Source: Bradyrhizobium ottawaense (GTDB lineage Bacteria > Pseudomonadota > Alphaproteobacteria > Rhizobiales > Xanthobacteraceae). Taken from it: a stretch of DNA of 64,000 nt. A program made the position numbers and the translations under genes. The stretch covers positions 7,265,001-7,329,000 of the forward strand of contig NZ_LT629693.1 of assembly GCF_900099825.1 (NCBI RefSeq), written 5' to 3'. Under the pieces are notes generated by a model, which saw nothing but the letters and a program-made list of their open reading frames with translations, ran no database searches and was not told the origin of the DNA. Below, piece by piece: positions 1 to 64,000 of the stretch. Positions within the stretch are counted from its first letter, which is position 1. Each line of letters begins with the position of its first letter.

Positions 1-201
1 GGTGCTGCACCAAAGGGATTGGGCTCGACGGGCGACGCCCGCTACAACCGGCTGTGGACGCTGATGGGCGTGCCCTGCGTCAACATTCCCGCGCATGTTG
101 CGGATGGCGGACTGCCGGTCGGCGTGCAGGTCATCGCACGATACAGCGCAGATGCCGAAGCATTGGCGGCGGCGCGGTTTGTCGAGCAGGCGCTGAAGTA
201 G
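1..201 (+). CDS. Amidase, C-terminal end (partial)
   Basis: The open frame enters from the left edge without a start and ends at TAG 199-201. The visible 66 residues include GSTGDARYNRLWTLMGVPCV and LPVGVQVIARYSADAEALA, which match the C-terminal end of amidase-signature enzymes, where a small-molecule amide or similar substrate is hydrolysed by a Lys-cisSer-Ser triad. The triad lies outside the window, so substrate and activity cannot be judged. The stop codon falls inside the left arm of a palindromic repeat. The next gene is convergent. The family call is good; the function is open. Confidence 0.8.
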   Translation, partial: GAAPKGLGSTGDARYNRLWTLMGVPCVNIPAHVADGGLPVGVQVIARYSADAEALAAARFVEQALK

Positions 202-273
202 CCCGGATGAGCGAAGCGACATCCGGGACTAATTTGACGGCGGCCCCGGATATCGCTGCGCTCATCCGGGCTA
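199..273. repeat. Palindromic intergenic repeat, TAGCCCGGATGAGCG type
   Basis: Two 29-base arms at 199-227 and 245-273 are inverted copies of each other with two mismatches. They begin TAGCCCGGATGAGCG and end ATCCGGG. The element lies between the convergent ends of the amidase and plsY genes and includes the amidase stop codon. Such elements are dispersed in Bradyrhizobium-type genomes (recalled, not searched). A hairpin here could act as a bidirectional terminator or protect mRNA 3' ends, but there is no T-run. Confidence 0.85.
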
Positions 274-282
274 CGAAAACTT

Positions 283-876
283 CTACTTCGCCCCGATCTT
301 GCTTTCCGTGCCCGCCTGCAACCGCTTGATGTTTTCGCGGTGCTTGTAGAACAACAGCAAGGTCATCACGACACACAGGGACGCCAGCACCGGTTGACCA
401 AACCACCACAGGAACAGCGGCGTCACGAAGGCCGCAACCAGCCCTGCCAGCGACGAGTAGCGGGCGGCGAAAGCGACGGCGAGCCACATCAGGCAGAACA
501 CGACGGCGGCCGGCCAGAACAGCCCGATCAGCACGCCGATATAGGTCGCGACACCTTTGCCGCCGTTGAATTTGAGCCAGACCGGAAACAGATGGCCGAG
601 AAAGGCGCCGAGCGCTGCCAGTATCGCGGCATCGGGGCCGGCGTAATAGCCCATGATGACCACCGCGATCGTACCCTTCAGCGCATCGCCGATCAGGGTT
701 GCGGCGGCGAGGCCCTTGCTGCCGGTGCGCAGCACGTTGGTGGCGCCGATACTGCCGGAGCCGATCGAGCGCAGATCCTGCGTGCCGGCGAGTTTGGTCA
801 GCACCAGCCCGAACGGGATCGAGCCGAGCAGATAGCCGAACCCGAACGCGACGACGAGAAACGCGTCAGACGTCAT
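283..876 (-). CDS. plsY: Glycerol-3-phosphate acyltransferase PlsY
   Basis: PlsY transfers the acyl group of acyl-phosphate to position 1 of glycerol-3-phosphate, the first step of phospholipid synthesis, in the inner membrane. The 197-residue product has the expected length and about five membrane segments. The three family motifs are visible: GSIPFG near residues 18-23, SGSIGATN at 40-47 and [15 protein letters not shown] at 94-108. I chose the ATG at 876, because the 12 extra residues of the longer frame (from 912) are not typical of the family. It lies about 100 bases downstream of the dihydroorotase-like gene on the same strand, a common alphaproteobacterial order, and may be co-transcribed with pyrB. 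Confidence 0.95.
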
Positions 877-937
877 TGCCGTTGCTCCCGTCGCTACAAA
901 TTTCCCGCGCATCGAAGACTCTGTTTGACGCGTTTTC

Positions 938-975
938 TTGACGCGAACCGGTGCCCACTTCGCTTGAAAACGCTT
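938..975. repeat. Short dispersed repeat between pyrC-like gene and plsY
   Basis: The stretch contains GCGAACCGGTGCCCACTTCG followed by CTTGAAAACGC. A half copy with TAGCGTTTTCAAGCGAAG lies near 24889-24905 after gatC, and TTCTTGACGCGAACGG recurs upstream of lepB near 53274. It looks like a dispersed alphaproteobacterial intergenic element. Its role is unknown. Confidence 0.4.
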
Positions 976-977
976 TG

Positions 978-2279
978 CTAGACATGCTCATAGACCGTCC
1001 GTCCGCCCACGATAGTACGCACGACGCGGCCGGAGAAGCGGGCTTCGTCGAATGGGGTATTTTTGCATTGCGATTTGAGGTCGGCGGGATCGAGCACCCA
1101 GGGCGTATCGGGGTCGATCACGATGAGGTCGGCCGGCGATCCCGCGCGCAGCGTGCCGCCGGGCAGGCCGAGCAGTTCGGCCGGCCGGGTCGACATCGCC
1201 CGGATCAGCGTCTTGAAATCCATCTCGCCGTTGTGAATGAGCCGCAACGCTGCCGGCAGCATGGTCTGCAGGCCGACCGCGCCGCTGGCTGCTTCCGCGA
1301 ACGGCAGCCGCTTCACCTCGACGTCCTGCGGGTTGTGATCGGACATCACGACGTCGATCAGTCCGGAGGCAACCGCTGCGACCAGCGCCAGGCGGTCGTC
1401 CTCGCTGCGCAGCGGCGGCGACAGTTTCAGGAACGTCCGGTAGGGGCCGATGTCGTTTTCGTTCAGCGTCACATGGTTGATCGACGCCGACGCGCTGACG
1501 TCGAGGCCGGCATCGCGGGCCCGTTTGAGGATTTCCAGCGACTCGACGCAGCTCAGCGAGGCCGCATGATAGCGCCCGCCGGTCAGTGCCACGAGCCGCA
1601 TGTCGCGCTCCAGCATGACGGCTTCGGCGGCATTGGGAATGCCGACCAGTCCCAGTCGCGTGGCGAATTCGCCCTCGTTCATCACGCCTTCGCCGACCAG
1701 GTCAGGGTCTTCGGTGTGGTGCACGATCAGCGCGTCGAAATCGCGCGCATAGGTCAGCGCCCGGCGCATCACCTGCGCGTTGGTGACGCTGCGGTCGCCA
1801 TCGGTGAAGGCCACGGCGCCGGCGGCCTTCAGCAGGCCGATCTCGGTCATTTCCTCGCCGCGCATGCCCTTGGTGAGTGCCGCCATCGGGTGAATGTTGA
1901 CGATCGCGGTGTCGCGGGCGCGGCGCAGCACGAAATCGACGGTGGCCGAATTGTCGATGACGGGCGAGGTGTCGGGCTGGCAGATGATGGTGGTGATGCC
2001 GCCCGCGGCCGCCGCCAGGCTCGCCGAAGCAAAGGTCTCACGGTGGCTGGCGCCGGGCTCGCCGACAAAGGCGCGCATGTCGACCAGGCCGGGGGCCACG
2101 ATCTTACCGGCGCAATTGATGATGTCGGTACCCTCAGGCACCCCGGCGGCGCCGATGCCGCGCCTGGAGTCGCGGATGATGCCATCGGCAATGAGGACGT
2201 CGCCGGGACCGTCGAAATCCCTGGAGGGATCGACGACGCGGGCATTGGCGAGCAGGATCGGGCGGCGGTCTGTCAGCAT
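978..2279 (-). CDS. Dihydroorotase-like protein, probably non-catalytic (PyrC'/PyrX)
   Basis: This 433-residue protein has the length and fold signature of type I dihydroorotases of pyrimidine synthesis, but the metal site looks lost. Active enzymes have DxHxHxREPG after the first strand. Here residues 67-76 read [10 protein letters not shown], so both histidines of the HxH pair are replaced (R69, F71). The later histidine pair of the YHxxHxS type reads YHAASLS, losing one histidine. In several bacteria such pseudo-dihydroorotases assemble with and stabilise aspartate carbamoyltransferase while a second PyrC does the chemistry. The gene starts 4 bases after pyrB on the same strand, which fits that role. 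It is often annotated simply as pyrC. Inactivity is inferred from the missing residues. Confidence 0.9.
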
Positions 2280-2283
2280 GATC

Positions 2284-3237
2284 TTAAGCGTTCGGCAGGT
2301 TGCGGGCGAGCGCTTCGAGCACCGCCATCCGCACCGCCACTCCCATTTCCACCTGTTCGCGGATCAGCGATTGCGCGCCGTCCGCCACGATCGAGTCGAT
2401 CTCCACGCCGCGGTTCATCGGCCCGGGGTGCATCACCAGCGCATCGGGCTTGGCGTAAGCGAGCTTCTTCTGGTCGAGACCGAAATAATGGAAATACTCG
2501 CCGGTGGAGGGCACGAACGAGCCGTTCATGCGTTCGCGCTGCAGCCGCAGCATCATGACGATGTCGGCGCCGTTGAGGCCCTCGCGCATGTCGCGCGCCA
2601 CCTCGACGCCCATCCGCTCGATGCCGCGCGGCAGCAGCGTGGAGGGCGCCACAACGCGGACGCGGGCGCCCATGGTGTTGAGCAGCAGGATATTGGAGCG
2701 GGCGACGCGGGAATGCATCACGTCGCCGCAGATCGCGATGACAAGGCCTTCCAGCCGGCCCTTGTTGCGGCGGATGGTCAGCGCGTCCAGCAGCGCCTGG
2801 GTCGGATGCTCGTGGCTGCCGTCGCCGGCGTTGATCACGGAACCGTCAACCTTGCGCGCCAGCAGTTCCACCGCGCCGGAGGCGTGGTGACGCACCACCA
2901 GGATGTCGGGGTGCATGGCGTTGAGCGTCACCGCCGTGTCCATCAGCGTCTCGCCCTTGCGGATCGAGGACGATGACACCGACATGTTCATGACGTCGGC
3001 GCCGAGCCGTTTGCCGGCCAGCTCGAACGAGGACTGGGTACGGGTCGAGGCCTCGAAGAACAGGTTCACCTGGGTGCGACCGCGCAGGGATGTGCGCTTT
3101 TTGTCCACCTGGCGGTTGAGCTCGACATATTCCTCGGAAAGGTCGAGCAGGCCGGTAATATCGGCAGCGGAAAGCCCCTCGATTCCCAGCAGATGCCGGT
3201 GACCGAGGACGAAGGTCGATTTCGATACAGGGGTCAT
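2284..3237 (-). CDS. pyrB: Aspartate carbamoyltransferase catalytic subunit
   Basis: PyrB condenses carbamoyl phosphate with L-aspartate to N-carbamoyl-aspartate, the committed step of pyrimidine synthesis in the cytoplasm. The 317-residue product carries the carbamoyl-phosphate motif STRTQSSFE at 64-72, the HHASGA segment, a [14 protein letters not shown] segment and [11 protein letters not shown] near the C-terminus. I chose the start reading [20 protein letters not shown], since the 27 residues of the upstream extension look non-coding. It is the first gene of a minus-strand operon with the pseudo-dihydroorotase (4 bases downstream) and probably plsY. A palindromic repeat lies upstream, about 90 bases from the start. 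Confidence 0.96.
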
Positions 3238-3322
3238 TAAAGCGAGAGCTATAGGCAGAGATGCCATGCGGGGCAAGCGCGAATAAAGCGGTTCCGAGTT
3301 ATCCCCCGGTCTGTCCAACCCT

Positions 3323-3450
3323 CGTCATGCCCGCGCTTGTCGCGGGCATCCACGTCTTCGCTACAATTAACCTCAAAAAAGACGTGGATGGCCGGGACAT
3401 AGGCGAGCGGAAGCGACGCCGTCCTTCGGACGGCTATGCCGGCCATGACG
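3323..3450. repeat. Palindromic intergenic repeat upstream of pyrB
   Basis: GTCATGCCCGCGCTTGTCGC at 3324 and the mirror CGGCCATGAC ending at 3450 bracket an inner inverted pair, ATCCACGTCTT at 3349-3359 and AAGACGTGGAT at 3379-3389. A further hairpin, CGTCCTTCGGACG, sits near 3419-3431. The structure matches the dispersed CATGCCCGCG...CATCCACGTCTT family of Bradyrhizobium-type genomes. It lies between divergent pyrB and the VanX-like gene and overlaps their promoter region. Confidence 0.75.
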
Positions 3451-3464
3451 GCGGGGGACGTATC

Positions 3465-4211
3465 TTGAAGGCAATTGTTTTCGCGCTTGTGGTCGTTGCC
3501 TCGGTCTCTCAGGCCGCCGCGCAAAGCCTGCCGGGCGGCTTCTTGTACCTCCGGGATATCGATCCGACCATCATCCAGGACATCCGCTACGCCGGCGCGA
3601 ACAATTTCATGGGCCGGCCGCTGGCGGGCTACGGGGCCGGCGAATGCGTGGTGAAGCGCGAGGTCGGACTGGCCCTCAAGGCGATCCAGCAGGACCTTGC
3701 CAGGCAGAAGCTGTCGCTAAAAATGTTCGACTGCTACCGGCCGGCGCGCGCCTCCCACGACATGGTGCTGTGGGCGCAGAACGGCCGGGAGACGCCGGCC
3801 GAGCGGCGCTATAACCCCGCCTTCAGCAAGCAGGAACTGTTCCGGCTCGGCTATATCGCCGAGCGTTCCGGTCATTCCACCGGCGCCGCGCTGGATCTCA
3901 CGCTGGTCGACCTTGCCGCCGACAATTCGGCCCGGCTCGATCCAGCCAGAGCCTATGCCGACTGCACGGCGCCTGCAGAGGCGCGCGCCCCCGAGGGCAG
4001 CGTCGACATGGGCACCGGCTACGACTGTTCCGACGCGAAGGCGCACACGTCGGCATCGCAAATCACGCCGGCGCAGCGCAAATGGCGCAACCTGCTGGTC
4101 GCTGCGATGATGAAGCAAGGCTTTGTGAACTATTCGAAAGAGTGGTGGCACTTTTCGCTGCCGGGGGCGGGCGGGCAGGCCTATGATTTCCCGATTCCGC
4201 GACACAATTGA
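3465..4211 (+). CDS. ddpX: D-alanyl-D-alanine dipeptidase (VanX/DdpX family), exported
   Basis: M15D zinc peptidases of this family split D-Ala-D-Ala, recycling peptidoglycan-derived dipeptide or, in VanX, removing vancomycin target precursors. The 248-residue product begins with a signal peptide (residues 1-20, ending AAAQ). It carries SGHSTGAALD at 135-144, with zinc ligands H137 and D144, and EWWH at 226-229 with catalytic E226 and ligand H229. Y91-R92-P93 matches the conserved YRP. The start is a TTG preceded by GCGGGGGA at a fitting distance; the upstream reading frame runs through a repeat and is not coding. Export suggests a periplasmic peptidoglycan-turnover role. No van genes are near. 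Confidence 0.85.
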   Translation: MKAIVFALVVVASVSQAAAQSLPGGFLYLRDIDPTIIQDIRYAGANNFMGRPLAGYGAGECVVKREVGLALKAIQQDLARQKLSLKMFDCYRPARASHDMVLWAQNGRETPAERRYNPAFSKQELFRLGYIAERSGHSTGAALDLTLVDLAADNSARLDPARAYADCTAPAEARAPEGSVDMGTGYDCSDAKAHTSASQITPAQRKWRNLLVAAMMKQGFVNYSKEWWHFSLPGAGGQAYDFPIPRHN

Positions 4212-4231
4212 TTCCGGATCGTCAGGACCCC

Positions 4232-5875
4232 ATGAGCCAGGCATCTTTCGCGACCCACGAGGTCTTCAACCAGTCGCCGCCGTTCGAAGACGTCGACCTG
4301 TATGCCGTGGACCGGCCGCTGGTGGACGCGGTAGCCGCCAATGGCGGCGCGTCGGCGCGGGACGAACTGTCCGATTTCGGCCGGCATTGGGGTTCGGCCG
4401 CGATGGCCGAGCGGGGCCGCATCGCCAACGAGAACACGCCGAAACTGCGGACCTTCGATGCCAGGGGCAACCGTCGCGACGAGGTCGAGTTTCATCCGGC
4501 CTATCACGAGTTGATGGCGCATTCGGCGCATGCCGGCGTGCACAATTCAACCTGGAACGCGGAGGGCCAGCCCGCCGGTGGTGCGTCGGAAGTGATCCGC
4601 GCCGCCAGGTTCTACATGGCCGCCCAGGTCGAGACCGGGCATCTCTGTCCGATCACGATGACGCGCGCCGCGGTCGCGGCGCTGGCGGAGCAGCCGGATC
4701 TGCTCGCGAGGGTGATGCCGGTATTGGCAACGCGGGCCTACGATCCTGCTTTCGCACCGTGGTGGACCAAGCGCGGCATGACGCTCGGCATGGGCATGAC
4801 CGAGAAGCAGGGCGGCACCGACGTTCGTTCCAACATGACGCGGGCGGTGCGCGACGGCAGCGCCTACCGGATCACCGGGCACAAATGGTTCATGTCGGCG
4901 CCGATGTGCGACGCCTTTCTGGTGCTGGCGCAGGCCGACGATGGACTGAGCTGTTTCCTGATGCCGCGCTTTGCGCCTGACGGGTCGATCAACGCGATCC
5001 GGTTTCAGCGGTTGAAGGACAAGCTCGGCAACCGCTCCAATGCCTCCTCCGAAGTCGAATTCACCGGCGCCTATGCCGAGCGCGTCGGCGCCGAGGGCAA
5101 GGGCATCCGCACCATCATCCAGATGGTGCAGCTGACGCGGCAGGATTGCGCGATCGCCTCCGCCGGCCTGATGCGGTCCGGACTGGCGCATGCGCTGCAT
5201 CATGCGCGCCACCGCAGCGTGTTCCAGAAGCATCTGGCCGATCAGCCGTTGATGCAGGCGGTGCTGTCGGACATGGCGCTGCATGTCGAGGCCTCGATTG
5301 CGCTCGTGATGCGGCTGTGCCGCGCCTTCGACCGGGCGCCCGCTGACGCCGCGGAGGCCGCCTATATGCGGCTGCTGACGCCGGCGATCAAATACTGGGT
5401 CTGCAAGAGCGCGCCGGGCTTTCTCTACGAGGCGATGGAGTGCCTCGGCGGCAATGGCTATGTCGAGGAGGGCATTCTGGCGCGGCATTACCGGGAGTCA
5501 CCGGTCAACGCGATCTGGGAAGGCTCGGGCAATGTGATGTGCCTCGACGTGCTCCGCGCGCTGTCGCGCGAGGCCGACGCGGCGCTGACGGTGCTGCGCG
5601 ATCTGGCCGAACAAACGCAGGGTCTGTCCGGTGCGGCCGAAGCGGTCGCCTTCATCGGCAAGGCGTTTCGTCGCGCCGACGGCGAGCGCGTGGCGCGGCT
5701 CGCCGTCGAGAAGCTGGCGCTGCTTGCCGCCTGCGCCGCGCTCAACGCCGTGTCGCCTCGTCAAGCGGAACTGTTTGCGGTGACGCGTCTTGCCGGGAAT
5801 CACGCCAGCATGTACGGCGCCGTCGACCTGGCAGGCGGCGATGTCAGCGCCTTGCTGGAACGGGCGTTGCCGTGA
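4232..5875 (+). CDS. aidB: AidB-type acyl-CoA dehydrogenase family flavoprotein
   Basis: The 547-residue product resembles AidB, the flavoprotein of the E. coli Ada alkylation response, rather than ordinary acyl-CoA dehydrogenases. The N-terminus THEVFNQSPPFEDVDLYAVD corresponds to the AidB tetramer arm. Other matches are FHPAYHELM, HLCPITMTRAA, MTEKQGGTDVRSNMT, ECLGGNGYVEE and NAIWEGSGNVMCLDVLRAL. AidB binds DNA and FAD and is thought to protect against alkylation; its enzymatic activity remains debated. The start at MSQASF has AGGA upstream. No ada, alkA or alkB is nearby, so any adaptive-response link is not visible here. The gene follows the dipeptidase by 20 bases. Confidence 0.88.
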   Translation: MSQASFATHEVFNQSPPFEDVDLYAVDRPLVDAVAANGGASARDELSDFGRHWGSAAMAERGRIANENTPKLRTFDARGNRRDEVEFHPAYHELMAHSAHAGVHNSTWNAEGQPAGGASEVIRAARFYMAAQVETGHLCPITMTRAAVAALAEQPDLLARVMPVLATRAYDPAFAPWWTKRGMTLGMGMTEKQGGTDVRSNMTRAVRDGSAYRITGHKWFMSAPMCDAFLVLAQADDGLSCFLMPRFAPDGSINAIRFQRLKDKLGNRSNASSEVEFTGAYAERVGAEGKGIRTIIQMVQLTRQDCAIASAGLMRSGLAHALHHARHRSVFQKHLADQPLMQAVLSDMALHVEASIALVMRLCRAFDRAPADAAEAAYMRLLTPAIKYWVCKSAPGFLYEAMECLGGNGYVEEGILARHYRESPVNAIWEGSGNVMCLDVLRALSREADAALTVLRDLAEQTQGLSGAAEAVAFIGKAFRRADGERVARLAVEKLALLAACAALNAVSPRQAELFAVTRLAGNHASMYGAVDLAGGDVSALLERALP

Positions 5876-5903
5876 CGCCACCGACTGAAATGGAAGTCAT
5901 TTG

Positions 5904-6677
5904 ATGGATTCCCTCAATCCCGAAAGCCCGCCCCTCATCGTTATATCCGCCGAGCGCCCGCCGCGGATCTGGAAATTCTGGGGAACGGCGCTGTGGGGCC
6001 TGTTCATCTTTGCCGGGATGTTCGTCGGCCAGCTCGCTGTGATCGTGTATTTCTGGGCGCGGCAGGGTGGCACGATGGATGTTGCGTCCGCGATCCATGT
6101 GGTCGGCGGGGGACTGACGATCTCGCTGTCGGTCATCATGGGATTGCCGGCGGTGATGATCGCGGCCTGGATCGCGATCCGTCCGAGCCGCACGCCGTTT
6201 GCCGATTATCTCGGGTTGCGCTGGACCTCGTGGGGCAATTTCCTGCTCGGCGTTATCGCGCTCGCCGTGCTGGTCGGCGGCTGGGATATGGTGTCGCGCG
6301 CGCTCGGTCGCGAGGTAACGCCGGGCTTCATGGGCGACGTACTGAAATCGGCGCAAGCCGACGGCGCGCTATGGCTGCTCGCGATCGCGTTCTGCGTCGC
6401 GGCGCCGATGTCGGAGGAGATTTTCGCGCGCGGCTTTCTCTATCGCGGCTGGGCGGAATCGCGGCTCGGCGTTCCCGGCGCCATCGTGCTGTCGTCGCTG
6501 GCCTGGACGTCGCTGCATCTGCAGTACGACTGGTTCTTCTTCGGCGAGGTGTTTTGCATCGGCCTGCTGCTCGGCTACCTGCGCTACCGCAGCGGATCGA
6601 CCTGGCTGACCATCGTCATTCACGGCCTCAACAACTTTGCGGCGACCGTGCAGACGTTCTGGCTTGCCGGCAACTAG
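5904..6677 (+). CDS. CPBP family intramembrane metalloprotease
   Basis: This 257-residue membrane protein has about seven or eight hydrophobic segments. It carries the CPBP (CAAX protease and bacteriocin-processing, formerly abortive-infection Abi) motifs: SEEIFARGFLYRG with E171, E172 and R176, an aromatic-flanked histidine in AWTSLHLQYDW (H205), and HGLNN (H240). These are the glutamyl/histidine active-site residues of the Rce1-like fold. The substrate is unknown. I used the ATG at 5904; a TTG immediately before it is in frame. It lies 28 bases after aidB and may be transcribed with it. Confidence 0.88.
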   Translation: MDSLNPESPPLIVISAERPPRIWKFWGTALWGLFIFAGMFVGQLAVIVYFWARQGGTMDVASAIHVVGGGLTISLSVIMGLPAVMIAAWIAIRPSRTPFADYLGLRWTSWGNFLLGVIALAVLVGGWDMVSRALGREVTPGFMGDVLKSAQADGALWLLAIAFCVAAPMSEEIFARGFLYRGWAESRLGVPGAIVLSSLAWTSLHLQYDWFFFGEVFCIGLLLGYLRYRSGSTWLTIVIHGLNNFAATVQTFWLAGN

Positions 6678-6803
6678 GGCGCGGACTCGCTGGCACGCGG
6701 CCAAATGCAAGTTGGACTGTGTCAGATGATTCGCTGCGAGCGTGTCATAACGGGTCGCGAGCCGCTTGAAGATCGCGATGAGGTTGCTACGATGACGCCA
6801 TGC
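6676..6803 (-). pseudogene. Remnant of an IS5-family transposase C-terminus
   Basis: Read on the minus strand, the stretch encodes HRSNLIAIFKRLATRYDTLA followed by ANHLTQSNLHLAACQ. This resembles the C-terminal end of IS5-family transposases (the pattern RHRN..F...KR.ATRYDK.AANYLA..HLAA). Only about 40 residues remain and no terminal repeats are seen. It sits between the protease gene and a low-GC orphan gene, marking past mobile-element activity. Confidence 0.55.
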
Positions 6804-7255
6804 CACCATTGCTGATTTCAATTTTCCTGCGGACGCTTATGGGGTTCTTGCAAAATGAAATTTCCGAGTCCCTGTCGCGGAGATCATCGTATCTCAGCAC
6901 CTTCAAAAAAATCGACTTGGCGCAAGGAGTATACTTCCTTGTGTCAGTCCCAGAGGCGGAAGTGAAGTTGATGTCTGTGGGGGCCGGGGGCTCCGAAGTC
7001 ATGATGTCGATGACGCTCTCAATCGATGATACCAAGCAAATCTTCCGATCAATCGAGCGCGCGTATGATCATCGAGAATTGGTAGAAATTAAGCTCGACG
7101 ATTTATCGTGGAAGACGGACTGTCGTGCTCGATCAAATCCGGACAAAGTGACGATCTCCTTCAAACGACTGTGGGAACGAACGCGCATAGATGTCAGGCG
7201 GCAAGACATAGCGACGGCAACAGCCAGCTTTAGCAGTCTGTTCGAAACCAAATAG
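6800..7255 (+). CDS. Hypothetical protein, low-GC orphan
   Basis: A 151-residue frame with no family I recognise. Base composition is near 50% GC, against well over 60% for neighbours, and codon use is unlike theirs, suggesting transfer. The product is predicted soluble and mixed in charge (e.g. LVEIKLDDLSWKTDCRARSN). An ATG at 6839 (MGFLQNEISESLS) is an alternative start; neither has a good ribosome site. A shorter opposing frame (6787-7035, minus) exists, so the coding strand is not certain. It directly abuts the IS5 transposase remnant. Confidence 0.5.
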   Translation: MPPLLISIFLRTLMGFLQNEISESLSRRSSYLSTFKKIDLAQGVYFLVSVPEAEVKLMSVGAGGSEVMMSMTLSIDDTKQIFRSIERAYDHRELVEIKLDDLSWKTDCRARSNPDKVTISFKRLWERTRIDVRRQDIATATASFSSLFETK

Positions 7256-7389
7256 ACGTCGTAGCCGGTAGGTCAGCTTGTGGCGCATCGCCTCATTCCG
7301 CTGCGGTACGGACTGTGGTCGCTACCGGGTCATAGCGGAAATTGACCGACACCAATCAACTCGGCCTATGCGCCTTGGTGCATCGGCCC

Positions 7390-8319
7390 CTAGAACCATG
7401 CCGCCAGCGCAATCGCGACCGGCATGGTGATCGCCGCCAAAATGGTCTGCAGCGTGATGATCTGCGCCAGCAGCGGCGCATCGCCGCCCATCTGGCGGGC
7501 CAGCACATAGGCGCTCGACGAGGCCGGCACGGCCGAACAGGCGGTCACGATCGCGAGGTTGGACCCGGTCAACCCAAATTGCAGCGCCAGCGCCACCCCG
7601 ATCACGGGCATCAGCACCAGTTTCAGGAACACCGCGACGGAAGCGGCAAGGCTCGGGCGAAACATGCCTTCGAGATGCAGCCCGGCGCCGGTGACGAGGA
7701 GGCCGATGGCGAGCGACGAGCGGCCGAGCGCGTCGGCGACCTCATGCCAGAGTTTGGGCAGCGGGATGTGGGTGACGTTGAGCACGAGGCCGATCACGCA
7801 GGCCCAGATCAGGGGATTGCGCACCACGGTCATTGCGATCGAGCCAACCGAGCGTTTTTCGGGCGAGGCGTAATGCGCCAGCACCGCGACGCTGAACACG
7901 TTGACCAGCGGAATGATCGCCACCATCGCCACCGACGCCAGCGCCAGTCCGACATCGCCGAACAGATTGCCGGAGACGGCCAGCGCCACATAGGTCTGCC
8001 AGCGCGTGGCACCCTGGAAGATCGAGGTGAAGGCCGGGCCGTCAACGGCGAAACGCGCGAGCAGGGGCCGCAGCGCCAGGCACAACAGCGACATCGCGAG
8101 CGCCGACAGCAACAGCGCGCCGCCGACACCGGCGACCGGCACCTTGGTCAGGTCGGCCTTCACCAGCGTCTGCACCAGCAGCACCGGAAACAGCACGTAA
8201 TAGGTCAGCCGTTCCAGCCCGTGCCACTGCGTCTCCAGCCGCATCAGGCTGCGCTTCAGGATGAAGCCGAGTACGATCAGCAAGAATACCGGCAGCAGCG
8301 CCGCGATCACCACCGCCAT
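7390..8319 (-). CDS. AEC family (auxin efflux carrier-type) transporter
   Basis: The 309-residue product is almost entirely hydrophobic with about ten membrane helices. It shows the AEC (PF03547) arrangement of two five-helix halves, with conserved prolines and glycines such as LPKLWHEVADALGRSSLAIG and CSAVPASSSAYVLARQMGGD. Family members export small carboxylates such as malate or malonate, or auxin in plants; the substrate here cannot be told. The start at MAVVIAALLPVFL lies 2 bases after the ruvX stop, so the two genes form an operon. The N-terminal extension of the longer frame overlaps ruvX and is out of frame with it, hence rejected. Confidence 0.88.
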   Translation of the reverse strand: MAVVIAALLPVFLLIVLGFILKRSLMRLETQWHGLERLTYYVLFPVLLVQTLVKADLTKVPVAGVGGALLLSALAMSLLCLALRPLLARFAVDGPAFTSIFQGATRWQTYVALAVSGNLFGDVGLALASVAMVAIIPLVNVFSVAVLAHYASPEKRSVGSIAMTVVRNPLIWACVIGLVLNVTHIPLPKLWHEVADALGRSSLAIGLLVTGAGLHLEGMFRPSLAASVAVFLKLVLMPVIGVALALQFGLTGSNLAIVTACSAVPASSSAYVLARQMGGDAPLLAQIITLQTILAAITMPVAIALAAWF

Positions 8320-8321
8320 CG

Positions 8322-8804
8322 TCAGCGATCCCCGCGCAACGTGGCCAGCCGGTCCAGCGCGCCCTGCAGGATGAAGATCGCGGCGTGCTCGTCGATCACC
8401 TCGGCGCGGCGGGCGCGGCTCATGTCCATGCCGATCAGTTCGCGCTCGACCGCGACGGTGGAAAGCCGCTCGTCCCACAGCGCCAGCGCAAGGTCGGTGA
8501 GTTTGGAAAAATTCCGCGCAAAGGCGCGGGTCGATTGCGCGCGCGGCCCTTCGCTGCCGTCCATATTGATGGGCAGGCCGAGCACGAAGCCGACCGCATT
8601 GCGCTCGCCGGCGATGGCGAGTAACCGCGCCGCATCGGCCTTGAAGGCCTTGCGCTGGATGGTCTCGACGCCGGTGGCGAGCCTGCGGTCAGGATTGGAC
8701 ACCGCAACGCCGATGGTCTTGGTGCCGAGATCGAGACCGACAAGCGCGCCGCGCTCGGGCCAGTGCGTCGCGGCTTCGATCAGGGGTAGGATGAGGGCAG
8801 GCAT
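8322..8804 (-). CDS. ruvX: Putative pre-16S rRNA nuclease / Holliday junction resolvase-like YqgF
   Basis: YqgF/RuvX is an RNase H-fold nuclease needed for 5'-end maturation of 16S rRNA and was earlier described as a resolvase. The 160-residue product has the catalytic GLDLGTKTIGVAVSN strand, GLPINMDGSEGPRAQSTRAF, DERLSTVAVERELI and the C-terminal EVIDEHAAIFILQGALD. Together these give the acidic metal-binding residues. I used MPALILPL as start; a start five codons further upstream is also possible. It is the first gene of a two-gene unit with the AEC transporter. Confidence 0.93.
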   Translation of the reverse strand: MPALILPLIEAATHWPERGALVGLDLGTKTIGVAVSNPDRRLATGVETIQRKAFKADAARLLAIAGERNAVGFVLGLPINMDGSEGPRAQSTRAFARNFSKLTDLALALWDERLSTVAVERELIGMDMSRARRAEVIDEHAAIFILQGALDRLATLRGDR

Positions 8805-8862
8805 GGCCCCGCTTAACACGCGGCGCCGAGTCTACAAAAGAGCAAGGCTAAGAAAGAGTGCA

Positions 8863-9078
8863 ATGGATGCGCTGACACTATTTGGATTGTTCGCGGTCAC
8901 GGCGATGCTGGTGGCCTACGCGCTGGAGGACCGCAGCCACTGGTTTATCCTCGGCTTTGCGGTTTCGTGCGGGCTTGGCTCGATTTACGGATTTTGGCAG
9001 GGCGCCTGGCCGTTCGGGCTGGTCGAGGCGATCTGGGCCGGTGTCGCGTTGCGGCGCTGGTTCATCAGGCGGCGATGA
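8863..9078 (+). CDS. Small conserved membrane protein
   Basis: A 71-residue protein with two or three hydrophobic segments (MDALTLFGLFAVTAMLVAYA at the start, then WFILGFAVSCGLGSIYGFW) and a basic tail RRWFIRRR. It looks like the short inner-membrane proteins found widely in Bradyrhizobium-type genomes next to ruvX; I recognise no function. The start has a weak GAAAGAG upstream. Its last 14 bases overlap the 3' end of the convergent LysR gene. Confidence 0.75.
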   Translation: MDALTLFGLFAVTAMLVAYALEDRSHWFILGFAVSCGLGSIYGFWQGAWPFGLVEAIWAGVALRRWFIRRR

Positions 9079-9946
9079 CGGCGCCGTTGTTGTCCAGGCA
9101 GGCGACAAAACCCTGCAACGCGCTGTACTGGTGCGCGGCGCGGCGCGTGATGAACAGCGTATCGACCCGCGATTGAACCGGGCTCAGCGTGTGGACGGTG
9201 ACGGTTTCGTTTCGCCCGACCACGGCGCGCGGTAGCATGGTGACGCCCATGTCGGCGGCGACGCAGCCGATCATGCCGTCGAGGGTGCCGAGCTCGAAGC
9301 GCGCCGCCGACGGCCAGCCGAATTCCGTAAACACCTGCTCGAGCCGTTGCCGGTAGGTGCAGCCGGTGCGGAACACCAATGCGGTGGGGCCGGATTCCGG
9401 CGTGCCGGCGCGCAGCGCCTTGAGATTTTGCCAACGCCGCGCCGAAACCAGCACCAGTTCTTCCCGGAACGCGATCTGGGAAGTGAGTTCGGCATGCTCG
9501 ATCGGACCGGCGACGAAGGCGCCGTCGAGGCTGCCGTCGAGCACACCGGCGACGAGGTCTGCGGTCGTCGACGTCCGCAGGCTCAGGCGAACCGCCGGGA
9601 AGCGGCGGTGGAATTCGGCCAGCAGGGCAGGCAGCCGCACGGCCGCCGTCGTCTCCATCGAGCCGATCGAGAGCGGCCCCTTCGGTTCGCCATCGTCGCG
9701 CGCGGCCAGCATCGCTTCGCGCGAGAGTGCGGCCATCCGCTGCGCATAGGGCAGCAAGCGGCGGCCGGCGCCGGTCAAGGTCATGCCGCGGCTGTGCCGC
9801 TCGAACAGAGCGGTGCCGATCTCGGCTTCCAGCGCTTTCACCCGTTGCGTGACGTTGGATTGCACCGTGTTGAGTTCGTTGGCGGCGCGGGTGATGCCAC
9901 CGAGCCGCGCCACGACTGAGAAGGTCAGGAGATCGCTCAGTTCCAT
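9065..9946 (-). CDS. LysR-family transcriptional regulator
   Basis: A 293-residue regulator with an N-terminal winged helix-turn-helix (residues 1-60, with AANELNTVQSNVTQRVKALE) and a C-terminal periplasmic-binding-protein-like effector domain. Such proteins usually control a divergent gene and themselves. The divergent neighbour is a nitronate monooxygenase, with a second homologue behind it, so these are the probable targets (inference). The 103-base gap contains TAGTATTCACTA at 9985-9996. The effector is unknown. The 3' end overlaps the convergent small membrane protein gene. Confidence 0.93.
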   Translation of the reverse strand: MELSDLLTFSVVARLGGITRAANELNTVQSNVTQRVKALEAEIGTALFERHSRGMTLTGAGRRLLPYAQRMAALSREAMLAARDDGEPKGPLSIGSMETTAAVRLPALLAEFHRRFPAVRLSLRTSTTADLVAGVLDGSLDGAFVAGPIEHAELTSQIAFREELVLVSARRWQNLKALRAGTPESGPTALVFRTGCTYRQRLEQVFTEFGWPSAARFELGTLDGMIGCVAADMGVTMLPRAVVGRNETVTVHTLSPVQSRVDTLFITRRAAHQYSALQGFVACLDNNGAVIAA

Positions 9947-10049
9947 GGCGAGTTCCGTTTCATTTTAGAGATGGCAGCATTCGCTAGTATTCACTATTCC
10001 AGAATGTTAGTTCGGTCTACGGTCGGTGTCCAGACGAGGGCGCGAACGC
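9947..10049. promoter_or_regulatory. LysR / nitronate monooxygenase divergent regulatory region
   Basis: The gap between the divergent starts is AT-richer than its surroundings. It holds the short inverted repeat TAGTATTCACTA at 9985-9996 and ATTCACTATTCCAGAAT just beside it. LysR proteins bind T-N11-A type dyads in such places. No precise promoter can be assigned. Confidence 0.5.
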
Positions 10050-11024
10050 ATGCCGATCACCAATGATTTGACGGCACTTCTGGGCATCCGGCATCCGCTG
10101 ATGCTGGCGCCGATGGACACGATTTCCGGCAGCCGGCTGACTCGGGCGGTAGGTGAAGCCGGTGGCTTTGGCATCCTTGGCGGCGGCTATGGGGATCGCG
10201 CCCGGCTCGAAGCGGAGACCGCGAAGCTGAAAGATTTCGCCGGGCCGTTCGGCGTCGGCTTCATCACCTGGAGTCTGGCGAAGAAACCCGAACTTCTCGA
10301 CATCGCGCTCAAGGCCAATCCGCGCGCCATCATGTTATCGTTCGGCGATCCCAAACCGTTTGCGCCGCGCATCAAGTCATCGGGCGCGCTCTTGATCTGC
10401 CAGGTCCAGGACGAGGCAATGGCGCGGCAAGCGCTGGAGGCCGGCGCCGACGTCTTGATTGCGCAGGGAACCGAAGCGGGTGGACACGGCGCCTCGCGGA
10501 CCACCATCGACATCGTGCCCGCGATCGTGGATCTGGCGGCCGGGCGCGTGCCGGTTGTCGCGGCCGGCGGCCTCGCCGACGGGCGCGGGTTGGCTGCGAT
10601 GCTGATGCTGGGGGCGTCCGGCGTGCTGATGGGCACGCGCTTCTATGCCAGCATCGAGGCAGACGGCGCTGACGAAGCGAAGCGGTTGATATGCGCAGCC
10701 AACAGCGGTGAGACTGTACGCGGCGTGGTGTTCGACTGGTCGCGAAAACTGCTGTGGCCGGCACCATTCACCGCGCGCTCGCTGATCAACGCGCATGTGC
10801 GGACCTGGACGGGCCGCGAGATTGAGTTGATGCAGCGGGCGGATCAGGTTGCAGTGGACTATGCTGCGGCGAAAGCCGCTGGCAATTTCGATGTCGCAGC
10901 CGTCTTTGCCGGTGAGTCCGCAGGGCTGATCCACGATATTCCACCGGCGGCTGAAATCGTTGACAGGATCGTCACCGAGGCCGACCAGATCCTGAGCGGA
11001 AAGCGTAATTCGTCGGCGGCGTAA
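10050..11024 (+). CDS. Nitronate monooxygenase family protein (first of two)
   Basis: FMN-dependent NMO-family enzymes oxidise alkyl nitronates and detoxify propionate-3-nitronate. The 324-residue TIM barrel shows the N-terminal LLGIRHPLMLAPMDTISGSR, the EAGGHGA loop with the conserved histidine, and the FMN-phosphate segment AAGGLADGRGLAAMLMLGAS. Some related proteins are enoyl reductases (FabK type) or have unknown substrates, so the activity is a family call. I used MPITND as start; GCGCGAACGC precedes it. It is divergent from a LysR gene and 36 bases before a second NMO gene. Confidence 0.88.
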   Translation: MPITNDLTALLGIRHPLMLAPMDTISGSRLTRAVGEAGGFGILGGGYGDRARLEAETAKLKDFAGPFGVGFITWSLAKKPELLDIALKANPRAIMLSFGDPKPFAPRIKSSGALLICQVQDEAMARQALEAGADVLIAQGTEAGGHGASRTTIDIVPAIVDLAAGRVPVVAAGGLADGRGLAAMLMLGASGVLMGTRFYASIEADGADEAKRLICAANSGETVRGVVFDWSRKLLWPAPFTARSLINAHVRTWTGREIELMQRADQVAVDYAAAKAAGNFDVAAVFAGESAGLIHDIPPAAEIVDRIVTEADQILSGKRNSSAA

Positions 11025-11060
11025 ACCGCATCAACTTCATTCCATCAAGCGAGCAGAACC

Positions 11061-12137
11061 ATGTGGCCAGATCGCCGGATTATCGACCTCTTCAAGACCG
11101 AGTTTCCGATCCTGTTGGCGCCGATGGCCGGTATCATGGACCATGAGTTGGCTATCGCGGTGGCGCAAGGCGGGGGATTGGCTTCGCTTCCGTGTGCAAT
11201 GATCACGGCCGAGAAGGCGCGCGAACAGTTGAGCATTCTGCGCCAGCGTGTCTCGGCGCCGGTCAACCTGAACTTCTTCTGCCACACGCCTGTTGACGCC
11301 GATCCCGCGCGCGAAGCCGGATGGAAGCGGCGGCTCGCGTCTTATTATGCTGAACTGGGCCTCGATCCCGCAGCACCCATCAATGCCGCCAACCGCGCGC
11401 CATTCGACGAGGCGATGTGCGCACTGGTGGAGGAGTTGAAGCCGGAGGTCGTCAGTTTCCATTTCGGTCTGCCTGATGCTGCCATGGTGAAGCGCGTCAA
11501 GGCGGCCGGCGCTCTCGTAGTGGCGTCGGCGACCATCGTGAAGGAAGCGATCTGGCTGGAAGCGCATGGCGCCGACGTCATCATTGCGCAGGGCGCCGAA
11601 GCCGGCGGTCATCGCGGCATGTTCCTGACCGAAAACATCCACGAGCAGCCCGGGACGTTCGCACTGGTGCCGCAGGTGGTCGACGCCGTGAAGGTGCCTG
11701 TCATCGCTGCCGGCGGCATCGCCGACGGGCGCGGCATCGCGGCGGCGTTTGCGCTCGGTGCATCCGGCGTGCAGATCGGCAGCGCCTATCTCCGCTGCCC
11801 GGAATCCAAAGTGAGTGCGCCGGCGCGCGCGCTGTTTGCGCAGTCGGGCGACGATTCCACTGTTATCACCAACGTGATGACCGGGCGGCCCGCGCGCGGC
11901 GTCGCCAACCGCGTCATGCGCGAAGTCGGCCCGATCTCGGCGGATGCGCCGGCGTTTCCGCACGCAGCGACCGCGCTCGGACCGCTCAAGGCCGCCGCGG
12001 AAAAGCTCGGCAAGGTCGATTTCACCAATGTCTGGGCGGGCCAGGCGATCGGGATGGGCACCGACATGCCGGCGGCCGAACTCACGCGTTCGCTGGCGAA
12101 GAGCGCGCTGGCGCGGCTGAGCGCGCTCGGCGGCTAG
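11061..12137 (+). CDS. Nitronate monooxygenase family protein (second of two)
   Basis: A 358-residue NMO-family flavoenzyme with FPILLAPMAGIMDHELAIAV at the N-terminus, NFFCHTP, the EAGGHRG catalytic loop, IAAGGIADGRGIAAAFALGA for FMN phosphate and NVMTGRPARG. These features are typical of class I NMO. It is only distantly similar to the preceding gene, so this is not a recent duplication. The two probably form a unit under the divergent LysR. The last 35 bases, coding the end LARLSALGG, recur twice downstream (near 18212 and 20382) and mark the edge of the accessory mosaic. Confidence 0.92.
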   Translation: MWPDRRIIDLFKTEFPILLAPMAGIMDHELAIAVAQGGGLASLPCAMITAEKAREQLSILRQRVSAPVNLNFFCHTPVDADPAREAGWKRRLASYYAELGLDPAAPINAANRAPFDEAMCALVEELKPEVVSFHFGLPDAAMVKRVKAAGALVVASATIVKEAIWLEAHGADVIIAQGAEAGGHRGMFLTENIHEQPGTFALVPQVVDAVKVPVIAAGGIADGRGIAAAFALGASGVQIGSAYLRCPESKVSAPARALFAQSGDDSTVITNVMTGRPARGVANRVMREVGPISADAPAFPHAATALGPLKAAAEKLGKVDFTNVWAGQAIGMGTDMPAAELTRSLAKSALARLSALGG

Positions 12138-12191
12138 GGCGTGAATTCATAAGCGCATGGCAGGTCCGGGATGGGCCGGGTTGCGGACGTG
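12103..12191 (+). repeat. NMO 3'-end repeat, copy A
   Basis: These 89 bases, the last 35 of the NMO gene plus 54 beyond the stop, recur at 18212-18300 with five differences. The first 33 bases recur at 20382-20414 with a few more changes. This copy is the one inside an intact gene. It marks the left edge of the 12.1-20.4 kb accessory segment. Confidence 0.85.
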
Positions 12192-12267
12192 ACAGCGGAC
12201 GCGTTGGTTCACGCTGGATCGTCGATTGTAGTGACGCGATTGAAATTCGCGAGCAGGAGAAACCCCA

Positions 12268-12735
12268 ATGCGTTCATATCTGATCTTTGCAGCATGGTCT
12301 CTCCTGGCAGGCGCAGGCATCCCATTGATCGGGGTGTTAAATAGCGGTGTTGCTCGCAGCGTCGGTAACCCGTACGCGGCAACGGCAATCATGTTCGCTA
12401 TTGCAGCGTTAGTTGCCCTTGGACTCGCTCTCCCGGTCTACGGTCATCCGACGATTGCGCAATTGGGATCAGCACCTCCAATAAGTTATGGCGCGGGCTT
12501 GCTCATCGGGTTTTATGGATTGTCCGCCACAATCATTATCCCGCGTCTTGGCGCGGCCAGTTTCATCGCATTCATTTTGGTTGCGCAGCTTCTAACCTCT
12601 GCCGCGGTTGACCAGTTCGGTCTGTTCGGCATGGCAAGAAGACCAACCGATATCACCAAGATGGTCGGTTTGATCGTGATCGTGGCTGGCATCACGGTCA
12701 TGGAAATCGGAAATTTGATAAAGGCGCGTCCCTAG
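12268..12735 (+). CDS. DMT-superfamily transporter, YdcZ/DUF606 type
   Basis: A 155-residue protein with five hydrophobic segments, starting MRSYLIFAAWSLLAGAGIPL. It fits the short five-helix DUF606 (YdcZ) branch of the drug/metabolite transporter superfamily, whose members act as dimers with unknown substrates. AGGAG lies 9 bases before the ATG. Its TAG stop (12733-12735) forms part of the CTAG target-site duplication of the following IS701-type element, yet the frame is intact. Composition is less GC-rich than the core genes, in line with an accessory origin. Confidence 0.8.
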   Translation: MRSYLIFAAWSLLAGAGIPLIGVLNSGVARSVGNPYAATAIMFAIAALVALGLALPVYGHPTIAQLGSAPPISYGAGLLIGFYGLSATIIIPRLGAASFIAFILVAQLLTSAAVDQFGLFGMARRPTDITKMVGLIVIVAGITVMEIGNLIKARP

Positions 12736-14189
12736 CACTACTTTGGCAGATTATTGCAATTGATCGGCGAAACTGGATTCCCGAATCAGATTTTCAATGA
12801 TTCATGGGTGGTCGGCTTTTGGAGGGCCGACCATGGTGAACACGACACCGAAGTGGGAAGACGAGCTTGGACGCTGGCTCAAGCCATTCCTGGATCGCTT
12901 GGGTCACAAGGCCCGGCGACGGATGTGTCCGCTTTATATCTCGGGACTGATTGGACCAGGCGATCGCAAGAGCGTCCAGCCGATGGCGGCGCGGCTGGCA
13001 CCGGGCGACTATGACCAGTTGCATCATTTCATCGCTGATGGTGTCTGGGATGCGGCGCCATTGGAGTCGGAATTGCTGGTTCAGGCCGATCGCCTCGTTG
13101 GCGGCAGTGATGCGGTGCTGGTCATTGACGACACCGCGATGCCGAAGAAGGGCGATCGTTCGGTTGGTGTGGCTCCTCAATATGCCTCATCTCTCGGCAA
13201 GACGGCCAATTGCCAAACGTTGGTGTCGCTGACGCTTGCGCGGGGTGAAGTGCCGGTCATGGTGGCGTTACGTCTCTTCGTTCCCGAGAGTTGGACGAGC
13301 AATCCGGTGCGTTTGAAGCGTGCGGGCGTTCCAGTCGAGCACCGCGCAGCGCGGACCAAGCCAGAGATCTCCTTGGCGGAGATTGACCGCGTCATCGCCT
13401 CCGGTGTGCGCTTTGGCTGTGTGCTGGCGGATGCCGGTTACGGCCTCAGCGCGCCGTTCCGTCAGGGGCTCACGACACGCGGCCTGGTTTGGGCCGTCGG
13501 TATCCCTCGTCACCAGAAGGTTTATCCGGTGGAGGTTAAATTGATCTGGCCGGTCGCCGGTCGAGGTCGTCCCCGCAAGCGGCACATTCCCGATGTATTG
13601 TCGACGGCGGCCGAAGACATGCTGGCCAATGCCAAGTGGCAAAATGTGAGTTGGCGAAACGGGACCAAGGGCCGGCTGGAAGCTCGCTTCGCCGCGGTTC
13701 GCGTGCGGACCGCCGATGGACCTCCGCAGCGGATCAAGGACATGGGCCAGCAGCATCTTCCGGGGGACGAAGCCTGGCTTATCGGCGAACACAGGACGTC
13801 GGGAGAGAAGAAATATTATCTCGCCAATCTGCCGGCCAAGACGAAGCTGCGCACGTTAGCTGCCACGATCAAAGCACGATGGATTTGCGAACAGGCCCAC
13901 CAGCAGTTGAAGAGGAGCTCGGGCTTGATCACTTCGAGGGACGATCCTGGCAGGGCCTTCATCGTCATGCGCTCATGACCATGATCGCTTACGCATTCCT
14001 CCAGCATCGCCGTCTCGCACAAGCGGGGCGGAAAAAAAAGAATCAACGGTCCACCGCCTCAGCCGAGCCTGCCGGCCGTACGCCAAGCCATCGTCGATCT
14101 CATCGTTCAACCACGACCTCTGCGATGCCCGTACTGTAGAAGACAAATCGGCGGAAAGCAGCAGCGTGAATAAATCTGCCAAAGTAGTG
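12736..14189 (+). mobile_element. IS701-family insertion sequence (1454 bp) with CTAG target duplication
   Basis: The element has terminal inverted repeats CACTACTTTGGCAGATT (12736-12752) and the perfect mirror AATCTGCCAAAGTAGTG (14173-14189). It is flanked on both sides by CTAG (12732-12735 and 14190-14193). A 4-bp duplication of the YTAR type is characteristic of IS701. It carries one transposase gene, which has a frameshift. The clean ends and duplications indicate a fairly recent insertion. Another insertion sequence begins only about 20 bases beyond its right end. Confidence 0.93.
12833..14139 (+). pseudogene. IS701-family DDE transposase, frameshifted
   Basis: The reading frame opens with MVNTTPKWEDELGRWLKPFL after GGAGGG. 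It shows the DDE residues in VIDDTAMPKKG, LADAGYG and the CEQAHQQLK helix. Around 13911-13915 one base seems lost: AAGAGGAGCTC stands where AAGGAGGAGCTC would keep the frame. The original frame then ends at 13978, while the shifted frame continues with ELGLDHFEGRSWQGLHRHAL and MTMIAYAFLQHRRLAQ to the stop at 14137-14139. The catalytic glutamate lies right at the break, so the protein as written is probably inactive unless frameshifting occurs. Confidence 0.88.
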
Positions 14190-14209
14190 CTAGGCCGTGA
14201 ACCCATCTG

Positions 14210-15562
14210 TGGACGCCCCGCGAGATGCAAGCGGTTTTTGAAGAATATCGCCACGTAGTCGGATGCTGCCATCTGTCCGGCCTCTGATGCAGCGATGGAG
14301 CTGCGGGCCCGTATGGGAGTTCGCGGACCGGAACCAAATCATAAATGCGTGCTCCAGGCACGATGGGTTCATCTGGTTCTTCCGACCCCGTCTCGCCGAC
14401 AGTTGCGCCATACCCTCCTTCGACCGACTACATCTGCGACGACCTCAGGTCTGCCAGGCTCACGCCTTGGCTGCGACCGGAGCTTTGTAGTTTTCCTGCT
14501 TTACGAGTAGCGCCCAGATGATCCGCGCCATCTTGTTGGCGAGCGCGACGGTTACCAGCATGCGCGGCTTGCGAGCCAGCATCTGCTCGAGCCGCGAGCC
14601 CTTTGGTGCGCCGCGCTTGCTCGCCTGACGCACGACGGCGCTGCTGCCGATGATGAGGAGACGCCTGAGCGTGCGTTCGCCCATTTTGGATGTCACGCCG
14701 AGCTTTTGCTTGCCACCTGTGGATTTTTGAAGCGGCGTGAGACCGAGCCAAGCGGCGAAGTCGCGGCCCTTGGCAAAGATCTCGGCTGACGGCGCCAGGG
14801 CAGCGATCGCGGTGGCAGAGATCGGGCCGACGCCTGGAACGGTCATCAGCCTGCGCGATACTTCATCCTCGCGAGCACGGCGCGCGATCTCCTTGTCGAG
14901 GTCCGCTATCTTTCCCTCGAGACCGGCGAGCAGGTCCAACATCAATCGGAACATGGCGCGGGCCGCCTTGGGAAGCGAGCTGGCCATCTCATCTTCCTCG
15001 ATCAGGTCGGCAAGCATCGCCACATGCGACGGCCCCTTGGGTGCGATCCAACCATATTCAGTGAGGTGTCCCCGGATCGCGTTGATGAGCTGGGTTCGCT
15101 GCCGCACCAACAGGTCACGGGTCCGGAACACCAGACCCGCCGCCTGTTGCTGTTCGCTCTTCACGGCCACGAACCGCATGCTCGGCCGCTGCGCTGCTTC
15201 GCATATCGCTTCGGCATCGATCGCGTCGTTTTTTTGCCGCTTCACAAATGGTTTTACATAGGCGGGCGGGATCAGCCGGACTTCATGGCCAAGCTGGGTG
15301 AGCTGACGGGCCCAGTGATGGGCTCCGCCACATGCCTCCAGCGCTACCGTGCAACTCGGCTGGGCTGCGAAGAAATCCAGCAGTTTTCCTCGGCTGATCC
15401 TCTTGCTGAATACTGCTCGACCCCGCTCATCCGCTCCGTGAGCGTGGAAAACATGCTTCGCGATATCGAGACCGACTGTGATAATCTCTGACACGGACGC
15501 CTCCCTTAAGTGGTGCTCAACACCTCCACTTTGGCACATTGATGCCGTCGGCGGGGCGTCCA
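14210..15562 (-). mobile_element. IS110 family element, IS1111-like
   Basis: A DEDD transposase gene is bracketed by a perfect 12-bp inverted repeat: TGGACGCCCCGC at 14210-14221 and GCGGGGCGTCCA at 15551-15562. Short subterminal repeats of this size mark the IS1111 branch of IS110. The true ends probably lie a few bases outside them. About 240 bases on the left inside the element carry no gene. No target duplication is expected for this family. It adjoins the IS701 copy, with about 20 bases between. Confidence 0.75.
14460..15494 (-). CDS. IS110-family DEDD transposase
   Basis: The 344-residue product starts with GTG after TAAGGGAGGCGTCC and reads SEIITVGLDIAKHVFHAHGA. The N-terminal RuvC-like DEDD domain shows the first acidic residue in GLDIAK, the glutamate in ALEACGGAHHW and KNDAIDAEAICEAA with the last aspartates. 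The C-terminal half has MTVPGVGPISATAIAALA and FAAWLGLTPLQKSTGGKQKL, the transposase_20 domain with its serine. The gene looks intact. Such enzymes move DNA by a site-specific mechanism guided, in the family as now understood, by a structured non-coding RNA from the element's end. Confidence 0.93.
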   Translation of the reverse strand: MSEIITVGLDIAKHVFHAHGADERGRAVFSKRISRGKLLDFFAAQPSCTVALEACGGAHHWARQLTQLGHEVRLIPPAYVKPFVKRQKNDAIDAEAICEAAQRPSMRFVAVKSEQQQAAGLVFRTRDLLVRQRTQLINAIRGHLTEYGWIAPKGPSHVAMLADLIEEDEMASSLPKAARAMFRLMLDLLAGLEGKIADLDKEIARRAREDEVSRRLMTVPGVGPISATAIAALAPSAEIFAKGRDFAAWLGLTPLQKSTGGKQKLGVTSKMGERTLRRLLIIGSSAVVRQASKRGAPKGSRLEQMLARKPRMLVTVALANKMARIIWALLVKQENYKAPVAAKA

Positions 15563-15660
15563 CCCCATCATAAATCTGCCGGTCGGTCGGCTTGCTAGAG
15601 TCCGCTATGCCCCGATAGCGACCAAATTCCGCAGCACAGCGAAATGACGCGAAGGGGCCA

Positions 15661-15694
15661 AACTTAGAAGTCGCCCCGACGCGACTTCTAAGTT
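15661..15694. repeat. Perfect 13-bp inverted repeat at the end of the eamA-like gene
   Basis: AACTTAGAAGTCG at 15661-15673 and CGACTTCTAAGTT at 15682-15694 form a perfect stem with an 8-base loop. The right arm touches the stop codon of the minus-strand transporter gene, so it may terminate or stabilise that mRNA, though no T-run follows. The stretch to its left, AGTCCGCTATGCCCCGATAG near 15599, belongs to a dispersed element with cousins near 17330 and 18353. Confidence 0.65.
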
Positions 15695-16554
15695 CAAATT
15701 GGTCGAGCGCTCGGTCTTACCTGTGTAATGGCGACGCCGGAGATCGCGAGCAGCCCACCGACAATCAACTTTGGGGTCATGCGGTCGCCAAGGAACAACA
15801 CGCTCGAAATCAAGGCGAATACCGGAAGCAGGAGACCGAAGGGGGCGACGCGGCCCATGGAGCAACGGGCGATCAGCCAGAACCAAAGGCCAAACCCGAT
15901 GATTCCTCCGATGAAAATTGTGTAGGCGAGTGCCAGCCAACCACGTTCATCCGCCGTGACAAGGCTCGCCAGTTGTCCATATTCAAGGAGCAACGACATC
16001 AACATGACCTGCGGCACCGTGAGCAGCGACGACCACCCCATCAACATCAAAGGATCAAAAGGGCCGTAGCGTTTCGTCAAGACGTTGGATACCGCGAATG
16101 CGAAGGCTGCCCCGACGACAAGCAGCAGCGGAAGCGCGTTTGCCGACAGGCCAGGCTCCGCTGCCAACACCACCACGCCGACGAATGCAAGCACCACTCC
16201 AGCGGACGTGGTGAGAGACGGCCTCTCCGCGAGCAGCGGCCACGCTAACAAGACGGTGAAGGGCGTGGCGAGTTGATATGCGACGGCCGACATGCTTCCC
16301 GAGCCGAGCCCAAGGCCAACATAGAAGAGCCCGAAGTTCAGTCCACCAAGGAAAAGCGAAATAGCTGCGATAGGGCCGAACTGCTGGCGCGTGGGCTTTT
16401 TGACGAACGGAACAAGCAGCAGCGCGATGGCCAGGAAGCGAAGTGCGAGGAAGAAGAGAGGCGGAAACTCCGTAACGCCCACTTTGATGGCCACGAACTG
16501 ATAACCCCAGAGCAAGGGGACGGCCACCGCGCAGACGATCTGGATCGCAGACAT
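15694..16554 (-). CDS. EamA/DMT-family transporter
   Basis: A 286-residue protein with ten hydrophobic segments in two EamA repeats, starting MSAIQIVCAVAVPLLWGYQF. Conserved points include AIKVGVTEFPPLFFLALRF in the first half and LGDRMTPKLIVGGLLAISGV in the second. Family members export amino acids, metabolites or drugs; the substrate is unknown. GAAAGGAAAG precedes the ATG. It lies 71 bases downstream of a tetR gene on the same strand, and a GACCAAACGGTC operator-like site sits 17 bases before its start, so it is likely repressed by that TetR. Confidence 0.88.
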   Translation of the reverse strand: MSAIQIVCAVAVPLLWGYQFVAIKVGVTEFPPLFFLALRFLAIALLLVPFVKKPTRQQFGPIAAISLFLGGLNFGLFYVGLGLGSGSMSAVAYQLATPFTVLLAWPLLAERPSLTTSAGVVLAFVGVVVLAAEPGLSANALPLLLVVGAAFAFAVSNVLTKRYGPFDPLMLMGWSSLLTVPQVMLMSLLLEYGQLASLVTADERGWLALAYTIFIGGIIGFGLWFWLIARCSMGRVAPFGLLLPVFALISSVLFLGDRMTPKLIVGGLLAISGVAITQVRPSARPI

Positions 16555-16571
16555 GGCATCTTTCCTTTCAA

Positions 16572-16583
16572 GACCGTTTGGTC
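16572..16583. promoter_or_regulatory. Putative TetR operator before the eamA-like gene
   Basis: GACCGTTTGGTC on the plus strand (GACCAAACGGTC on the minus) differs in one base from the site upstream of tetR (GACCATTTGGTC read on the minus strand). In both, an ATA-containing AT-rich stretch follows. Its place just before the transporter start suggests a second promoter controlled by the same repressor. Confidence 0.6.
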
Positions 16584-16625
16584 CAGATATAGGCGCGCGA
16601 ACAGCGGAGGCGTCCATGGGTTTGT

Positions 16626-17240
16626 CTACCGAATGAAGCGGTCGAGAAGAGCGTCAACGGTGGCTTGCGACGTGATCCGTGTCGGTGCCGTTTTACCGAC
16701 CACTCGCAGCCCCTCGACGAAGCAGACGAGAATTCGAGCGGCACTTGAAGGCTCGACGCCATCGGCCAACTTGCCCGCCGCCTTCGCACGGGAAAGTGCA
16801 TCAGCCACCCTGGCCTCCATGGCTTTGAAAAAGCTCCCGATGCGACGATCAACTTCAGCATCATGGCCAGCCAGTTCCATGGCTGTGGCCACCAGCAGGC
16901 ATCCGCGCCGACCATTAGCACCGCTCGTTCGGTCAACGTAGCCGGCAAGGTAGGCCCGCAGGCCGTCAACCGGCTCTCTGCGGGGGTCGAGTTCTGTATC
17001 CATCCGTGTCAGGGCATTGGCAACGTAGCGATCAAGCGCACGCAAGAAGAGCGAGTGCTTGTCACCGAAAGCGGCGTAAAGGCTGCCACGCGAGAGCTTC
17101 GTCGCACGAAGAAGGTCCGGTAGCGCCGTGGCGTGATAGCCACGCGACCAGAACACACCCATCGCGCGTTCGACAGCGGCTTCCGTGTCGAAACTTCGGG
17201 GACGGCCACGGGACAACTGCGCCGGGATTTGATGGCTCAT
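16626..17240 (-). CDS. TetR-family transcriptional regulator
   Basis: A 204-residue regulator with the N-terminal TetR helix-turn-helix (GRPRSFDTEAAVERAMGVFW, then LPDLLRATKLSRGSLYAAFG with KHSLFLRALDRY) and a C-terminal ligand domain of the YcdC/TetR_C type, including RRGCLLVATAMELA. Cys in GCLL is common in this subfamily. I used MSHQIPAQLS as start. The divergent-looking dyad GACCAAATGGTC lies 12 bases upstream. It probably represses itself and the downstream EamA transporter in response to an unknown exported compound. Confidence 0.9.
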   Translation of the reverse strand: MSHQIPAQLSRGRPRSFDTEAAVERAMGVFWSRGYHATALPDLLRATKLSRGSLYAAFGDKHSLFLRALDRYVANALTRMDTELDPRREPVDGLRAYLAGYVDRTSGANGRRGCLLVATAMELAGHDAEVDRRIGSFFKAMEARVADALSRAKAAGKLADGVEPSSAARILVCFVEGLRVVGKTAPTRITSQATVDALLDRFIR

Positions 17241-17252
17241 TCCTGGTATATA

Positions 17253-17264
17253 GACCAAATGGTC
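17253..17264. promoter_or_regulatory. Putative TetR autoregulatory operator
   Basis: GACCAAATGGTC has 5-base inverted arms (GACCA/TGGTC) around AA, next to TATATA, 12 bases upstream of the tetR ATG. A near copy precedes the eamA-like gene. Repressor binding here would block the tetR promoter. Confidence 0.65.
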
Positions 17265-17450
17265 GCGAATTCCAAGTGGCCGCCTCGGGTCATTCGCGAC
17301 TGGGTCGAACCAGTTGCAAGTCCGGCCATGTCCGCTATGCCGCCGAAAGCAGAAGTGGATTCAGAGCATTAGCGGCCCCTCAAAGCGCCAATGCAGCTTG
17401 AGGGTATTGCCGCGGACGTGATTCAAGCTCCGAAACTGGAGCCTCGAATC

Positions 17451-17556
17451 ATGCGCTACGAACTCAGCGACTATGAATGGACCGCCATCAAGCCGATGCT
17501 GCCCAACAAGCCGCGCAGCGCGCCACGGGTGAATGACCGTCGCGTCCTCGAGCCGA
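17451..17556 (+). pseudogene. IS5-family transposase, N-terminal fragment
   Basis: ATG at 17451 opens MRYELSDYEWTAIKPMLPNK and continues PRSAPRVNDRRVL, the standard start of a rhizobial IS5-group transposase. The similarity stops after about 35 residues, where the frame runs into unrelated sequence and ends at 17600. The 50 bases before it (ATTCAAGCTCCGAAACTGGA) look like the left end of such an element. The rest is gone, so this is a truncated remnant. Confidence 0.75.
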
Positions 17557-17631
17557 CGTGCTTGCCTTCAGGATGCCGCCGACCTCCGCACATTCCTTGA
17601 TTTTGCACGATTGCTGTGGTATTCGCCGCCT

Positions 17632-17709
17632 ATGAAGAAATCAGTGCGCATCGTCAACCGCAAACACATGACCCGCTTCGGCTGGGCCGTGGAAGGAGTC
17701 GCGCGCTAG
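17632..17709 (+). CDS. Possible 25-residue basic peptide before a terminator
   Basis: ATG at 17632 opens a short frame, MKKSVRIVNRKHMTRFGWAV then EGVAR, ending TAG. About a third of the residues are basic. A strong intrinsic terminator begins 26 bases after the stop, which supports a real transcript ending here. There is no clear ribosome site (CGCCT precedes the ATG) and I recognise no family. It may be a leftover of a mobile element or a real small protein. Confidence 0.35.
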   Translation: MKKSVRIVNRKHMTRFGWAVEGVAR

Positions 17710-17734
17710 AAATTCGACGACGACATCTTTTCGC

Positions 17735-17770
17735 AAGGCCCCGCCGGCATCGGACGGGGCCTTTTTGTTT
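17735..17770 (+). terminator. Intrinsic terminator
   Basis: AAGGCCCCGCC (17735-17745) pairs with GACGGGGCCTT (17752-17762), mostly G-C pairs with one mismatch near the loop, followed by TTTTTGTTT. It would stop plus-strand transcription after the small peptide frame. The DUF1127 gene begins about 40 bases beyond. Confidence 0.85.
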
Positions 17771-17808
17771 GGCCACGCTCCCTGCCGGCACGACAGCAGG
17801 AGCATCCG

Positions 17809-18132
17809 ATGCCACCCCAACAGACGGACCCCGGATTCGAGGTCGAGGGCGATGCCGCAGTGCGCGGCCTCGACCTCACCATCGGTTTGATGAAAGAGGC
17901 CGCGGACGACACGCGCAACGTCTTGAGCTTGCTCAAGCGGTATTGGCGTGCGTTTGGGGAGTGGCGGCAACGCCAGCGCTCACGAACCACCTTGCACGAG
18001 CTGAGTGACAGGGAGCTGATGGACATCGGCGTGACGCGCGATGCGATCGACTACATCGCCCGTCACCGAGCTGTCGATAACCTTAGAGATGGCACAGCGT
18101 ATTTTTGGATCCAGTCCCGCGGAGTAATGTAA
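17809..18132 (+). CDS. DUF1127 domain protein
   Basis: A 107-residue protein whose C-terminal half, WRAFGEWRQRQRSRTTLHEL then SDRELMDIGVTRDAIDYIAR, is the DUF1127 (YjiS-like) motif. This arginine-rich helical domain is abundant in alphaproteobacteria; short members have been tied to phosphate/carbon storage and RNA binding in Agrobacterium. The first 50 residues are acidic and unlike the usual short forms. It stands alone between the terminator and the second copy of the NMO 3'-end repeat. Role here unknown. Confidence 0.8.
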   Translation: MPPQQTDPGFEVEGDAAVRGLDLTIGLMKEAADDTRNVLSLLKRYWRAFGEWRQRQRSRTTLHELSDRELMDIGVTRDAIDYIARHRAVDNLRDGTAYFWIQSRGVM

Positions 18133-18554
18133 CGGATGGCGAGTCACCGCCAATCTTGCACGGCAATCCGACCACACGCCCTGGAGCATTTCAGCGGCGG
18201 GATCGTATCCCGCGCGCTGGCGCAGCTCAGCGCGCTCGGCGGCTAGGGCGTGAATTCATAAGCGCATAGCAGGTCCGAGATGGGCCGGATTGCGGACGTG
18301 CCTGGCTGTCGGGCCGAGGTCTCAGTTTGACTCAAAACAGACAAGCCTCAAATGTCCGCTATTCGGGGGCAAAGGGGGTATGCGCCGGACGTCGCGGTGC
18401 CGAATTCCCGACGGCCTGTCGCCGCAAGCAGCCCGTAATTTCCATCGTACGGCCATGCTTTGGTCAAAACTGCAAGGAGTGTTTAGCGGATCGCCGAGCT
18501 GGTGGAAATCCGACCGCCTCCTTTGCGTGACATTGGATGGGAAAGGGCACACCA
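18133..18554. other. Intergenic mosaic with decayed repeats
   Basis: No convincing gene. The stretch holds GAGCATTTCAGCGGCGGGAT at 18184, which resembles the 3' end of the metallo-hydrolase gene (near 20414). Then comes copy B of the NMO 3'-end repeat at 18212-18300, followed by a degenerate ATGTCCGCTATTCGGGGGCA element near 18351. The last 60 bases lead into the next gene. Confidence 0.6.
18212..18300 (+). repeat. NMO 3'-end repeat, copy B
   Basis: 89 bases matching 12103-12191 at 84 positions, including 35 bases corresponding to the NMO codons LARLSALGG and the TAG stop, and the following GGCGTGAATTCATAAGCGCA. No NMO gene precedes it, so it is a detached fragment. It divides the accessory mosaic in two. 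Confidence 0.85.
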
Positions 18555-19337
18555 ATGAGTTCCACGCCGAACCCGAAAGCAATTGAACCCGACGGTGTCT
18601 TGATCGCGCGCGCGGATGAGCGGCTCGCGCACGCTTATGGACAGATCGCGCGCGCGGATGAACAGCTCGCGCGTGTAACTGAACAGCTCTCGAAGCTGGA
18701 GCATGACGCCGCGCGCCATCCTTCAGCTGTCCTGGGCGGCAAGCATTCGCGCGGCTGGCCGGCGCTGCGTGGCCTCATCGGCTCGCTGTTGGCCGCGAGC
18801 ATATTTATCGCGGCTTTCGTTTCGCAGTCCTCTTACGGCGATGCGGCCAAGCTGACTGTCGCCCGGTGGGTGCCGCAGCTCAATCCGGCTTCATTGCTGC
18901 CGCTGGAAAAAGGGCTTCCCGCGCAGCCGAGCCCATCTACCGTTCTGGCGGCCGCGGCGGAGCCAGTACTTCCGGCTCAGACCGCACGGCAAGACGTCGT
19001 GCCGACAGCCGGCCCGGTGTCTCCTGAACTGGCGCAGTTGCTCGAGACGATGGCACGCGATCTGACAAACGTGAAGCAAGGGATCGAGCAACTCAAGACG
19101 AGCCAGGAACAAATGGCCATCGACAATACAAAAGCTGTTGAGCAGCTCAAAGCGGGCCAGGAACAAATGACACGCCTTATGGCCAAGGCTTCCGAGCAGA
19201 ACCTGTCGCCCAAGACATCGGCAGCTCTGCCTCGGCCCACTGCCACCCCGGCGCGCAAGCCAATGCCGACACTCCCGTCGCCGCAAGCCAGAGCGCGGGC
19301 GCAGGCCCCAAAGCAGTTGCAGCCCGAAGAACAGTAG
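18555..19337 (+). CDS. Hypothetical membrane-anchored coiled-coil protein
   Basis: A 260-residue protein of a type I associate with Bradyrhizobium genomes, without known function. Residues about 15-55 form a heptad-like repeat (IARADERLAHAYGQ, IARADEQLARVTEQ, LSKLEHDA). One membrane segment follows near residues 75-95 (LRGLIGSLLAASIFIAAFVS). A long coiled-coil stretch comes later (LLETMARDLTNVKQGIEQLK, with TSQEQMAIDNT and AGQEQMTRLMA repeats), then a Pro/Ala-rich tail ending RAQAPKQLQPEEQ. I used the ATG at 18555. Topology would place the C-terminal part in the periplasm. Confidence 0.7.
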   Translation: MSSTPNPKAIEPDGVLIARADERLAHAYGQIARADEQLARVTEQLSKLEHDAARHPSAVLGGKHSRGWPALRGLIGSLLAASIFIAAFVSQSSYGDAAKLTVARWVPQLNPASLLPLEKGLPAQPSPSTVLAAAAEPVLPAQTARQDVVPTAGPVSPELAQLLETMARDLTNVKQGIEQLKTSQEQMAIDNTKAVEQLKAGQEQMTRLMAKASEQNLSPKTSAALPRPTATPARKPMPTLPSPQARARAQAPKQLQPEEQ

Positions 19338-19468
19338 TTGTCATCGGCGGCGGTGCCCGCTCGCTTGGCATCGTTCACAGAACTGGGAAAATTCGTTCGC
19401 GTCCATGCAGCACACGGTCATTTAATCCTCATGACTCCAGGCGCGCCGCAAAGGGAATTGTGCCCGTA

Positions 19469-19738
19469 TCAGAGAAATTCCCGAAGCCGCGCGAGTTCGA
19501 CAGCGACCTCTCCAGACAAGACGGCACTTACCAACGGCGGCTGTGGTGAAGTGTGAATCTCATACAAATGCCGCATGGAGGCAGGCTTGGCCATGAACTC
19601 CCGTATGCACCCATCGAGCGTGCCATCCACGAGCAGATAGGGGCCAGTGCCGTTAGCGTAACGTTGGTTGTTGCGCGAAGGCCACTTGCGAAGAATCGCC
19701 GGTGCATCGAAATTGACGTGAGCCTTGGTTGCGCCCAT
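19469..19738 (-). CDS. Small conserved hypothetical protein
   Basis: An 89-residue frame on the minus strand. Its middle, GPYLLVDGTLDGCIREFMAK then PASMRHLYEIHTSPQPPLV, matches a short uncharacterised protein I recall from Bradyrhizobium genomes. The C-terminus AVLSGEVAVELARLREFL looks helical. The function is unknown. Overlapping frames on both strands (19553-19840 plus, 19528-19833 minus) lack such a pattern and were dropped. The start may be a little internal. Confidence 0.65.
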   Translation of the reverse strand: MGATKAHVNFDAPAILRKWPSRNNQRYANGTGPYLLVDGTLDGCIREFMAKPASMRHLYEIHTSPQPPLVSAVLSGEVAVELARLREFL

Positions 19739-19901
19739 CCGTGCGCCTCCAGCGAGGGCGGACCCTTGGTGGTGTCCAAAACTGACGCGATTGACCTGAT
19801 GCGGAAATCCGACCCATCGCGACAGTTCGGCATGCTTTGATGCGGTAGTCTGAATTTCCGGCCTTTTTTTGACTGGAGAATGACGGCTGTCGGGCGTCGG
19901 T

Positions 19902-20186
19902 ATGAGCCTGATGGAGCGCCTCGGGGTCGACGGCGTATTCTACCTTATGGGCACCACGGCGTTCCTCTTGGCTCTCCTCGCTGGCGGAAGGAGCTTGATC
20001 TCAGCGCCCCCAATGCACCTTGAACGGCCTTTCGAGATGCTCGCTGCGCAAGCGGCACTCCTCGCGCACGACCAGTTCCACTCTTCCGACGAGCTTTCAC
20101 CGCCGGACCCGAGTACGCATTTCCCCTTGACGGCCAGTGTCGAAGCTCCGGATGAGTCGATCCGGCGTGGCGCGCCCCGCGCTTAG
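19902..20186 (+). CDS. Hypothetical protein with one membrane segment
   Basis: A 94-residue frame starting MSLMERLGVDGVFYLMGTTA, with one hydrophobic segment (residues 12-28) and a polar tail rich in serine, proline and acidic residues. No family is recognised and no good ribosome site is seen. It sits in a decayed stretch of the mosaic. Coding status is doubtful. Confidence 0.35.
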   Translation: MSLMERLGVDGVFYLMGTTAFLLALLAGGRSLISAPPMHLERPFEMLAAQAALLAHDQFHSSDELSPPDPSTHFPLTASVEAPDESIRRGAPRA

Positions 20187-20381
20187 GGTTAGCGCGCCGA
20201 CAGAAATGGTATTGCGTTTATTGGGTCTCAAGCAACGGGCTGATAAGTTCCGCCGAAGGCAAGCGCTGATGCGATGCAACGACTTCCGAGTTTGGCACGA
20301 AACGGATCAACCGAGTCGGTCGGCTGATGTCCGTTGATCGGGGTGGACCGGAACTGGCAGTTCCGGGCCGTCGGAACCGTT

Positions 20382-20414
20382 GCGTTGGCGCAGCTAAGTG
20401 GGCTCGGCGGCTAG
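20382..20414 (+). repeat. NMO 3'-end repeat, copy C
   Basis: GCGTTGGCGCAGCTAAGTGG followed by GCTCGGCGGCTAG matches the last 33 bases of the NMO repeat with four differences from copy B. It ends 1-2 bases before the stop codon of the convergent metallo-hydrolase gene. This suggests that NMO and the hydrolase were once direct convergent neighbours. It is the right edge of the accessory mosaic. Confidence 0.65.
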
Positions 20415-20415
20415 A

Positions 20416-21315
20416 TCATTTCACCGGCGGGACCGCGTCGATGTTGTGAATCCACTGCTCGGGGTAGAGCGCATAGGCGTCGCCGCGCCGGGCGAGCCGC
20501 GCGAAAGCCGGGAAATGCAGGTGCATCCCGGCGATCAACACACCATCGGCGGAAACGCGATCGAACATGCGCTTGCGCGAGGCCGCCGCTGCCGCCAGAT
20601 CGGTATCGAAGGCCATGCCGGCCTCGGGATACGCGGTTTGCACTTCCGGCACATGCACGGTGTCGCCCCAGATCATCAGCTGATCGTCGCCCGACGCGAT
20701 CAGATAGGCCGTGTGGCCCGGCGTGTGCCCGTGGCTCGGCACCGCGGTGACGCCGGGGAAGACTTCGCCCTGCTTGAACAGCCGCGTTTGCTTCTTGTAG
20801 GGCTCGACCTGTTCGCGGCCGGCCTGGAAGAAGAGCTTCTTGTCGCGCTCGTTTGCCTTTGCCATCGCGCCGTCGTCGAACCAATGCGGCAATTCGTTCT
20901 GGTGCATCACGAGTTCGGCGTTCGGAAACAGCAGTTTGCCGCTCGTCATGTCGGTCAGTCCGGCGGAATGATCCGGATGCATATGCGTCAGCAGCACCGT
21001 GTCGATCGACTTCGGATCGATCCCGGCGCCGGCGAGGTTCTGCTGCACCAGACCGGCGCTGGGCTGCATATAGTTCCCCGAGCCGGTATCGACGATCGCG
21101 GTGCGGCCTTTCGAATGGATCACGAAGGTGTTGACGCTGGTTCGCCGCGCCGGCCGGAAGGCGTCGTTGAGGATCTGCCGCGCTCTGTCGAGATCGACGT
21201 TGCGCATCACCTCTAACGTGCTGTCGAGATAGCCGTCGCTGATCGCGGTGACGACGATGTCGCCGATCTTGCGATGATAGACGCCGGGAATTTGCTGGAC
21301 CGGTTGGGCGTTCAT
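20416..21315 (-). CDS. Metallo-beta-lactamase-fold hydrolase
   Basis: A 299-residue MBL-fold protein with the metal-binding signature THMHPDHS (HxHxDH), an upstream IVDTGSGNYM strand, a HGHTPGHTAYLI segment with the third histidine, WGDTVH with the bridging aspartate, and GMHLHFPAF with the last histidine. The set suits a dinuclear zinc hydrolase such as a lactonase or quorum-quenching-like enzyme, but the substrate is not determinable. The start at MNAQPVQQIPG is preceded by GGTCCCCC. It ends against copy C of the NMO repeat. Confidence 0.9.
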   Translation of the reverse strand: MNAQPVQQIPGVYHRKIGDIVVTAISDGYLDSTLEVMRNVDLDRARQILNDAFRPARRTSVNTFVIHSKGRTAIVDTGSGNYMQPSAGLVQQNLAGAGIDPKSIDTVLLTHMHPDHSAGLTDMTSGKLLFPNAELVMHQNELPHWFDDGAMAKANERDKKLFFQAGREQVEPYKKQTRLFKQGEVFPGVTAVPSHGHTPGHTAYLIASGDDQLMIWGDTVHVPEVQTAYPEAGMAFDTDLAAAAASRKRMFDRVSADGVLIAGMHLHFPAFARLARRGDAYALYPEQWIHNIDAVPPVK

Positions 21316-21389
21316 GCGGGGGGACCTCGGTTGGCGGGGGAGGGCAATCGGATACGGTGTCCACGAGGCTCATCGGCGGGCTCGCTTCG

Positions 21390-21512
21390 CCTCTCCCGCT
21401 TGCGGGGGAGGCCGACGCGCCCGAAGGGCGGGGCGGGTGGGGGCTCTCTCCACGCGGGGAATCCCGATGTGGAAGCACCCCCACCCCAACCCTCCCCCGC
21501 AAGCGGGAGAGG
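21390..21512. repeat. Palindromic intergenic repeat, CTCTCCCGCTTGCGGG type
   Basis: Two 22-base arms (21390-21411 and 21491-21512) are perfect inverted copies around the core CCCGCTTGCGGG. Inside are GGCGGGTGGGGGCTCTCTCC and its partial mirror CACCCCCACCCC. This is a familiar dispersed element of Bradyrhizobium-type genomes. It lies upstream of the MBL hydrolase. Confidence 0.85.
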
Positions 21513-21622
21513 GAGCGCAGTGCCGATGTCGCTGTACCTTGGACCTTATAGGCGATTGCTCTCGGTTGGCGGGGAGGGGGACGATAGCCGCCGCCCGCGC
21601 CCTCCGCTACCGCTCCCCGCGA

Positions 21623-21745
21623 TCACTGGTTCTGCGCAAAACGCGCAGCACCCGCGATCGGCGCCAGCCATTCCATTGCATGATCGGTGTAGATCTCGGC
21701 TTTGGGTTGTAGCTCCGCGGGATTGTCGAGGGTGCCGGCCTTCAG
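21623..21745 (-). pseudogene. GFA-family protein, 3' fragment
   Basis: On the minus strand, 40 codons ending in TGA read LKAGTLDNPAELQPKAEIYT then DHAMEWLAPIAGAARFAQNQ. This is the C-terminal end of a GFA-domain (glutathione-dependent formaldehyde-activating enzyme-like) protein. The zinc-binding core is missing. Its broken edge at about 21745 coincides with the broken edge of a TetR fragment running the other way. Confidence 0.7.
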
Positions 21746-21945
21746 CAGCTCATCAGCAAGGCGATCGGCGCGGCTGCCGGCAAGGCCCTTGCGATCGATG
21801 CCAATCGTCTGGCGCGTGTCGTCGTGACATTCACGCGCGGATTGGCTGTCATGGAGCGCGCTGGATACAGCCGCAAGCAGTTGAAAGAATCAGCCGCGAC
21901 CTTCGTCGATGCGCTGTTCGGCCCGGCGATCCCTGTATCCAGATG
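21746..21945 (+). pseudogene. TetR-family regulator, 3' fragment
   Basis: The plus-strand frame without a start reads LARVVVTFTRGLAVMERAGY then SRKQLKESAATFVDALFG and ends TGA at 21943-21945. This fits the C-terminal helices of a TetR-type regulator. The DNA-binding domain is absent. With the GFA fragment it looks like the two far ends of a divergent pair whose shared 5' halves were deleted. Confidence 0.65.
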
Positions 21946-22064
21946 AAGCAGAACATGCCGTGGCTGGCGCGGCGGTAAAGCACCCATGCCAGCGGCGGTC
22001 GGCTACTTTGGGCTACTTTGCATGGGGTTGTTTTCGATATTTTAGTCGGGAGCGCGGGGCGGCC

Positions 22065-22856
22065 TCAGGCCGCGACCGATCGCAGGAAGTCGTCGATGCA
22101 GTCGAAGACCAGGTCCGGCGTCTGCACCGACATGTAATGCCCGGTGCGGAGTTCGATGTAGCGCGCGCCGGGAATGCTCTTGGCCGTGCCTTCGGCCATC
22201 GCCGCTGGTCGGACGCGGTCGAGGCTGCCGCCGATCACGAGCACCGGCACGCTCAGCCTGGCCAGTTCGCTCTGCATCTCGGCCGCCGCCAGCATGCGCC
22301 AGATCGTGGCGTAGCTCGAGGGATCGTTGCCGAGCCAGCGCGTCCGGAACCGCTCGAATCGCTTGAGGTCGGAGCGTAGCTCCGGGGCGTAGCCGTTCTG
22401 CATGGAATCCTCGACCGCGAAGGCCATGCCGGCGGCTTCGATTTTCGCGAGGCGCTCGAGGGCAGGGACGCGGCGTTCCGCAGCGATCCCGGTGGCGGGG
22501 CTGCCGACCACGACCGCGCTGGTGCGCTTGGGGTGCCGGGCCGCAAAATGCAGCGCGATCGCGCCGCCGACGGCGATCCCCGCCAGCGCCACTTTGCCGG
22601 CAATGCCGTAGGCATCCAGCAGCGCCGCGATATCGTCGACCATGGCGTCGAGCGTGAGCTCGCCACGCACTTTCTGCGACAGGCCGGCGCCGCGGGTGTC
22701 ATAGCGCAGGACGCGGCGGGATTTGGCGAACCGCGGCGTGACATCGTCCCAGCTTTCGAGCGAGCCGCCCATCTCGTGAACCAGCACCAGCGTGCGCTCA
22801 CCCGCGCCGGTCAATTCGCAGCGCAGCCCGACGCCATTGGCCTCAACGAAATCCAT
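22065..22856 (-). CDS. Alpha/beta hydrolase-fold protein lacking the nucleophile serine
   Basis: A 263-residue alpha/beta-hydrolase most like 3-oxoadipate enol-lactonase-type enzymes: LVHEMGGSLESWDDV, RYDTRGAGLSQ, an acid in GGSLDRVRP and a histidine in RTGHYMSVQ. The nucleophile elbow, normally GxSxG, reads G93-I-A95-V-G97, so alanine replaces the catalytic serine, while the other two triad positions remain. It may be non-hydrolytic, use another mechanism, or be a variant subfamily. GGGGAGC precedes the ATG; the longer frame from 23000 was rejected. It is divergent from an ABC binding-protein gene. Confidence 0.88.
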   Translation of the reverse strand: MDFVEANGVGLRCELTGAGERTLVLVHEMGGSLESWDDVTPRFAKSRRVLRYDTRGAGLSQKVRGELTLDAMVDDIAALLDAYGIAGKVALAGIAVGGAIALHFAARHPKRTSAVVVGSPATGIAAERRVPALERLAKIEAAGMAFAVEDSMQNGYAPELRSDLKRFERFRTRWLGNDPSSYATIWRMLAAAEMQSELARLSVPVLVIGGSLDRVRPAAMAEGTAKSIPGARYIELRTGHYMSVQTPDLVFDCIDDFLRSVAA

Positions 22857-22993
22857 CTTGCGCTCCCCGGTTTCTTCCCGTTTGATCTTGTTGTTGTGCG
22901 TGACATGCCGGTCGGCGAGGTAGTCGGCGGCCCACGATAGCGGAGACGATCGGAATCGCAAATTCCGGAAGTCCGGGAGATGAGGTCTGGTCG

Positions 22994-23977
22994 TTGCCAC
23001 CGATAAAACGGCGTGAATTCATAACGATTGTCGGCGGCAGTCTGGCATGGCCGCTCGCGGCTTATGGCCAGAAGAAGCCGATGCCGGTGGTCGGCTATCT
23101 TCACTTCGCCGAACCGAATTACGTTCCAACGGCGGCAGATTTCCTCCAGGGGTTGAATGAGGCCGGTTTTGTTGCCGGACAGAACGTCGCGGTCGAGTAC
23201 CGCTGGGCTGAGGGGCGCTACGATCGTTTGTCGGCGATGGCGGCTGACCTCGTCGGACTTAAAGTCGATTTGATCGCCGCTTTCGGTCCGCCGCCTGCAA
23301 AAGCGGCGAAAACTGCGACTTCAGCCATCCCGATCGTTTTCGAGGTCGGCAATGACGCTGTGGAAGCGGGGCTTGTGGACAGTCTGGCCCGGCCCGGAGG
23401 TAACGCCACCGGCTTGAGCATCCTGTTCGTCCAACTCACCCCAAAGCGGCTCGAATTGCTTTGCGAGTTGATTCCCGGGGCGAGGACGATTGCGCTGCTG
23501 GTGAATCCGAATAGTCCGACCGCCGAACCCTCGCTTCGCGGGGCCCCTGAAGCGGCGCAAGCCAAGGGGGCGCAGCTTTTGGTCCTCAAGGCGGTCAACG
23601 AAAAAGAGATCGACGCGGCGTTTGACACCGCCGTCGCGTCAAAGGCCGACGGATTGATCGTGGCCGCCGATCCATTCTTTGACACACGTCGCGTGCAACT
23701 GGTCGCGGCGGCGGCTCGTGCCAAAGTACCCACCGTCTATTTTGAGCATGAGTTTTCCAACGCTGGAGGGCTGATGAGCTATGGGCCCAGCCTCGCCAGC
23801 GTCTATCGCCGAATGGGCATTTATGCGGGGAAGATTCTGAGAGGTGAAAGGCCGGCCGAATTGCCCGTGGAACAGCCGACTACCTTCCAAATGGTCATCA
23901 ACCTCAAGACTGCCAGAGAATTGGGAATCACCGTGCCGCCGAAGCTGCTGTTCACCGCCGATGTGGTGATCGAATAG
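22994..23977 (+). CDS. ABC transporter substrate-binding protein (PF04392 type)
   Basis: A 327-residue exported protein with a KRREFI N-terminus and hydrophobic stretch (IKRREFITIVGGSLAWPLAA), possibly a Tat-type signal. The body has the ABC_sub_bind pattern: VGYLHFAEPN, LNEAGFVAGQNVAVEYRWAE, ARPGGNATGLS, RLELLCELIPGARTIALLVN and MSYGPSLASVYRRMGIYAGK. Bradyrhizobium genomes carry many orphan copies whose ligands are unknown. No permease or ATPase gene adjoins. The start is a TTG; the ribosome site is weak. Confidence 0.88.
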   Translation: MPPIKRREFITIVGGSLAWPLAAYGQKKPMPVVGYLHFAEPNYVPTAADFLQGLNEAGFVAGQNVAVEYRWAEGRYDRLSAMAADLVGLKVDLIAAFGPPPAKAAKTATSAIPIVFEVGNDAVEAGLVDSLARPGGNATGLSILFVQLTPKRLELLCELIPGARTIALLVNPNSPTAEPSLRGAPEAAQAKGAQLLVLKAVNEKEIDAAFDTAVASKADGLIVAADPFFDTRRVQLVAAAARAKVPTVYFEHEFSNAGGLMSYGPSLASVYRRMGIYAGKILRGERPAELPVEQPTTFQMVINLKTARELGITVPPKLLFTADVVIE

Positions 23978-24016
23978 GGCTCTGGCATCGAGCTAGCCCA
24001 ACGTCAGCCTTCGGGA

Positions 24017-24181
24017 CTAGTGCGCCGGTTCGTCGCGTTTGACGTCGAGATGCTCGACCGCAAGCGATCGATAATGCGCGGCCATCTCTTTGTAATGATG
24101 CTTCGAGATCGGATCGGCCGCGGCTTCGGCGCGACGCTCGAACATCTCGGCCTTTTCCTGGAGCAATTTGGCTTGCGTCAT
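24017..24181 (-). CDS. Small helical hypothetical protein (54 aa)
   Basis: ATG at 24181 opens MTQAKLLQEKAEMFERRAEA and continues AADPISKHHYKEMAAHYRSL, AVEHLDVKRDEPAH, ending TAG. The sequence is strongly amphipathic-helical and charged, of the kind found as short conserved proteins in rhizobia. CGGGAGAG lies just upstream. It follows a 36-residue membrane peptide gene by 12 bases, so the two probably form a unit. Function unknown. Confidence 0.65.
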   Translation of the reverse strand: MTQAKLLQEKAEMFERRAEAAADPISKHHYKEMAAHYRSLAVEHLDVKRDEPAH

Positions 24182-24193
24182 GATGCTCTCCCG

Positions 24194-24304
24194 TCAGGCC
24201 AGGCAGGCGACGTAGAGGATGGCGGCGCCGATCACGGTGCCGATGGTCCAGAGGGCGGGATCCCAGCCTTCTGAATGGGCGCTGTCGTTTTCGAGGGGCG
24301 ACAT
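24194..24304 (-). CDS. Small membrane protein (36 aa)
   Basis: ATG at 24304 follows TTGGAGGCC, a good ribosome site. The product reads MSPLENDSAHSEGWDPALWT then IGTVIGAAILYVACLA: a polar N-terminus and one C-terminal membrane segment. It precedes the 54-residue helical protein gene by 12 bases. Together they look like a two-gene unit of short proteins. No function is known to me. Confidence 0.6.
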   Translation of the reverse strand: MSPLENDSAHSEGWDPALWTIGTVIGAAILYVACLA

Positions 24305-24592
24305 GACATGGCCTCCAATTTGGTTGGGGCGAGTACAGTCTGACTCTGTTTCCGAACGACTACGCCCGGGGGCCAAAATGGTTTCGTCCGCCGGCTATCG
24401 CTCGACATCTTGTGATCGGCCTTTGGGGGGCCAATTGAACGCCCCGGGGGCGGGCGGTGGCACCTCCGAATGGCCTTGTTTGCAAAAAGCCTTGTTCGGA
24501 AAAGGCCTTGGACGGCATTCCCAGGCTGTTGCGGCGCAAAAGCGGCGTCTGCTATACGGCGGGTGCGATTTCCCCGTTTGAGGCCTATATTT

Positions 24593-24880
24593 ATGTCCGT
24601 AGATGCCGCCACCGTTCGCCGCATCGCGCATCTGGCGCGGATTGCGGTCACCGAGGCCGAAGTTCCCCATCTGCAGGGCGAGCTGAACGCGATGCTCGCC
24701 TTCGTGGAGCAGCTTTCCGAGGTGAATGTCGACGGCGTCGAACCGATGACCTCGGTGACGCCGATGGAAATGAAAAAGCGCCCCGACGTGGTCAATGACG
24801 GCGAGATTGCCGACGCCGTGGTGGGAAATGCGCCTGATACCGTGAACCACTTCTTCGTGGTGCCGAAGGTCGTTGAGTAA
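24593..24880 (+). CDS. gatC: Asp-tRNA(Asn)/Glu-tRNA(Gln) amidotransferase subunit C
   Basis: GatC wraps around GatA and GatB and stabilises the amidotransferase that makes Gln-tRNA(Gln) and Asn-tRNA(Asn) in organisms lacking one of the direct synthetases. The 95-residue product shows [37 protein letters not shown] and a C-terminal [11 protein letters not shown], all typical. The chosen ATG (24593) follows a GGCCTATATTT stretch. The longer upstream frame is not part of the family. It is followed by a 71-residue gene and gatA. Confidence 0.95.
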
Positions 24881-24930
24881 GTTCCATAGCGTTTTCAAGC
24901 GAAGTCTTCTGTTTCGAGATCGGAAATCCG

Positions 24931-25146
24931 ATGTGTATGCTCTGCGACGATGAAAAGGCCTATCAAGCCTACATGAATTATGTCGACGCGATGGAGCGGC
25001 AGGGAAAGGTCGCGGATCCCGACAAGGCGATGGACGCCGTGCTCGATCAGCTCGAAGCCGCCGACAAGGCCCGCGCCCAGGAATCGAATAATCCCGCCAA
25101 CGACAAGACGCTTTCCCCGTTCTTCTGCAGCCCGATCAATAAATGA
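24931..25146 (+). CDS. Small CxxC hypothetical protein coupled to gatA
   Basis: A 71-residue protein, [20 protein letters not shown] at its start (C2 and C5 form CxxC), then helical and acidic, ending [11 protein letters not shown]. Its stop overlaps the gatA ATG as ATGA, so gatA translation is probably coupled to it. No known family came to mind. Placed between gatC and gatA, it may be a passenger or an accessory of the amidotransferase (speculative). A half copy of a dispersed repeat lies before it. Confidence 0.72.
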
Positions 25147-26618
25147 CCGATTTAACGTCGATGACGATCGCCGAGGCCAGGTCTGGCCTCGCGAGCAAGT
25201 CTTTCACCGCGCTTGAACTGACCGACGCCCATCTGGCCGCGATCGAGGCGGCGCGGGTGCTCAATGCCTACATATTGGAGACGCCGGATCAGGCCCGCGC
25301 CATGGCGCGCGCGGTCGACGCCAGGATCGCCAAAGGCGAGGGCGGTCCGCTGGCCGGTATTCCGCTCGGCATCAAGGACCTGTTTGCGACCAAGGACGTG
25401 CGAACCACCGCCTGCTCGAAAATCCTTGGCAATTTCGTGCCGCCCTACGAGTCGACCGTGACCTCGCAACTCTGGCGCGATGGCGCCGTCATGTTGGGCA
25501 AGCTCAACAATGACGAATTCGCCATGGGCTCATCGAACGAGACCTCGTGCTTCGGCCCGGTGGTCAATCCGTGGCGGCGCGACGGCTCCAACACCATGCT
25601 GGTGCCGGGCGGCTCGTCCGGCGGATCGGCGTCCGCGGTGGCAGCCCAGCTGTGCATGGGTGCGACCGCGACCGACACCGGCGGCTCGATCCGCCAGCCG
25701 GCGGCGTTTACGGCGACTGTCGGCGTCAAGCCGACCTACGGCCGCTGTTCGCGCTGGGGCATCGTGGCGTTCGCGTCCTCGCTCGACCAGGCCGGTCCGA
25801 TCGCCCGCACCACGCGTGACGCCGCGATCCTGATGCGCTCGATGGCCGGCCACGATCCCAAGGACACCACCTCGGTCGATCGCGCGGTGCCGGACTACGA
25901 GGCCGCGATCGGCAAATCCGTGAAGGGCATGAAGATCGGCATCCCCAAGGAATATCGCCTCGACGGCATGCCGGCCGAAATCGAAAAGCTCTGGAGCGAA
26001 GGCGCAGCCTGGCTGAAGGCGGCCGGCGCCGAACTGGTCGAGGTGTCGCTGCCGCACACCAAATACGCACTGCCGGCCTATTACATCGTGGCGCCGGCGG
26101 AAGCCTCGTCGAATCTCGCGCGCTACGACGGCGTGCGTTACGGGCTTCGCGTACCCGGCCGCTCGATCGGCGAAATGTACGAGGACACAAGGGCCGACGG
26201 TTTTGGGGCGGAAGTGCGCCGCCGCGTCATGATCGGCACCTATGTGCTGTCGGCCGGCTATTACGACGCCTATTATTTGCGCGCGCAAAAAGTCCGCACG
26301 CTGATCAAGAAGGATTTTGAGGATTGCTTCGCCAAGGGCGTCAACGCGATCCTGACGCCGGCGACGCCGTCGGCGGCTTTCGGCATCGGCGAGAAGGGCG
26401 GCGCCGATCCGGTCGAAATGTATCTCAACGACATTTTTACGGTGACCGTGAACATGGCCGGATTGCCGGGCATCGCCGTTCCCGCGGGCAAGGACGCACA
26501 GGGCCTGCCGCTAGGCCTGCAACTGATCGGGCGTCCGTTCGACGAGGAGACGCTGTTCTCGCTCGGCGAGGTGATCGAAAAGGAAGCCGGCCGGTTCACG
26601 CCGGAGCGTTGGTGGTAG
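25143..26618 (+). CDS. gatA: Glutamyl/aspartyl-tRNA amidotransferase subunit A
   Basis: GatA releases ammonia from glutamine for transamidation of misacylated tRNA. The 491-residue amidase-signature protein carries K78 in [11 protein letters not shown]158 in [13 protein letters not shown] and nucleophile S182 in [14 protein letters not shown], the Lys-cisSer-Ser triad. [20 protein letters not shown] marks the C-terminal part. Its ATG overlaps the stop of the 71-residue gene (ATGA). The partner gatB lies 1.9 kb downstream, separated by two other genes, which is unusual compared with the common gatCAB order. Confidence 0.97.
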
Positions 26619-26620
26619 GC

Positions 26621-26917
26621 ATGGCGGCGAACGCAGCGGATTTCAGTGCCAGCCTGTCGGCCTCTGTGCCGGCATCTGGGCTGGAGCCCCCGCTGACGGC
26701 GCTGTGGTGGGCCGCCAAGGGCCAATGGGACCAGGCGCACAAGATCGTGCAGGACGAAACGACCGCGGATGCTGCCTGGGTGCATGCCTATCTGCATCGG
26801 GTCGAGGGCGATCTCGGCAATGCCGGCTACTGGTATCGCCAGGCCGGCCAGCCGGTGGCCAAGGATTCGCTGGAAGCCGAATGGCAGCGGATCGTATCCG
26901 CAATGCTGGCGCATTAA
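26621..26917 (+). CDS. Conserved hypothetical protein after gatA
   Basis: A 98-residue protein, 2 bases after gatA, probably co-transcribed. It has the segment ALWWAAKGQWDQAHKIVQDE, then WVHAYLHRVEGDLGNAGYWY and RQAGQPV, resembling a single TPR-like helical hairpin. Similar short proteins with the AYLHRVEGDLGNAxYWYRQA pattern occur in proteobacteria and plants-associated bacteria without known role. The ATG at 26621 is the first after the gatA stop. Confidence 0.78.
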   Translation: MAANAADFSASLSASVPASGLEPPLTALWWAAKGQWDQAHKIVQDETTADAAWVHAYLHRVEGDLGNAGYWYRQAGQPVAKDSLEAEWQRIVSAMLAH

Positions 26918-27010
26918 CCCTGTTTCAGCGGGGTCCGCCGGGCCACGCCGCCGCCACCTTTGATCATGATAGGTTAGTCGACGGGCGGGGGCCTGGGGCG
27001 GGAAGTCTGC

Positions 27011-28408
27011 GTGCGAGCGTTGAATTTACGGGCGTGGGTTCTGGGTGGTGTGGCCGTAGCGTTCGCTGCCTTCGCCGCAGGATGCGCGTCGGTCTACAAT
27101 CTGCCCGGCAATGCGCCGCTGGGTACGGCGCTGGCGGACAACAATTTCGGCCGGGAACTTCCAGTCTACGACGATGACGTGCTGCTCGCGCTGTCGTTCT
27201 CCGGCGGCGGAACGCGGGCCGCGGCTTTCTCGTTCGGGGTGCTGAGCGAACTCGACCGCTCTCGGGCCGGCTCCGGCCAGTCCAAATCGCTGCTCGATCG
27301 GGTCGACTTCGTCTCCGGCGTGTCCGGCGGATCGGTGACGGCGGCGTATTTCGGCCTGAAGAAACGCGCGGCACTCGATGACTTCCGCGAACGTTTCCTG
27401 CTGCGAAACGCCGAAGAGGCACTCAATACCCAGTTGTCGCTCGGCAATATCGGCCGTGCGCTCGGCGGCGGCGTCAATGACAGCCAGTTCACCAACTGGC
27501 TCGATCGCAACCTGTTCGATGGCGCGCGGTTCGAAAGCTTCCGCGAGGACCGCCGGCCGCGGGTCTGGATCAACGCGTCCGATATCTACAACCGCACGCC
27601 ATTCGTGTTCGGAAAGACCGCGTTCGACGCGCTGTGCAGCGACATCAGGCCCTATCGGGTTGCCGAGGCGGTTGCGGCGTCCGCCGCGGTGCCGCTGGCC
27701 TTCGCACCGATCGTGCTGGAAACCTATCCGGGCGGCTGCGCAGCGCCGTTGCCGGCCTGGCTCGAACGCGCCCGCAGCGATCCGAACGGGCAGCCATTGC
27801 TGAAATCATACGCGGAAGCCCATGCGCGTTACCGCGATGGCTCGATGCGTTATGTAAAGCTGCTCGATGGCGGCCTGGTCGACAATTACGGCCTGTCCGG
27901 TTTCAGCATCGGGCTCCTGGCGGCACAGCGCCCGTTCGAGCCGATTACCGAGCAGCAGGCCGTGAAGGTGCGGCGGATCATGTTCCTTGTCGTCGATGCG
28001 GGTCGCGGGATCTCCGGCGATTTCGCCCAGCGCATCGAAGGACCGAACGGCGTCGAACTGGTCGCGGCCGCCGCCGATACCGCTATCGATGCCAGCGTTC
28101 GGGCGAGCTATGCGGCGTTCTCGGCCCTGGCCACCGACTGGTCCGGCAAGGTGAGGCGCTGGCGCTGCGGTCTGTCGGCGGCCGAGCGCTCGCGCCTGGG
28201 CGTCGGCAAGAACTGGCGTTGCGGCGATATCAGCTTTGCCATCGACCGGGTGAGTTTCGACCAGCTTGGCCCGGCGCGCGCCGGTATTCTCAACGCCATC
28301 CCGACGCGGTTTGCGCTGCCGGCGGAGCAGGTCGATCTCCTGATCGAAAGCGGTGCCGACGCGCTGCGCCAGAGCAAGTCCTATCAGGCGTTTCGCCGCG
28401 GGCTTTGA
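27011..28408 (+). CDS. Patatin-like phospholipase, lipoprotein
   Basis: A 465-residue protein starting with GTG, with a lipobox (AAGC, C25) after a hydrophobic signal, so it is probably anchored in the outer or inner membrane. The patatin domain has the oxyanion loop SFSGGGTRA (63-70), the nucleophile motif G103-V-S105-G-G107, and the aspartate in [11 protein letters not shown], forming the Ser-Asp dyad of acyl hydrolases. It probably deacylates lipids in the envelope. It stands between gatA and gatB on the same strand, 88 bases before gatB. No secretion or toxin partner is seen. Confidence 0.88.
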
Positions 28409-28496
28409 TCATCGGAATGCCAATTTCTCCGGCTTGACTGGCGCGGTCCATTGCGCGAAGCCCAAGCTAGGGAACCAGGTTCGGAAGCAGAATCCC

Positions 28497-29981
28497 ATGA
28501 ACGTATCGGTCAAACCGGCAAAGCTGATCAAGGGCGCCACGGGCGATTGGGAAATGGTGATCGGGCTGGAAGTCCATGCCCAGGTCACTTCCAATTCAAA
28601 GCTGTTCTCCGGCGCCTCGACCGAATTCGGCGGCGAGCCGAACACGCACGTCTCGCTGGTCGATGCGGCGATGCCGGGCATGCTGCCCGTGATCAACGAG
28701 GAATGCGTCCGCCAGGCCGTGCTCACCGGGCTCGGCCTCAACGCGCAGATCAACCTGCGCTCGGTGTTCGACCGCAAGAACTACTTCTATCCGGATTCGC
28801 CGCAGGGCTATCAGATCAGCCAGTACAAGTCGCCAGTCGTTGGCGAGGGCGTGGTCGAGGTCGAACTCGACGGCGGCCGCACCGTCAATATCGGCATCGA
28901 GCGGCTGCATTTGGAACAGGATGCCGGCAAATTGCTGCACGACCAGTCGCCGACCATGTCCTATGTCGACCTCAACCGGTGCGGCGTGGCGCTGATGGAA
29001 ATCGTCTCCAAGCCGGACATCCGCGATGCCGAGCAGGCCAAGGCCTATGTGACCAAGCTGCGCTCGATCCTGCGCTATCTCGGCACCTGCGACGGCGACA
29101 TGGAGAAGGGCAGTCTGCGCGCCGACGTCAACGTCTCCGTGCGCAAGCCCGGCGGGCCGCTCGGCACCCGCTGCGAGATCAAGAACATGAACTCGATCAC
29201 CTTCATCGGCCAGGCGATCGAGTCTGAAGCGCGGCGCCAGATCGAAATCATCGAGGACGGCGGCACGATCGACCAGGAAACCCGGCTGTACGACCCCAAC
29301 AAGAACGAAACCCGGTCGATGCGCTCCAAGGAAGAGGCGCACGACTACCGCTATTTCCCCGATCCCGACCTGCTGCCGCTCGAATTCAGCCAGGCCTATG
29401 TCGACGAACTCAAGGCCGGCCTGCCGGAATTGCCGGACCAGAAGAAGGCGCGCTTCATCGAAGCCTTCGGACTGTCGCCCTATGACGCCGGCGTGCTGGT
29501 GGCCGAGCGCGAGAGCGCCGACTTCTATGAAACCGTGCTGGCCGCGCTCGCCGACAAGGCCCGCGACGGCAAGCTCGCCGCCAACTGGGTGATCAACGAA
29601 CTGTTCGGGCGTCTCAACAAGGAAGGCCGGGATATTACGGGCTCGCCGGTCTCCGCGGAGCAGCTCGGGGCGATCGTCGACCTGATCGGCGAAGGCACGA
29701 TCTCCGGGAAGATCGCAAAAGACCTGTTCGAGATCGTCTGGCAGGAAGGCGGCGACCCGCGCGAGCTGGTCGCGACGCGCGGCATGAAGCAGGTCACCGA
29801 CCTCGGCGCGATCGAAAAGGTGGTCGACGACATCATCGCGGCCAATCCGGACAAGGTCGCCCAGGCGAAAGCCAAGCCGCAGCTCGCCGGCTGGTTCGTC
29901 GGCCAGGTGATGAAGTCGTCCGGCGGCAAGGCCAATCCGCAGGCCGTGAACGATCTTCTGAAAGCGAAGCTCGGCATCTGA
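28497..29981 (+). CDS. gatB: Glutamyl/aspartyl-tRNA amidotransferase subunit B
   Basis: GatB binds the misacylated tRNA and activates its carboxylate with ATP. The 494-residue product shows [52 protein letters not shown], the signature [20 protein letters not shown] and the C-terminal YqeY-like tail ([15 protein letters not shown] through NPQAVNDLL). The chosen ATG follows a weak GGAAGCAG. An inverted repeat CGTCCCGT-A-ACGGGACG at 29983-29999 directly after the stop may act in termination, although no T-run follows. Confidence 0.97.
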
Positions 29982-30632
29982 GCGTCCCGTAACGGGACGA
30001 CTTCGTCGTCATTCGGTGCTACCGTGTCGTCACCTCGGGTGCGACGGCGTCATCACCCGGGATGAATTCGTCGTCGCAGCGGGACGAGCTTGTCGTCGCC
30101 GTATGTCGCGATCGATACGCGCGAGCATGCGCCGATGGTCCGTCACGATCCAAAACCCGGCGTCGCGACCGCCAGCGCCCGTCCGAATCGGTTGTCGCGA
30201 TTCGTCCAAAAATTCGATTTTGGCGAGCGCCGATGAGACGCCAACGCTGTGACCATGAAAATTTTTTTATTGCCAAATAGTGCGACTCAGAGTCCGTGCC
30301 GGCGGCTTTTTCGCGGCATCAACGAGTCGCGATGACACCCAATACGCATCGATCGCTGTCGGTGCGAATTAAAGAAACATCTGCGGCACAGGCGCTTCCT
30401 TCAATATTGACAAATGCCGATGTCGGCGGCTGCGGCACTTTTTGCATCGACATGCGAACGTGTTGTGGTGTCGCCGGTGGTGATGCTTCGCACGCTCCCA
30501 CATTGCTGCGTCAACACTTCCTTAAGCGGGACGCTGTTTTTTTGAATGTGTTGGTGTATTCGGGAGGTAGTGCATTTCGATTCCCGAGTGCACGCAGCGA
30601 TTAAGCCATCTCACTAACATCAGGAGGGCAAC
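29982..30632. other. 650-base non-coding stretch before the lysine-rich peptide
   Basis: No gene is supported. It begins with a short palindrome after gatB, then GTCGTC-rich repeats (30000-30120). It becomes AT-richer with TTTTTTTATTG near 30261 and ends with a good ribosome site (CAGGAGGG) for the small lysine-rich gene. It could hold the promoter and a long leader of that gene. Confidence 0.5.
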
Positions 30633-30731
30633 ATGGCCAAGAAAGCTAAGAAGGCGAAGAAGGCGAAGAAGGCGAAGAGCGCAGTGAAGAAGACTGCGAA
30701 GAAGACCAAGAAGGTCTCCAAGAAGAAGTAA
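30633..30731 (+). CDS. Lysine/alanine-rich 32-residue peptide (histone H1-tail-like)
   Basis: ATG after CAGGAGGGCAAC opens a 32-residue frame, MAKKAKKAKKAKKAKSAVKK then TAKKTKKVSKKK. It has 18 lysines and 7 alanines, with five AKK repeats encoded by a 9-base DNA repeat. Composition resembles the C-terminal tails of histone H1 and bacterial Hc1-like proteins, so binding to DNA or RNA is likely (inference). The strong ribosome site, purine-rich uniform codons and a GC-rich hairpin near 30750 after the stop argue that it is expressed. It is too short for standard gene callers. Confidence 0.72.
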   Translation: MAKKAKKAKKAKKAKSAVKKTAKKTKKVSKKK

Positions 30732-31565
30732 CTTCGCTTCTGACAAAATTGCCGGCGGCTTGATGCCGGCACGTCACACGAGCTCCAGGGCGAAATCGCA
30801 AGATTGAAATCCGGAAGCTCTGGTCGACGAAAGAGGGTGTCGGCGAGACATCAGGTCAAACGGCTGGATCGTATTTCGAAAGAGTTCGCTCTCTCAAAGA
30901 CGGTCCGGCAGAAGAAACAGGTTTTCTTCGTTCGGTGCGGATCGGACGATCCGCAATTTCGCCGGGCCCAAAGCCCGGACTGAAATCTGGTCCTGACGTG
31001 TTCGCCGACGCCCTCGTTCCCCGGAATGTCCCGTTCCCGGGAACGCTTCGCTTCCGAGGCAGGCCTCGTTTCCCGGAACGGCTCGTTTCCCGGAACGCCT
31101 CCCGCGCTGCTGGCGCCAGGCTTCATCCCTTCCAGACTCGCTCCCGATCATTCGCAACACGCAGCCCGTTGGCTCCGCCGGTCAGTGGCGGCGCGCCCGT
31201 CACGGCCCGATTGTGTTGCCTTTCAACTTGCGGCCCGTGCCGGCAGGTAACCGCAGGACGTTGGCGCAATGGTTATCGTTGTGCCAAGCGGCAGGGTAAA
31301 CCGAACTTCACGATCTCTGACTTATCGCTGCGAGACAGGCACTTCTACGATTTCGCGATCGGCCGCGCGGCACGCGCGTTTACATCCCGTTCATCGCGAT
31401 ACTTAAACTGCCCTTCAAATTTGATCGGTCATGATCCATCCCAACAAGCCGGCAAACGGCAAGCGCACGACGACAAGATCATGCGCCGGAATAACGGGAC
31501 GTTTTGACAGTGGACAGGGGCCGCGCTCGGGGGAGGGCGGCCAACAACAAAAACAGGAGACAGGG
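30732..31565. other. Non-coding stretch with palindromic tandem repeat
   Basis: A hairpin of GCCGGC...GCCGGC near 30750-30772 may end the peptide transcript. The middle holds the 17-bp tandem array (31015-31100). The last 150 bases include TTGACA at 31504 and lead to the Sel1-like gene. Several long overlapping frames (e.g. 30935-31507) reflect the repeat's composition; none has a recognisable product. Confidence 0.5.
31015..31100. repeat. Five-unit 17-bp tandem repeat with palindromic core
   Basis: Units start at 31015, 31032, 31049, 31067 and 31084 with the consensus CGTTTCCCGGAACGGCT. The 14-base core is palindromic (CGTTCCCGGGAACG at 31032-31045 is perfect). The third unit is degenerate and one base longer. 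The regular spacing and dyad symmetry differ from the dispersed hairpin repeats and suggest either a replication-slippage array or stacked protein-binding sites. Confidence 0.8.
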
Positions 31566-31832
31566 ATGTTTCAGGGGCACTTTGATCTGGATACCGCAAC
31601 GCCGGTGGAAGCCACCGCTATTCCGGACGTGCTGTTCGAGCGCGGCCTTTACTGGGCGAGCGGCCGTTCCGGTGTCGTCAATCTGGTCGCCGCTCATAAA
31701 TGGTTCAATCTCGCAGCCTTGAAGGGGCGCCCTGACGCGATCTCCATGCGCCGCGAGGTCGCCGAGATGATGTCGGACGCCGAGATCGCCGCCGCCCAGC
31801 GCGAAGCGCGGGCCTGGATGACCGCGCACTAG
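31566..31832 (+). CDS. Small Sel1-repeat-like protein
   Basis: An 88-residue protein with one Sel1/SLR-like helical unit, LVAAHKWFNLAALKGRPDAI then SMRREVAEMMSDAEIAAAQR and EARAWMTAH, preceded by VLFERGLYWASGRSG. Such short proteins are conserved in alphaproteobacteria and of unknown role; the SLR fold mediates protein contacts. CAGGAGACAGGG precedes the ATG. It stands alone, with non-coding sequence on both sides. Confidence 0.82.
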   Translation: MFQGHFDLDTATPVEATAIPDVLFERGLYWASGRSGVVNLVAAHKWFNLAALKGRPDAISMRREVAEMMSDAEIAAAQREARAWMTAH

Positions 31833-32210
31833 GGTCTTCAGTGCTGCGGTGAATATTCCGCCGTTCCGATTTGTCGATCGCCGTTCGAGGGCAAGAGTGC
31901 ACGGGCTGCCTCGTCTTCGGGAAGCTGGCTCGCTTAACGCGGGGTTAATGTGCGACGCTGATCGGCCCGGGCGGATCACGATCACCTTCAAGGGGCCCAC
32001 CTCGACACCGTCGCCTCTGCGCGGTCCAATTTTTTAGATGACCCTGAACCTGGACGGCGATAGGTTGTTGGCGGCCTGAAGACGCCGATCGATACCGAGC
32101 GCAGGCTGGCCGCGGTTTAGGCGGGCTGGTCGTCGCCATCGCCACCGCCGTGAACGGCATCGTCCGGTGCAAATCGTCAGCGGTCACGCGCATTTGGTAG
32201 GAAGTCGAAT
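31833..32210. other. Intergenic, no gene seen
   Basis: About 380 bases without a supported gene or clear repeat. The right end provides TAGGAAGTCGAA before the TTG start of the TPR glycosyltransferase. Confidence 0.5.
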
Positions 32211-34196
32211 TTGACGGCTGCGAGCGAAAAGGCCTTCCGACGCGGATTGGCGGCTTTTCAGTCCGGTAGTCTGGACGAGGCGGAGAAAGTCTTCAGGAGA
32301 CTGCTGCGCGAGCATCCGGGACATCCGCACATCGTCGGGATTCTGGGAACAGTTCTGGCCGCCGCGAAGAAGTATGGCGACGCGGAGCCGCTCCTCCGCG
32401 CTGCGCTCGCCATCAACCCGAATTCGCATACGATCCTGTACAATTATGGCCTCGTCCTGAAAGGCCTGCAACGGCCGAACGACGCGCTCGGCTGCTTTAG
32501 CCGATGCATCGCCATCAGCCCCAACGATGCCGAAACGTTCAATAATCGCGGAACGGTTCGCAACGACCTGCGAGATTACGCCGGCGCAATCGTCGATTTC
32601 GACCGGGCCATTGCCTTGCAGCCGGGCTATTCAGCCGCCCTCGGCAACAAGGGCAAATCGCTGATGGAACTCGGCCGCCATGAAGATGCGCTGGCGGCCT
32701 ATGACGCGGCCATCAAGCTCAAGCCGGACGTCCTCGAAAGCTGGCTTGGCCGCGGCGATGTGCTGCACAAGCTCAAGCTTCACCGGGAGGCCGCCAATGC
32801 CTTCGCACGCGCCATGGAGTTGCAGCCGCGATATCCCTTTATAAAAGGAATTCTGCTGCATCAAAAATTGCTCGGTTGCGACTGGAAAGACGTCGGCGAA
32901 TCCATCGCAGATATCGAACGTGACATGCTGGCGGGCAGGCTGGCCGCCGAGCCGTTCGGATGGCAAGGGATCGCGAGCACGGCACGCAGCAATCTGCTGT
33001 GTGCCAGGCTTTACAACAGGGAAAAATATCCCGCCAAACCGGGGCGCGCTCCCGTTGCCGCCGCAAGCGCCGATGGAAAGATACGCGTCGGCTATCTGGC
33101 GGGAGAATTCCGCGATCAGGCGACCTCACACCTTCTCGCGGGAGTCCTGGAGCATCACGACCGGTCGCGCTTCGAGATTCACGCGTTCGACAATGGCTGG
33201 GATGATTCCAGTGAGACCCGAAGACGGATCGAAGCTGCGGTTCACGCCATCGTCGGCATCCGGCAGCTTGATGATGAGCGGGCGGCCGCCGCCGTCCGCG
33301 AGCGGCAGATCGATATTCTCGTCAATCTGAACGGTTATTTCGGCGAAGACCGGACCAATGTCTTTGCGCAACGCCCGGCGCCGATCCAGGTCAACTATCT
33401 CGGATTTCCAGGCACCATGGGCGCAAGCTACATGGACTACATCGTCGCCGACCGTCGGGTGATCCCGGAAGCAGACAGATCCTGCTACGAGGAGAAGGTG
33501 GTCTATCTGCCGAATTGCTACCAGGCCAATGACCGCAAGCGGCGTATCGCCGACACCGTGTTCAGCCGGGAGGCGCTCGGACTGCCAAAGGACGGTTTCG
33601 TCTTTTGCTGCTTCAACAACAACTACAAGATCATGCCGGCTATGTTCGATTGCTGGATGCGAATCCTCAAGCGCGTTCCCGACAGCGTGCTCTGGCTGCT
33701 CGCCGACAATGCGGAGGCCAAGGCCAACCTCTGCAAGGAGGCCGCCGCGCGCGGTCTCGATCAGGCGCGGATCGTGTTTGCGGACCGCATGCAAGTCGCC
33801 GACCACCTGGCGCGGCACAGTTGCGCCGACCTTTTCCTGGATACGCTGCCTTACAACGCCCACACGACGGGTAGCGACGCGCTCTGGGCCGGGCTGCCGA
33901 TTCTGACATGCGTCGGCGAAAGTTTCGCCGGCCGGGTCGCGGCCAGCCTGCTCGACAACGTCGGCCTGCCGGAACTCATCACGACTTCCTACCTCGATTA
34001 CGAAGAGCGCGCGGTCGAGTTTGCCACGCATCCGGAACGGCTGGCCGGCTTGCGGCAGCGATTGATCGCCAATCGTCTAACGGCAACGCTGTTCGATACC
34101 GAGCTCTTCACGAAGCATCTCGAACAGGCCTACGTCATGATGCACGCGCGCCGTCAGGCAGCCCAGGCGCCGGACCATATTGCTGTCCCCGGGTGA
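32211..34196 (+). CDS. TPR-containing O-GlcNAc transferase-like glycosyltransferase
   Basis: A 661-residue protein. Residues about 1-230 are six or so TPR units (e.g. NNRGTVRNDLRDYAGAIVDF). Residues about 270-640 are the OGT/SPINDLY-type catalytic region (GT41): GYLAGEFRDQATSHLLAGVL, APIQVNYLGFPGTMGASYMD, FCCFNNNYKIMPAMFDCWMR with the lysine for UDP, and DLFLDTLPYNAHTTGSDALW. Bacterial homologues glycosylate proteins or act in adhesin or flagellar modification. The start is TTG after TAGGA. Downstream lie a convergent FkbM methyltransferase and a second methyltransferase, suggesting a glycan modification locus. Confidence 0.9.
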   Translation: MTAASEKAFRRGLAAFQSGSLDEAEKVFRRLLREHPGHPHIVGILGTVLAAAKKYGDAEPLLRAALAINPNSHTILYNYGLVLKGLQRPNDALGCFSRCIAISPNDAETFNNRGTVRNDLRDYAGAIVDFDRAIALQPGYSAALGNKGKSLMELGRHEDALAAYDAAIKLKPDVLESWLGRGDVLHKLKLHREAANAFARAMELQPRYPFIKGILLHQKLLGCDWKDVGESIADIERDMLAGRLAAEPFGWQGIASTARSNLLCARLYNREKYPAKPGRAPVAAASADGKIRVGYLAGEFRDQATSHLLAGVLEHHDRSRFEIHAFDNGWDDSSETRRRIEAAVHAIVGIRQLDDERAAAAVRERQIDILVNLNGYFGEDRTNVFAQRPAPIQVNYLGFPGTMGASYMDYIVADRRVIPEADRSCYEEKVVYLPNCYQANDRKRRIADTVFSREALGLPKDGFVFCCFNNNYKIMPAMFDCWMRILKRVPDSVLWLLADNAEAKANLCKEAAARGLDQARIVFADRMQVADHLARHSCADLFLDTLPYNAHTTGSDALWAGLPILTCVGESFAGRVAASLLDNVGLPELITTSYLDYEERAVEFATHPERLAGLRQRLIANRLTATLFDTELFTKHLEQAYVMMHARRQAAQAPDHIAVPG

Positions 34197-34245
34197 CACG
34201 GGCAGGGAGCCAGCTGCGCGCTTGCCGCATGCAACCGGTCGGGCG

Positions 34246-35151
34246 TCAGTTCGGGCGATCCATGATGTTGAGGAACTTCACGGGCGACATTCGCGATCTC
34301 AGCGCCTCGATATACGACTGACGCAATTTGGTCTGACGCCGCCGGTCATACTCGCCCAGCAACAGCACCGGCAAATCGTAGGACGCGTAAACGAGATCCA
34401 GGATCGCGACAGCCCGCAGCAAGGCGTCGTCGCTGTAGCTGTCCAGACGGGTGAAATCCCGGACAAAGATCGCGTCAGCCCACAACAACTGGCTCATGGG
34501 CAAGAATGGATTGGTCGGAGCGAAAGGCCTGAACGGCCGGCCGCCGACATCGATCATTTTATGGAGCACGAAACCCTGGTCGCGGAGAAAGCACTGGACG
34601 TCGCCGAACAGCGGCTGTTCCCGATACATCGGCAGGAATTCGACCTCGCACTCGATGACGACGGTGTCGGCGAGAGTCTTGGTGCCGTGACGCATGATTT
34701 CGAGTTCATAGCCCTGAACATCGATCTTGAGAAAATCCACGCCAGGGCGGGGCTCGAGGTCATCCAGGCGGACGGTTTCGACGCTTTCGGTGGCCTGGAC
34801 ATGAAAATTTCCGGCGGGATCCGCGCATCCGATAGTCGTGAACAGGTCGATGACACCGGGGTCGGGGGCCAGCAGCGACGAACATCCGGGATAGCGGGTG
34901 CGGTGGAATGTTGCCGGCTTGCCGTCTCCGAGGAAGACGGGAAGGTAACGGTAGGGGCCTTTCCGGTCTTTCAGGCGGGCGTATTCCGCTGGATTCGGCT
35001 CGAACCCGGTGACTTCAGCGAGCCCCGCCTTCAACAGCGCGTGGTATCGCTCCTGGCCGACATCCATGGCCCCGACATCCAGTATGCGTATGGTCGGAAT
35101 CGCACGCTTGAAAATTGTATCGAGGCCCAAATTCGCTGTCATTTTCGTCAT
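34246..35151 (-). CDS. FkbM-family methyltransferase
   Basis: A 301-residue SAM-dependent methyltransferase with motif I RILDVGAMDVGQ, GFEPNPAEYARLK (acidic ribose-binding region), and VDFLKIDVQGYELEIMRHG, the FkbM family hallmark. Family members O-methylate sugars of polysaccharides and polyketides. CGGAGAG precedes the chosen ATG at 35151; the upstream extension to 35238 is unlikely. It is convergent with the OGT-like gene and divergent from the next methyltransferase. Confidence 0.9.
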   Translation of the reverse strand: MTKMTANLGLDTIFKRAIPTIRILDVGAMDVGQERYHALLKAGLAEVTGFEPNPAEYARLKDRKGPYRYLPVFLGDGKPATFHRTRYPGCSSLLAPDPGVIDLFTTIGCADPAGNFHVQATESVETVRLDDLEPRPGVDFLKIDVQGYELEIMRHGTKTLADTVVIECEVEFLPMYREQPLFGDVQCFLRDQGFVLHKMIDVGGRPFRPFAPTNPFLPMSQLLWADAIFVRDFTRLDSYSDDALLRAVAILDLVYASYDLPVLLLGEYDRRRQTKLRQSYIEALRSRMSPVKFLNIMDRPN

Positions 35152-35323
35152 CTCTCCGGGCGGTAAGGGTAGGTGGCCTGTCGACTTTAGACAAGCTTGC
35201 GTTCGGCGCTCGGCAAACCGGTCCGCGAACAATTCCAATGTTCCGGCGGCTGCGTTGCGCGGTGAATTTTATATCCATCGCGTGCGCGATCAGGGAACGG
35301 GGAAGTTGACGTTGCTGGGGGCG

Positions 35324-35494
35324 ATGGGGACGGACAGAAACCACGCATCAACAGTCAGTCAAGAGGACGTTCAGTCACCGAACGAGCTTATTCTCTTCGA
35401 CGAGTTGCTCGGCATGCTCAAAAAGGACGATGTGTTCCCCAAGAAATTTCTCGGCGACCTGTTCCGCTCGGCCGGGCAGCAGGTGAACGTTTGA
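35324..35494 (+). CDS. Possible small protein or gene fragment
   Basis: A 56-residue frame, MGTDRNHASTVSQEDVQSPN then ELILFDELLGMLKKDDVFPK and KFLGDLFRSAGQQVNV. The composition looks protein-like (two amphipathic helices), but no family is recognised and the ribosome site is poor. It might be a fragment of a larger gene related to this glycan locus. The rest of 35152-35570 shows nothing. Confidence 0.35.
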   Translation: MGTDRNHASTVSQEDVQSPNELILFDELLGMLKKDDVFPKKFLGDLFRSAGQQVNV

Positions 35495-35570
35495 AAATGA
35501 CGGCCATCTGATCTTGCTTTCGTCGATTTGGGATATTGCTGGGCTGATCGGTCCGATCTAGAGTTTTGTC

Positions 35571-36791
35571 ATGGAAGACACAGTTACAGAGGCGGTCAGG
35601 AAGCAGTACGAGGCGTATAGCTATCCACCCCCGATTGAGGACGCCGAGAAATTCCTGAGGAAATGGGGACCGCTTACTTGTGATCCCAAATTTGCGGGCA
35701 TTCAGTTGTGGCCCGAGGGCCGACCTCGGCAAGACCTGCGCATATTGTGCGCCGGTTGCGGCTCCTCCCAGGCGCCTCTGATCGCCCTTAATAACCCGGA
35801 CTGTTCTGTCCTTGGTATCGATCTTTCCGAGACCAGCCTCGCTCATTCGAACCGTCTTCGCGATCGACACGGCCTCGCCAACCTTGAACTTCGGCAAATG
35901 AGCCTGCTCGATGTCGGCGAGTTGAATCGCTCCTTTGACCTGATCATTTGCACCGGCGTTCTTCATCACCTTCCCAATCCGGACGCCGGATTGAAGGCTC
36001 TCGCAGAGGTACTCGATCCATCGGGAAGCATGGCAATCATGCTTTACGGGAAGACCGGGCGCGCTGGAGTATATCTACTCCAGGATATCTTGCGGCGACT
36101 TGGGGCCGGTCAAAATGCCGAGGGCCTCGCGATGGCCCGTGAACTTTTGAAGTTTGTCCCATCGCACCATTATCTGATCTCGACGACCGGCAAACTACCC
36201 AATGACCTCGCAGAGGATGCGGGGATCGTAGACATGCTGCTTCACCCGCAGGACAGAGCGTACTCGGTGCCGGAGATCATGGAGTTTGTTGAAACGGCTG
36301 GGCTGATTTTCTTCGGTTGGAGCGACAATGCCCTCTACTGCGCCGATCGGTTTCTGAGCGGAGAGATGCTGGAAAGGGTTTTGGCGCTCCCGGCCGCGGA
36401 GCAGTGGGCCGTCATCGATAATCTTACCGTGCTGAACTCAAGGCACGATTTTTTCGTCAGGAAGCCCCACAACATGCGCTTCCTTACCCGTTTTGATACC
36501 GATGATTTTCTGTCGTATGTCCCGCTCGTTCGATCCGGCGTTAGACTTGCCGGTGACGTCAACTCATTGATCTTGACGCGCGCTTCGCTTGAAGGGGAAG
36601 TTGTTACCCCAATATCGAAATCGGATGCCCTCCTGCTGGAGCAGGCAGACGGAAAGAAGAGCATAGCGCAAATTCTGTCCCACTCCTTGTCCACGGGGGG
36701 TGAGCCCGAACAAAGGACGAATTTCGCCCGCGCCGTCTTCGAGCGCATGTGGCGATCGGGGCATCTCCTGTTTGGCAGATCCAACTCCTAG
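35571..36791 (+). CDS. Class I SAM-dependent methyltransferase with C-terminal extension
   Basis: A 406-residue protein. The first 240 residues form a class I methyltransferase domain: ILCAGCGSSQAPLIAL (motif I), VLGIDLSETSLAHSN, FDLIICTGVLHHLPNPDAGL (motif IV region). The last 150 residues, including HDFFVRKPHNMRFLTRF, form an extra domain that also occurs in similar proteins with TPR partners. Substrate unknown; with the OGT-like and FkbM neighbours a glycan or glycosylated-protein target is plausible. GC is lower than in the core genes. The start follows GAGTTTTGTC, a weak site. Confidence 0.85.
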   Translation: MEDTVTEAVRKQYEAYSYPPPIEDAEKFLRKWGPLTCDPKFAGIQLWPEGRPRQDLRILCAGCGSSQAPLIALNNPDCSVLGIDLSETSLAHSNRLRDRHGLANLELRQMSLLDVGELNRSFDLIICTGVLHHLPNPDAGLKALAEVLDPSGSMAIMLYGKTGRAGVYLLQDILRRLGAGQNAEGLAMARELLKFVPSHHYLISTTGKLPNDLAEDAGIVDMLLHPQDRAYSVPEIMEFVETAGLIFFGWSDNALYCADRFLSGEMLERVLALPAAEQWAVIDNLTVLNSRHDFFVRKPHNMRFLTRFDTDDFLSYVPLVRSGVRLAGDVNSLILTRASLEGEVVTPISKSDALLLEQADGKKSIAQILSHSLSTGGEPEQRTNFARAVFERMWRSGHLLFGRSNS

Positions 36792-36988
36792 CCCAGGTCG
36801 AGGAACCGGACGGCGCGGCGGTGTTGAACGCGCTGGCGCCGCCGTAGCAGGGGAATCTGTCGACTATGATCGTCCGAAGGACTGGCTGACGAATTGGGGT
36901 GGCGGGCCACGCCCGATGAAGATGGGTCCTATGTCTACGCCATAGCCCTCCATTGATCCGCAGGCTGGCCGGAGTCTCTCATCCCTGA

Positions 36989-37004
36989 GCTAGACTAGTC
37001 TAGC
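36989..37004. promoter_or_regulatory. Perfect 16-bp palindrome upstream of vapBC
   Basis: GCTAGACTAGTCTAGC is fully self-complementary without a spacer, 69 bases upstream of vapB. It may be a second regulatory site or the scar of a mobile element. The rest of 36792-37072 carries only short frames, such as a stop-bounded ADELGWRATPDEDGSYVYA piece near 36880 that may be a gene fragment. Confidence 0.5.
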
Positions 37005-37022
37005 GTTGCACTGGGGCTCGAG

Positions 37023-37050
37023 TGTGTATATAGTGATGAATCTATACACA
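37023..37050. promoter_or_regulatory. Putative VapBC autoregulatory operator
   Basis: TGTGTATA (37023-37030) and TATACACA (37043-37050) are perfect inverted arms with a 12-base spacer, so their centres are 20 bases (two helical turns) apart. They end 22 bases before the vapB ATG. VapB-VapC complexes bind such dyads to repress their own promoter. The stretch is AT-rich and likely includes the -10 region. Confidence 0.7.
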
Positions 37051-37072
37051 ATGATCGATCGGGCGAGCTGCG

Positions 37073-37282
37073 ATGCGGACCAACATCGAAATCGATGATG
37101 AGTTGTTATCCCAGGCCATGACGGCGACGGGCTTGGCGACCAAACGCGCCACGGTTGAGGAGGGTTTGCGTCTGCTTGTCCGGCTACGCAAGCAGACGAA
37201 GGCGCTGACGGAACTCAAGGGATTGGGTTGGGAGGGCGATCTCGGGGAGATGCGTCAGGGCCGCCCTCCACGTCGGTCATGA
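37073..37282 (+). CDS. vapB: VapB-family antitoxin
   Basis: A 69-residue protein starting MRTNIEIDDELLSQAMTATG then LATKRATVEEGLRLLVRL. This is the VapB antitoxin type (PF09957), with an N-terminal ribbon-helix-helix DNA-binding part and a C-terminal tail that wraps the toxin. It represses its own operon together with VapC and neutralises it. The stop overlaps the vapC start (ATGA), which couples their translation. An inverted repeat lies just upstream. Confidence 0.92.
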   Translation: MRTNIEIDDELLSQAMTATGLATKRATVEEGLRLLVRLRKQTKALTELKGLGWEGDLGEMRQGRPPRRS

Positions 37283-37668
37283 TTCTCGTCGACAGCTCCG
37301 TCTGGATTGCGCACCTGCGCGGGCATCGCACGTCGGCGACCGACAAACTGGAGGAAGCCGTTGCACGGGAACCGCTCCTGGTTGGTGATCTCATCCTGCT
37401 CGAAATTCTTCAGGGCGCTCGGAACGACGCCCATGCCATGCGCATTGAACGCGGATTGCGCCAGTACGCGATTGTGCCTCTCCTGGATGCCTATCTAGCC
37501 CCTCGTGCCGCCCGAAATTACCGCAAGCTGAGAGAACTGGGCATCACGATCCGGAAAACAGCCGACATTATCATCGGCACCTTTTGCATCGAACATCGCC
37601 ACGCGTTGCTGCACGATGACCGCGATTTTGCGCCTATGGAGGAGCATCTTGGTCTCAAGGTCGTGTAA
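37279..37668 (+). CDS. vapC: VapC-family PIN-domain ribonuclease toxin
   Basis: A 129-residue PIN-domain toxin. Metal-binding acidic residues are all present: D5 in MILVDSSVW, E42 in ILLEILQG, D96 in RKTADIIIGTFC, and D113/D114/D116 in LLHDDRDF. Family members cut tRNA or rRNA and halt translation when the antitoxin is degraded. The gene overlaps vapB by 4 bases and should be functional. It stands within a stretch of accessory DNA next to a tRNA gene, as is common for such modules. Confidence 0.94.
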   Translation: MILVDSSVWIAHLRGHRTSATDKLEEAVAREPLLVGDLILLEILQGARNDAHAMRIERGLRQYAIVPLLDAYLAPRAARNYRKLRELGITIRKTADIIIGTFCIEHRHALLHDDRDFAPMEEHLGLKVV

Positions 37669-37746
37669 AACGCCTCCTCCCGCTTCTCGTCGTTCCGAGT
37701 AACGGCGAGCATGGGACCGGGGCTCGTCGGTTAGTAATCGTGGCCT

Positions 37747-37788
37747 GGCTGGACAGACCTGTTACCTATGTCTCCGGGCTGGACAGAC
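37747..37788. repeat. Direct repeat with IS-like sequence beside tRNA-Ser
   Basis: GGCTGGACAGAC occurs at 37747-37758 and 37777-37788 (30-base period), separated by CTGTTACCTATGTCTCCG. I recall GTTACCTATGTCTCCGG as sequence near the ends of rhizobial insertion elements. It lies immediately beyond the 3' end of the tRNA gene, a usual target for integration. Confidence 0.5.
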
Positions 37789-37795
37789 ATTGGGG

Positions 37796-37889
37796 TGGCG
37801 GAGCCGGAGGGATTCGAACCCTCGATAGGCCTTTACAAGCCTATAACGGTTTAGCAAACCGCCGCCTTCAGCCACTCGGCCACAGCTCC
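37796..37889 (-). tRNA. tRNA-Ser (GCU anticodon)
   Basis: Read on the minus strand, it starts GGAGCTGTGGCCGAGTGGCT, has GCT in the anticodon loop (TTTGCTAAA), a long variable arm (TATAGGCTTGTAAAGGCCTA) typical of class II tRNAs, the T-loop GGTTCGAATCC, and ends CGGCTCCG plus encoded CCA. The 7-bp acceptor stem pairs with one G-T. It decodes AGC/AGU serine codons. Confidence 0.97.
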
Positions 37890-38921
37890 ATGATGGCGGA
37901 TATGCCTGACACGAGGGCAAGCCGCAAGCGGCAGATTTGGGTTAGGCCGTGTCCATTTGGTGGCGCCGCCGCCTCGGGCGCGGCTTGCGCGCCGGGGCCA
38001 TGGCAGCGGAGCTGCTTTTGGCTGCCTCTTTCGGGGTTTTGGCTTTGCGCGCGCTTGGCCAGCGAAACACGCCTGATGCGAGCACGATTCGAACGTGACT
38101 CTCGAACGTGTCTTGGGATGCTGGCAATATCTGGCTTCGAGGCCGTTGGCAGAACAACGTCGCCTTCGAAGCGTTCTGCTCGATCGTTCGGACTTGCGAG
38201 CACGCCTCGATTCCGCGACCGCATGGTCCATGACGCAAGTACATCGCGTCAGCAGGATTGCGCCGCAGGTTTCATTTCGAGCCCGAAAAATAAGAGCTTT
38301 TGCGATTTCACAAGCGGTGGCGTCGGCGAACCGTCGTCGCCGCCACGGTCGCAAGCAGCCGTTTTGGGGCCGCTAGCCCTTCATCTTGGCCATGCTTTGT
38401 CGTGCATTCCGCGTCCGAAGCGCTGCTGCTCGCTCATCAGCCGTCTTTTACAGTGATCGTGTGACGCGCGTGTAGGGATTCGGCGGTCTCAGCCGTTCGA
38501 TTCGATCGGAAAGGTGGTTTGGAGGGGAGGAGGAGGGCGCGGGCTGCTTGCGGCAACCTTTCAGGCGGCAAATGGAACAAGTATAAAATATTGAACAAAA
38601 ACAATAGTTTGCATGGAGGCCTCGATCGCGGATGCGTGTTATTTGTGCAACACCGTTTGGAAAAGGCGCGGAGTCGGGCTGTTCGAAGCGGTTCCTTTGT
38701 TGCGTGTGCAGAAGTCCTCGGTAATTGTGATCGGGCGACGGAGGGGGGCATCCCGAGGTCGTCCCGTTAGGTGGTTCGCTTAAGTCCCTCGCGTTCATGC
38801 GGGAGTGTCCGAAGGCGCGAAGCGACTAAGCGGGTTTCAAGGGATTAAGGGAACCAACCTGAGGGTGTCTGACACCCGGCGGATCCGGAACCTTCCCTAC
38901 AGAGCAACTTGGAGGTTTAAC
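37890..38921. other. 1-kb region between tRNA-Ser and the porin gene
   Basis: No gene is well supported. On the minus strand a frame ending near 37942 has a basic Ala/Pro/Lys-rich end (ARKAKTPKEAAKSSSAAMAP), which could be a decayed gene. Near 38580 lies the AT-rich stretch AAGTATAAAATATTGAAC, a candidate promoter of the porin, which would give a leader of about 300 bases. The final bases TTGGAGGTTTAAC are its ribosome site. Confidence 0.5.
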
Positions 38922-40493
38922 ATGAAGATGGTTAAGAGCCTTATTCTCGGCTCAGCGGCGGGTCTCATCGCCATGAGTGGAGCTCAGGCTGCCGATCTTC
39001 CCGTCAAGGCCAAAGCGGTCGAGTACGTGAGGATCTGCTCCCTGTACGGTGCTGGTTTCTTCTACATTCCCGGCACTGACACCTGCATCAAGCTGGGTGG
39101 TTACGTCCGTATCGACACCACGTTCAACGGTTCGACCTACGGTCAGGCCGCGTGGAACGGCGATCTCGGTCAGCAGAACCGCTACCGCGATTACTTCGCT
39201 TCCCGTTCGCGTATGGCGCTCACGGTCGATACCCGCACCGCCACCGAATACGGCGTTGTCCGTACCTTCGGTCAGGCCGACTTCCAGTTCAACAACCTCG
39301 GCGGCAGCACTGCCAATCCGGCCGTGTTGGGCGCTCCTGGCGTCAACTCGAACCTGCTCAGCACCCCCGGCGGCGGCTACGTCGCGGTTGAAATGGTGTT
39401 CATCCAGTTCGCTGGTTTCACCTTCGGTAAGTCGGCTTCGGCCTACGCGACCCCGTGGCATGGTTATCCAGGCAACAACAATTCGTACCTGCTGGGCGGT
39501 CATGACACCGTCACGGGTGTGAACAACATCCAGTACACCGCGCAGTTCGGCAACGGCGTGTCGGCCACCATCGGTCTCGATGATCCGACCGTGTTCAACC
39601 GCACTGTTGTCGGCAATCTTTCGGTTGGCCTCCCGGTCGCCGGATCTGGCGTACCCGTCAACGCCTACGGCGGCACGCATGCTCCGGACATCGTCGGTAA
39701 CATCCGCGTTGACCAGGCTTGGGGTCTGTTCCAGGTTTCGGGTGCGGCTCATCTCGTGAACGCTTCCTACAACGTGCTGGGCGCTGGTGCCGCTCCGACC
39801 GCCCTGTCGGAAATCAACGGACATCCCGACGACAAGTGGGGCGGTTCGGTGATGGCTGCGTTGCAGATCAAGAACATCCCGACCGGTGCTGGCGACGATC
39901 TGAAGATCGACGTGAGCTATGCCAAGGGTGACACGAAGAACGTGATCTCCACCTCCGCTGGTTCGCCGCAGTTTGCGATGTTCGGCGGCACTGGTGTTGC
40001 CGGCGCATACCAGAGCGTCGGCTACGGTGTAACAACCGACGCGATCTACTCGGGCGGCGTCGGAGGCGGTGCCACGCAGGGTCTGAAGCTGACCACGGCT
40101 TGGGGCATCCGTGGTGCGTTCAACCACAACTGGGATCCCTACTGGTCGAGCAGCCTTTTTGGTAGCTACTCTCAGGTTATGTATGATGGCAACGTCCTCG
40201 ATCCGACCTCGGCCAAGGGCGCTTTTTGCAACGCCTATAACGCTGCAACCGGGGTAAAATCGGCCGACTACAGCTGCAATCCGAACTTCAACGTGGCTCA
40301 GATCGGCGTGGTCACCCGCTGGACTCCCGTCAAGAACCTGACGTTCTCGGCTGAAGTCGGCGCGTTCTTCCTCGACCAGAAGTTTACCGGTACGAACACT
40401 TTGGTTGCTGCGCCTCCGAAGCCGATCGCGGTCTACGAGTACAAGGACCAGAGCACGGTTTACCTGAACGTTCGCGCTCAGCGTAACTTCTGA
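38922..40493 (+). CDS. Outer-membrane porin (alphaproteobacterial porin family)
   Basis: A 523-residue exported protein with signal MKMVKSLILGSAAGLIAMSG ending AQAADLPVKAKA, the typical start of rhizobial/Bradyrhizobium porins (PF02530). Next comes VRICSLYGAGFFYIPGTDTC with two cysteines and IKLGGYVRIDT; the body is aromatic-edged beta strands ending in RAQRNF with a terminal phenylalanine for BAM recognition. The strongly biased codons suggest very high expression. GGAGG precedes the ATG, and an intrinsic terminator follows. It forms trimeric diffusion pores in the outer membrane. Confidence 0.95.
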   Translation: MKMVKSLILGSAAGLIAMSGAQAADLPVKAKAVEYVRICSLYGAGFFYIPGTDTCIKLGGYVRIDTTFNGSTYGQAAWNGDLGQQNRYRDYFASRSRMALTVDTRTATEYGVVRTFGQADFQFNNLGGSTANPAVLGAPGVNSNLLSTPGGGYVAVEMVFIQFAGFTFGKSASAYATPWHGYPGNNNSYLLGGHDTVTGVNNIQYTAQFGNGVSATIGLDDPTVFNRTVVGNLSVGLPVAGSGVPVNAYGGTHAPDIVGNIRVDQAWGLFQVSGAAHLVNASYNVLGAGAAPTALSEINGHPDDKWGGSVMAALQIKNIPTGAGDDLKIDVSYAKGDTKNVISTSAGSPQFAMFGGTGVAGAYQSVGYGVTTDAIYSGGVGGGATQGLKLTTAWGIRGAFNHNWDPYWSSSLFGSYSQVMYDGNVLDPTSAKGAFCNAYNAATGVKSADYSCNPNFNVAQIGVVTRWTPVKNLTFSAEVGAFFLDQKFTGTNTLVAAPPKPIAVYEYKDQSTVYLNVRAQRNF

Positions 40494-40519
40494 TCCCGAA
40501 AGACTTGAAACACTCGGAG

Positions 40520-40550
40520 AACCCCCGGCAGGCAACTGCCGGGGGTTTTC
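40520..40550 (+). terminator. Intrinsic terminator of the porin gene
   Basis: AACCCCCGGCA (40520-40530) pairs perfectly with TGCCGGGGGTT (40537-40547), followed by TTCCTTTG. It lies 26 bases after the stop codon. Confidence 0.9.
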
Positions 40551-40712
40551 CTTTGTCCGGACGAGGAGAGGTCGCCGCCGCGCCGGCCTGATGCCAGCAA
40601 CGGCATCACGTTTCCGGGAAGGGATGCCCGCAGCCTGAATAAACCCGAAGCGATGGTGTTAGCTTCTCGAGTTCCGGCGGGAGCTTTTCGTGATCAAAAT
40701 CGGGAGAAAAGC

Positions 40713-41249
40713 ATGAGCAAATACGCAATCCGGCTGACGGTATTCGCGCTCTTTTCGGTCTTGCTGGCGACGACGCCGGCGGTTCGCCAGGCTTATGCGG
40801 GTGGCGATCCGCCAGCGTCCGATCCGCCGTCATCGTCCAAGAAAAAGAACGGCGGGACGTCCTATAGGGAAGAGCCGGCGTTCGTGAACGGCTACCGCGC
40901 AGCCTACACCACGATCTACGACCGCAACGACTACACGGCGGCGATCGGCCAGCTCAGGGCGCTCGATCACGACGACAACGCCGCCGTCGCCAACCTGATC
41001 GGCTACTCCTATCGCAAGCTCGGCGACTACAAGGTGTCGCAGGTCTGGTACGAGCGCGCGCTCAAGGCCGACCCCAACCACGTCAAGACCTGGCAGTATT
41101 ATGGTCTCTGGCAAGTCGAGCAGGGCAACCGCGACCAGGCGCAGTATCACCTCAACCGCCTGGCCCAGCTCACCGGCACTTCAAGCGAGGAATATCGCTC
41201 GTTGGCGGCAGCGCTCGACAAGCAGCCGGGGACCGGTCTGGTCTACTAA
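40713..41249 (+). CDS. Exported TPR protein
   Basis: A 178-residue protein with a signal peptide (MSKYAIRLTVFALFSVLLAT, cleavage after AYA near residue 29), a low-complexity linker (DPPASDPPSSSKKKN) and two or three TPR units, e.g. NLIGYSYRKLGDYKVSQVWY and WQYYGLWQVEQGNRDQAQYH. It is probably periplasmic and mediates protein contacts; the partner is unknown. CGGGAGAAAAGC precedes the ATG. Confidence 0.85.
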   Translation: MSKYAIRLTVFALFSVLLATTPAVRQAYAGGDPPASDPPSSSKKKNGGTSYREEPAFVNGYRAAYTTIYDRNDYTAAIGQLRALDHDDNAAVANLIGYSYRKLGDYKVSQVWYERALKADPNHVKTWQYYGLWQVEQGNRDQAQYHLNRLAQLTGTSSEEYRSLAAALDKQPGTGLVY

Positions 41250-41282
41250 TACGGATATGAAAGATAAATGGGTCGCTTGCTG

Positions 41283-41394
41283 CCCATGCTTCGAGACGCT
41301 CGCTTCGCTCGCTCCTCAGCATGAGGTTGTGGTGTTTCAACACAGGTTGGACCTCATCCTGAGGAGGCGCGAAGCGAGCGTCTCGAAGGATGGG
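41283..41394. repeat. Palindromic intergenic repeat, TTCGAGACGCTCGCTTCG type
   Basis: The left arm CCATGCTTCGAGACGCTCGC... (41283-41327) and the right arm ...GCGAGCGTCTCGAAGGATGG (41351-41394) are near-perfect inverted copies around ATGAGG/CCTCAT. This large hairpin family is frequent in Bradyrhizobium-type genomes. It lies between the convergent ends of the TPR and transglycosylase genes. Confidence 0.85.
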
Positions 41395-41487
41395 CTGCAG
41401 TCCCGATTAGCGATTCCAGGTACTAGCTAGGTCGTTTCGATCGGCCGCGTCGCGCAACCTGATGCGGGGCGGGTAGAAGCGGACGCG

Positions 41488-43770
41488 CTATTCGACGCTG
41501 CCGCGGTGCAGGTCGGCTTCGATCTGGAGCCGCGAGCCGCCGCCGAACCGCGCACGGTAGACCTGCAGGTTCTCCATGATCCGCTGCACGTAGTTCCGCG
41601 TCTCGGAGAACGGGATCTGCTCGACCCAGTCGACCGCGTCGACCTTGGGATCGCGCGGATCGCCATAGCGCTCGACCCATTTTCTAACGCTGCCACGGCC
41701 GGCATTGTAGCCGGCGAAGGTCATGATGTAGGAGCCGCGATAGTCCTCGAGCAGGCCGCCGAGTTCGGCGGCACCGAGCGTGGCATTATAGACCGGATCG
41801 GTCTTCATCCGGCTGAGGTCGAAGCTGACACCGGCCCGCTTGCAGACGTAGCGTCCGGCGTCGGGTGTCACCTGCATCAGTCCGTAGGCCTGGGCCGGCG
41901 ATACCACTGCCTGATTGAAGGCGCTTTCCTGCCGGGCGATCGAGTAGACGACGCTTGGCTCGACTTCCGGACCGATCTGCCGGAACGCCGGGATGCCGTT
42001 GACGGGATAGGCGTAGTGGTCGAACGGCAGCCCGCGATTGAGCGCGGCCTTGCCGAGCAGCAGCATCCCGCGCGCGTCGTTGTTGCGTGCGGTGAGTTCG
42101 GCTAGGCCGACCAGGGCGTCGGGATCGCCGTTCTCGCCCATGTCGGCGAAAATCGGAATCGCGATTTCGCGCTCGTCGAGCTCATAGAGCAGTTGCACGG
42201 CGCGGACGATCTCCAGCCGTTCGACACCGCGGCCGCGGCCGGTCGGGGCGCCGTTCAATTCGAGCTGCGGCAGGCCGAGCTTGGCGCGCGCCAACTGGCC
42301 ATAATAGCTGGTCGACTGTTCGGCGGCGCGGGCATAGGCGGCGCGGGCTTCCTGCGCGCGGCCTGCGGCTTCCGCCGCGCGGCCTTGCCAGTAGCCGGCG
42401 CGCGCCAGCGCCGTCGGGTTGACGCTGCCGACGCCGATGCGGGCGAAATGCTGCGCGGCCAACGCCGGATCGTTCAGGAAGCGCAGTGCGATCCAGCCGG
42501 CGGTGAATTCCTGCTCGGTCTTGTAGATATCGCGCGACGGCAGCGCCGCGTCCCGCGCGATCAGGTAGGCGGTGCGGTGTTCGCCGACATCGAGCATCTT
42601 GCGCGACAGCAGCCGTCGTTCGATCCACCATTCGTCGAGATTGTGCAGGCGGCTCGGGTCCTTCGGCGCGCTTAGCATCAGTTGCGCGGCCTCGGCGAAT
42701 TTCTCCTCGCGGCGCAGCAGCTGGATTTTCGCGAACAGATAGCCGGCATCGCCGCGCAGTTCGCTCGGCACCGCCTCGAGCAGTGCCCTGGCGTTGGAGG
42801 CCTTCCGGTTCGAGGCGATGCGGGCCTTGGCAAGCGCGACATGGCCGGAGCCCAGCCGCTTCGCGGCACGCATGCCGCCGGCTTCCTGCTCGGTGCCGTA
42901 GAGCAGGTTGTCCATCCGTGCCTTGTGATCGCCCGCCGTCAGCAGCGCGCCGAACAGGTCGAGCGCCGTGGTCTCGGTATCTTCCGACATGCCGTCGCCG
43001 CGCCAGGCCTCGCGCACCAGGCGTTCGGCATTGCCGCGATCGCCGCGCCCGATCATCACCCGCGCCAGCGCGAAGCGGCCCTTGGCCGAGATCGGGGATT
43101 CGTTTTCAAACGAGGACCAGACCGTGGCGTCGTCGCGATGGTCGTCCCAAAGCGCGGCCTCGATGCGCCGTCGCAGGAGTGTCTGTGACGGCCAGCTCGG
43201 ATTGGCCGAAACGAAGGCGCGATAGCGCTCGACGGAAGCGCCGTTGTCGTCGCTGCGCAGGATCAGCCATTCCGCGAGCTTGCGGGCGACCGGATCGGAG
43301 ATCACGGCTTGCGACTGCGTGGCATCGGAAGGTTTGTGCTTGCGCACGAGCTCGATGACGTTCTCCAGCGCATCCTTGTCGGATTGCGGCGTCGACGACG
43401 TCGTGGCGACCGCTGCCGGCGTCACCTGTCTGCGCGGCGGCGGCAGGGCGGCATGCTGCCGCGTCGCGGGTGCCAAAGAAGGCGTGGCTGCAAGAGAGGC
43501 TGAAGGTGCGGCCAGCCGCGCGGGTGCCGTCGCGGCAGGGCCGGCGGCGGTATTGGTGGCGGCCGGCTGCCTGGGAACGGCACTGCGCGCGATCGGCCGC
43601 GGCTTCGGCAATGGAACTTTCGGCTTGGCCCACGCCTCGACCGAGAGCGCGGACAGGCCCAACGTCAACCCAAGGACCAGCGCCAGACTTGTCGCCAGTG
43701 CGGTCGATCGCAATGCGGCTGCGCGGGCGGAAGGGATCACGGCTTTCCTTTGCGGCGGCGAATCATTCAA
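41488..43770 (-). CDS. slt: Soluble lytic murein transglycosylase
   Basis: A 760-residue periplasmic enzyme that cleaves the glycan strands of peptidoglycan to 1,6-anhydro products. After a signal region (residues about 15-48) and a Pro/Ala-rich linker comes a long helical superhelix domain. The C-terminal SLT domain has the catalytic glutamate in SIARQESAFNQAVVSPAQAY, then GLMQVTPDAGRYV, NATLGAAELGGLLEDY and FAGYNAGRGSVRKW. The whole matches Slt70-like proteins. It is divergent from dapA with a 264-base shared upstream region. Confidence 0.93.
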   Translation of the reverse strand: MNDSPPQRKAVIPSARAAALRSTALATSLALVLGLTLGLSALSVEAWAKPKVPLPKPRPIARSAVPRQPAATNTAAGPAATAPARLAAPSASLAATPSLAPATRQHAALPPPRRQVTPAAVATTSSTPQSDKDALENVIELVRKHKPSDATQSQAVISDPVARKLAEWLILRSDDNGASVERYRAFVSANPSWPSQTLLRRRIEAALWDDHRDDATVWSSFENESPISAKGRFALARVMIGRGDRGNAERLVREAWRGDGMSEDTETTALDLFGALLTAGDHKARMDNLLYGTEQEAGGMRAAKRLGSGHVALAKARIASNRKASNARALLEAVPSELRGDAGYLFAKIQLLRREEKFAEAAQLMLSAPKDPSRLHNLDEWWIERRLLSRKMLDVGEHRTAYLIARDAALPSRDIYKTEQEFTAGWIALRFLNDPALAAQHFARIGVGSVNPTALARAGYWQGRAAEAAGRAQEARAAYARAAEQSTSYYGQLARAKLGLPQLELNGAPTGRGRGVERLEIVRAVQLLYELDEREIAIPIFADMGENGDPDALVGLAELTARNNDARGMLLLGKAALNRGLPFDHYAYPVNGIPAFRQIGPEVEPSVVYSIARQESAFNQAVVSPAQAYGLMQVTPDAGRYVCKRAGVSFDLSRMKTDPVYNATLGAAELGGLLEDYRGSYIMTFAGYNAGRGSVRKWVERYGDPRDPKVDAVDWVEQIPFSETRNYVQRIMENLQVYRARFGGGSRLQIEADLHRGSVE

Positions 43771-44034
43771 TCGCTCAAGCGTTAGGTCTATTTGATTGAA
43801 TATGTGGACAGAATGAGAAAAAAGTCGCAGCGGCGCCTGTTTGCGCCATCACCACGGCAAAATCGCGGCTATAGCTTTGGGGCCTGAAGCGGGTCCCGGG
43901 TTGACGGCGAGAACGACGTGAAAACAAGGCGCTAGACGACTATACCGAACGGCCTTTCGCCTGATGGCCAGACCCGGTATGAATTGAAATCCCACGATCG
44001 GTCGCGCCGTATCTGAAGCGTTTGGAGGAAGTCC

Positions 44035-44925
44035 ATGGCAGCCAAGACAAATTTACAGGGGTCTTTCACTGCCTTGGTTACGCCATTCAAGAACGGCTCG
44101 CTCGACGAAGCGGCCTTCCGCGGCCTCGTGAGCTGGCAGATCGAGCAGGGGTCGCATGGTCTCGTTCCCGTTGGCACCACCGGAGAGAGCCCGACGCTCA
44201 GCCATGATGAGCATCACCGGGTGGTCGAGTTGTGCATCGAAGAGGCGAAGGGTCGCGTGCCGGTCATCGCCGGTGCCGGCTCGAACTCTACGCGCGAAGC
44301 CGTCGATCTGGCGGTCCATGCGGAGAAAGCCGGCGCCGATGCCGTGCTGGTGGTGACGCCGTATTACAACAAGCCGACCCAGGAAGGGATGTATCAGCAC
44401 TTCAAGGCGGTAAATGACGCGATCGGAATCCCGATCATCATCTACAACATCCCGCCGCGCTCCGTTGTCGACATGTCCGTGGAAACCATGACCCGGCTGT
44501 TCGAACTGAAGAACATCGCCGGCGTCAAGGACGCCACCGCCAATCTGGCCCGCGTCTCGCAGCAGCGCCACGCGATGGGACCGGATTTCATCCAGCTTTC
44601 CGGCGAGGACATGACGGCGCTGGCCTATATGGCCGCGGGCGGACATGGTTGCATCTCGGTTGTCGCCAATGTGGCGCCAAAGCTGTGCGCCGATCTGATG
44701 TCCGCGGTCCTCAAGGGCGATTATGCCACCGGACTGAAAATTCAGGACCGGCTGATCCCGCTGCATGACGCCATCTTCAAAGAGCCGGGCCTCGCCGGAG
44801 CCAAGCATGGGCTGAAGCTGCTGGGGCGGCTGGACGAAGAAGTGCGTCTGCCGCTGATGACGGTGACGCCGCCAACCGGCGCGGTGATCCGCGACGCCAT
44901 GGTGCATGCCGGCCTGATCAATTAA
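44035..44925 (+). CDS. dapA: 4-hydroxy-tetrahydrodipicolinate synthase
   Basis: DapA condenses pyruvate with aspartate semialdehyde, the first step towards diaminopimelate and lysine. The 296-residue TIM barrel carries the Schiff-base lysine K165 in [11 protein letters not shown]137 in [10 protein letters not shown], and T48-T49 in [11 protein letters not shown]. All essential residues are present. TTGGAGGAAGTCC precedes the ATG. It leads a plus-strand run with mscL and smpB, an order usual in this group. Confidence 0.97.
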
Positions 44926-44969
44926 GCTGGCCGCTCGCTTCGCCTGTTGAACGAAGAAGGGAATCTATC

Positions 44970-45386
44970 ATGCTGAAGGAATTCCGCGACTTCGCCATGA
45001 AGGGCAACGTGGTTGACCTCGCGGTCGGCGTCATCATCGGCGTGGCCTTCGGCGCGATCGTGACCTCGCTGGTCGGCGATATCATCATGCCGGTGATCGG
45101 TGCGATCACCGGCGGGCTCGATTTCTCGAACTATTTCACCGGGCTTTCGAAGGCGGTTTCAGCGACCAATCTTGCTGACGCCAAGAAGCAGGGCGCCGTG
45201 CTGGCCTGGGGCAATTTCCTCACGCTGACGATCAATTTTCTGATCATCGCCTTCGTGCTGTTCATGGTCATTCGCGCCATGAACAAGCTGAAGCGCAAGG
45301 ATGAAGCCGCTCCCGCCGCGCCGCCGAAGCCGACGGCCGAGGTGGTGCTGCTGACCGAGATCCGCGATCTCCTCAAGAAGGCTTGA
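44970..45386 (+). CDS. mscL: Large-conductance mechanosensitive channel
   Basis: MscL opens under membrane tension and releases solutes at hypo-osmotic shock. The 138-residue product begins [20 protein letters not shown] (N-terminal helix), followed by the first membrane segment [20 protein letters not shown] and a second near residues 76-98 ([20 protein letters not shown]), with a charged C-terminal helix. AAGAAGGGAATC precedes the ATG. It lies 44 bases after dapA and 1 base before smpB. Confidence 0.97.
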
Positions 45387-45387
45387 T

Positions 45388-45861
45388 GTGGCCGAGAAGA
45401 ACGAACGCCCGATCAAGATCGTCGCCGAAAACCGCAAGGCGCGGTTCAACTACGCGATCGAGGACACGATCGAGACCGGCATTGCGCTGACCGGCACCGA
45501 AGTGAAGTCGATCCGCAACGGCAAGACCACGATTGCGGAGTCCTATGCCGATACCAAGGACGGCGAGATCTGGCTGATCAACGCCAATATTCCCGAATAT
45601 CTGCAGGCCAACCGCTTCAACCACGAGCCGAAGCGGCCGCGCAAACTGCTGTTGCATCGAAAGCAGATCAACAAGCTGATGGGCGCGGTCGATCGCGACG
45701 GCATGACGCTGATTCCGCTAAAGCTCTATTTCAACGAGCGCGGGCGCGCCAAGCTGTTGCTGGCGGTCGCGAAGGGCAAGAAGCTGCACGACAAGCGCGA
45801 GAGCGAAAAGAAGCGCGACTGGGGCCGGGAAAAGGGCCGCTTGTTGCGGGCGCGCGGATAA
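45388..45861 (+). CDS. smpB: SsrA-binding protein
   Basis: SmpB carries tmRNA to stalled ribosomes for trans-translation. The 157-residue product starts with GTG one base after the mscL stop and shows [40 protein letters not shown] and [15 protein letters not shown], with the basic tail [23 protein letters not shown] ([17 protein letters not shown]). No tmRNA gene is seen nearby. Tight spacing suggests translation coupled to mscL. Confidence 0.97.
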
Positions 45862-45905
45862 CCGGCGCGGGGAAGCATCGCAACATCGATAGGGCCAACG
45901 CAGCC

Positions 45906-46487
45906 ATGAACCAGAAGAACCTGCTCGAAGTCGACTGGAGCAAGATCCCGGCGCCAACAGACGATGGCGCGGCGAAGCATCTGGTCGGGATGGTGATCCC
46001 GCCGCTCGGCCTGCTGGCCACCGACGATACGTCGGTGATGTTGTCGGAATTGCCCGGCCGTACCGTCGTGTTCGCCTATCCCCGAACCGGCGAGCCCGGC
46101 AAGATCAGCCTGGTCGATGACTGGGACATGATCCCGGGCGCGCGAGGCTGTACCCCGCAGACCTGTTCGTTCCGCGATCTGTTCGCGGAGCTCAAGGCCG
46201 CCGGCGCCGGACAGGTGTTCGGCCTGTCGACGCAGGACAACGTTTATCAGACCGAGATGGCGTCCCGGCTGCATCTGCCGTTTCCAGTGCTGTCGGATGA
46301 AAAACTGGCGCTGACCCGCGCCTTGAACCTGCCGACGATGGAAGTGGCGGGACTGACGCTGATCAAGCGGCTGGCGCTTATTTTCGACGACGGCGTCATC
46401 ACCCACGTGTTCTACCCGGTGTTTCCGCCGGATCGAAATGCCGGCGACGTGCTGGCGTGGCTGAAGAAAAACCGGGTCCAGTCGTAA
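45906..46487 (+). CDS. Peroxiredoxin (BCP/PrxQ-like)
   Basis: A 193-residue thioredoxin-fold peroxidase with AYPRTGEPGK and the active-site loop GCTPQTCSFRD. C82 is the probable peroxidatic cysteine and C87, four residues on, the resolving one, as in BCP/PrxQ enzymes. It would reduce peroxides with thioredoxin. The segment between the YP motif and the cysteine is longer than in standard BCP. It follows smpB by 44 bases. Confidence 0.88.
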   Translation: MNQKNLLEVDWSKIPAPTDDGAAKHLVGMVIPPLGLLATDDTSVMLSELPGRTVVFAYPRTGEPGKISLVDDWDMIPGARGCTPQTCSFRDLFAELKAAGAGQVFGLSTQDNVYQTEMASRLHLPFPVLSDEKLALTRALNLPTMEVAGLTLIKRLALIFDDGVITHVFYPVFPPDRNAGDVLAWLKKNRVQS

Positions 46488-46499
46488 TCAGGAGTGCCC

Positions 46500-47111
46500 G
46501 TGATCGAGGCGCACATCGCCGGATTTCGTTCATCCGCGCTGGGAGAGTTCTCTGGCAGCATGCCATGGGAGCTGACGCTCGGCTCGATCGGAATCGTCGA
46601 GCGGCTTCTGAGCGGATTGCGTGAGGGGTACGACGTCAGGGATAGCGTTGCCACACACCGCACGTCAGCCATAGAGAACGGGGCGATCATCAAGGGCCCG
46701 GCCGTCATTGGACCGGATTGCTTCATCGCGGCAGGCGCTTACGTACGTGGCGGCTGCTGGTTGGAGGCTAACTGCATTCTGGGACCCGGAGTCGAGCTGA
46801 AGTCTTCGTTTGTATTTAATGGGTCAAAGCTTGCTCATTTCAATTTCGTCGGAGACAGTCTTCTCGGTTGCGGCGTCAATCTTGAGGCAGGGTCGATCAT
46901 CGCAAATTACCGAAACGAACGGGCCGGTCCGGCGATTTCGTTCTTCTACAATGGCAAACGGTTTGACACCGGCGTGGAAAAATTTGGCGCCTTGGTTGGC
47001 GACCATACAAGGATCGGCGCTAACGCGGTCGTCGCCCCAGGCGCAGTTCTGGCACCGGCAACGATCGTGAAACGCCTGTCGCTGATCGATCAGGGAATCG
47101 CTGAGGCCTGA
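46500..47111 (+). CDS. Left-handed beta-helix (hexapeptide) protein
   Basis: A protein of about 203 residues with hexapeptide-type repeats, e.g. IENGAIIKGPAVIGPDCFIA, AGAYVRGGCWLEANCILGPG and HTRIGANAVVAPGAVLAPAT. The pattern resembles the acyltransferase half of GlmU and related nucleotidyltransferase C-termini, without a nucleotidyltransferase domain. The substrate is unknown. Two in-frame GTG codons, at 46494 and 46500, compete; the second has AGGAG at the better distance. The gene is less GC-rich than its neighbours and faces the udg gene, ending 3 bases from it. Confidence 0.8.
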   Translation: MIEAHIAGFRSSALGEFSGSMPWELTLGSIGIVERLLSGLREGYDVRDSVATHRTSAIENGAIIKGPAVIGPDCFIAAGAYVRGGCWLEANCILGPGVELKSSFVFNGSKLAHFNFVGDSLLGCGVNLEAGSIIANYRNERAGPAISFFYNGKRFDTGVEKFGALVGDHTRIGANAVVAPGAVLAPATIVKRLSLIDQGIAEA

Positions 47112-47114
47112 TTC

Positions 47115-47762
47115 TCACCCCAGGTCCGCGCGCACTTTCGCAAACACGTTGCGAAACATCTCCGGCGTCAGCACCCGCGTGTTGGTGTTGTAGCGCGAGC
47201 AATGATAGGTGTCGTAGAGCCGGAGACGACCGGCCTCGTGCACCGCGCCGTGCGCGAACGGCGCCGCTGCATTGCGCAGGCCCAGCGCCTTCAACGTCGA
47301 GTCATGGGCGATCCGGCCGAGTGCGACGATGGCCTGAAGTTTCGGCATCTCGGCCATCCTGGCGATCAGGAATTGCCGGCAGGTGTTGATCTCGATCGGC
47401 ATCGGCTTGTTCTGTGGCGGCACGCAGTGCACGGCGTTGCCGATCCGGCAGTCGACCAGCTTGAGCCCGTCGTCAGGCCGCGCCTGATAGACGCCCTTGG
47501 CAAAGCCATATTCCAGCAAGGTTGCATAGAGCAGGTCGCCGGCGTAGTCGCCGGTGAAGGGTCGTCCGGTGCGATTGGCGCCCTGCATGCCCGGCGCAAG
47601 GCCGACGATCAGCAGCCGGGCTTTGGCGTCGCCGAATGCCGGCACCGGGGAATTGAACCAGTCGGGATGGAGCGCCCTGGCTTGCGCGCGAAAGTCGACG
47701 AGCCGCGGACACAGCGGGCAATTGCGGTCCGGTTGTGCGGGAGTGTTGATCGCGTTAGCCAA
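47115..47762 (-). CDS. Uracil-DNA glycosylase, family 5 (UdgB-like)
   Basis: A 215-residue family 5 uracil-DNA glycosylase that removes uracil and some other deaminated bases from DNA. Motif 1 reads GLAPGMQGANRTGRPFTGD and motif 2 HCSRYNTNTRVLTP; the catalytic aspartate of family 4 is missing, as expected for family 5. Cysteines C15, C18, C113 and C128 could hold the iron-sulphur cluster. The gene lies downstream of a NYN-domain gene, with a terminator between them. Confidence 0.9.
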   Translation of the reverse strand: MANAINTPAQPDRNCPLCPRLVDFRAQARALHPDWFNSPVPAFGDAKARLLIVGLAPGMQGANRTGRPFTGDYAGDLLYATLLEYGFAKGVYQARPDDGLKLVDCRIGNAVHCVPPQNKPMPIEINTCRQFLIARMAEMPKLQAIVALGRIAHDSTLKALGLRNAAAPFAHGAVHEAGRLRLYDTYHCSRYNTNTRVLTPEMFRNVFAKVRADLG

Positions 47763-47799
47763 AACAAAAAGGCCTCGGTTCTAAGGAGAACCGAGGCCT
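47761..47799 (-). terminator. Intrinsic terminator after the NYN-domain gene
   Basis: AGGCCTCGGTTCT (47770-47782) pairs perfectly with AGAACCGAGGCCT (47787-47799). On the minus strand the stem is followed by TTTTGTTTT. It ends the NYN gene transcript and overlaps the start of the udg gene, which must have its own promoter or read-through. Confidence 0.92.
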
Positions 47800-47819
47800 A
47801 GCAGTTGATGGCGTGACGC

Positions 47820-48452
47820 TCAATCGTCGAATTCTTCGTCCTCGGTGCCGCGGGGCGCCATGGTGGTCGCACGCTGCAGGAATTGCGGGGCGTGATGACG
47901 CGGCTCGCGCGGGGCGGGGCGTTCGGAAGGATCGCGGCCGAGCTTGGACTGCAGTTCGACGAGATCGGTGAAGACGTCGGCCTGGCGCCGCAGTTCGTCG
48001 GCGATCATCGGCGGCTGGCTTGAAATCGTCGAAACCACGGTGACGCGAACGCCGCGCCGCTGCACGGCTTCGACCAGCGAGCGGAAATCGCCGTCACCCG
48101 AGAACAGCACGATCTGGTCGACATGTTCGGCGAGCTCCATGGCATCGACCGCGAGTTCGATGTCCATATTGCCCTTCACCTTGCGGCGGCCGCTTGCGTC
48201 GATGAATTCCTTGGTCGCCTTGGTGACGACGGTGTAGCCGTTGTAGTCGAGCCAGTCGATCAGGGGACGGATCGACGAATATTCCTGATCCTCGATGATC
48301 GCGGTGTAGTAGAATGCGCGCACCAGCGTGCCGCGGCTCTGGAATTCCTTGAGAAGGCGCTTGTAATCGATGTCGAAGCCGAGCGTCTTGGCGGTTGCAT
48401 AGAGGTTGGCGCCATCGATGAAGAGCGCGATCTTGTTGGAAACTGATGACAT
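47820..48452 (-). CDS. NYN/LabA-like PIN-fold domain protein
   Basis: A 210-residue protein with the NYN (DUF88/LabA) domain of the PIN nuclease superfamily: IALFIDGANLYATAKTLG with the first aspartate, KGNMDIELAVDAMELAE, and VLFSGDGDFRSLVEAVQRRG with the later acidic residues, then VTVVSTIS. The C-terminal 45 residues are disordered and proline/arginine-rich. Family members are predicted RNases. The start is ATG at 48452. It is divergent from rpoZ across a 350-base region. Confidence 0.9.
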   Translation of the reverse strand: MSSVSNKIALFIDGANLYATAKTLGFDIDYKRLLKEFQSRGTLVRAFYYTAIIEDQEYSSIRPLIDWLDYNGYTVVTKATKEFIDASGRRKVKGNMDIELAVDAMELAEHVDQIVLFSGDGDFRSLVEAVQRRGVRVTVVSTISSQPPMIADELRRQADVFTDLVELQSKLGRDPSERPAPREPRHHAPQFLQRATTMAPRGTEDEEFDD

Positions 48453-48802
48453 CAAGTGGTTCTCGCGTGGTTGTTACGTTTTTAGCGCAGCGGCAATCAA
48501 CCGCGCGCACTTTTCCGTTCTGCTGCCTAAAGTTCGGTGAATCGTGCCCACCACAGTCACCACTGCAATTATGGTGAGGGGAGGGCGAAAAACCTAGTCT
48601 TTTGACGCTGCAATGAAGAGATTTACTTGTCCTGTACGGCAACCCCGCCGCGTCTGGACGCTCCGGCCTTCTGGCCCCGGGGTGGGTTAGCAGAGCCCAT
48701 TAGGAACGCAAATCACAAATTTAGTCTTGCGAAACCCCACCTATCGCTATAACTAGCCCCCATAACCAACATATTGGGCCCCATTTAACGGAGCGACAGT
48801 CT
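48453..48802. promoter_or_regulatory. Divergent NYN / rpoZ upstream region with a structured segment
   Basis: The region holds promoters for both genes. From 48643 to 48682 the DNA can fold as a three-way junction: CCCCG (48643-48647) with CGGGG (48678-48682) enclosing two hairpins, GCGTC-TG-GACGC (48650-48661) and GGCC-TTCT-GGCC (48665-48676). The 120 bases next to rpoZ are AT-rich. The structure could be a small RNA or a leader; the strand is not known. Confidence 0.5.
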
Positions 48803-49195
48803 ATGGCGCGCGTCACCGTGGAAGATTGCATTGATAAGGTCGACAACCGGTTCGACCTCGTGCTGCTGGCAGCTCACCGTGCCCGCATGATTTCGTCGGG
48901 TTCGCAACTCACGGTTGATCGCGACAATGATAAGAACCCCGTGGTTTCGCTGCGGGAAATCGCCGATTCCACCATCTCGCCGGAAGACCTGCGGGAAGAA
49001 CTGGTTCATTCCCTGCAGAAGTTCGTTGAGGTCGACGAGCCGGAGCCCGACACCGTGCCCTTGATCGGCTCGGCCGGCGCCAGCGTCGATGCCGACGACA
49101 CCGAAGTCGCGGTCGAGCGGATGACCGAGGAAGAGCTCCTGAAGGGTCTCGAGGGCCTGGCTCCGCCGGAAGAGCAGCCCGAAGAGGACGAATAA
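48803..49195 (+). CDS. rpoZ: RNA polymerase omega subunit
   Basis: Omega helps fold the beta' subunit and forms part of the ppGpp-binding site in proteobacteria. The 130-residue product begins [20 protein letters not shown] and contains [13 protein letters not shown] and [20 protein letters not shown], all typical; the acidic tail is characteristic of alphaproteobacteria. CGGAGCGAC precedes the ATG. A terminator follows, separating it from the rsh gene, a functional partner through ppGpp. Confidence 0.97.
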
Positions 49196-49234
49196 TCCCG
49201 CCAAGCGGACGTCCCGAACTCCCCGATCTGCCAA

Positions 49235-49268
49235 AAGGCCCGGACCTCTGTCCGGGCCTTTGCTTTTG
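49235..49268 (+). terminator. Intrinsic terminator after rpoZ
   Basis: AAGGCCCGGAC (49235-49245) pairs perfectly with GTCCGGGCCTT (49250-49260), with TGCTTTTGTT following. It lies about 40 bases after the rpoZ stop. Confidence 0.92.
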
Positions 49269-49485
49269 TTGACATTTTCGCGGTTACCGTGCGTCCTTGG
49301 CGGAGCAGCCGAAATCGCCGGAATCGATTTTTCGCCGCATGCTGGCCACGGGTTGGGCGTTGGATGACCCGAAGCCATGCGAAAGTGAACGTTTCTGGGC
49401 CCGGAACGGGTGCAGCTTCGTTCGAAAGCGCATTAGATATCCAAAAGCGGGCCAATCCGGCCCGCGGAAAAAAGGCAGTGATTCG

Positions 49486-51777
49486 ATGGCGTTTTGGCGC
49501 CGCAGCCCCCGGCAGATGCAGGCCGCGACCGAGCAGGTTGCGGTGGCGCCGACGTCGCCTGTGGCGGAGAAGCCGAAGACGCCCCGCGCACGCATGATGC
49601 GGCAATACGATCTCGTCGATCGCGTCAGGTCGTATAATCCCGACACCAATGAAGACCTGCTGAACCGCGCCTATGTCTACGCCATGAAGGCGCATGGCAC
49701 GCAAACGCGCGCGTCCGGCGATCCCTATTTCTCGCATCCGCTCGAGGTCGCGGCGATCCTGACCGGGCTGAAGCTCGATGACGCCACCATCGTGGCCGCG
49801 CTGCTGCACGACACCATCGAGGATACCGAGGCGACGCGGGCCGAGATCGACCATATCTTTGGCCATGAGATCGGCAAGCTGGTGGAGGGGCTCACCAAGC
49901 TGAAGCGGCTGGAGCTGGTTTCGCGCGAGGCCAAGCAGGCCGAGAACCTGCGCAAGCTTCTGCTCGCCATCGCCGACGACGTTCGCGTGCTGCTGGTCAA
50001 GCTTGCCGATCGCCTGCACAACATGCGCACGCTGGAATTTGTGCCGCACGCCTCGCGCCGCCGCATCGCCGAGGAAACGCTCGATATCTATGCCCCGCTC
50101 GCCGGCCGCATGGGTATGCAGGAGATGCGGGAAGAACTCGAGGATCTCTCGTTCCACACGCTGGATCCGGAAGCCTATGCCGTGGTGATGCAGCGGCTCG
50201 ACGCGCTGGCCGACCGCAACCGCAACCTGATCGGCGAGATCGAAAGCAGCCTGTCCAAGAACCTGCAGAAGAACGGCGTCGCCGCAAGGGTCTATGGCCG
50301 CCGCAAGCAGCCGTTTTCGATCTGGACCAAGATGGAGCGCAAGTCGGTCGGCTTCGAACAGTTGTCCGATATCTATGGCTTCCGCGTCGTGATGCCGGAT
50401 GTCGAGGCCTGCTATCGCGCGCTCGGCGTCGTGCACACCACCTGGCCGGTGGTGCCAGGCCGCTTCAAGGACTACATCTCGACGCCGAAGCAGAACGACT
50501 ACCGCTCGATCCACACCACCGTGATCGGTCCGGGCAACCAACGCGTCGAACTGCAGATCCGCACCGAGGAAATGAACCAGATCGCGGAATTCGGCATCGC
50601 GGCGCACGCGTTCTACAAGGAAGGCATGGGGTCGCCGACCGAGCGGCTCAAGCACGAATCCTCGGCCTTTGCCTGGCTGCGCCACACCGTCGGCATCCTC
50701 TCGGAAAGCTCCAATCCGGAAGAGTTTCTCGAACATACCAAGCTCGAGCTGTTCCACGACCAGGTGTTCTGCTTCACGCCGAAGGGCAAGCTGATCGCGC
50801 TGCCGCGTCAGGCGAACGTGATCGACTTCGCCTATGCCGTGCACACCGATGTCGGCAACAGCGCGGTCGGCTGCAAGATCAACGGCAAGTTCGCGCCGCT
50901 GTCGTCGGAATTGCAGAACGGCGACGAGGTCGAGGTTTTGACCTCGCAGGCGCAGGCGGCGCCGCCGTCGGCCTGGGAATCGCTGGCGGTCACCGGCAAG
51001 GCGCGGGCGGCGATCCGACGCGCGACGCGCACCGCGGTGCGCGATCAATATGCCGGCCTCGGCCGCCGCATCGTCGACCGCCTGTTTGCCCGCGCCAAGA
51101 TCGAATATGCCGACGACAAGCTGAAGGGGGCCTTACCCCGGCTGGCGCGGACCTCGATCGAGGACGTGATGGCGTCCGTCGGCCGCGGTGAACTGAAGGC
51201 CTCTGACGTCGCCCGGGCGATGTATCCCGACTACAAGGAAGAACGGCTGGTGCGCTACGGGGCCAAGAAAGGCCTCGCCGCCAAGCTGAAGCTGCAATCG
51301 ACGCCGCATCCGGCGCGCAGCGCCTCGGTGATCCCGGTGCGCGGCCTCAATTCCGACCTGCCGGTCAAGTTCGCGCCGAACGGCGGCGCGGTGCCGGGCG
51401 ACCGCATCGTCGGCATCGTTTCGCCGGGCGAGGGCATCACGATCTATCCGATCCAGTCGCCCGACCTGAAGGATTTCGAGGAAGAGCCGGAGCGCTGGCT
51501 CGACGTGCGCTGGGACATCGACGAAACCATGCCGCAGCGTTTTCCGGCGCGCATCCGCGTCGACAACGTCAACGAGCCCGGCAGCCTCGCCCAGGTCGCC
51601 ACCGTGATCGCCGAGCACGACGGCAATATCGACAATATCAGCATGTCGCGCCGCTCGCCCGACTTCACCGAACTGACCATCGATCTCGAGGTCTATGACC
51701 TGAAGCATCTCAGCGCTATCATCGCCCAGTTGCGCGCCAAGGCCGTCGTCGCACGGGTCGATCGCGTCAATGGGTAA
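49486..51777 (+). CDS. rsh: Bifunctional (p)ppGpp synthetase/hydrolase (RelA/SpoT homologue)
   Basis: Rsh makes and degrades (p)ppGpp in the stringent response. The 763-residue protein has the HD hydrolase domain with H84 in YFSHPLEVAAIL, H108-D109 in ALLHDTIEDT and VKLADRLHNMRTL. The synthetase domain follows (RRKQPFSIWTKMERKSVGFE, DIYGFRVVM, KQNDYRSIHTTV), then TGS (FCFTPKGKLIALPRQANVID) and the C-terminal ACT domain (NVNEPGSLAQVATVIAEHDG). Both activities look intact. The start is uncertain: ATG at 49486, or ATG at 49594 (MRQYDLVDRV...), which many homologues use. Confidence 0.95.
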   Translation: MAFWRRSPRQMQAATEQVAVAPTSPVAEKPKTPRARMMRQYDLVDRVRSYNPDTNEDLLNRAYVYAMKAHGTQTRASGDPYFSHPLEVAAILTGLKLDDATIVAALLHDTIEDTEATRAEIDHIFGHEIGKLVEGLTKLKRLELVSREAKQAENLRKLLLAIADDVRVLLVKLADRLHNMRTLEFVPHASRRRIAEETLDIYAPLAGRMGMQEMREELEDLSFHTLDPEAYAVVMQRLDALADRNRNLIGEIESSLSKNLQKNGVAARVYGRRKQPFSIWTKMERKSVGFEQLSDIYGFRVVMPDVEACYRALGVVHTTWPVVPGRFKDYISTPKQNDYRSIHTTVIGPGNQRVELQIRTEEMNQIAEFGIAAHAFYKEGMGSPTERLKHESSAFAWLRHTVGILSESSNPEEFLEHTKLELFHDQVFCFTPKGKLIALPRQANVIDFAYAVHTDVGNSAVGCKINGKFAPLSSELQNGDEVEVLTSQAQAAPPSAWESLAVTGKARAAIRRATRTAVRDQYAGLGRRIVDRLFARAKIEYADDKLKGALPRLARTSIEDVMASVGRGELKASDVARAMYPDYKEERLVRYGAKKGLAAKLKLQSTPHPARSASVIPVRGLNSDLPVKFAPNGGAVPGDRIVGIVSPGEGITIYPIQSPDLKDFEEEPERWLDVRWDIDETMPQRFPARIRVDNVNEPGSLAQVATVIAEHDGNIDNISMSRRSPDFTELTIDLEVYDLKHLSAIIAQLRAKAVVARVDRVNG

Positions 51778-51786
51778 CTAATGCTT

Positions 51787-51859
51787 GTCATTGCCGGGCT
51801 TGACCCGGCAATCCATCCTTTCCAGTAAGATGGATGCGCGGGTCAAGCCCGCGCATGAC
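51787..51859. repeat. Palindromic intergenic repeat, GTCATTGCCGGGCTTGACCC type
   Basis: The arms at 51787-51817 and 51829-51859 are mirror images with a few changes. Each also contains its own smaller hairpin (TTGCCGGGCTTGACCCGGCA and GCGCGGGTCAAGCCCGCGC). It fills the gap between rsh and pdxJ. Confidence 0.85.
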
Positions 51860-51881
51860 GGCTCGGAACAATGAGTGCAAT

Positions 51882-52661
51882 ATGCCTGCTCCTCCGCTGC
51901 GCCTTGGAGTCAATGTCGACCACGTCGCCACCTTGCGCAATGCGCGGGGCGGCGCGCGGCCGGATCCGGTGCGCGCCGCACTTGCCGCCATCGAGGCCGG
52001 CGCCGACGGCATCACCGCGCATCTGCGCGAGGACCGCCGCCATATCCGCGACAGCGACATGGCGCGCCTCAAGGCCGAAATCTCCAAGCCGCTGAATTTC
52101 GAGATGGCGGCGACCGATGACATGCTGCGGATATCGCTGGCGACCAAGCCGCATGCGGTATGCCTGGTGCCCGAGCGCCGCGAGGAGCTGACCACCGAAG
52201 GCGGGCTCGACGTTGTCGGCCAGCACAATGCGCTGGCGCCCTTCATCGCAAAACTCAACGATGCCGGCATCCGGGTGTCGCTGTTCATCTCGGCCGATCC
52301 CGCCCAGATCGAAATGGCGGCGAAGCTGCGCGCGCCCGTGATCGAGATCCACACCGGCGGCTGGTGCGACGCCGTGGTCGACGGCCACGCTGCGAAGGCC
52401 GAGGCGGAGTGGCAGCGCATCGTCACGGGGGCCGCGCTGGCGCGCGCCGAGGGGCTGGAGGTTCATGCCGGCCACGGCCTCGACTACGACACCGCCGAAA
52501 CGATTTCGGCGCTGCCCGAGATCGCCGAACTCAACATCGGCTACTTCATGATGGGGGAGGCGCTGTTCATCGGCCTCGGCGAAACCGTCCGCGCGATGCG
52601 GGCCGCGATGGACCGCGGGCGTGCCAAGATCTTAAGCGCCAAGATCGGAAGCCGCGCATGA
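51882..52661 (+). CDS. pdxJ: Pyridoxine 5'-phosphate synthase
   Basis: PdxJ condenses 1-deoxyxylulose-5-phosphate with 3-amino-2-oxopropyl phosphate to pyridoxine phosphate (vitamin B6). The 259-residue TIM barrel shows [64 protein letters not shown] and [11 protein letters not shown], including the catalytic histidines and glutamate. I used the ATG at 51882 because the upstream part of the longer frame is repeat sequence. Its stop overlaps the acpS start as ATGA. Confidence 0.96.
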
Positions 52662-53077
52662 TCCTCGGCATCGGCTCCGACCTGATCGACATTACCCGCG
52701 TCGCCAAGGTGATCGAGCGCCACGGCGACCGCTTTCTCGATCGCATCTTCACCGACGCCGAGCGCGCCCGGGCGGCGCGCCGGTCCAAGAGCGAGAAAAT
52801 GGTGGTGGCGACCTATGCCAAGCGATTCGCCGCCAAGGAGGCCTGTTCCAAGGCGCTCGGCACCGGCATCCGGCAGGGCGTCTGGTGGAAGGACATGGGG
52901 GTGGTCAACCTGCCCGGGGGCCGTCCAACCATGAAACTGACCGGGGGCGCGCTGACCCGGCTGCAGGCGCTGACCCCTGAAGGGTTCGAGGCGCGGATCG
53001 ATCTGTCGATTACCGACGACTGGCCGCTGGCGCAGGCTTTCGTCATAATTTCGGCGGTCGTTCCCGGCAAACCGTGA
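52658..53077 (+). CDS. acpS: Holo-[acyl-carrier-protein] synthase
   Basis: AcpS transfers the 4'-phosphopantetheine of CoA to acyl carrier protein. The 139-residue product has [15 protein letters not shown] with D8, and [19 protein letters not shown] with the metal-binding glutamate. The insert [19 protein letters not shown] is typical of alphaproteobacteria. It overlaps pdxJ by 4 bases. lepB follows after 280 bases containing an apparent promoter (TTGACTTATCAATGG near 53123). Confidence 0.96.
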
Positions 53078-53357
53078 GGGCTGCAGGCGTTCACGCCGGA
53101 GAATCGGGTTAAAACTAAAAATCGTTGACTTATCAATGGATTGGCAAGTTTTTATCAGGCGCTTGATTGCGCCGCCACGAACAACCGTCTAAAACGCCGC
53201 TAGCTTCACTATCGAACCAGGGCCGATTCAGGTTTTGCCGGAAATGGCCCTCAACATCAGTATCGAGACCATTTTCTTGACGCGAACGGACTTGCGATTC
53301 GCGTGAGGAAAACGTTCTGCCACCGTGCGGGCAAGGCCTGCTGGAATTGGGAAAGCG

Positions 53358-54116
53358 ATGAGCGTGACATCCGGCACAAAAACTGAAAGCGGCTTGGGTG
53401 AAACCATCCGCGTCGTCATCCATGCTCTCCTGATCGCGCTCGTGATCCGCACCTTCCTGTTCCAGCCGTTCAATATCCCCTCGGGATCGATGAAGGCGAC
53501 GCTGCTGGTCGGCGACTACCTGTTCGTGTCGAAATATTCCTACGGCTATAGCCACTATTCGATCCCGCTGTCGCCGCCGCTGTTTTCGGGCCGCATCTTC
53601 GGTTCGGAGCCTGCCCGCGGCGATATCGTCGTGTTCCGCCTGCCGAAGGACGATACCACCGACTACATCAAACGCGTGATCGGCCTGCCGGGCGACCGCA
53701 TCCAGATGAAGGAGGGGCTGCTCCACATCAACGACGTCCCGGTCAAGCGCGAGCGTCTCTCCGACTTCATCGGCGAGGATCCCTGCGGCTCCGACGCCAC
53801 CGCCCGGGTCAAGCGCTGGAAGGAAACGCTGCCGAACGGCGTGACCTATGAATCACTCGATTGCGTCGACAACGGTTTCTACGACAACACCAACGTCTAC
53901 ACCGTGCCGGCCGGCCACTTCTTCATGATGGGAGACAACCGGGACAATTCGACCGACAGCCGGGTGCTGTCGGCGGTGGGTTATGTGCCGTTCGAGAACA
54001 TCGTCGGCCGTGCCCAGATGATCTTCTTCTCGATTGCCGAGGGCGAACATGCCTGGATGTTCTGGCGCTGGCCGACCGCCGTGCGCTGGAATCGCATATT
54101 CTCAATCGTGCGATGA
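53358..54116 (+). CDS. lepB: Signal peptidase I
   Basis: LepB cleaves signal peptides of exported proteins at the outer face of the inner membrane. The 252-residue protein has one N-terminal membrane segment (residues 17-33) followed by the nucleophile S44 in FNIPSGSMKATLL, the general base K105 in TDYIKRVIGLPGDRI and box E MGDNRDNSTDSR. The ATG at 53358 follows TTGGGAAAGCG. Its stop overlaps the rnc start as ATGA. Confidence 0.96.
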   Translation: MSVTSGTKTESGLGETIRVVIHALLIALVIRTFLFQPFNIPSGSMKATLLVGDYLFVSKYSYGYSHYSIPLSPPLFSGRIFGSEPARGDIVVFRLPKDDTTDYIKRVIGLPGDRIQMKEGLLHINDVPVKRERLSDFIGEDPCGSDATARVKRWKETLPNGVTYESLDCVDNGFYDNTNVYTVPAGHFFMMGDNRDNSTDSRVLSAVGYVPFENIVGRAQMIFFSIAEGEHAWMFWRWPTAVRWNRIFSIVR

Positions 54117-54931
54117 ACGACGAAACATCAGTCATCCAGGATTCCGACACCTCAGGCGAGCCGAGCCCAAAGCCCGCTGCCGGCGGCGAAGCCGTGCTCA
54201 AGAAGAAGCGCGGCAAGGCCGGCGCCAAGGCGGCGGCCGCGGCGATCGAGGCGCGGATCGGCTACAAGTTCACCGATAGCGCGCTGCTGACCACCGCCTT
54301 CACGCATGTCTCCGCGCTGAAGCCCGCGACCCGCCACCGCGCCGACAGCTATCAGCGCCTCGAATTCCTCGGCGACCACGTGTTGGGGCTGATCATCTCC
54401 GACATGCTGTATCGCGCCTATCCGCGGGCCGACGAGGGCGAATTGTCCAAGCGTCTCGCCGATCTCGTGCGCAAGGAGAGCTGCGCCGACGTCGCCAAAT
54501 CGCTCGGCCTGCTCGAGGACATCAAGCTCGGCGCGGTCGGCGCCGGTGCGGGCGCGCGCTTACGCAAATCCGTGCTCGGCGACATCTGCGAAGCGGTGAT
54601 CGGCGCGATCTATCTCGACGGCGGTTATGCGGCGGCGTCGCAATTCGTCGAGCGCAACTGGCTGGAGCGGATGCGCAAGCCGCGGCGGCCGCTGCGCGAC
54701 CCGAAGACGGTGCTGCAGGAGTGGGCCCAGAGCAAGGGACTGCCGACACCGGTCTATCGCGAGATCGAGCGCACCGGACCGCATCACGATCCGCAATTCC
54801 GCGTCGCCGTCGACCTGCCGGGCCTTGAGCCCGCCGAAGGTCTCGGCGGCTCCAAGCGCGCGGCCGAAAAGGTCGCGGCATCCGTGATGATCGAACGAGA
54901 AGGCGTCAGCGGCGCAAGCAATGACAACTGA
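54113..54931 (+). CDS. rnc: Ribonuclease III
   Basis: RNase III cuts double-stranded RNA, e.g. in rRNA processing. The 272-residue product has an unusual 45-residue N-terminal tail rich in Ala/Lys (KKKRGKAGAKAAAAAIEARI), then the nuclease domain with the signature YQRLEFLGDHVLGLIISDML and the second acidic motif GDICEAVIGAIYLDGG, and a C-terminal double-stranded RNA-binding domain (DPKTVLQEWAQSKGLPTPVY). It overlaps lepB by 4 and era by 11 bases. Confidence 0.97.
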   Translation: MNDETSVIQDSDTSGEPSPKPAAGGEAVLKKKRGKAGAKAAAAAIEARIGYKFTDSALLTTAFTHVSALKPATRHRADSYQRLEFLGDHVLGLIISDMLYRAYPRADEGELSKRLADLVRKESCADVAKSLGLLEDIKLGAVGAGAGARLRKSVLGDICEAVIGAIYLDGGYAAASQFVERNWLERMRKPRRPLRDPKTVLQEWAQSKGLPTPVYREIERTGPHHDPQFRVAVDLPGLEPAEGLGGSKRAAEKVAASVMIEREGVSGASNDN

Positions 54932-55850
54932 ATCTTCAACCGAACCCGCGCCCGCCGCCACCCGCTGCGGCTTCGTCGCGCTGATCGGTGCGCCGAATGT
55001 CGGCAAATCCACGCTGGTCAACGCGCTGGTCGGCTCCAAGGTCACGATCGTCTCGCGCAAGGTGCAGACCACGCGGGCGCTGATCCGCGGCATCGTAATC
55101 GAGGACAACGCCCAGATCATCCTGGTCGACACGCCCGGTATCTTCTCGCCCAAGCGGCGCCTCGACCGCGCCATGGTGTCGACGGCCTGGAGCGGGGCGC
55201 ATGACGCCGACCTGGTCTGCGTGCTGCTCGATGCCAAGGCCGGCATCGACGAAGAGGCCGAGGCGATCCTGAGCAAGCTCGCCACGGTCAAGCATCCCAA
55301 AATCCTGGTGCTGAACAAGATCGATCTGATCCCGCGCGAGAAGTTGCTGGCGCTGGCGCAGGCCGCCAACGATCGAATGAAATTCGAAAGCACCTTCATG
55401 ATCTCGGCGCTGTCGGGCGACGGCGTCGAAGACTTGCGCAAGACGCTGGCGATGATGGTGCCGGCGGGGCCGTTCCATTATCCCGAAGACCAGATGTCGG
55501 ACGCGCCGATGCGGCATCTGGCGGCGGAAATCACCCGCGAAAAGATCTTTCGCCAGTTGCATCAGGAGCTGCCGTACCAATCCACCGTCGAGACCGATAG
55601 CTGGACCGAGCGCAAGGACAAGTCGATCCGCATCGAGCAGACGATCTTTGTCGAGCGCGAAAGCCAACGCAAGATCGTGCTCGGCAAGGGTGGCGCCACC
55701 ATCAAGTCGATCGGCGCGGATTCGCGCAAGGAGATCGCGGAGATCGTCGGCGTCCCCGTGCATCTATTCCTGTTCGTCAAGGTGCGCGAGAACTGGGGCG
55801 ACGACCCCGACCGCTACAGGGAAATGGGCCTGGATTTTCCCAAAGAATGA
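54921..55850 (+). CDS. era: GTPase Era
   Basis: Era is an essential GTPase of 30S ribosome assembly that binds the 3' end of 16S rRNA. The 309-residue protein has the P-loop GAPNVGKST at 23-31, DTPGIF (G3), NKIDL (G4) and a C-terminal KH domain (RKIVLGKGGATIKSIGADSR). The N-terminal 15 residues are an extension. Its start lies inside the end of rnc, and its stop overlaps an ATG of the following small membrane gene. Confidence 0.97.
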   Translation: MTTESSTEPAPAATRCGFVALIGAPNVGKSTLVNALVGSKVTIVSRKVQTTRALIRGIVIEDNAQIILVDTPGIFSPKRRLDRAMVSTAWSGAHDADLVCVLLDAKAGIDEEAEAILSKLATVKHPKILVLNKIDLIPREKLLALAQAANDRMKFESTFMISALSGDGVEDLRKTLAMMVPAGPFHYPEDQMSDAPMRHLAAEITREKIFRQLHQELPYQSTVETDSWTERKDKSIRIEQTIFVERESQRKIVLGKGGATIKSIGADSRKEIAEIVGVPVHLFLFVKVRENWGDDPDRYREMGLDFPKE

Positions 55851-55891
55851 TCCGGGAATCATCAGGAAAAGAAAGAAAAACCGGCGCCCCG

Positions 55892-56272
55892 ATGAACGTA
55901 CCCAGGAACGTGCTGTGGTTTGAGGTTCTGCTGTATCTGTCGCTGACTCTGGATGCGGTGTCGGTGGCGTTCCAGGACCGTACGCCGACCGCTGCCATGA
56001 CCGAGCAGATGATCAATGTGGCGACGGTGATGGCGGCCGGCCTGATTATACTGCTGGTTTATTTCGTCTGGCTCGCCGCGCAGCATCGCAAGAACTGGCC
56101 GCGCTGGGCGCTGGCCGCGGCATTGGTGCTGTCGGTGATCTCGCTGATCCAGGTGATCGGCGAAAGCGGCGTGCAGCTCGACAGCGCCATCGAGGTCATC
56201 TCCTGCGCGCTGACGGCGGCCGGGCTTTACTTCTCCTTCACCGGCGATGCCGTGGGCTGGTTCAACACGTGA
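55892..56272 (+). CDS. Small membrane protein after era
   Basis: A 126-residue protein with four hydrophobic segments (VLWFEVLLYLSLTLDAVSVA, MAAGLIILLVYFVWLAA, WALAAALVLSVISLIQVIGE, and a last one ending YFSFTGDAVGWFNT). I recognise no function. The ATG at 55847 overlaps the era stop (ATGA) and would add 15 charged residues; the ATG at 55892 starts just before the first membrane segment. Co-transcription with era is likely. Confidence 0.78.
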   Translation: MNVPRNVLWFEVLLYLSLTLDAVSVAFQDRTPTAAMTEQMINVATVMAAGLIILLVYFVWLAAQHRKNWPRWALAAALVLSVISLIQVIGESGVQLDSAIEVISCALTAAGLYFSFTGDAVGWFNT

Positions 56273-56280
56273 GGCGCCCT

Positions 56281-56395
56281 CGTGTCCCGGACGCGGTGCA
56301 GCGCGCTTGCGATGCACCGCAGAGCCGGGACCCAGTAGATGGACCCCGGACCAGCAGCGCACCGCTGACGCGCTGCGCAGCATCCGGGGAACGCG
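56281..56395. repeat. Palindromic intergenic repeat, GTCCCGGACGCGGTGCAG type
   Basis: TGTCCCGGACGCGGTGCAGC at 56283, the inner mirror TGCACCGCAGAGCCGGGACC ending near 56333, and a second unit ACCCCGGACC...CATCCGGGG follow one another. Such units are dispersed in this group. It separates the small membrane gene from recO. Confidence 0.7.
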
Positions 56396-56442
56396 GACTG
56401 CGATAGCTGCGCCTCCCACCGGAATCCTGTAAGCTCCGCCCC

Positions 56443-57195
56443 ATGGAATGGACCGACGAGGGCATCGTGCTGGGGGTGCGCAGGCATGGCGAATCCTCGG
56501 CCATTGTCGAGCTCCTAACGCGCAGCCACGGCCGGCACCTCGGCCTCGTCCGCGGCGGCGCGGGCAAGCGGATGCGGCCGTTGCTGCAACCCGGCAACAG
56601 CGTCACGACAGTGTGGCGGGCGCGGCTCGATGAGCATCTCGGCTATTACGTCGTTGAAGGCACGCGGTTGCGCGCGGCGACCTTGCTGGCGTCGGCGCAC
56701 GCGACCTATGGCGTCACCCATCTGGCCTCGCTGGTGCGGTTGTTGCCGGAGCGCGATCCGCACGAGGACATTTACGAGATGCTCGAGCGCACGCTGGACG
56801 ATTTCGACGACGTCGGCGAAGCCGCGGTGCATCTGGTCCGGTTCGAGCTCGCGATGCTCGCCGAGCTCGGCTTCGGGCTCGATCTGGAAAATTGCGCCGC
56901 CACCGGCGCTACCGCCGACCTGATCTACGTCTCGCCGAAATCCGGCGGCGCGGTGTCGCGGGGCGCCGGCGAGCCGTACCGTGATCGCCTGCTGCGGCTG
57001 CCGCCGTTCCTGCGCGAAGGCGAAGCCGGGTCGAACGGCTGGTCCGACCAGGACCTTCAGGACGGCTTTCGGCTGACCGGGATGTTTCTGCTCCGCCACG
57101 TGCTGGAGCCGCGCGGGCAGGGCCATTCGGATGCACGGGACGGGTTCATCAACGCCGTGACCCGGCACAGGCTACGAATCAGTTCGGCGGGGTGA
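56443..57195 (+). CDS. recO: DNA repair protein RecO
   Basis: RecO loads RecA onto SSB-coated DNA in the RecFOR pathway. The 250-residue protein starts [20 protein letters not shown], with the N-terminal OB-fold ([20 protein letters not shown]) and a helical C-terminal domain ([20 protein letters not shown], with [15 protein letters not shown]). The cysteines of the zinc-binding variant are not all present. It stands between a repeat and parC. Confidence 0.94.
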
Positions 57196-57212
57196 CCCCG
57201 CTATCCCGACAT

Positions 57213-57330
57213 GTCGCCGCTGCGAACGCGGGGACCCCTGCCACGGCACCGTTCAATCGGGGCTGTGGCGCCAGCCATTTTTCGCCACAAACACCTGTGG
57301 TTATGGGTTCCCACGAACGCAGGGGCTGCG
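57213..57330. repeat. Intergenic repeat between recO and parC
   Basis: TGCGAACGCGGGGACCC near 57220 and the imperfect mirror GGGTTCCCACGAACGCA near 57306 bracket ACACCTGTGGTTATGG. I recall CCTGTGGTTATGGGTTCC as part of a dispersed rhizobial element. It may contain parC promoter elements. Confidence 0.5.
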
Positions 57331-57383
57331 GATGCCCCGATTCGCGTCTTGCCCGATTCACCGCAAAAGTTTAACGCCTGCCC

Positions 57384-59639
57384 ATGGGAAAACGACAGCT
57401 ACCGCCGGAAGAGCCGGCGGAAATCCACGAGGTCATGCTGCGCGATGCGCTGGAAGAGCGCTATCTCGCTTATGCGCTCTCGACCATCATGCATCGCGCG
57501 CTGCCGGACGCGCGCGACGGGTTGAAGCCGGTGCACCGGCGCATCCTCTATGGCATGCGCCTGCTGCGGCTCGACCCCGGCACGCCGTTCAAGAAATCCG
57601 CAAAAATCGTCGGCGACGTGATGGGCTCGTTCCATCCGCATGGCGACCAGGCGATCTACGACGCCATGGTGCGCCTCGCCCAGGATTTCGCCTCGCGTTA
57701 TCCGCTGGTCGACGGCCAGGGCAATTTCGGCAATATCGACGGCGATAATCCCGCCGCCTACCGCTACACCGAAGCGCGCATGACCGCGGTCGCGCAGCTC
57801 TTGATCGAGGGCATCGACGAGGACGGCGTCGAATTCCGTCCCAACTACGACGGCCAGAGCAAAGAGCCGGTGGTGATGCCCGGCGGGTTTCCGAACCTGC
57901 TCGCCAACGGCGCGCAGGGCATCGCCGTCGGCATGGCGACCTCGATCCCGCCGCACAACGTGGCCGAGCTGTGCGACGCCGCGCTGCATCTGATCGACAA
58001 GCCCGAGGCGAAGTCGAAAGCGCTGCTGAAATGGGTCAAGGGTCCGGATTTTCCGACCGGCGGCATCATCGTCGATTCCAAGGAAAGCATCGCCGAAGCC
58101 TATGTCACCGGGCGCGGCTCGTTCCGCACCCGCGCCAAATGGGAACAGGAAGAAGGCGCGCGCGGCACCTGGGTCGTGGTCATCACCGAGATCCCGTGGC
58201 TGGTGCAGAAGTCGCGGCTGGTCGAGAAGATCGCCGAACTGCTCAACGAGAAGAAATTGCCGCTGGTCGGCGATGTCCGCGACGAGTCCGCCGAAGACGT
58301 GCGCCTGGTGATCGAGCCGAAATCCCGCGCGGTCGATCCCGCGCTGATGATGGAATCGCTGTTCCGGCTCACCGAGCTCGAGAGCAAGATTTCGCTGAAC
58401 CTCAACGTGCTGGTGAAGGGCCGTATCCCCCGGGTGATCGGCCTGGCCGAGTGCCTGCGCGAATGGCTCGACCATCTGCGCGACGTGCTGCTGCGCCGCT
58501 CGAACTACCGCAAGACCCAGATCGAGAACCGGCTCGAAGTGCTCGCTGGCTATCTGATCGCCTATCTGAACATCGACAAGGTGATCAAGATCATCCGCAC
58601 CGAGGACGAGCCGAAGCCGGCGCTGATCAAGGCGTTCAAGCTGACGGAAGTCCAGGCCGACGCCATCCTCAACATGCGGCTGCGTTCGTTGCGCAAGCTC
58701 GAGGAATTCGAGATCCGCACCGAGGACAAGAACCTCCGCAACGAGTTGAAGGGCATCAAGTCGCTGCTCGGCTCCGAGGCCGAGCAATGGTCCAGGGTCG
58801 CCGATCAGGTCCGCAAGGTCCGCGACATGTTCGGGCCGAAGACGCCGCTCGGCAAGCGCCGCACCGTGTTCGCCGACGCGCCCGAGCACGATCTTGCCGC
58901 GATCGAGGAAGCCTTTGTCGAGCGCGAGCCGTGCACGGTGGTGATTTCCGAGAAGGGCTGGGTCCGCACGTTGAAGGGCCACGTTGCCGACCTGTCGTCG
59001 CTCACCTTCAAGACCGACGACAAGCTCGACCACGCCTTCTTCGCCGAGACGACGTCGAAGCTCTTGGTGTTCGCCACCAACGGGCGGTTCTATTCGCTCG
59101 ATGTGGCAAAGCTGCCGGGCGGGCGCGGCCATGGCGAGCCGATCCGCATGTTCATCGACATGGAGCAGGACGCGGCGATCGTTTCGCTGTTCGTCAACAC
59201 CGGCGGCCGCAAATTCCTGATCGCAAGCCTTGAAGGGCAGGGCTTTGTGGTCAACGAGGACGATTGCGTCGGCAACACCCGCAAGGGCAAGCAGGTGCTC
59301 AATGTCGAGATGCCGAACGAGGCCTGTGCGATTTGTACGGTCTCGGGCGACACGGTCGCCGTGATCGGCACCAACCACAAGATGGTGCTGTTCCCGCTCG
59401 ACCAGGTGCCGGAGATGGCGCGCGGTCGCGGCGTGCGCTTGCAGAAATACTCCGGCGCCAAACTGTCCGACGTCGCCGTGTTCGAATCCAAGGCGGGATT
59501 GACCTGGAAGGATTCGGCCGGACGCGACCAGAGCATGAGCTGGAAGGACCTCGCCGACTGGCGCGGCAACCGCGCCGACGCCGGCCGCCTTGCGGGCGGC
59601 CTGCCGAAGTCGAACAAGTTCCTCCGCGGCGTGGAGTAG
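57384..59639 (+). CDS. parC: DNA topoisomerase IV subunit A
   Basis: ParC with ParE decatenates daughter chromosomes. The 751-residue protein shows [54 protein letters not shown] (the quinolone-determining region) and the active tyrosine Y128 in [11 protein letters not shown]. The short C-terminal region has only loosely conserved beta-pinwheel blades (e.g. [20 protein letters not shown]) and no GyrA box, which favours ParC over GyrA. The gene ends 8 bases from the convergent SPFH pseudogene. Confidence 0.96.
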
Positions 59640-59647
59640 GGCGCCGG

Positions 59648-60309
59648 TCAGGCGCCCTTCGGCAACACGCCAGCGGCGGCGACCAGGCCAAGCGCGCCGG
59701 CCGGATTCATGCTGTCGACCATGCTGGTCGGGATCAGGATCGTGGCGCCGCGCTCCTTGGTGGTCTCATAGATGATGTTCATGGCGCGGAGCTGCAGCGC
59801 GGCCGGGCTGCGGGCATAGAGATCAGCGGCTTCCACGAATTTCTGCGCGATCTCCTGTTCGGCCTGGCCGAGCAGCACACGGGCCAGTTTTTCGCGCTCG
59901 GCCTGCGCCTGCCGGCTCATGGCGTCCTGCAGAGCCGGCGGCACGCCGATTTCACCGGCACCGTGTCCTTGCTCAGCGCCTTCTCGGCATTGATTTCGGT
60001 GGTCTGGATGCGCTGGTCGAGCCAGGAGGCGACACTGTCGATGAATGGCAGAATCGCGAACACGCCCGGGCCGCGAATGGCCGTGAGCTTGCCGAGCCGC
60101 AGCACCACGGCGCGTTCCCATTGATCCGCGACCATGAGGGATTGCGGGATCAGCGCCGCGATCACGGCGAGGATTCCGGTCGCCCAGTAGTAGCTGCGCA
60201 CGCCCGTGCTTTCACCAAACCACGCGCAGAGCGCGGCGGCAGCCGCGAACAAGGCAGCCAGTACGATCGCCGGCTGGTTGGCGCCGTTAGCCTTAAAATA
60301 GTTGTTCAT
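59648..60309 (-). pseudogene. SPFH/band 7 (slipin-like) protein gene with internal deletion
   Basis: The N-terminal half reads MNNYFKANGANQPAIVLAAL, two membrane segments, then QWERAVVLRLGKLTAIRGPG, FAILPFIDSVASWLDQRIQT and KALSKDTVPV, as in slipins. It then runs out of frame. The other frame continues with PPALQDAMSRQAQAEREKLA, then EIAQKFVEAADLYARSPAAL and ends LVAAAGVLPKGA. About 70 residues of the SPFH core that normally join these parts are missing, at a junction near 59925-59945, and the frame is shifted. The gene is therefore probably dead. It follows the GntR gene by 5 bases. Confidence 0.85.
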
Positions 60310-60314
60310 GACGA

Positions 60315-60707
60315 CTATTCCTTCTGCTTCGCGAGGGCCTTTATTCGGTCGGCCAGTGCGAGGGGGTCGATCCCCATCGTGGCCGCCGTAGCGAGAACCT
60401 GCTTTGCCAGACCATCGGTCTGTGCCTGCTGCGCGCGCGCGCCCATGGCGGGCGGCGGCTTGGCGACGAAGCTGCCGCGGCCGCGCACCAGCGTGATGGC
60501 GCCGATCCGCTCCAGCTCGTCATAGGTGTGCCGCACCGTATTGAGGTCGATCTTCAGCGCGACTGCCACCTCGCGCATGGTCGGCATCTGGTCGCCGGCC
60601 GTTAGCACGCCGGCGCCAAGCTGCCGCAAAATCTGCTCCCTGAGCTGGACGTAGATCGGGACGCCCGAGCTTTCGAGCCGGAGGGTTTTCAGCAAGTCTG
60701 TATGCAT
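60315..60707 (-). CDS. YtrA-type GntR-family regulator
   Basis: A 130-residue regulator of the short YtrA branch of the GntR family: the winged helix domain has VPIYVQLREQILRQLGAGVL, TAGDQMPTMREVAVALKIDL and NTVRHTYDELERIGAITLVR, followed by GRGSFVAKPPP and a short helical dimerisation tail. Such regulators usually repress adjacent membrane-protein genes, here the damaged SPFH gene. An operator-like palindrome abuts its start codon. Confidence 0.92.
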   Translation of the reverse strand: MHTDLLKTLRLESSGVPIYVQLREQILRQLGAGVLTAGDQMPTMREVAVALKIDLNTVRHTYDELERIGAITLVRGRGSFVAKPPPAMGARAQQAQTDGLAKQVLATAATMGIDPLALADRIKALAKQKE

Positions 60708-60710
60708 TAA

Positions 60711-60744
60711 CTAGTACACTAGACAATACCGGCTTTATGGTCAA
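60711..60744 (-). promoter_or_regulatory. Promoter and operator of the GntR gene; probable leaderless start
   Basis: On the minus strand TTGACC (60744-60739) and TAGTGT (60721-60716) are separated by exactly 17 bases. The -10 lies within the palindrome CTAGTACACTAG (60711-60722), the likely operator. The palindrome ends 3 bases before the ATG, so transcription would begin at or next to the start codon. Confidence 0.65.
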
Positions 60745-60784
60745 TACTTTTCGTGTAGGGTAGGCTGGAAGCAGGGAGGAAAAC

Positions 60785-62770
60785 ATGATCCCTCGCACTC
60801 TGACGATCTGCATCGCCGCCGCGTTGCTGGGCGTTTCTTGCGCGGCCAATGCGCAAACCATTCCCGGAGCGCTTCCCGAATCCGCGCACGCGCTCACGCA
60901 GGGCGAATGGCCGGCCTATGCCGGGACCTATGCGGCTTCGCGCTATTCGCCGTTGATGCAGATCGATGCGAGCAACGCCAAGAGCCTTCATGTTGCCTGG
61001 CGCTGGAAATCGCCCGACATGTCGGTCAGGGCCGCCAATCCCACGATCGGGCCAAGCTTCGCCAATGAATCGACGCCGCTGATGGTGGGCGGGGTGCTCT
61101 ATACCCCGACCTCGCTGTCGCAGGTCGCGGCGATCGATGCCGTGACCGGCGAGACCAAATGGGTGTACGACCCCAAGATCTACGAAAACGGTCTCGGTAT
61201 GCCCGCCAATCTCGGCTGGCTGCACCGTGGCGTGGCTTATTGGCGCAATGGCGACGACGAACGCATCGTGATGCTGACCGCGTTCGCGCAGTTGATCGTG
61301 CTCGATGCCAAGACCGGAAAACCGGCGGCGTCATTCGGCAGGGACGGCCGGATCGATCTTGTCGAGGGGCTGGGCCGCCCTGTCGACCGCAACTACTACA
61401 CCATGACCTCGCCGCCGGTGATCGTGCGCGGTGTCATCGTGGTCGGCTCCTCGGTGTTCGACTGGTGGGCCAAGCGGCCGTCACCGCCCGGCGACGTCAG
61501 GGGCTTTGATATCAACAGCGGGCGGCTGCTCTGGACTTTCCATACGGTCGCCCAGGGTGAGGAGGCGGGCACCGAGACCTGGGAGAACGATTCCTGGAAA
61601 GAGATGGGCAACGCCAATGTCTGGGCGCCGATGAGCGCCGACGAAGAGCTCGGCTATGTCTATCTGCCGGTGAGCACGCCGACCAACGACTATTTTGGCG
61701 GGCAGCGTCCCGGCGACGGGCTGTTCGGCGAAAGCCTGGTCTGTCTGGACGTCGCGACCGGCAAGAAAGTCTGGCACTACCAGCTCGTCCATCACGGCCT
61801 CTGGGATTACGACCCGCCGGCGGCGCCGAACCTGATCGACATCACGGTCGACGGCAAGCGCATCAAGGCGGTCGCGCAGGTCACCAAGCAGGCCTACGTC
61901 TACGCCTTCGATCGCGTCACCGGCAAGCCGATCTGGCCAATCGAGGAGCAGGCGGTGCCGGCCTCCAGTGTTCCCGGCGAGCGCGCCTCGAAGACGCAGC
62001 CGGTGCCGAGCAAGCCGGCGCCGTTCGACCTGCAGGGAGCACGCGACGAGGATCTGATCGCGCTGACGCCGCAGATCCACAAGGAAGCCATCGAGATCGC
62101 CTCGGCCTACGATCGCGGCGGGCTGTTCACGCCGCCATCGGAGCGTGGCACCATTCAGGTGCCCGGCAATGCCGGCGGCGCCAGTTGGTCCGGCGCTGCG
62201 ATCGATCCGGAAACGAGTACGCTCTATGTCGGCACCTATCGCCTCCCGACGGTCGTGAAGATCCAGAAGCCGGAGTCATGGCAGGGAACCTACGATTTCA
62301 TCGGGCTGCCGAGTTATCCGGCCGGGCCGCGCGGGTTGCCGCTGCTCAAGCCGCCGTTCGGCAGCATCGTCGCCATCGACATGAACACCGGCGAGCATCG
62401 CTGGCGGATTCCGGTGGGACGCAGCATCGCGATACCCCCGGTTCTGGCGCTGGGTATTCGCGAACAACTGGGATTGCCGTTCCGGAATTGGGCGCTGCTG
62501 ACCAAGACGGTCATGATCGTCGTGCAGACGGGCTACTATAGCGCGCCGCGCTTTGTGCCGGGCCTGAACCTGCCGGTCAGGGTTCTGCACGATCTCGATC
62601 CGCATCTGTGGGTCTACGACAAGGCGAGCGGCGAAATGCTTGCCGAGATGGAATTGCCGGCCAACGCGACCGGCGCGCCGATGACTTACCTGGCCGGCGG
62701 CCGGCAGTTCATCGTGTTTCCGGTCGGTGGCGGTACGCTGGCGGAGGAGTTGATCGCGGTTTCGCTGTAA
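60785..62770 (+). CDS. PQQ-dependent dehydrogenase (quinoprotein), periplasmic
   Basis: A 661-residue exported protein (signal residues 1-23, ending ANA) with the eight-bladed propeller of PQQ dehydrogenases: WPAYAGTYAASRYSPLMQID, TPTSLSQVAAIDAVTGETKW, VWAPMSADEELGYVYLPVST, HHGLWDYDPPAAPNLIDI and KQAYVYAFDRVTGKPIWPIE. The set resembles soluble or membrane-linked glucose/quinate-type quinoproteins but lacks the N-terminal membrane domain of Gcd and any haem motif. It probably oxidises an alcohol or sugar. GGAGGAAAAC precedes the ATG. It is divergent from the GntR gene. Confidence 0.88.
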   Translation: MIPRTLTICIAAALLGVSCAANAQTIPGALPESAHALTQGEWPAYAGTYAASRYSPLMQIDASNAKSLHVAWRWKSPDMSVRAANPTIGPSFANESTPLMVGGVLYTPTSLSQVAAIDAVTGETKWVYDPKIYENGLGMPANLGWLHRGVAYWRNGDDERIVMLTAFAQLIVLDAKTGKPAASFGRDGRIDLVEGLGRPVDRNYYTMTSPPVIVRGVIVVGSSVFDWWAKRPSPPGDVRGFDINSGRLLWTFHTVAQGEEAGTETWENDSWKEMGNANVWAPMSADEELGYVYLPVSTPTNDYFGGQRPGDGLFGESLVCLDVATGKKVWHYQLVHHGLWDYDPPAAPNLIDITVDGKRIKAVAQVTKQAYVYAFDRVTGKPIWPIEEQAVPASSVPGERASKTQPVPSKPAPFDLQGARDEDLIALTPQIHKEAIEIASAYDRGGLFTPPSERGTIQVPGNAGGASWSGAAIDPETSTLYVGTYRLPTVVKIQKPESWQGTYDFIGLPSYPAGPRGLPLLKPPFGSIVAIDMNTGEHRWRIPVGRSIAIPPVLALGIREQLGLPFRNWALLTKTVMIVVQTGYYSAPRFVPGLNLPVRVLHDLDPHLWVYDKASGEMLAEMELPANATGAPMTYLAGGRQFIVFPVGGGTLAEELIAVSL

Positions 62771-62804
62771 TAGTATTCGAATTTTCGCGCGCTATAACCG
62801 CGGA

Positions 62805-63764
62805 ATGGCGCACGATCACGACCATCACGATTCCTTGCACGATCATTCCCACACGCATGGCCACGCTCACGGCCATGCCGGGCACAGCCACGCGCCGGAC
62901 AGTTTTGGCGCGGCATTTGCGATCGGCGCCGCGCTCAATACCGCGTTCGTCATCGCCGAGCTGAACTTTGGCTATGCCGCCAATTCGCTGGCGCTGATCT
63001 CGGACGCCGTCCACAATCTCTCCGACGTGGTGGCGCTGTTGCTGGCGTGGGGCGCGGCCTGGCTGGCCGCGAGGAAGCCGACCGAGCGCCACACCTACGG
63101 TTATCGGCGAGCCTCGATCCTGGCGGCGCTGTTCAATGCCGGGTTGTTGCTGGTGGCAGTCGGCGGCATCGTCGTCGAGGCGGTCAATCGCCTGTACGCG
63201 CCCGCGCCCGTGGCCGGCTGGACGGTCGTGGCCGTCGCGGCACTGGGCGTCGCCATCAATGGTGGCACGGCTCTGCTGTTCATGCGCGGCCGTCACGGCG
63301 ACCTCAATGTTCGCGGCGCCTATCTGCACATGGCGGCCGATGCCGGCGTCTCGCTCGGGGTCGTGGTCGCAGCGCTCGTGATCATGTGGACGGGATGGCT
63401 GTGGCTCGATCCCGCGACCAGCCTCGTCATATCAGCCGTGGTGTTCTGGAGCGGGTGGGGACTCGCGCGCGACAGCGTCAACCTCGCGCTCGACGGCGTG
63501 CCGCGCGGCATCGAGCTGGCGGACGTCAGGATCTATCTCGGCGGGCTCGAAGGCGTCACGGAAGTGCACGATCTGCACATCTGGGCCATGAGCACCAACG
63601 AGACCGCGTTGACCGCGCATCTGGTGCGGCCGGGCGGGCACGATGATTCATTCCTGCATCACGTCTGCGAGGAACTCGCGCATCGTTTCAGCATCCACCA
63701 CGCCACGCTGCAGGTGGAGATCAGCGCCGAGGTCTGCCGGCTGGCGCCGGAACACGTGGTGTAA
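62805..63764 (+). CDS. Cation diffusion facilitator with His-rich N-terminus
   Basis: A 319-residue CDF-family metal exporter (CzcD/ZitB type) with six membrane segments. The first 29 residues hold 13 histidines (MAHDHDHHDSLHDHSHTHGH, then AHGHAGHSH). Metal-site motifs are LALISDAVHNLSDVVALLLA in helix 2 and YLHMAADAGVSLGVVVAALV in helix 5. A cytosolic C-terminal domain follows (VTEVHDLHIWAMSTNETALT). It most likely exports Zn, Co or related divalent cations. It lies 34 bases after the PQQ dehydrogenase gene. Confidence 0.93.
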   Translation: MAHDHDHHDSLHDHSHTHGHAHGHAGHSHAPDSFGAAFAIGAALNTAFVIAELNFGYAANSLALISDAVHNLSDVVALLLAWGAAWLAARKPTERHTYGYRRASILAALFNAGLLLVAVGGIVVEAVNRLYAPAPVAGWTVVAVAALGVAINGGTALLFMRGRHGDLNVRGAYLHMAADAGVSLGVVVAALVIMWTGWLWLDPATSLVISAVVFWSGWGLARDSVNLALDGVPRGIELADVRIYLGGLEGVTEVHDLHIWAMSTNETALTAHLVRPGGHDDSFLHHVCEELAHRFSIHHATLQVEISAEVCRLAPEHVV

Positions 63765-63767
63765 ATT

Positions 63768-63801
63768 GTAGGGTGGGTTACGCTGCGCTAACCCACCCTA
63801 C
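63768..63801. repeat. Palindromic repeat, GTAGGGTGGGTTA type
   Basis: GTAGGGTGGGTTA (63768-63780) and TAACCCACCCTAC (63789-63801) form a perfect 13-bp stem around CGCTGCGC. It lies between two convergent genes, where it may act as a terminator. The GTAGGGTGGG hairpin family is common in Bradyrhizobium-type genomes. Confidence 0.88.
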
Positions 63802-63812
63802 GATTCCCGCGT

Positions 63813-64000
63813 TCATGCCATACCCACCAACCGCAATGCCACGCCGGCCGCGCAGGAGCCCGCCAGCACCCAGAGCATGCCGATATTGAGCCGGAAGATC
63901 GCGGTCGCCGCGGCTGCCGCCAGCACGAACGCTGCAAGGTCGAGGCTCGACCAGTCGGGCATGTCGAACGACAGCCCGAACGAGCGAAACGGCGTCGTCT
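63813..64000 (-). CDS. Chromate transporter-like membrane protein, C-terminal end (partial)
   Basis: The frame enters from the right edge and ends TGA at 63815-63813. The visible end reads FDMPDWSSLDLAAFVLAAAA then ATAIFRLNIGMLWVLAGSCA, which resembles the last helices of ChrA-type chromate transporters. Only about 60 residues are seen, so the family call is tentative. A neighbouring metal exporter fits a metal-related role. Confidence 0.6.
   Translation of the reverse strand, partial: TTPFRSFGLSFDMPDWSSLDLAAFVLAAAAATAIFRLNIGMLWVLAGSCAAGVALRLVGMA

Follow-up and report, generated by a model that had tools for sequence, protein, structure and literature searches.

Gene-end scars point to repeated insertion of foreign DNA between two convergent genes in Bradyrhizobium ottawaense

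How does the 3′ end of one chromosomal gene come to stand three times in tandem, with different DNA between the copies? The question is raised by a locus in the window, a 64,000-nucleotide stretch of a Bradyrhizobium ottawaense genome assembled as one contig of 8.34 Mb. Two convergent neighbours frame it: NMO2 (11061..12137, forward strand; Pfam PF03060, E 3.6e-76), a nitronate monooxygenase gene whose 3′ end is the duplicated sequence; and MBL (20416..21315, reverse strand; PF00753, E 1.6e-22), a metallo-beta-lactamase-fold gene. The 3′ part of NMO2 has matches in 253 of 265 genus genomes.

The three copies reported in an earlier note on this DNA are confirmed, and all lie on the forward strand. 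Copy A (12103..12191) comprises the final 35 bases of NMO2 and the 54 bases that follow; copy B (18212..18300) likewise comprises an NMO2 3′ end plus 54 bases; and copy C (20382..20414) is a displaced 33-base NMO2 3′ end abutting the MBL stop. A and B are identical at 84 of 89 positions (33/35 in the NMO2 part, 51/54 after the stop); copy C agrees with B at 29 of its 33 bases and with A at 28. Set against the final 36 bases of NMO2, copy B agrees at 33/36 positions and copy C at 28/36; the same comparison in 80 related loci (75 titled Bradyrhizobium; at most 10 kb downstream, some loci much shorter) gave at best 24/36 downstream and 25/36 in the upstream control. In a whole-genome search copy C is a marginal match (E 0.005), ranked behind an unrelated one (E 0.001). 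Because that score alone is insufficient, C is established by its position and by its orthologues in two relatives, G138 and G241. Chance origin is excluded on those same grounds for C, and by the matches for A and B. Assembly error is unlikely, given a single-contig genome and the presence in G241 of copy B plus about 630 bases to its left.

What did the site look like before it was filled? Among 35 genus genomes with a close MBL (this one included), NMO2 and MBL are convergent neighbours in 19: ten junctions are bare, with 12–30 bases separating the matches to the two genes; six hold 0.8–1.1 kb, the size of a single gene; and three are mosaics (this genome, G138, and G241). The bare junction also occurs in L019, L020, and L024. 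Alignment with relatives that lack the insert thus finds genomes with the two genes adjacent, and bears out the proposal that they were once convergent neighbours. The mosaic of G138 is a single insert with copies A and C; in G241, copies A, B, and C are accompanied by a partial fourth.

The edges of the inserts are themselves repeats. Copies A and B run into R1, a dispersed, truncated IS4/5-type terminus: at copy A it extends from the CTAG that holds the NMO2 stop codon (12134..12191, forward); at copy B it has a longer form (18243..18343, forward), orthologous to the DNA after NMO2 in G138. Left of copy C lies R2 (20292..20381, forward), a dispersed repeat common to G138 and G241. The 54 bases that follow the gene end in A and B are not unique: a low-copy dispersed repeat begins with them. 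The 89-base whole is not dispersed, although its right 54 bases are; with the two genes adjacent in some genomes, neither of the observations that the earlier note named as refuting its reading, as worded there, applies. In L207 the R1 terminus sits at the end of a broken transposase (PF13340, 'IS4/5 family'; PF13586).

An IS4/5-type element might have hit the CTAG of the NMO2 stop codon, with later IS rearrangements copying the gene ends. R1 does start at CTAG in both A and B, and another insertion sequence in the insert (12731..14194, forward; DDE_5 transposase ORF 12797-13978) likewise sits in CTAG, with CTAG at both ends and 22-base perfect inverted ends; it has a second copy in the same genome. 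Insertion of IS4/5-type elements, however, duplicates about 4 target bases, not 33, and copy C has no IS end beside it. R1 is also found 3′ of a PaaX-type gene, both in this strain and in G138, and in the latter (a 3.1-kb locus) the last 36 bases of that gene are unrepeated (best 19/36 downstream, 20/36 upstream). This origin is very unlikely.

The DNA between the copies is mixed. Segment A-B carries a YdcZ-type small membrane transporter gene (12268..12735, forward; PF04657, E 3.4e-27); the insertion sequence just described; an IS110-type transposase gene (14460..15563, reverse; PF01548, PF02371); an EamA transporter gene (15694..16617, reverse; PF00892, E 2e-36); a TetR regulator gene (16626..17258, reverse; PF00440, PF16925); an N-terminal fragment of an IS4/5-type transposase (17451..17557, forward; by eye against the L207 ORF); and X (17560..18183, forward), a displaced chromosomal piece with a DUF1127 ORF (17809-18132; PF06568). 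X matches loci elsewhere in the genus from 17560 to about 18110, and from 17583 on it is common to G241 at 82%. Segment B-C holds hypothetical ORFs of 266 amino acids (18537..19337, forward; no Pfam match over the cut-off) and 94 amino acids (19902..20186, forward; no Pfam match). Cargo differs among this genome, G138, and G241, except mainly beside the junctions. The inserted DNA reads as a patchwork that includes an ordinary chromosomal DUF1127 piece and an IS4/5-type terminus.

The two segments have nothing in common beyond the 89-base repeat, which rules out simple tandem duplication of one insert as the sole explanation. Duplication followed by replacement, one of the two routes offered in the earlier note, is possible, but segments so unlike one another lend it no positive support.

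The most informative joint is at copy B. Two bases to its left is a 26-base copy of the MBL 3′ end (18184..18209, forward); the resemblance remarked on earlier is real. Searched with at most 3 mismatches, GATCATTTCACCGGCGGGATCGCATC matches four times in three whole genomes, always at MBL ends or copy B, and a reversed-pattern control matches nowhere in them. By eye, the MBL end of G241 has 4 mismatches to the 26-base pattern, so the 3-mismatch limit left it out of the matches. The arrangement at B is conserved in G241, where the 26-base string matches the MBL end of G138 without a difference. The order at the joint is MBL end, then CA (G241) or CC (this strain), then NMO2 end, apparently with at most 1–2 shared bases (by eye). 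Segment A-B thus ends with 26 bases of the MBL 3′ end joined to 35–37 bases of the NMO2 3′ end. By these alignments copy B is a fusion of the two gene ends, which points to an occupied version of this locus as the source, or the route, of segment A-B.

Such a donor would have X directly beside MBL. This arrangement was not found at the 16 other NMO2-MBL junctions (10 without room, 6 without X by blastn), and although X has matches in 176 genomes, none of the 10 other copies examined lies within about 1.5 kb of NMO2 or MBL.

The fusion might also arise if a bare boundary of about 63 bases, made up of the NMO2 and MBL ends, had been tandemly duplicated first, unrelated DNA then entering each copy independently. 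That order of events accounts for an MBL end preceding the NMO2 end at B and for the lack of cargo common to the two segments. Nevertheless it is unlikely: the 12–30 bases between matches leave no room for a tandem in any of the ten bare junctions; what stands before copy C is R2 rather than an MBL end; and separate insertions starting with the same R1 would be required.

Did an integrase build the array? The earlier note had found no integrase gene remaining, and none was found in about 23 kb of insert in this genome, G138, and G241 (Pfam scans of 9, 1, and 12 insert ORFs, respectively, with some small ORFs outside the scan). The three genomes have 41 PF00589 matches, none within the locus. 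Queries with phmmer (14 frames, 12 judged true integrases by eye) matched 3 of 93 loci searched, the window not among them, and nothing between NMO2 and MBL; integrase-like matches in L011, L026 (weak), and L052 lie more than 6 kb past the NMO2 end, in loci without the repeat. Serine recombinases were looked for through the Pfam scans only. A 33-base core pattern has no match in viral contigs, and the search for an intact element bounded by the repeat found no downstream repeat above 24/36 in the 80 related loci.

These results bear on a reading in which a single attachment site collected several integrative elements that have since decayed and lost all integrases (CIME-type accretion), the NMO2 3′ end being the att core, A attL, B the inner att, and C attR. 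The 33–37-base gene-3′-end repeats, the tandem order, and the strain-variable cargo fit the published description of CIME-IME accretion (PMC5704250); two joints only 2–4 bases apart suggest a defined edge; and relatives offer an empty site in the ten bare junctions. Against it stand the integrase, viral-contig, and repeat searches, the ordinary chromosomal DNA in the cargo, and the 26-base MBL end beside B, which would still require an illegitimate step. Simple attachment-site integration is disfavoured because it does not predict an MBL-end/NMO2-end fusion. Stacked elements are a tentative alternative, improbable on balance, and the site-specific integration suggested earlier is not shown.

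The best reading, with about an even chance of being right, is serial stacking by one-sided recombination (homology plus end-joining) between occupied alleles. Comparison shows a first step, before this strain, G138, and G241 diverged, that placed an R1/R2-bounded insert between NMO2 and MBL; its scar is copy C, 33 bases of the NMO2 3′ end against MBL. This step may have followed the same route or used an attachment site. The second step, also shown by comparison, added segment A-B in this strain and G241. Of the one or two additions suggested before, there were thus at least two. The DNA after NMO2 in G138 is orthologous to the DNA that follows copy B (86% over 132 bases, counting the NMO2 end), which fits B-C being the older insert. 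The flanks do not decide whether this strain is closer to G241 or to G138, so G138 could have lost A-B through repeat recombination.

In the second step another occupied allele, with the order NMO2, R1, cargo, X, MBL end, would have been placed ahead of the resident allele. Homologous recombination would have made the joint on the NMO side and end-joining the opposite joint, as in homology-facilitated illegitimate recombination. A scar of the old gene's 3′ end would be left, and displaced NMO2 3′ ends are indeed present downstream, as copies B and C. Cargo was presumably replaced later, and insertion sequences added.

Is recombination of this kind seen here? NMO1 and the start of NMO2 (9.9-11.25 kb) form a divergent tract common to this strain and G241 and absent from G138; allele replacement by homologous recombination therefore does occur at the locus. 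The tract is patchy: 10951-11100 is without signal, and the excess fades about 0.9 kb before copy A, to be seen again at NMO2 12001-12137 (8 versus 2, 2, and 2 sites). As it does not run on unbroken to copy A, the tract is at most a candidate for the homologous arm in the A-B event. In G241, A and B agree at only 63/89 positions (24/35 + 39/54), so that the A-B identity of this strain looks younger. The preferred reading is that B later converted A in this strain, though a second, independent event could also account for it.

Counting against random end-joining are two separate joints at 33 and 35–37 bases from the NMO2 stop. If these joints, and the one at 26 bases of MBL, are non-random, a recombinase-free or unrecognised mechanism might stack whole alternative alleles of the locus head to tail and scar both genes, a prospect that seems remote.

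Known systems offer partial parallels. In CIME/IME accretion (PMC5704250), as here, repeats of the 3′ end of the target gene separate tandem inserts, the outermost repeats show where the site was once bare, and integration genes are absent. In contrast to that account, the present locus shows no integrase relic in three strains; its inner copy is joined to 26 bases from the gene on the other side; and part of its cargo looks like patchwork chromosomal DNA. Effector gene displacement arrays of the Vibrio cholerae T6SS are tentatively attributed to homology-facilitated illegitimate recombination (PMC5361080). There too, each new one-sided insertion displaces the 3′ end of the preceding gene downstream, where it stays as a scar, but the immunity genes are retained whole and it is the effector that changes, whereas NMO2 stays the same enzyme, only 33–37 bases are left, and no benefit is evident. 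Rhs C-terminal displacement, which the same source mentions, similarly leaves orphaned 3′ regions behind a gene whose 5′ part stays constant; here neither polymorphic toxin nor alternative C-terminal domains are seen. A literature search found no paper combining nitronate monooxygenase, genomic island, and attachment site, and none relevant by title among the matches listed for Bradyrhizobium hot spots.

Foreign DNA has piled up at least twice where NMO2 and MBL meet, leaving short ends of one or both genes as scars. What the locus offers is a neat record of its own evolution, not a novel type of mobile element. The past of an insertion hot spot can seldom be read; here the ten bare sites, the three related genomes, and the scar of fused gene ends reveal much of the order of events. 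Since the scar shows an occupied copy of the locus to be the source, or the route, of a new segment, gene-end repeats may arise without an integrase, and not every gene-end direct repeat need be an attachment site.

The nitronate monooxygenase gene NMO2 (11061..12137, plus strand) and the convergent metallo-beta-lactamase-fold gene MBL (20416..21315, minus strand) were read in the earlier note as former direct neighbours, and bare junctions in relatives bear out this adjacency as the ancestral state. MBL was searched in 265 genus genomes, including this one. In 35 a relative reaches about 80% identity or higher (in G137, partial only), and NMO2 is its convergent neighbour in 19 of these, again counting this genome. 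Ten have a bare junction, with 12–30 bases between the matches (G140, G065, G090, G062, G005, G159, G004, G191, G237, and G210); five have a similar stretch of about 0.8–0.9 kb (G247, G094, G144, G234, and G190, in which NMO2 is broken); G220 has instead about 1.06 kb of unrelated sequence; and three have a mosaic (this genome, G138, and G241). The bare junction also occurs in B. algeriense, B. jicamae, and Bradyrhizobium sp. SZCCT0283. Among the remaining 16 genomes, NMO2 was not found in G164 and lies on another contig or far off in 11; its position is not listed for G040, G203, G204, and G137, and it is absent within about 1.5 kb of MBL in the first three. The stretch shared by five genomes encodes a peptidoglycan-binding-domain gene in both of those scanned (G247 and G094), and that of G220 encodes an ABC-type substrate-binding gene. 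The NMO2-MBL boundary has thus taken in genes more than once. In this genome the insert is a local event, since the window aligns on either side of it with both G138 and G241 in long stretches of about 87–93% identity.

The genome is one contig of 8.34 Mb, and the three copies of the NMO2 3' end are present as first described: A (12103-12191), B (18212-18300), and C (20382-20414). A and B are identical at 84 of 89 positions; C shares 29 of its 33 bases with B and 28 with A. As background, 80 loci were retrieved with the NMO2 protein (75 titled Bradyrhizobium; G220 not scored) and scanned for up to 10 kb downstream. The best recurrence of the last 36 bases of NMO2 is at most 24/36 across these loci, against 33/36 and 28/36 in the window. 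The scan alone would have missed the G241 repeats, which blastn found, because B scores 24/36 there and C lies beyond 10 kb.

The insert between the NMO2 stop and MBL is shortest in G138, at about 2.7 kb, and longest in G241, at about 12.5 kb; this genome, with about 8.3 kb, is intermediate. Comparison of the three genomes places their common DNA mainly near the junctions: the start after NMO2 (R1, an IS4/5-type terminus); about 630 bases left of B, common to this genome and G241; and about 90–112 bases left of C, common to all three. A 159-base DUF1127 stretch is shared with G138, where it is inverted. The cargo here includes two transporters, one of YdcZ and one of EamA type, the latter accompanied by a TetR regulator; the remainder consists of two insertion sequences, a DUF1127 protein, and hypotheticals. 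The G138 cargo is that inverted DUF1127 stretch together with a single TPR-repeat regulator. In G241 there are one AraC-type and two LysR-type regulators, and a metal-sensitive repressor accompanies a cation efflux protein; the rest are proteins with glyoxalase-like and thiazoline-hydrolase domains, a tricarboxylate-transport receptor, a hexapeptide succinyltransferase, a DUF1127 protein, and a transposase that bears an integrase-core (rve) domain and that we take to be of IS30 type. G241 also repeats the C joint, this further copy being truncated inside the NMO2 end.

One insertion sequence (12731-14194) sits in CTAG where the YdcZ gene has its stop codon; at another locus (L089, 7876-9338) the same element, flanked by the end of a PaaX-type gene and a copy of R1, likewise occupies CTAG. 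On its other side, MBL is separated from the alpha/beta hydrolase gene by about 0.7 kb in this genome, including a perfect 22-base inverted repeat (21390-21411 and 21491-21512, 79 bases apart). In G241 (L122 and L202 joined) the distance is about 15 kb, which is a second insert, flanking MBL on the side away from NMO2.

The MBL 3' end adjoins B on its left (18184..18209). The earlier note's best clue was an MBL-like string at this place, GAGCATTTCAGCGGCGGGAT, and a 26-mer search upheld it: with up to three mismatches, the three genomes hold four matches (the MBL end and B of this genome, the G138 MBL end, and the G241 B), and the reversed-pattern control gave none. The 26-base MBL end beside B is identical in G241 to the MBL end of G138; the corresponding 26 bases in the window show 3 differences from the G138 MBL end and 5 from the MBL end of this genome itself. 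B thus runs MBL end, two bases (CC here, CA in G241), NMO2 end, R1, the reverse of chromosomal order. We see only two ways to form the joint: fusion of one version of the locus that extends into MBL with another that begins in NMO2, or a tandem duplication of the boundary.

G138 bears on the relative age of the segments. Its NMO2 is followed by DNA that aligns with the sequence following the NMO2 end at B over about 97 bases beyond the stop, or 132 once the NMO2 end is counted, and segment A-B is absent. Most simply, then, B-C would be the older insert and A-B a later addition; alternatively, G138 lost A-B through recombination between the repeats. After the stop, A and B agree at 51 of 54 positions in this strain and at 39 of 54 in G241, and A here agrees with A of G241 at 38 of 54. 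The greater likeness of A to B within this strain suggests that A was later converted by B here.

The 54 bases after the stop begin with CTAGGGCGTGAATTCATAA. In degenerate form, with at most one mismatch, the three genomes contain 7, 6, and 5 occurrences of this terminus, and none of the reversed-pattern control. At L207 the terminus is found where a broken transposase ends, one that Pfam assigns to the IS4/5 family (PF13340; PF13586 just over the cut-off). Besides NMO2, a PaaX-type gene is followed by R1 in G138; in this genome an insertion sequence separates the two. The sequence left of C (20292-20358), apparently non-coding, is a dispersed repeat; of 265 genus genomes, with up to three candidates scored in each, 40 contain it. 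Both ends of the putatively older insert are therefore dispersed sequence, which leaves the NMO2 and MBL ends as the sole specific sequence at the junctions. The DUF1127-bearing piece farther left of B (17560..18183) is chromosomal DNA placed in other surroundings elsewhere in the genus, with matches in 176 of 265 genomes; at L226 its neighbours are a MurJ gene on one side and a molybdopterin-binding dehydrogenase gene on the other (open reading frames were listed in 3 of 12 such loci). In this genome and G241 its only match, among those listed, is at the NMO2-MBL locus.

Beside the insert, between 9.9 and 11.25 kb, a stretch that takes in the preceding gene NMO1 and the beginning of NMO2, identity between this strain and G241 is 87–96%, and both are mostly unlike G138 and most outgroups; G138 stays with the outgroups. 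Informative sites counted in 150-base steps unite this strain and G241 by up to 24 versus 8, 3, and 4, the step 10951-11100 being without signal (1 versus 2, 3, and 0). The NMO1 part is nearest to G210 and L011. The tract is a recombined one, of a divergent allele class, with the common class in G138, and it shows that alleles get exchanged at this locus. The tract fades before the insert, so we do not claim it as an arm of the A-B event.

For that event we rank first a one-sided recombination, which would yield the B joint in a single step, would require no lost enzyme, and would suit the patchwork cargo, although the donor allele is missing and the two joints are nearly equidistant from the NMO2 stop. 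The same process was tentatively proposed, and called rare, in a report on displaced effector ends in Vibrio (PMC5361080). Below it we place accretion of decayed integrative elements (PMC5704250), which accounts for the equal joint distances but demands that every integrase was lost and, for the MBL piece, still an illegitimate step. The history of this locus is largely explained, and the phenomenon is real and ordinary in kind.
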